A stretch of DNA of 12,755 nucleotides from Clostridia bacterium (GTDB taxonomy: Bacteria; Bacillota_A; Clostridia; TANB77; CAG-508): positions 1 to 12,755 of the forward strand of contig JAGATI010000129.1 of NCBI GenBank assembly GCA_017621295.1. The letters run 5' to 3'. How positions within the stretch are numbered: position 1 is the first letter of the stretch; every line of letters starts with the position of its first letter. Below are positions 1 through 12,755 of the stretch, piece after piece. The notes beneath the pieces were generated by a model. It made no database searches. It was not told where the DNA came from and saw nothing but the letters and a program-made list of their open reading frames with translations. Made by a program: the position numbers and the translations under genes.

Positions 1-310
1 GTAATACTTCTTGTAACTGTTCTACTGTTTTAAATTTATAATTAGATAAATTAGTAGCCACATATCCGTTTTCTTCTAGTGTTTCTGTATCATCTTCATC
101 TTCTCCAAATATAATATCTTTTCCTTCTGAAAGTCCTTTTTTCAATTCTTCTATATGATAAAAAGATATATCATCTGGAAATTGAGTTTCTCCCCACTCT
201 CCTAAATCATTACAGCACCAATACCAAAAGTCATTTAATGACCCATACCAATTTATTTTTTTAAATGTTTTACCATTTAAATCTGTATAATCAAATTCTT
301 TTGTCATCAT
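1..310 (-). CDS. Acidic hypothetical protein (partial, 3' end outside window)
   Basis: The frame is open from an ATG at 310 to the window edge, giving at least 103 residues. I chose this start because an AAGGAGA Shine-Dalgarno lies about 7 bases upstream. A second ATG follows directly, so the protein begins MMTKEF. The N-terminal part is rich in aromatic residues (INWYGSLNDFWYWC), followed by a strongly acidic stretch (GEDEDDTETLEE). I see no signal peptide, membrane segment or recognisable domain, and I do not recognise the family. It lies downstream of the SSB-like gene on the same strand with an 85-base gap, so the two may be co-transcribed. A hairpin at 337-374 sits in its leader. That it is a gene is fairly sure; its function is unknown. 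Confidence 0.75.
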   Translation of the reverse strand, partial: MMTKEFDYTDLNGKTFKKINWYGSLNDFWYWCCNDLGEWGETQFPDDISFYHIEELKKGLSEGKDIIFGEDEDDTETLEENGYVATNLSNYKFKTVEQLQEVL

Positions 311-336
311 CTACTATCTCCTTACTTTTATTTTTT

Positions 337-374
337 AGTCCAGTTGTAAATGGAATACCACTTACAACTAGACC
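337..374 (+). terminator. Hairpin in spacer, terminator-like only on the plus strand
   Basis: An imperfect stem (TGG/CCA loop-proximal, then TTGTAA/TTACAA and GTC/GAC, with two or three mismatches) is followed on the plus strand by ATTTTTT. On the minus strand, where the neighbouring genes are transcribed, it is followed by A residues and cannot act as an intrinsic terminator. It could therefore block antisense transcription, or form a leader or processing hairpin between the genes at 1097 and 310. Confidence 0.45.
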
Positions 375-395
375 ATTTTTTAATTTATGTAGTTT

Positions 396-1097
396 TTAGA
401 TTTCCTCTATATCTGGGAAATCATTTTCTATCTCATCTATGTAAGATAGATTATTTGTTTTTACAACAGTTGATTCTTCATTATTTGTTTCAACATTGTT
501 TGTTACTACTTCTTTATTTGCCTTATTTCTTGAAGGCATATTATTTAGTAAACTAACAATTGTATTCATTTTTTGTTCATTATTCATATTTTCAATCTTT
601 TGTACTACTTTATAATAGTATCCAGTATTTCCAAGAGGTTGTATTGTTTCATCTTCTCTGAATACTCTTGTTTCTTCAATGTTAGATAGATTTATAAATA
701 ATGAAACTTTTACAAATTTATTTAAGTCGGGGTTAGATTCTGCTAGTTCTTCTATACTTGTGTATATTGGAGTTATTCCCCTACAATATAGTTGATATTC
801 CCCTCCATATTTTGTAACATATCCAATTATAGATACTATTGTCTCCTCTTTTATATTTTTGTCATCTAAGTAAGCATGTGTAGTTGCTCTTTCTCCATTT
901 TTAAATACTAGTGTCAACTTCCACATATCTTCTTTCTTTTCACTTGGTTCTATTTTTTCAATAAAACCAGTAAATTCTTCAAGTTGATGATAATTTTTTT
1001 TGTATGAGTCCTTAGATAATAAAATTGTCTCCATTCTTTCTTTAAGTGTTTTTTCGGATAACACTTTGAAACCACTAATTTGTTTATTGAATGACAT
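396..1097 (-). CDS. Putative OB-fold nucleic-acid-binding protein with SSB-like acidic tail
   Basis: This 233-residue protein has an ATG start with an AAAGGGG Shine-Dalgarno about 9 bases upstream. Residues of about 42-108 alternate hydrophobic and polar residues with Gly turns (FTGFIEKIEP, WKLTLVFKNGER, VSIIGYVTKYGGEYQLYCRG), which looks like a five-strand OB barrel. From about residue 185 the chain becomes a low-complexity Asn/Thr/Glu linker, and it ends in an acidic tip with hydrophobic residues (NDFPDIEEI). An OB fold, disordered linker and acidic tip is the architecture of single-stranded DNA-binding proteins, whose tails recruit replication and repair enzymes. The SSB-like role is my inference: I see no canonical SSB signature, and the tail is not the usual DDDIPF. 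Nearby replication-type genes on this element fit a role in DNA metabolism. Confidence 0.8.
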   Translation of the reverse strand: MSFNKQISGFKVLSEKTLKERMETILLSKDSYKKNYHQLEEFTGFIEKIEPSEKKEDMWKLTLVFKNGERATTHAYLDDKNIKEETIVSIIGYVTKYGGEYQLYCRGITPIYTSIEELAESNPDLNKFVKVSLFINLSNIEETRVFREDETIQPLGNTGYYYKVVQKIENMNNEQKMNTIVSLLNNMPSRNKANKEVVTNNVETNNEESTVVKTNNLSYIDEIENDFPDIEEI

Positions 1098-1152
1098 AAC
1101 TAATGTCCCCTTTCTATTAATATAAATTTTTCCACCTTTTTTCTCGAATTTG

Positions 1153-1161
1153 TGTTATAAT
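1153..1161 (+). promoter_or_regulatory. Extended -10 promoter (plus strand) for a small RNA
   Basis: TGTTATAAT is a perfect extended -10 (TGnTATAAT). No good -35 is present, which extended -10 promoters tolerate. Transcription would start near 1168, just before two consecutive hairpins. Confidence 0.5.
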
Positions 1162-1167
1162 AAAGTA

Positions 1168-1249
1168 GTAATTTAATTTATGTTCTGTCAAAATCTAAAT
1201 TAAATCTCGATAAAGTAAGGTGGATAGGAACTTTCTACTTTACTTTTTT
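1168..1249 (+). ncRNA. Putative two-hairpin small RNA, antisense to the flanking operon
   Basis: Downstream of the extended -10 at 1153-1161 there are two hairpins and a T run. The first is a perfect 10-bp stem, 1171-1180 with 1196-1205, with a 15-base loop. The second is a 13-bp stem, 1212-1224 with 1234-1246, including two G-T wobbles. The wobbles pair only in the plus-strand RNA and become A-C mismatches on the other strand, so the plus orientation is favoured. No ORF with a ribosome binding site lies within. The RNA would be antisense to the spacer between the minus-strand genes starting at 1563 and 1097, possibly including the leader of the SSB-like gene. The small two-stem layout resembles countertranscribed RNAs of plasmids, but that role is inference. 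Confidence 0.45.
1212..1249 (+). terminator. Rho-independent terminator of the plus-strand small RNA
   Basis: A 13-bp stem (two G-T pairs, 9-base loop) is followed directly by a run of six T's ending at 1249. On the minus strand the stem is weaker and is followed by sequence without a T run. Confidence 0.6.
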
Positions 1250-1272
1250 AATTGTCAATGTTCTAGGAAATT

Positions 1273-1563
1273 TTATAGTCCTTTTCCATATGCTAAATCT
1301 CTTCCTTCTTTTTGTCTTTTTTCTATTACCTGCATATCTTCGTAATACATATACATAATTTCTAATTCGTATATTGCAGCATTTTTACCTTTTTTCATCT
1401 TATCTAGGGTGTCAAAAATCAATCTGTTTTCTCTATTCTTTTTTACCGTTGCTAAATTCTTTTCTGCTGATGACACTAATTTTTTTGTAATTTTTTCTAT
1501 ATCTTTTGTTGCTTTTTTTATAGTGCTATCTAATTCTTTTAGTAATTCTTGCTCGTTAGTCAT
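1273..1563 (-). CDS. Small Lys/Glu-rich coiled-coil protein
   Basis: The product has 96 residues. I place the start at the ATG at 1563 because a strong GGAGGTGAG Shine-Dalgarno precedes it by a few bases. A TTG-initiated frame beginning at 1578 would translate the ribosome binding site itself. The first 50 residues are helical and charged with heptad-like spacing (LLKELDSTIKKATKDIEKITKKL), predicting a coiled coil. The rest contains a short aromatic helix (YELEIMYMYYEDM). No catalytic motif or membrane segment is visible and I do not recognise the family. Its leader is the most elaborate in the window: a consensus promoter, a structured RNA with terminator (1622-1787) and a hairpin over the Shine-Dalgarno (1573-1603). 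Expression is therefore probably controlled tightly at the RNA level. Confidence 0.85.
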   Translation of the reverse strand: MTNEQELLKELDSTIKKATKDIEKITKKLVSSAEKNLATVKKNRENRLIFDTLDKMKKGKNAAIYELEIMYMYYEDMQVIEKRQKEGRDLAYGKGL

Positions 1564-1572
1564 TTTTCTCAC

Positions 1573-1609
1573 CTCCAATCAATTCAAAATTTTGAATATG
1601 GAGTTTTTT
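1573..1609. promoter_or_regulatory. Hairpin sequestering the Shine-Dalgarno of the 1563 gene
   Basis: On the minus strand CTCCA (1603-1599) pairs with TGGAG (1577-1573). It encloses a perfect 8-bp palindromic stem, ATTCAAAA/TTTTGAAT. The paired TGGAG contains four of the five bases of the GGAGG ribosome binding site for the ATG at 1563, so the structure would hide it. Read on the plus strand, the same stem is followed by six T's (1604-1609) and has the form of an intrinsic terminator against antisense transcription. Either role, or both, is possible. Confidence 0.5.
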
Positions 1610-1621
1610 GGATTTAAAGCA

Positions 1622-1787
1622 CAAAAAAGAGTGCCAAAAAATCAATCGAAATAGTTATACTATTTCAACTCATTTCTTAACACTCTTATATCTTGCTCCC
1701 AGTATACTACGTTTAAAATACACCATTGGAATATAAGTACGCTATGGGTAATTAGCCCCACTAGTTTAAGATTTTCATATTCAACTG
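1622..1787 (-). ncRNA. Strongly promoted structured leader RNA or stand-alone ncRNA
   Basis: A consensus promoter (1794-1822) would start this RNA near 1787, and a strong hairpin-plus-T-run terminator ends it near 1622, giving about 165 nt. Visible stems, 5' to 3' on the minus strand, are as follows. UUGAAUAU pairs with AUAUUCCAA (one bulged C), closing a domain. That domain contains CUA-UGGG paired with CCCAUAG around an eight-base GCUAAUUA loop. A GGUGUAU/GUAUACU stem follows. Last is the long terminator hairpin 1687-1627. There is no credible ORF. It lies between the genes starting at 2263 and 1563, so it may be a cis leader (attenuator) for the 1563 gene or an independent RNA. It matches no riboswitch I can name: I see no T-box or other signature I recognise. 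Confidence 0.6.
1627..1687 (-). terminator. Unusually long intrinsic terminator hairpin
   Basis: The arms are 27-29 bp long around an AUA loop, with one G-G mismatch and several G-U pairs. The base is AAGAGTG/CACTCTT, followed on the minus strand by TTTTTTG. On the plus strand no T run follows, so it works for minus-strand transcription. It ends the RNA started at about 1787 and sits 60 bases upstream of the next gene's start, as an attenuator would. Confidence 0.75.
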
Positions 1788-1793
1788 TCTAAT

Positions 1794-1822
1794 ATTATAC
1801 ACCCTATTAAAAACTATGTCAA
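1794..1822 (-). promoter_or_regulatory. Consensus sigma-A promoter (TTGACA-N17-TATAAT)
   Basis: The -35 TTGACA (1822-1817) and -10 TATAAT (1799-1794) are both perfect, with exactly 17 bases between them. It is the strongest promoter in the window by consensus. It points into the structured RNA at 1622-1787 and onward to the gene at 1563. Confidence 0.85.
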
Positions 1823-1858
1823 TACTTTTTTAAAAAATTTTTTTATTTTTTTTTGAGG

Positions 1859-2263
1859 TTAATTTTTTCCCATATCATAAATTTTTATTCTTACTTTTAC
1901 TTGTTCCATTAATTCCTCTATTGTAGAAATATTTATTGTAACTACTTGATTTAATATATATCCTTCAATATTTCCTAAATCTTTAAATAATTTGTATACC
2001 TTTTCTAAATGTATGTAACATTTACCATATTTTTCATAATTATATTTATTAGGTAGTTCTCCAATATTTTTCTTTTCGTTTTCAGAATTATTTTCTTCAA
2101 GTATTTTAGAAATTTCCTCAATTATATTATTTAGTATTTCTACTTTTTCTTTTACTGCTTCTTCTGTTACTTTTTCTTCAATATCCTTTTTTGATATTTG
2201 TAAACGATTTCTCATTTCAGTTATTACTGGTAATATGTTTGTTCTATCATCAATTTTTCCCAT
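1859..2263 (-). CDS. Hypothetical protein with helical, coiled-coil N-terminal half
   Basis: This 134-residue protein has an ATG start with AAAGGAG about 10 bases upstream. A well-formed promoter (2291-2319) lies about 30 bases before the start, so it is the first gene of its transcript. The N-terminal half is Glu/Lys/Ile rich and helical (KDIEEKVTEEAVKEKVEI, NIIEEISKILEENN), typical of a coiled coil. The second half looks more globular (KYGKCYIHLEKVYKLFKDLG, VVTINISTIEELMEQVKV). There is no signal peptide, membrane segment or catalytic motif, and I do not recognise the family. Downstream lie poly-A/poly-T palindromes and the promoter of the ncRNA, with no GC-rich terminator between. Confidence 0.75.
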   Translation of the reverse strand: MGKIDDRTNILPVITEMRNRLQISKKDIEEKVTEEAVKEKVEILNNIIEEISKILEENNSENEKKNIGELPNKYNYEKYGKCYIHLEKVYKLFKDLGNIEGYILNQVVTINISTIEELMEQVKVRIKIYDMGKN

Positions 2264-2290
2264 TTTTCTACAACTCCTTTAACTTTTGAT

Positions 2291-2319
2291 ATTATATCAC
2301 TTATTTCATCAAATGTCGA
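2291..2319 (-). promoter_or_regulatory. Extended -10 promoter for the 2263 gene
   Basis: TCGACA (2319-2314; one mismatch to TTGACA), a 17-base spacer and TATAAT (2296-2291) preceded by TGA make a strong extended -10 sigma-A promoter reading into the gene that starts at 2263. Confidence 0.75.
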
Positions 2320-2500
2320 GAGTTTAGACTTTTTTAATTTTATTTTTTATTAATATGTATATTACTTTTAAATATATTTTTATTATTATTTATCTCTTTT
2401 AGTTACTCGTATTTACATTTAAGTTATTTTCATAAAAATTTTTTTTAAAACCTTAGATACCCCAAAACACTTTTAAATTTTTTTCTTTCTCCAAACTTAA

Positions 2501-2785
2501 CCACAATGCCCCTTAATACCATCAGTTCAATTTCAACTCAACCACAATGTCATCAGTTCACTTTCAACTTGTCTTTCAACTCAACCTTCAATTCCATCAG
2601 TTGCCCATCTAACTGAAAAGCCAACTCAAATTTCAACTATTCCATCAGTTACCCATCTAACTGAAAAGCCAACTCAAATTTCAACTATTCCATCAGTTGC
2701 CCATCTAACTACAAAACCAACTCAACCTATAATACAATATCAATACCATCTATACCCACTATACCATCATATCCCATTATCTTAA
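2501..2785 (+). pseudogene. Possible remnant of a Pro/Thr/Ser-rich repeat protein
   Basis: This frame is open from a TAA at 2498-2500 to a TAA at 2783-2785. It reads the 48-bp repeat as a 16-residue unit (PTQISTIPSVAHLTEK and close variants), like the Thr/Pro linkers of surface proteins. There is no start codon with a ribosome binding site, and the flanks do not look like coding sequence. Because the strand is nearly G-free, TAG and TGA are rare by chance, so an open frame of this length is weak evidence. I list it as a possible decayed gene only. Confidence 0.2.
2594..2737. repeat. 48-bp tandem repeat, about 2.7 copies
   Basis: Each unit begins CCATCAGTT. Units start at 2594, 2642 and 2690. 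The first two differ at a single base (G/A after CCATCAGTT). The third matches for about 37 bases with a few changes, then diverges. Further degenerate CCATCA(G/A)TT words occur at 2519, 2795 and 2890, so the array may once have been longer. Confidence 0.85.
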
Positions 2786-3000
2786 CCTACTGTTCCATCA
2801 ATTCCCCTCTATACTGTCAACTCAACTTTCATTTCAAAATCAACTCCATTTCAACTTGACCATCTTATCCCTTATCTTAACCTACTGTTCCATCAGTTCA
2901 ACCTCTAACTAAAAAATCAACTGTATTTTCAACTTAAATTTTAACTCCAATTCTAACTACAAAAACAAATACATATATAATAAGAAGGAAATATCACATA

Positions 3001-3112
3001 AAAACCATATAACCATTATATATCTAGTCATAACCACGATTAACTACAATTTAATTTCTATTAAAGTTCATATAAAACCATATACCACCAAAAAAAAATT
3101 AATCTAGTAACA
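3001..3112 (+). repeat. Left copy of recombinase-flanking direct repeat
   Basis: It aligns with 3986-4095 in the same orientation at roughly three-quarters identity. Shared blocks are AAAACCATAT at the left end, TATATCTAGTCATAAC and ACGATTA in the middle, TATAAAACCATATACCAC and TTAATCT at the right. Each copy thus carries two AAAACCATAT words about 72 bases apart. A further AAAACCATATA lies just upstream of the recombinase start (3293-3303). These are plausible res-type or operator subsites for the serine recombinase. Confidence 0.7.
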
Positions 3113-3240
3113 CAAGTAACAAATCAACTCAACCATCAATACCAGTTCTAACAGTATTCAAGAAACTATAATTTATGGAACACCTCAAAACTATATCAAA
3201 TTTGTATTCAATAACCTATCTATACCACTTTTTAAACATA

Positions 3241-3266
3241 TTCAAAAAATAAAAAACTTTTTTGAA
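3241..3266. repeat. Perfect 9-bp inverted repeat upstream of recombinase
   Basis: TTCAAAAAA and TTTTTTGAA are separated by eight bases. The arms are AT-only except for the outer G-C pair. It could be a protein-binding dyad or a weak terminator in front of the recombinase gene. Confidence 0.4.
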
Positions 3267-3330
3267 CAAACCGTTATTTACATTTACCACAAAACCATAT
3301 AATATAAATAAAAAAAGGAGATAATCAGTT

Positions 3331-3984
3331 ATGGAAAAATCAGAAATACCAACAGTTACAACAAATACAGAAAACAAAATAAATTATTATGGATATTGTA
3401 GAGTATCTACTACCCATCAGAAAGAAGATAGACAAGTTGAATCAATGATTAATTACGGAATACCACAAGAAAATATTTTTATAGATAAGAAAAGTGGAAA
3501 AGACTTTAATCGTGAAGAATACCAACTACTTAAACGAATTTTAAAAAGAACTACAAACAATGTACTTGTTATCAAATCTATTGACAGACTTGGAAGGAAC
3601 TATACACAAATACAAAACGAATGGAGAGAATTAACCCAAGACTTACAGACAGATATAGTTGTATTAGATATGCCAATACTAGATACAAGACAATACAAAG
3701 ATTTACTAGGGAACTTCATTTCTGACCTAGTCCTACAAGTTCTATCTTTTGTATCTGAAAACGAAAGAAAAAATATCTTATCAAGACAGAAAGAAGGAAT
3801 TGAGATAGCCAAGTCCAAAGGAACTAAATTCGGAAGACCAACTATTCCAATTCCAACTAATTTTGAAACAGAATATAAAAAGTGGAAAAACAACGAACAG
3901 ACAGCCAAAACTACAATGGAAAATCTTAATTTAAAAAGAACTAAATTTTATAATTTTGTCAGTATCTATGAAAATAAAATATAA
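3331..3984 (+). CDS. Serine recombinase, resolvase/invertase type
   Basis: This 217-residue small serine recombinase has an AAAGGAG Shine-Dalgarno about 11 bases before the ATG. The N-terminal catalytic domain begins near residue 19 (YYGYCRVSTTHQKEDRQ), with Ser26 as the nucleophile and Arg24 beside it. The conserved IDRLGRN arginine motif is near residue 85, followed by the dimerisation E-helix (LVLQVLSFVSENERKNI) and the AKSKG...FGRP linker. The C-terminal part after FGRP is short and ends in a helix-turn-helix-like stretch (EQTAKTTMENLNLKRTKFY). Enzymes of this size cut and rejoin DNA at paired short sites, for multimer resolution or inversion. Diverged direct repeats at 3001-3112 and 3986-4095 flank the gene and are the obvious candidate sites. 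A further AAAACCATATA lies in its promoter region, suggesting autoregulation. It could equally be the recombinase of a small mobile cassette. Confidence 0.93.
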   Translation: MEKSEIPTVTTNTENKINYYGYCRVSTTHQKEDRQVESMINYGIPQENIFIDKKSGKDFNREEYQLLKRILKRTTNNVLVIKSIDRLGRNYTQIQNEWRELTQDLQTDIVVLDMPILDTRQYKDLLGNFISDLVLQVLSFVSENERKNILSRQKEGIEIAKSKGTKFGRPTIPIPTNFETEYKKWKNNEQTAKTTMENLNLKRTKFYNFVSIYENKI

Positions 3985-3985
3985 T

Positions 3986-4095
3986 AAAACCATATCCACA
4001 ATATATCTAGTCATAACTACGATTATCTACGATTAATCTTTTATAATAATTAATATAAAACCATATACCACAAAAAATAGATTAATCTGATAACA
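3986..4095 (+). repeat. Right copy of recombinase-flanking direct repeat
   Basis: It starts two bases after the recombinase stop codon and is the partner of 3001-3112. This copy has an extra internal duplication, CTACGATTA-type words at about 4018 and 4028. The unit bounded by the two copies, including one of them, is about 985 bases. Confidence 0.7.
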
Positions 4096-4191
4096 ACAAA
4101 AACACTTTCCTTCTAACCTTTTTTTAAACCTTAATTTATCTATATTTCTATAAACTAATATTATAAATTTTAAATATTGGAGGAATCAATA

Positions 4192-4320
4192 ATGGTACAA
4201 CTTTTTGAAGAAGAACTACAACTAAAAAATAAATGTCTATCTGAAAAAGATTATTTATCTATGTTGGAAAATATGAAAGAAGAAATAGAAAGTCTAATTA
4301 ATTCTTTGAAAACGAAATAA
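4192..4320 (+). CDS. Small acidic helical protein (42 residues)
   Basis: ATG at 4192 follows a GGAGG Shine-Dalgarno by 8 bases, and the frame closes with TAA at 4318. The product starts MVQLFEEELQLKNKCLSEKD and continues as a Glu/Lys/Leu helix with heptad-like spacing (MLENMKEEIESLINSLKTK), so a short coiled coil is likely. It lies downstream of the recombinase and the right repeat, on the same strand, and ends before the bidirectional terminator at 4429. I do not recognise it. The ribosome binding site, codon use and helical amphipathicity support it as real. Confidence 0.65.
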   Translation: MVQLFEEELQLKNKCLSEKDYLSMLENMKEEIESLINSLKTK

Positions 4321-4398
4321 AAAATTTAAATACTTTTTAAAAAAATTAATATTAAATAACAATTTTCCTAAAAAAACATAAACTTTTTCTATAAACTA

Positions 4399-4420
4399 AT
4401 TATAGATAATTCTCTATAAT
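4399..4420. repeat. Short perfect inverted repeat
   Basis: ATTATAGA and TCTATAAT form an 8-bp dyad with a 6-base TAATTC centre, lying between the small ORF and the terminator. It may be a weak hairpin in the mRNA 3' end or a binding site. Confidence 0.4.
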
Positions 4421-4428
4421 AATCATTA

Positions 4429-4468
4429 AATAATACTAGGAGATAACCTAACAACTCCTAGTATTATT
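4429..4468. terminator. Bidirectional terminator between convergent genes
   Basis: A perfect 14-bp stem (AATAATACTAGGAG with CTCCTAGTATTATT) has a 12-base loop and T-rich flanks on both strands. It lies between the plus-strand ORF ending at 4320 and the sortase gene ending at 4479. Confidence 0.85.
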
Positions 4469-4478
4469 TCTGTTTAAA

Positions 4479-5261
4479 CTATTTTACCTTTTTAGCCACT
4501 ACAACAAATCTTCCATCTTCTTGACTATATTCACAAGTAGACAAAGTTAAAAGTTGATCTCCATAGTTAGCCGTTACACCAGTATCATATATACTTGAAT
4601 TTTTACAATTTTCTACAAAATCGTTATAGTCTGTTTCATTTTCTGAATTAACAAAATAATAATATCTAAAAACATTTTGTTCATTTTTATAATATACCCT
4701 AGAATAAAAAACTGACATTACCTCATATGTACTATCTTCATTTAAAGTAGTAAATCGTATCGTTTTATGATTATTATAAAAATCTTCTTCCTTATAATTC
4801 ATCAAATCTTGGAACATAGTTCCATTTTTATTATTATGACCATACAATAATAAATTACTACTAGGAATATCCCAATTATAACTTTTGTCTAAAAATATTG
4901 AGCCATCTTTTGAACTTTCTTTTTTATAATTATGTTTCATATAAAAGTCATTATCAGTTGTCTGTAATACTGGATAATCTATATTTGTATCGTTAATTTG
5001 TATCCAACCTACAATATCTTCATTTTCCTTTTTCAATTCTTCCAGTTGTAGTATTCTCTCTGTTTTCTGTTCTGTAATTTCTGTTTTATCAATTACAACA
5101 TTATTAAGTATGTCCGTATTATCCTTTTTATTCTTATTACTACTATAAAAATAATGAACAATATAACCTATACCCAAAACAAAAACTACAATGAACAATA
5201 ATAAAATAATTCTTTTAAATTTATTATTAATCTTCTTACTGTGTCTTGATTTCTGTTTCAT
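4479..5261 (-). CDS. srtB: Class B sortase
   Basis: This 260-residue membrane-anchored cysteine transpeptidase joins secreted proteins to the cell-wall cross-bridge. A positively charged N-terminus is followed by one transmembrane helix (residues about 18-39, IILLLFIVVFVLGIGYIVHY), so the enzyme faces outward with its N-terminus inside. The catalytic domain shows the class B hallmarks: VGWIQINDTNIDYPVLQ, the catalytic His142 in LLLYGHN, Cys243 in TLSTCEY and Arg251 in DGRFVV. Length and motifs fit intact SrtB enzymes. The gene next upstream on the same strand encodes a protein with a TPKTG sorting signal, its probable substrate, so the pair forms a dedicated anchoring module. The ribosome binding site is GTGAGG about 8 bases before the ATG. 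The class assignment is secure; the peptidoglycan type it acts on is not visible here. Confidence 0.95.
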   Translation of the reverse strand: MKQKSRHSKKINNKFKRIILLLFIVVFVLGIGYIVHYFYSSNKNKKDNTDILNNVVIDKTEITEQKTERILQLEELKKENEDIVGWIQINDTNIDYPVLQTTDNDFYMKHNYKKESSKDGSIFLDKSYNWDIPSSNLLLYGHNNKNGTMFQDLMNYKEEDFYNNHKTIRFTTLNEDSTYEVMSVFYSRVYYKNEQNVFRYYYFVNSENETDYNDFVENCKNSSIYDTGVTANYGDQLLTLSTCEYSQEDGRFVVVAKKVK

Positions 5262-5286
5262 TTATCAAACCTCACTTATAAAAATA

Positions 5287-5311
5287 GGGGTAGTATTTTA
5301 GTTCCTACCCC
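5287..5311 (-). terminator. Hairpin between surface-protein and sortase genes
   Basis: A GGGGTAG/CTACCCC stem of 7 bp with an 11-base loop is followed on the minus strand by TATTTTTAT. It ends the surface-protein transcript or attenuates read-through into the sortase gene. A TGATATAAT extended -10 immediately before it (5324-5316) could instead start a sortase transcript within the hairpin. Confidence 0.65.
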
Positions 5312-5315
5312 ATAC

Positions 5316-5324
5316 ATTATATCA
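5316..5324 (-). promoter_or_regulatory. Possible extended -10 promoter for the sortase gene
   Basis: TGATATAAT matches the TGnTATAAT extended -10 perfectly, just after the surface-protein stop codon. No good -35 is seen 16-18 bases upstream. Separate expression of the sortase would follow if it is used. Confidence 0.4.
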
Positions 5325-5326
5325 AA

Positions 5327-6889
5327 TTATTTTAATCTTTTCTTTAATTCAACTATTCCTACTAATGATACAAGTGTTACTAAACTTACAAATCCTATTA
5401 TATCTACTGTTCCAGTTTTTGGAGTTTCGTCTTTTTCTCCTTTATCTACTGTTTGTGTTGGGATTTCTGTTTCTGTTGGAGGTGTTGTCTCTTTTTTATC
5501 TTCAAATATTGAAATACCAAATGGAGATAGACTATCAACTGTTATTTCAATTTTTCCATCTTTAACAATTCCTTCAAATCTTTCAAAATTTCCATAGTTA
5601 ATACGGTGAGATACATAATAATATTTTCCATTATATTGTTCTCCAACATTAAATGTCAATTTTAATTTTCCACCATAATTTCCACTTACTCTATATATAT
5701 CAAATATACTTAAATATATTGAATTATTATAATTACTAGTATTTTCATCTATTTCATTTTTTACATTATTGTATATACTATCAGTTGTTTCTATCTTTGA
5801 TATATCAAACTTTGCACTTCCCCAATAATTAACATTTACCTTGTTATCTACATTTTGTTCATTTTTTGTATTATCATTAATTGTTACAGTTTCTTCTTTT
5901 TCATTTTCACTTAACATATAATTATATACAAAATATGTTGGTATTTCAGTTCCATTCTTTAATTTATAATTAAAGAGTCCTCTATGTCCATTTTGTAATT
6001 TTATCTCACTAACTTTCCTTTTATAGACATATACTCTTTCTCCAGAATAATTTTTTTCTATACCTTCATAATATAAAATATCTTTACTATTTTCTAATAC
6101 TATTTTTTCACCTTGATATTGTTCTAAACTTAATTTTAAGTATACCTTAGATAAATCTTTATTACTTGGAATTATACCACAAGGATTATCATAAGTACTA
6201 TTATCATCATAAATAGGGTAAAGATAACTGAAATAACTATAACTACTGTCTCCTCCACCGTATCCTCCTATTGTATAATCTACATTATGTTCATTTACAA
6301 ATTCTTCTTGAAAAAATGTATTTTGATTAACTGTTAAATCTGTCTCAATACTAAATGATAAATATAAAGTATTTTTATCTTCATTTTCATAATAGTCTAA
6401 TGACCAACCATATTCAACATTTCTTATATCATTATTTTTATGTCCTTTTTCAGAACATTCTGCTTTATAATGTATAGTTCCTTTTAATATTAACCAATTT
6501 TCATTATTAATTTTTTCTATTTCTATTGTTTTTCCATCAACTGTTTTAGCACTTGTTACATTATTTCCTACTTTTTTCTTTACAGTATAATTTATATCTC
6601 TATCATTAATAAATTTATTAATATTAGTTTGATTCATAATTAACTTACTTGATTCCGTAACTCCAACTATATCCTCTAATTTTTCTAATTCTATAATAAT
6701 TTCTTGATTATTTTCTTTTTCTAATCTTGTTATAGTTATTTTTCCATTATTACAAGTTACATTTCCACTTATCCAATCACAATTATACTCATAAGTACTT
6801 GCCTCAACTTTTGTTGTTCCAATTAATAACATTGTTACTAACATTATTCCAAACATTAGTAAAATTTTAAAGTTCGTTTTTAACTTCAT
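5327..6889 (-). CDS. Secreted, sortase-anchored surface protein (TPKTG)
   Basis: This 520-residue cell-wall protein has an ATG start with AAAGGAG about 11 bases upstream. It has a classical Sec signal peptide (residues 1-30; hydrophobic core ILLMFGIMLVTMLLIG, likely cleavage VEA|S). The C-terminal sorting signal is TPKTG (489-493), a hydrophobic stretch (VDIIGFVSLVTLVSLVGIV) and a basic tail (KKRLK). TPKTG fits the (S/P/N)PxTG-like signals reported for clostridial class B sortases. The mature part is Asn/Tyr/Ser rich and beta-like, with a Cys pair near the N-terminus (CDWISGNVTC). Just before the linker is a DSLSPFGISIF segment of the kind seen before anchors of clostridial surface proteins. 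A Pro/Thr spacer precedes the signal. I do not recognise an enzymatic or adhesin domain. The sortase gene follows 65 bases downstream. Confidence 0.9.
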   Translation of the reverse strand: MKLKTNFKILLMFGIMLVTMLLIGTTKVEASTYEYNCDWISGNVTCNNGKITITRLEKENNQEIIIELEKLEDIVGVTESSKLIMNQTNINKFINDRDINYTVKKKVGNNVTSAKTVDGKTIEIEKINNENWLILKGTIHYKAECSEKGHKNNDIRNVEYGWSLDYYENEDKNTLYLSFSIETDLTVNQNTFFQEEFVNEHNVDYTIGGYGGGDSSYSYFSYLYPIYDDNSTYDNPCGIIPSNKDLSKVYLKLSLEQYQGEKIVLENSKDILYYEGIEKNYSGERVYVYKRKVSEIKLQNGHRGLFNYKLKNGTEIPTYFVYNYMLSENEKEETVTINDNTKNEQNVDNKVNVNYWGSAKFDISKIETTDSIYNNVKNEIDENTSNYNNSIYLSIFDIYRVSGNYGGKLKLTFNVGEQYNGKYYYVSHRINYGNFERFEGIVKDGKIEITVDSLSPFGISIFEDKKETTPPTETEIPTQTVDKGEKDETPKTGTVDIIGFVSLVTLVSLVGIVELKKRLK

Positions 6890-6998
6890 CTTTTTTTCTC
6901 TCCTTTTTTAATATATAATATTTTAAAATTTATCTTAACTTTTATACTCTATATCATCTCCCTCTTTTTCTTCCGACCTTTTTCTTACATTCGTTATC

Positions 6999-7027
6999 AT
7001 ATTATCACATTTTTTAATTTTTGTCTA
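6999..7027 (-). promoter_or_regulatory. Extended -10 promoter of the surface-protein gene
   Basis: TAGACA (7027-7022; one mismatch), 17 bases and TAATAT (7004-6999) with TGA directly before it read toward the surface-protein start at 6889. The untranslated leader would be about 100 bases, purine-rich at its 5' side. Confidence 0.7.
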
Positions 7028-7113
7028 CTGTTTTCGTCAGTTATTTTCTTGTGAGTTATAAAAATAATAATAATCTTGTAAAATATACCTATCCATAGAA
7101 TTGGAGGTGTATT

Positions 7114-7332
7114 ATGTTAAAATTAAATGTTCTAAATCTATTAGAGAAAAAAGGAAAATCTAAATATTGGTTATTTAATCAACTAAATCAACTTGGAAGT
7201 ATCAGTTATACCAATTTTAATAATATAGTAATGAACAAAACTAATTCTATTAAATATGAAAATATAGAAAAGTTTTGTCAAATATTAGAGTGTGAACCTA
7301 ACGACCTATTTATAAAAACAGAAAATGACTAG
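7114..7332 (+). CDS. XRE/Cro-type helix-turn-helix regulator
   Basis: This 72-residue DNA-binding protein has a strong TTGGAGGTG Shine-Dalgarno before its ATG. The whole chain is one Cro/C1-type domain. Helix 1 is KLNVLNLLEKKGKSK. YWLFNQLNQLG is the HTH first helix, followed by ISYTNFNNIVMNKTNSIKYENIEKFCQILECEPNDLFI, ending in the typical terminal motif of small XRE regulators (CQILECEPNDLF). There is no extra effector domain. It is transcribed divergently from the surface-protein gene (6889) across a 224-base spacer, so it may regulate that promoter, its own, or both. Its stop codon overlaps the end of the convergent 7577 gene. Confidence 0.9.
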   Translation: MLKLNVLNLLEKKGKSKYWLFNQLNQLGSISYTNFNNIVMNKTNSIKYENIEKFCQILECEPNDLFIKTEND

Positions 7333-7358
7333 GACATTAATAGGTCCTTAGCCATTTT
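7322..7358. terminator. Bidirectional terminator containing both genes' stop codons
   Basis: AAAATGaCTAgGAC pairs with GTCCTtAGcCATTTT (one bulge, one mismatch), with A-rich 5' and T-rich 3' sides on each strand. The TAG stop codons of the plus gene (7330-7332) and minus gene (7331-7329) share the palindrome CTAG inside the stem. Confidence 0.65.
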
Positions 7359-7577
7359 AAAACCTTTTACAAAACATTGTTTATGTAGTTCGTGTTCCGC
7401 ATCAAATGCCAAACAGAAAGCCTTTTCCAACTTGTCCTTTTGTTCATCTGTTAAGTTTAATTCTGTTTCCAACTCTTCTCGTAATTCTCCATATACTTTC
7501 ATTATTTCTTTATATTCTTCTGTTGTATTATTTAATATCTCATCTGAATTCTGTTCAAATAATTCCTCAATACTCAT
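7329..7577 (-). CDS. DUF6809-like small helical protein
   Basis: This 82-residue, acidic, all-helical protein has an AAGGGGG Shine-Dalgarno before the ATG at 7577. The layout resembles phage and plasmid proteins of the DUF6809 type. A short N-terminal LFEQNSDE segment is followed by a long helix pair (EYKEIMKVYGELREELETELNLTDEQKDKLEKAF). A terminal FVKGFKMAKDLLMS helix resembles the family's FIRGFRLGARL ending. The family has no known function. The gene is the last of the minus-strand operon that starts at 9365, and its end overlaps the convergent regulator by four bases, CTAG. Family assignment is from memory of the pattern and is moderately sure. Confidence 0.8.
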   Translation of the reverse strand: MSIEELFEQNSDEILNNTTEEYKEIMKVYGELREELETELNLTDEQKDKLEKAFCLAFDAEHELHKQCFVKGFKMAKDLLMS

Positions 7578-7610
7578 ATCAATTCCCCCTTATACCTAAA
7601 ATATTATAAC

Positions 7611-8042
7611 TCAATTATTCCATAAATACTGTAATTTTAATAATTTTTCTATTCCTCTTAAATCATAATTCAATAAATTACTACTATCTCTATACTGTCT
7701 TTTCAATAATTCTATTGGTACACTATGAACTTTTAAACTAAAATACTTTTTATATTTTTCAATTTTTTCATCTGTTAATGATATAGAATATCCATCTTTT
7801 TGACCACATATTATAAATGTACCACATATAATATCATTTGTAATAATTCTGTTCATTTCTAAATTATTCATTTTTCCTTCATCATTACAAATTAAATCTA
7901 CTGTTTCTTCTAATTCCACAAATTCTATAAGTCCACCTACAATTTTTTGTTTTTCTTCAAGTGTATTATCAATTTCTTTTACATAAGGTTCTTTTCTAGG
8001 TTCAACTATTAAAACTTTAATCTTCTTTTCCTTTTCCAACAT
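7611..8042 (-). CDS. DUF3846 family protein
   Basis: This 143-residue protein has an AGAGGAG Shine-Dalgarno about 8 bases before the ATG. It shows the DUF3846 pattern: KVLIVEPRKEPYVKEIDNTLEEKQKIVGG near the N-terminus, then the conserved CNDEGKMNNLEMNR segment (residues about 52-65) and DIICGTFIICG. After residue 95 a lineage-specific helical extension follows (LTDEKIEKYKKYF and beyond). DUF3846 proteins are common on Bacillota plasmids, conjugative elements and phages and have no established function. Gene spacing (45 bases after the mini-DnaB gene, 33 before the next) fits an operon, but the strong hairpin at 8067-8103 lies directly upstream and should reduce read-through. Confidence 0.88.
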   Translation of the reverse strand: MLEKEKKIKVLIVEPRKEPYVKEIDNTLEEKQKIVGGLIEFVELEETVDLICNDEGKMNNLEMNRIITNDIICGTFIICGQKDGYSISLTDEKIEKYKKYFSLKVHSVPIELLKRQYRDSSNLLNYDLRGIEKLLKLQYLWNN

Positions 8043-8066
8043 ATACTTGCTCCTCTAATAAAATAA

Positions 8067-8103
8067 AACTCTTTACTGTTAATCAATTTAACAATAAAGA
8101 GTT
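8067..8103 (-). terminator. Strong hairpin inside the operon, overlapping the mini-DnaB stop codon
   Basis: AACTCTTTA-TGTTAA pairs with TTAACA-TAAAGAGTT (one internal mismatch) and is followed on the minus strand by TTATTTTATT. The TAA stop of the 8627 gene is within the upstream arm. It would terminate or attenuate transcription between the ATPase and DUF3846 genes. The preceding plus-strand sequence is also A-rich, so it may act both ways. Confidence 0.65.
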
Positions 8104-8627
8104 AGATTATCTTCTAAAAATATCCTTTCATCAATTTCCTTTAATTTTTCCTTATCTTCAATTAAATTTTTACCTCTACTGGATAGATAAGAAGTAAACA
8201 AAATAGAAACATTTAATTCAACTACTAATTTTTTCAACTCCTTACATATATTTTCAATTTCTATATCTCTACTTAAACATTTAGATTTATCATAATTAAC
8301 TAACTGTAAATAATCAATTACAACAAATTTAATATCTTTCTCCTTTTTTAGATCTCTTACATATTGTCCTATTTCATCTGTTGTTATCCCTGGAGTATCT
8401 ACAATAAATAAATTTGAATTATTATGTCCAATTCTATTTATTATACCTTCCTTTGACAATTCTAAACTAAAAAATACTACTGGAACATTTTTATTATAAC
8501 TTAAATATTCAGATAACTTAATAACTGTTATAGTCTTACCAGTATAAGACTTCCCACATAAAGAAATTAATTTTGGAGTATTACTATTTATCAGTTCTTC
8601 TATTTCTATTCTTAAATCTTTTCCCAT
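8088..8627 (-). CDS. Stand-alone mini DnaB-like (RecA-fold) ATPase
   Basis: This 179-residue single-domain ATPase related to the replicative helicase DnaB has an AAAGGAT ribosome binding site. Its motifs run in DnaB order. Walker A is GKSYTGKT (25-32). Next come VVFFSLELSKE with catalytic-type Glu56, then LFIVDTPGITTDEI (73-86, close to DnaB's DDTPGLSVxEI). Walker B is FVVIDYLQLV (Asp105). After SRDIEIENICKELKKLVVELNV comes a motif-H3-like LFTSYLSSRGK. Two things are unusual. The N-terminal primase-binding domain of DnaB is absent. The chain also stops shortly after H3, so the H4 region with its DNA-binding loop and arginine finger is mostly missing. The H3 glutamine (SQL in DnaB) is Tyr147. 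It may load, regulate or mimic a helicase rather than unwind DNA itself; that is inference. Confidence 0.88.
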   Translation of the reverse strand: MGKDLRIEIEELINSNTPKLISLCGKSYTGKTITVIKLSEYLSYNKNVPVVFFSLELSKEGIINRIGHNNSNLFIVDTPGITTDEIGQYVRDLKKEKDIKFVVIDYLQLVNYDKSKCLSRDIEIENICKELKKLVVELNVSILFTSYLSSRGKNLIEDKEKLKEIDERIFLEDNLTLYC

Positions 8628-8653
8628 ATCTTATATCCTTTCTACATTATTAC

Positions 8654-9127
8654 TTATATAATTTTAAATTCATCTAATCCATCTATTAGTCCTAATGTAC
8701 TCCCATTTTCCCATTTCATATGTATAGTACCCATATCATCTACAAAATTTACTGTTCCTTTTGTTCCAGTTTGTAACTCTTGTAAATCATACATTTTTAT
8801 CAATTCAATTTTTGTACCAGTAATATATTTTTCTTTTATCTTTATAACCTCTTCATCTGATAAATCTTTTATTACACTTTGTTTCTGTAATGTTAAAATA
8901 ATTTCTTCAAGTCCTTTTAAATCTGTAATTTCATTAATTCTACCAAATAGACTTTTTACTTTTAATTTATTTTCAAATTCTTCTATGTATAGAACTTCAC
9001 ACAAACTTTTTATCTCTTTTCTATAATGTGAATATTCAAGTGTTAATGACTTCTCATCTAATATCATTACTATATTACCTACATACTTTTCACTTATTAA
9101 CTTTATTACTCCCATCAGTTGTTCCAT
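8654..9127 (-). CDS. DUF4314 domain protein with an N-terminal extension
   Basis: The 157-residue product has a C-terminal DUF4314 domain (residues about 102-157). It reads GTKIELIKMYDLQELQTGTKG, then VNFVDDMGTIHMKWENGSTLGLI and a DEF ending, a small SH3-like beta barrel. The N-terminal 100 residues (MGVIKLISEKYVGNIVMIL, then KEIKSLCEVLYIEEF) form an alpha/beta part I do not recognise; it is unusual because many DUF4314 proteins consist of the barrel alone. The family is frequent on Bacillota plasmids, conjugative elements and phages, with no established function. The ribosome binding site is only purine-rich (GAAAGAG) and an alternative ATG lies four codons in, so the exact start is uncertain. 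It is the second gene of the operon. Confidence 0.87.
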   Translation of the reverse strand: MEQLMGVIKLISEKYVGNIVMILDEKSLTLEYSHYRKEIKSLCEVLYIEEFENKLKVKSLFGRINEITDLKGLEEIILTLQKQSVIKDLSDEEVIKIKEKYITGTKIELIKMYDLQELQTGTKGTVNFVDDMGTIHMKWENGSTLGLIDGLDEFKII

Positions 9128-9158
9128 TTAATTTTTTCTCTTTCTTCTTTTAATAAAT

Positions 9159-9365
9159 TTACAATTTAACTTTATTTGTCTTTTGATATAAAATAAATTC
9201 TTCTAATGCCTCTAATGTACCACACTCACTACATATCTCCGTTTTATTATCTTTTCTCGAAAGTGATGGATAACCTACAATATTATTCTTACACCTAGGA
9301 CATATCTTTTGTTCTTCTAGTGTCAACTTATTCTTTATATGTACATTTTTAACTTTTATACACAT
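9159..9365 (-). CDS. Small zinc-ribbon protein
   Basis: This is a 68-residue protein. I place the start at the ATG at 9365, directly behind a GAGGTGGTGAG Shine-Dalgarno. A longer frame reaching 9515 would translate that site and carries an unrelated hydrophobic N-terminus, so I reject it. Two Cys pairs, CPRC and CSEC, separated by a segment with the conserved PSLSRKD words and followed by GTLEALEEF, match the zinc ribbon of small phage and plasmid proteins (CPRC...ALSR...ICxECGTxEA). It probably binds one zinc ion and acts as a nucleic-acid or protein adaptor; its partner is unknown. It is the first gene of the operon running to 7329 and has its own promoter about 100 bases upstream. Confidence 0.88.
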   Translation of the reverse strand: MCIKVKNVHIKNKLTLEEQKICPRCKNNIVGYPSLSRKDNKTEICSECGTLEALEEFILYQKTNKVKL

Positions 9366-9458
9366 TTTCTCACCACCTCTCATCTTAAAAATGGGGATAG
9401 AGAATTTACCGAAATAATAAAATAAATTCCCTATATTAAATGACAGACATACTATAAT

Positions 9459-9483
9459 AAGTATTAATTTAATTATAATACTT
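9459..9483. promoter_or_regulatory. Operator-like dyad over the -10 of the zinc-ribbon operon
   Basis: AAGTATTA and TAATACTT form a perfect 8-bp inverted repeat around a nine-base A/T centre. It covers the TATAAT at 9477-9472, so a bound dimer would block the promoter. The XRE regulator at 7114 is a candidate; this is inference. Confidence 0.4.
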
Positions 9484-9501
9484 GCACTAAAACTCTGTAA
9501 A
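9472..9501 (-). promoter_or_regulatory. Promoter of the zinc-ribbon operon
   Basis: TTTACA (9501-9496), an 18-base spacer and a perfect TATAAT (9477-9472) read toward the ATG at 9365. The dyad at 9459-9483 overlaps the -10. Confidence 0.6.
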
Positions 9502-9543
9502 CGGTTATATATCAATTATTTCCACGATTACCTCTAATGAATT

Positions 9544-9583
9544 TTTTTATTTTTAATGTATAATTTATTAAATTTAATCTAAA
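9544..9583 (+). repeat. 40-bp direct repeat, copy 1 (downstream of FtsZ-like gene)
   Basis: Every base matches 10419-10458, with the same orientation. It is AT-only apart from one G and one C (AATGTATAATTTATT core). Identity ends abruptly on both sides. On the minus strand it lies upstream of the zinc-ribbon gene. Confidence 0.9.
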
Positions 9584-9595
9584 AATTCATTCTTG

Positions 9596-9620
9596 ATACC
9601 TTCTCGTTTATCAGAGGTAT
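9596..9620 (-). terminator. Probable terminator of the FtsZ-like gene
   Basis: ATACCT-CT pairs with AG-AGGTAT (8 bp with one bulged T) 21 bases after the stop codon. The minus-strand tail is T-rich but interrupted (GAATGAATTTTTAG), so termination may be partial. Confidence 0.45.
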
Positions 9621-9640
9621 ATTAAGAACTATTTTATTGA

Positions 9641-10318
9641 TTAGATAAATCTTTTTCTTATAAAGTCCATTAAATAATCATAACTTAAATCTTCTATTTC
9701 ATCAGAATGTATATAAAAATAATTAACTATTTCTTGAAAATCGTGTCTAACACTATCATCTAAATCTTTAAAAGTTTGAATAAGACTTCTTACTATTTCT
9801 AAAATTTGATTATTTAGATTATTAGGATTACTAATTAATAATAAATCTGTATTTTCACTTAATTCATCTTTTCCCTTTCTAGAAATTTCTCTTTTCTTTT
9901 TACCTTCAAATAAAAAAGGAACTGAAACACAACTTATTGTTACAATTCCCATTTCTTTTATCATTTTACTTATTAACGGAGTAACTATTGTTCCAGTTCC
10001 ACCACCTAGACCAGTTACTAAAAATACAACATTAACATTTTCTAATTCCTTTTGTAGAAATTCTTTTATTTCTTTTTCACTTTCCTTAAATGCCTTTACT
10101 CCAATATCAACATTACAATAAGTTCCTAGTCCTTTCGTAACTTTTTCTCCTATCAATAATTTAGAACTAGACTTTGATTGATTTAATTCTTCTCTGTTTG
10201 TACTAATAGTTATGTAGTCAATACTTTCATCATTAGTTGTTTCAATTATCCTATTAATCATATTTGTACCAGCCCCACCAATACTAATAACTTTAATTTT
10301 TAACTTTTTAGATTCCAT
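9641..10318 (-). CDS. Truncated FtsZ-like tubulin-superfamily GTPase
   Basis: The product has 225 residues, an AAGGAAT ribosome binding site and an ATG at 10318. The GTPase domain is recognisably FtsZ-like. The first nucleotide-binding loop is IKVISIGGAGTN (8-19; FtsZ IKVIGVGGGGGN). Then come DYITISTNREEL, a KGLGTYCNVDIGVKAFKES loop (62-80) and the tubulin signature LGGGTGT (104-110). FtsZ-like VPFLFEGKKKR (133-143) and LLLISNPNNL follow. Near the end HDFQEI (192-197) matches the T7 loop NxDFxD, keeping the catalytic-type Asp193, with Glu at the second acid. Only about 28 residues follow, so the whole C-terminal activation domain and the FtsA/ZipA-binding tail are missing (FtsZ is usually 350-400 residues). 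It is too diverged and too short to be the host divisome FtsZ. It may be a polymer or a regulator for segregation, membrane remodelling or interference with division. It is flanked by 40-bp direct repeats. Confidence 0.92.
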   Translation of the reverse strand: MESKKLKIKVISIGGAGTNMINRIIETTNDESIDYITISTNREELNQSKSSSKLLIGEKVTKGLGTYCNVDIGVKAFKESEKEIKEFLQKELENVNVVFLVTGLGGGTGTIVTPLISKMIKEMGIVTISCVSVPFLFEGKKKREISRKGKDELSENTDLLLISNPNNLNNQILEIVRSLIQTFKDLDDSVRHDFQEIVNYFYIHSDEIEDLSYDYLMDFIRKRFI

Positions 10319-10655
10319 TATTTTTTAATTCCTTTCTATCAATTTTTTATATTTTAAATCTTTTTTCATATTTCTGAAACTGATTTATTAACTATTTCTA
10401 ATTTTTATTTAGAGGAACTTTTTATTTTTAATGTATAATTTATTAAATTTAATCTAAATGTAAATACATCTAAATTCAATAGGAAAACGTATTTTAGAAG
10501 AACATTAACTACATAAAATAAATAGAAAATGACTAAGTGTAAACATATAACTGAAATATGAAGATAATTTGGGAGAATTTTGAACAAACACAAAAAATAT
10601 ACTACTTGATTAATAATTTTATAATTCTTGTAAACCCTTAAATATAAACGAATAA
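10319..10655. other. AT-rich spacer upstream of the FtsZ-like gene
   Basis: This 337-base stretch holds the ribosome binding site of the FtsZ-like gene, one copy of the 40-bp repeat (10419-10458) and a weak plus-strand promoter (10628-10656). Frames open here on the minus strand lack a ribosome binding site and show low-complexity hydrophobic translations, so I see no gene. Confidence 0.6.
10419..10458 (+). repeat. 40-bp direct repeat, copy 2 (upstream of FtsZ-like gene)
   Basis: It is identical to 9544-9583 over 40 bases and begins 875 bases from that copy. It lies 100 bases upstream of the FtsZ-like start on the minus strand. A TATACA -10-like hexamer inside could be part of a duplicated promoter, but no clear -35 accompanies it. 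Confidence 0.9.
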
Positions 10656-10656
10656 T
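10628..10656 (+). promoter_or_regulatory. Weak promoter candidate for the Cys-rich gene
   Basis: TTGTAA (10628-10633), exactly 17 bases and AATAAT (10651-10656) would start an RNA near 10664, about 16 bases before the ATT at 10680 that could stand in for the missing start codon of the Cys-rich frame. Confidence 0.3.
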
Positions 10657-10847
10657 TACTCTCTCTATACACTTTTTTTATTATACTTAAAGTTACTCAA
10701 TATTTTACTGATAAAAATGGTGAATTTGTTTTTGGACCTTTATGTCCAGATAAATTTTATGAAATACAAATTTGGGTAGACCATGTAAAACATGCTAAAA
10801 TTTGTGCTACTTGTGAACATGAAGGAGCTTGTTTAAAAGGTGTAGAT
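10656..10847 (+). other. In-frame coding-like extension of the Cys-rich gene without a start codon
   Basis: The frame of the Cys-rich ORF stays open upstream to a TAA at 10653. From about 10680 it reads as protein (LKVTQYFTDKNGEFVFGPL, then CPDKFYEIQIWVDHVKH, then ICATCEHEGACLKG), and its four Cys fit the downstream composition. No ATG, GTG or TTG occurs in frame before 10848 and no Shine-Dalgarno precedes the segment. An ATT at 10680, where ATG would be expected (ATTATACTTAAAGTT), suggests a mutated or rare start. Loss of the true 5' end is the alternative. Confidence 0.55.
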
Positions 10848-11141
10848 ATGGACTGTGATAAAAAAGATAAATGTTGTCACAAAGAAAAACATGATTGCAA
10901 AGATAAATGTGATTGCAAAAAAGAACATGATTGTAAACACGAATGTAAAGAGGACTGTGACTACAACGACAAATGTCACTGCAAAGAAGAAAAACCAGAG
11001 TGTATAGAAAAATGTGATTGTAAAGAAGATAAAAATGAATGTATAGAAAAATGCGATTGTAAAAAGGAAGAAAAAAAAGGATGCATGGAAAAATGCGACC
11101 ATAAAGGAAAATGTGACCCAAGACCATTTTATTATAGATAA
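10848..11141 (+). CDS. Extremely Cys-rich, metallothionein-like repeat protein
   Basis: Counted from the ATG at 10848 (AAAAGGTG about 5 bases upstream), the product has 97 residues, about 20 of them Cys. The rest are mostly Lys, Asp, Glu and His. Cys occur as KCDCK, KCCHK and ECIEKC groups. A 13-residue unit of the form xECIEKCDCKxxK occurs twice in tandem and more loosely elsewhere. Dense CxC and CxxxC spacing with His and acidic residues indicates soft-metal (Zn, Cu, Cd) binding, as in metallothioneins, or disulfide cross-linking, as in some coat proteins. No family is recognised with confidence. The frame continues upstream for at least 56 protein-like codons (see the preceding entry), so the real protein is probably about 153 residues or its 5' end is broken. 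A strong terminator follows 28 bases after the stop. Confidence 0.75.
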   Translation: MDCDKKDKCCHKEKHDCKDKCDCKKEHDCKHECKEDCDYNDKCHCKEEKPECIEKCDCKEDKNECIEKCDCKKEEKKGCMEKCDHKGKCDPRPFYYR

Positions 11142-11169
11142 TGATTAAATATAATATATGTAACATTTC

Positions 11170-11203
11170 AAATGGATAAACCTTTTTTAAGGTTTATCCA
11201 TTT
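11170..11203. terminator. Bidirectional terminator with perfect 15-bp stem
   Basis: AAATGGATAAACCTT and AAGGTTTATCCATTT surround a TTTT loop, with T-rich sequence beyond the stem on the plus strand and A/T-rich sequence on the other. It separates the Cys-rich gene from the convergent 11358 gene. Confidence 0.85.
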
Positions 11204-11217
11204 AATTTATCTTTATA

Positions 11218-11358
11218 TTATATAATTCCAATTTTCTTCATCATTTGCTTTCCTTTTTTCATTAGCTTCTTTTTATCTTGTCCCATTGTTTCTGTATAAG
11301 CAAGCACTATACTTGCAGAAACAATACTTCCTACTAACATACCTTTAACAAATTTCAT
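11218..11358 (-). CDS. Small membrane-associated protein (46 residues)
   Basis: ATG at 11358 follows a strong GGAGG Shine-Dalgarno by about 10 bases, and the frame ends with TAA at 11218. The protein has one hydrophobic helix (residues about 5-20, KGMLVGSIVSASIVLA) and a strongly basic, Met- and Lys-rich tail (DKKKLMKKGKQMMKKIG). This layout resembles short YtxH-like or similar clostridial membrane proteins with a cytoplasmic basic tail, though I cannot assign a named family. It sits 36 bases downstream of the TSUP gene ending at 11395 and may belong to that transcription unit. The terminator at 11170-11203 follows directly. Confidence 0.75.
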   Translation of the reverse strand: MKFVKGMLVGSIVSASIVLAYTETMGQDKKKLMKKGKQMMKKIGII

Positions 11359-11394
11359 TATTTTCTTTCCTCCTTTTACATATTTTTAAATATA

Positions 11395-11772
11395 TTATGC
11401 CTTATTCTTTGACTTTATATACTCTTTATATAAAGAATATACTTCATGAATAGCAATAATTATTAAAAATATTGCAAAACACTTTTTTAATTTGTTTACA
11501 TCTATGTTACTTCCTATATATGCTCCTATAACTGCTCCTATAACTCCAAAACAAGATAAGCAAAGAGCTAATTTTATATTTATATTCTTCTGCTTTAAAT
11601 TTACAATTATAGATATAATTGAAGTAGGAATAAAAAATATTAGATTAGTTGCTTGGGCTATATGTTGATCATATTTCCAAATTATAGATAGTAAAAGAAT
11701 TAGTATTGTTCCACCACCCATTCCAATACCAGTAACAATTCCTGAGACAACACCTATTAATATTTCTACCAT
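11395..11772 (-). CDS. Half-size TauE/SafE (TSUP) transporter subunit
   Basis: This 125-residue integral membrane protein has about four hydrophobic segments. It starts with the TSUP repeat signature GVVSGIVTGIGMGGGTILILLL (residues about 7-28), then an AQATNLIFFIPTSIISIIVN segment (about 40-59), ALCLSCFGVIGAVIGAYIGS and a final CFAIFLIIIAIHEVY helix. TauE/SafE exporters usually have two such repeats in about 250 residues; here the halves are separate genes. The partner is encoded next upstream (12195-11851), so the two probably form a heterodimer. TSUP members move sulfite, sulfonates or other organic anions outward. The ribosome binding site is weak: the nearest AGGAGAG is more than 40 bases upstream of the ATG. 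Confidence 0.88.
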   Translation of the reverse strand: MVEILIGVVSGIVTGIGMGGGTILILLLSIIWKYDQHIAQATNLIFFIPTSIISIIVNLKQKNINIKLALCLSCFGVIGAVIGAYIGSNIDVNKLKKCFAIFLIIIAIHEVYSLYKEYIKSKNKA

Positions 11773-11850
11773 ATTTAATATTTGTCTGCTTTATAAAAAT
11801 ATAACAAGCAAACTCTCCTTATATTAATTTTAAAAGATTTATCTTTTTCT

Positions 11851-12195
11851 TTACTTTAATAAATTAAATGCTGCATAAAATAAAAAGACAATAAATATAA
11901 TTTTTAAATATTTATTATTAATTTTATTTAATAATTTTGCACCTATCAATCCACCTATTATTCCACCTATTGCAGTTTTTATTCCTATATTCCAATCTAT
12001 ATAATTATTCTTGTAATAAAATATAGTACTAGTAAGTACCATTGGCAATATTGCAAAAATAGTTGTTGCTCTTGCCTCTTTTTCATTTAACCCTAAAAAA
12101 TAAATACAAGCTGGAAGCAATATTAACCCTCCACCAGAAGCAAAAAGGCCACTAAAGAAACCAGCTATAATTCCTATTATTATTTTTTTTATCAT
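11851..12195 (-). CDS. Half-size TauE/SafE (TSUP) transporter subunit
   Basis: This 114-residue integral membrane protein is homologous to the product encoded next downstream. The first helix carries the family's glycine-rich loop (IIAGFFSGLFASGGGLILLP). The conserved EARATTIFAILPM segment follows at about residues 39-51 (compare AQATNLIFFIP in the partner). Next come AIGGIIGGLIGAKLLNKI and a last helix (IIFIVFLFYAAFNLL). It lacks the second TSUP repeat and presumably pairs with the 125-residue subunit. Its ATG lies one base after the stop codon of the 12505 gene, with only a weak AAGTGG ribosome binding site, so translation is probably coupled to that gene. The substrate is not determined by anything visible. 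Confidence 0.88.
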   Translation of the reverse strand: MIKKIIIGIIAGFFSGLFASGGGLILLPACIYFLGLNEKEARATTIFAILPMVLTSTIFYYKNNYIDWNIGIKTAIGGIIGGLIGAKLLNKINNKYLKIIFIVFLFYAAFNLLK

Positions 12196-12196
12196 T

Positions 12197-12505
12197 TTAT
12201 ACCACTTTTTTATTTTTATTCTTTTCTCTATTAGTATGTTCTTTTTTGAATAATTTATTCTTTGTTCCTTCTTTATATGCTCTTTTGTATAGTTTTACAA
12301 ATTGTGCTTCTGAAATTTCTGTTAATATTTGGTCACAAACTAACATATTATTAATTATACTTTGTCTTAATTCTTCGTCTTTTATATTGCTTGCTCTATC
12401 TAAAAATTTTTCTAATGCCTTTATATATTTTTCGTCACTATTTTTCCATTTTTCTCCAATTATGTTGTTTATAAAAAAGTTCTTTTGTATTGTAAATAAT
12501 TGCAT
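12197..12505 (-). CDS. Hypothetical helical protein, first gene of the transporter operon
   Basis: This 102-residue protein has an AGGAGG Shine-Dalgarno 7 bases before the ATG at 12505. It is predicted all-helical (EKYIKALEKFLDRASNIKDEELRQSIINNMLVC, then AQFVKLYKRAYKEGT) and ends in a highly basic tail (KKEHTNREKNKNKKVV). It has no signal peptide, membrane helix or metal-binding motif, and I do not recognise it. The tail could contact nucleic acid or the membrane. The next gene, a TSUP subunit, begins one base after its stop codon, implying translational coupling. A role in control or assembly of the transporter is possible but not shown. Confidence 0.8.
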   Translation of the reverse strand: MQLFTIQKNFFINNIIGEKWKNSDEKYIKALEKFLDRASNIKDEELRQSIINNMLVCDQILTEISEAQFVKLYKRAYKEGTKNKLFKKEHTNREKNKNKKVV

Positions 12506-12536
12506 TCTTAAGTCCTCCTATTAATTTGTTGGTTTC

Positions 12537-12565
12537 ATTTTAATACATTAAATTGTAAATTTCAA
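12537..12565 (-). promoter_or_regulatory. Proximal promoter of the transporter operon
   Basis: TTGAAA (12565-12560), a 17-base spacer and TAAAAT (12542-12537) read toward the ATG at 12505, giving a short leader of about 25 bases. Confidence 0.6.
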
Positions 12566-12619
12566 CCATTTTTTACAAAAAAAGTAAAATAATACATTTT
12601 TTTCCTGTAAATTTTTAGT

Positions 12620-12648
12620 ATATTATCACAGATTTTGTAAAATTGCAA
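12620..12648 (-). promoter_or_regulatory. Distal promoter of the transporter operon
   Basis: TTGCAA (12648-12643), 17 bases and TAATAT (12625-12620) with TGA directly before it form an extended -10 promoter. Its GTGATAATAT core is shared with the surface-protein promoter at 6999-7007. Confidence 0.55.
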
Positions 12649-12755
12649 TATTAATTTTGAAATTAATGTTAATTTATTAGTTTATTTGTTACTAGTTAGT
12701 GTTAATTTCCAAAACACATATAAAATTAGTCCGTAGCCTGTGTATTTATATATAA

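What the first reader, a model, noticed from the sequence alone, without database searches (positions are those of the whole stretch)
9641..10318. FtsZ homologue that stops right after the T7 loop
The sequence keeps the GTP-binding loops (GGAGTN, LGGGTGT, FEGK, HDFQEI) but lacks the whole C-terminal activation domain of FtsZ/TubZ/PhuZ. In a tubulin-type filament the T7 loop of one subunit completes the active site of the next, so a protein of nucleotide-binding domain plus T7 could still cap, poison or co-assemble with host FtsZ, or form a minimal filament. Its place next to replication-type accessory genes suggests segregation of the element or control of host division. I know of no described FtsZ family reduced to this part.
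Basis: partly seen in the sequence, partly recalled or inferred. Interest (0 to 1): 0.78.

Follow-up and report, generated by a model that had tools for sequence, protein, structure and literature searches.

The report
Single-domain dead FtsZ on mobile elements
A rare mobile DNA element of Clostridium-like bacteria encodes only the first half of the cell-division protein FtsZ, conserved as a family of its own with its GTP-cutting residues gone, so it probably works as a binding mimic of FtsZ rather than as a filament.

Summary
The 225-aa FtsZ homologue at 9641-10318 (- strand) is real and not a frameshift. It belongs to a conserved family (20 proteins in hand, 205-233 aa) that stops at the same place and forms one clade (support 99) apart from full-length FtsZ. 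It keeps the nucleotide-binding domain and core helix H7; no remnant of the C-terminal domain was found nearby.

The true T7 position is in the last ~20 residues, and its catalytic NxDxxD is absent in 20 of 20. The other half of the composite GTPase site is changed too (S. aureus numbering: N44 and D46 in 20 of 20, G72 in 19). The family has its own one-turn extension of helix H3, and conservation has moved to H1, H3 and H5. A self-made filament is unlikely.

The gene sits at or near the edge of integrated elements (about 10-16 kb), within about 1 kb of a mini-DnaB gene in 5 of 5 loci; all four genomes found also have full-length FtsZ. Best guess: a catalytically dead FtsZ mimic that binds the host Z-ring or an FtsZ partner (0.45). 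Main rival: a nucleotide-bound helper of element replication. Function is untested.

The parts
9641..10318 (-). single-domain FtsZ homologue, 225 aa (called ftsZs here): nucleotide-binding domain, H7, degenerate T7, short terminal helix
9641..9712 (-). C-terminal stretch from residue 203 to the stop: degenerate T7 position (no NxDxxD) and final helix (model residues 213-224), with invariant L211, Y213, L216
10049..10060 (-). codons of the 4-residue family-specific extension of helix H3 (residues 87-90, FLQK, of the window protein by the alignment)
   Evidence: residues present in 20 of 20 family members, columns gapped in over 90% of 104 FtsZ rows; coordinates
10419..10458 (.). 40-bp direct repeat copy upstream of ftsZs
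   Evidence: 100% identical to 9544-9583
9544..9583 (.). 40-bp direct repeat copy upstream of the next gene set (Zn ribbon, DUF4314, mini-DnaB, DUF3846)
10458..10469 (.). palindrome ATGTAAATACAT upstream of ftsZs, candidate operator (exact copies also lie upstream of ftsZs in L001 and L002)
   Evidence: counts with 1 mismatch are not above chance
9159..9365 (-). zinc-ribbon-like protein (from the MCIK methionine; the mechanical ORF runs to 9515); fused to mini-DnaB in L011
   Evidence: zinc-ribbon families only below their Pfam cut-offs
8654..9127 (-). DUF4314 protein, 157 aa
   Evidence: PF14192, 1.2e-25
8088..8627 (-). mini-DnaB: compact RecA-type ATPase, 179 aa, P-loop kept; within about 1 kb of ftsZs in 5 of 5 loci
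7611..8042 (-). DUF3846 protein, 143 aa; also present in L001, L011 and L012
7329..7577 (-). 82-aa ORF at the end of the gene set
   Evidence: similarly placed small ORFs in L001, L011 and L012 were seen by eye, no match to this ORF
7114..7332 (+). 72-aa ORF facing the gene set, read by eye as a small HTH regulator
   Evidence: only one weak match, far below cut-off,

Best explanation
The gene encodes a conserved single-domain, catalytically dead relative of FtsZ carried by small integrative elements of Clostridium-like bacteria. Shown by computation: it descends from FtsZ, keeps the fold of the nucleotide-binding domain plus H7, lacks the C-terminal activating domain, and has lost composite GTPase residues on both faces. 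Inferred: it binds but does not turn over a guanine nucleotide, stays monomeric or oligomerises in a new way, and acts as a molecular mimic that binds host FtsZ filaments or an FtsZ partner. Having no bottom face, it could end, weaken or mis-decorate the Z-ring while the element replicates, much as phage-coded division blockers do. Whether contact would be end-on (a cap) or sideways through the extended H3 is open; the shifted conservation slightly favours the H1/H3/H5 side.
Against: The top face that a cap would use has lost N44, D46, Q48 (18 of 20) and G72, and D46A alone stops S. aureus FtsZ assembly (PMC8936486). The H2 tip and the H6-H7 loop, both longitudinal contacts, are among the most variable parts of the family (1.48 and 1.68 bits against a mean of 0.89). 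The guanine contact N166 is lost in 15 of 20, T109 in 10 of 20, so nucleotide binding is not assured. No interaction with FtsZ was tested. The constant partner gene is a DnaB fragment, which points to replication as much as to division. The window's own host genome is not held.
Confidence: 0.45

Rival explanations
1. Nucleotide-bound helper of element replication or copy control: the FtsZ domain is reused as a GTP- or GDP-binding switch that works with mini-DnaB, the zinc ribbon and Rep, and does not touch host FtsZ.
For: Mini-DnaB is near ftsZs in 5 of 5 loci and DUF3846 in 4 of 5; a weakly Rep-like gene lies on the element in L002 (phrog_702, 9e-5), L015 (Phage_CRI, below cut-off), L014 (by similarity) and L013 (86% identical to that of L002); loss of the longitudinal interface chemistry; constraint moved to H1, H3 and H5.
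Against: I know of no link between an FtsZ domain and DnaB (recalled, not searched); co-occurrence on small elements may only reflect shared carriage; the guanine contact N166 is lost in 15 of 20.
Confidence: 0.3
2. Side-on decorator of host FtsZ filaments: the extended H3 binds a neighbouring protofilament or an FtsZ-associated protein and repositions the ring, for example to help the element's segregation, without capping.
For: H3 carries a 4-residue extension in 20 of 20 members, in columns gapped in over 90% of 104 FtsZ rows, and is more conserved than in FtsZ (0.75 against 1.39 bits); H3 residues around A87 are reported lateral contacts in E. coli (PMC12137876, passage).
Against: H3 conservation could serve any partner, including a homodimer.
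Confidence: 0.13
3. Self-assembling minimal filament that segregates the element, like TubZ or PhuZ.
For: Tubulin-family fold on a mobile element.
Against: No C-terminal domain, no T7 catalytic motif and lost top-face ligands; no TubR- or TubY-like gene appeared among the proteins scanned; the elements lie among chromosomal genes in G002, G206 and G213.
Confidence: 0.05
4. Decaying remnant or assembly error of a full-length ftsZ gene.
For: Catalytic residues are lost.
Against: Same end point in 20 proteins, family-specific invariants and H3 extension, purifying selection, no C-terminal remnant found downstream.
Confidence: 0.02

Closest known systems
FtsZ (TIGR00065), the cell-division GTPase
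   Same: sequence (35-43% identity over the domain for most listed full-length hits), nucleotide-binding-domain fold, H7, GGGTG-type T4 loop in 10 of 20 members, FEG(K/Q/E)K in T5 in most
   Different: no C-terminal domain, linker or tail; NxDxxD of T7 absent; N44, D46, G72 changed; H3 longer by 4 residues; carried by integrative elements in genomes that also have a normal ftsZ
FtsZl1 / FtsZl2 (Makarova and Koonin 2010, PMC2875224, passages)
   Same: diverged FtsZ-like proteins; FtsZl1 lacks a recognisable T6-H7 region and an FtsZ-like C-terminal domain
   Different: FtsZl1 carries a coiled coil and a different C-terminal domain; the present family keeps H7 and ends soon after it, and is recognised by the FtsZ model at 1e-47
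TubZ, PhuZ (plasmid and phage tubulins)
   Same: tubulin-family protein on a mobile element
   Different: two-domain, filament-forming proteins (recalled); only weak sequence similarity here (phrog_4733 PhuZ, 1.1e-4; RepX chain 4ei7, 3.2e-4)
FtsZ-blocking proteins of phages and hosts (lambda Kil, T7 Gp0.4, P1 Icd, T5 Hdi, SulA, MciZ, MinC)
   Same: possible function only: mobile-element or host proteins that disturb Z-ring assembly
   Different: to my knowledge none is an FtsZ homologue (recalled; phage proteins seen only as listings); SulA, MciZ and MinC bind the bottom (C-terminal) face of FtsZ (passages)

Membership tests
FtsZ (TIGR00065 equivalog) | N-terminal tubulin/FtsZ GTPase domain | tested here: met
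   PF00091 5.4e-30; TIGR00065 1.4e-47 over positions 15-205
FtsZ (TIGR00065 equivalog) | whole-protein score above curated cut-off | tested here: not met
   162.8 against 295.2 bits
FtsZ (TIGR00065 equivalog) | C-terminal activating domain PF12327 | tested here: not met
   no hit; no remnant by tblastn, control positive
FtsZ (TIGR00065 equivalog) | T7 catalytic NxDxxD | tested here: not met
   0 of 20 family members, 162 of 164 full-length FtsZ
FtsZ (TIGR00065 equivalog) | GTP-dependent filament assembly | not testable with these tools
   needs purified protein
TubZ / PhuZ | sequence family membership | tested here: not met
   PhuZ phrog 1.1e-4 only against FtsZ 1.4e-47; FtsZ chains rank first
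TubZ / PhuZ | tubC repeats and TubR partner next to the gene (recalled) | tested here: inconclusive
   no TubR-like hit among the proteins scanned; a 40-bp repeat pair flanks the gene and an iteron-like array lies about 7 kb away at 2514-2940
FtsZl1 | coiled coil plus helical C-terminal domain | tested here: not met
   protein ends after H7 and a short helix; definition from passages of PMC2875224
FtsZ-blocking protein (works like) | binds FtsZ and disturbs the Z-ring | not testable with these tools
   no complex prediction or experiment available

The most novel reading that the evidence does not exclude
A mobile element has turned a bacterial division protein into a weapon or tool: an FtsZ cut to its nucleotide-binding domain, stripped of GTPase chemistry on both faces and refitted with a longer H3, that enters or edges host Z-rings, delivered in one gene set with a likewise reduced DnaB, so that both division and replication of the host are met by truncated copies of their central proteins.
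Probability: 0.22. Interest if true: 0.85.

Novelty: new variant of a known kind. Interest (0 to 1): 0.62.

Why it matters
FtsZ is taken to need both halves, since each active site is built from two subunits. A natural, conserved lineage that kept only one half and discarded the catalytic residues shows that the nucleotide-binding half can have a selected role alone. If it binds host FtsZ, it is a natural test of which FtsZ surface a one-sided subunit uses, a new mode of division control by mobile elements, and a ready tool for studying filament polarity.

Tried and rejected
Frameshift or truncation artefact: rejected. HDFQEI as T7: rejected, it lies in H7. Minimal filament or TubZ-type partition: judged unlikely. 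Named phage or plasmid: tblastn of the protein hit 94 plasmid and 18 phage records, all under 60% identity; the rows listed (20 plasmid, 18 phage) are at 32-42% identity, the level of ordinary FtsZ, and many carry no annotation. Mini-DnaB: 20 plasmid records, mostly annotated dnaB, and 17 phage records, mostly unannotated except Mycoplasma phage MAV1 RepB. IMG/VR: three scans found no relative. Other short FtsZ-like proteins among the listed hits: P0127 (296 aa, PF00091 only), P0100 (296 aa) and P0185 (254 aa) have NxDxxD and are not family members; P0123 (140 aa) is a family fragment. Anti-phage defence families: only weak hits, best 5e-4 (mad8, to mini-DnaB). RNA families at gathering threshold: none in the window. 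Palindrome count with 1 mismatch is not above chance, so the operator idea rests on position alone. Promoter scan: 33 found against 30.6 expected, not informative. Terminal repeats: none found at the G206 ends nor an overlap of the ends of L013. Plain dN/dS is biased by AT-rich third positions, so a neutral simulation was used. Tree: the sister P0093 is a long branch and is not relied on; only 45 of 73 non-redundant full-length sequences entered, plus two host FtsZ. Literature: nine searches; none of the listed titles (capped lists) describes such a family; most subscription papers are not in that library.

Full report
What is there. The ORF at 9641-10318 on the minus strand reads as 225 residues from an ATG. 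Residues 7-169 match the tubulin/FtsZ GTPase domain (PF00091, 5.4e-30) and residues 3-200 match positions 15-205 of 353 of the FtsZ model TIGR00065 (1.4e-47, but 162.8 bits against a cut-off of 295.2). Of 53 PDB sequences matched at E<=0.01, all but two (RepX 4ei7 and an antibody chain) are FtsZ. No FtsZ C-terminal domain is found in the protein, and a tblastn search with the C-terminal domain of a host FtsZ finds nothing at E up to 10 in the window or in four related loci, while the control locus hits at 9e-66.

It is a family, not an accident. A search of 5.8 billion proteins returned 7,777 hits, of which the best 120 were listed; the first 18 are 205-233 aa long, followed by full-length FtsZ. 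A profile search added one more member (P0122, 216 aa) and one 140-aa fragment (P0123); scores fall from 357 bits for the lowest of the 19 to 242 for the fragment and 192 for the best full-length FtsZ. One member, P0017, starts late on a 908-base contig. With the window's protein this makes 20 in hand. The alignment shows the same end point throughout, apart from a few residues more in P0019 and some others. In a tree of 69 sequences (22 short, 47 full-length, 45 of the latter drawn from a non-redundant list of 73) the 22 short proteins form one clade with support 99 and a stem of 1.20 substitutions per site. The nearest sister is a single long branch and is not relied on. Between the window gene and the four relatives in loci, pN is 0.17-0.26 (pS 0.30-0.39) and no stop occurs; neutral simulation at pS 0.33 gives pN about 0.46 and about 21 stops.

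The T7 loop and the active site. FtsZ's T7 aligns with the last stretch, EIEDLSYDYL. The register is from a sequence alignment, so a register-free test was made: NxDxxD, and a looser acidic pattern, occur in the last 38 residues of 0 of 20 family members, while NxDxxD occurs in 162 of 164 full-length FtsZ in hand. In S. aureus numbering, 20 family members against 103 full-length proteins: N44 to S in 20 of 20, D46 to S or N in 20 of 20, Q48 lost in 18, G72 to F, Y or S in 19, N166 lost in 15, N208 and D210 lost in 20, D213 lost in 19; among the 103 full-length proteins each is kept in 102 or 103. Kept: G107, G108, G110, R29 and F138 in 20 of 20, D187 in 18, F183 in 17; R143 is R or K in 20 of 20; T109 is kept in 10. 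Of 109 near-invariant FtsZ positions up to 222, 43 are kept, 21 partly and 45 lost. Passages of PMC8936486 report that D46A, N208L, D210N and D213N stop assembly of S. aureus FtsZ and describe the two-sided active site. So both halves of the composite site are altered; loss of GTPase and of ordinary assembly is inferred from this.

New features. The family has a 4-residue insertion in helix H3 (mostly F/Y-L-Q-K; residues 87-90 of the window protein) in 20 of 20 members, in columns gapped in over 90% of 104 FtsZ rows. Column entropy shows a shift of constraint: H1 0.41 against 0.89 bits in full-length FtsZ, H3 0.75 against 1.39, H5 1.06 against 1.56, while T3 (0.86 against 0.24), T4 (0.52 against 0.03), the H6-H7 loop (1.68 against 1.08) and H7 (0.96 against 0.57) are less conserved. 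H3 is reported as a lateral-contact region in E. coli (A87 between R85 and R89; PMC12137876, passage). These facts count against a simple end cap using the normal top face and point to a partner on the H1/H3/H5 side. T5, a longitudinal contact, is kept about as well as the rest (0.82 against 0.56), which leaves end-on contact possible.

The element. The gene lies at or near the outer edge of an integrated element (in G206 mini-DnaB is the outermost gene). Relatives were found in four genomes: G001 (a MAG titled Tenericutes; a 12-kb contig, so misbinning is possible), G002 (a MAG titled uncultured Clostridium sp.), G206 and G213 (unnamed). Tallies at E<=1e-70, each including the centre genome and overlapping between draws: 3 of 385 in the order of G002, 1 of 390 in its family, 2 of 194 in the genus of G213 and the same two of 194 for G206, 1 of 288 in the order of G001, 1 of 391 in the class of G002. 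It is rare. In G002 the element probably spans about 54.4-64.1 kb of contig 2 between imperfect direct repeats (15 bp exact), with a partial tyrosine integrase (51% identical to that of G206) and a Rep-like gene at the far end. In G213 it lies within the 13.8 kb that split a PBP transpeptidase gene beside mraZ, mraW and ftsL (positions 2-226 and 224-289 of the domain lie at 26593-27372 and 41188-41367; neighbours read by eye). In G206 about 16 kb lie from mini-DnaB to a full tyrosine integrase, with no end repeats found. In the window, homology to the element of G001 reaches 10617, so the host flank probably starts beyond that. All four genomes carry full-length FtsZ; the window's own genome is not held.

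Companions. Across window, L001, L002, L011 and L012: ftsZs and mini-DnaB in 5 of 5 (within about 1 kb), DUF3846 in 4, sortase and LPXTG-type protein in 3, serine recombinase in 3 (some loci end early). Mini-DnaB keeps the P-loop but is a compact 158-186 aa RecA-type core; in L011 it is 220 aa because a zinc ribbon is fused to it. Its model is of moderate confidence (pLDDT 77.0). A 40-bp repeat precedes both ftsZs and the next gene set, so the two may share control.

Mechanism. Shown by computation: descent from FtsZ, fold, lack of the second domain, loss of residues in both halves of the catalytic site, selection, location. Inferred: nucleotide binding without hydrolysis; binding to host FtsZ or to an FtsZ partner; disturbance of division during element replication. 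Support by analogy: bottom-interface mutants of FtsZ are toxic while top mutants are not (PMC8936486 passage), and MinC and MciZ act on the bottom end (PMC11938149 passages); phages encode FtsZ blockers such as Kil (PMC3961180, search listing and start of abstract). I put this at 0.45 and a replication-helper role at 0.30.

Comparison and novelty. FtsZl1 of PMC2875224 (passages) also lacks some standard elements but has a coiled coil and a different C-terminal domain. I saw no description of an FtsZ family reduced to the nucleotide-binding domain and H7 in the listings; that library lacks most subscription papers. I file it as a new variant of a known kind.

Noticed in passing
L011:11048-12367 with L014 (G213:C9:26593-27372 and 41188-41367): The ftsZs-bearing stretch of G213 splits a PBP transpeptidase gene next to mraZ, mraW and ftsL; ORFs read by eye as serine recombinases lie by the far junction. 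This resembles gene-intervening elements of sporulation genes (PMC5595907 and PMC4191935 seen as abstract starts).
   Followed up: partly
window 2989-4104: A serine recombinase gene (3331-3984) lies between two 133-bp direct repeats (77% alike), and the block stays 83-84% identical in DNA to L007 and L011 (recombinase protein 89-90%), more than most neighbouring genes; it may be a cassette that moves on its own.
   Followed up: no
window 2514-2940: Array of imperfect repeats (ATTCCATCAGTTGCCCATCTAACTGAAAAGCCAACTCAA, spacing 48), iteron-like, close to the recombinase.
   Followed up: no
window 4479-5261 and 5327-6889: Sortase (PF04203) and a 520-aa surface-type protein ending in TPKTG plus a membrane-like segment, conserved on the elements of L002 and L012: apparent cargo.
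   Followed up: partly
window 9159-9365, L001:1744, L002:8919, L011:13666, L012:9456: Several element genes start with the same peptide MCIK, and similar DNA recurs upstream of ftsZs and of the next gene, as if one promoter and start had been copied.
   Followed up: no
L012:10698-11195: A second DnaB-like protein (PF03796, 1.4e-10) directly after ftsZs, in which I see no P-loop by eye.
   Followed up: no
L018 (G206:C15:28348-28632): G206 has a second, diverged full-length FtsZ (open frame 325 aa) besides its ordinary one; paralogue or contamination.
   Followed up: no
window 10848-11141: Cysteine- and lysine-rich repetitive ORF (CDCKKEHDCKHECKE...) in the flank, beside two half-size membrane-transporter-like ORFs (11395-11772, 11851-12195; weak matches to PRK10621 and MamO only).
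   Followed up: no
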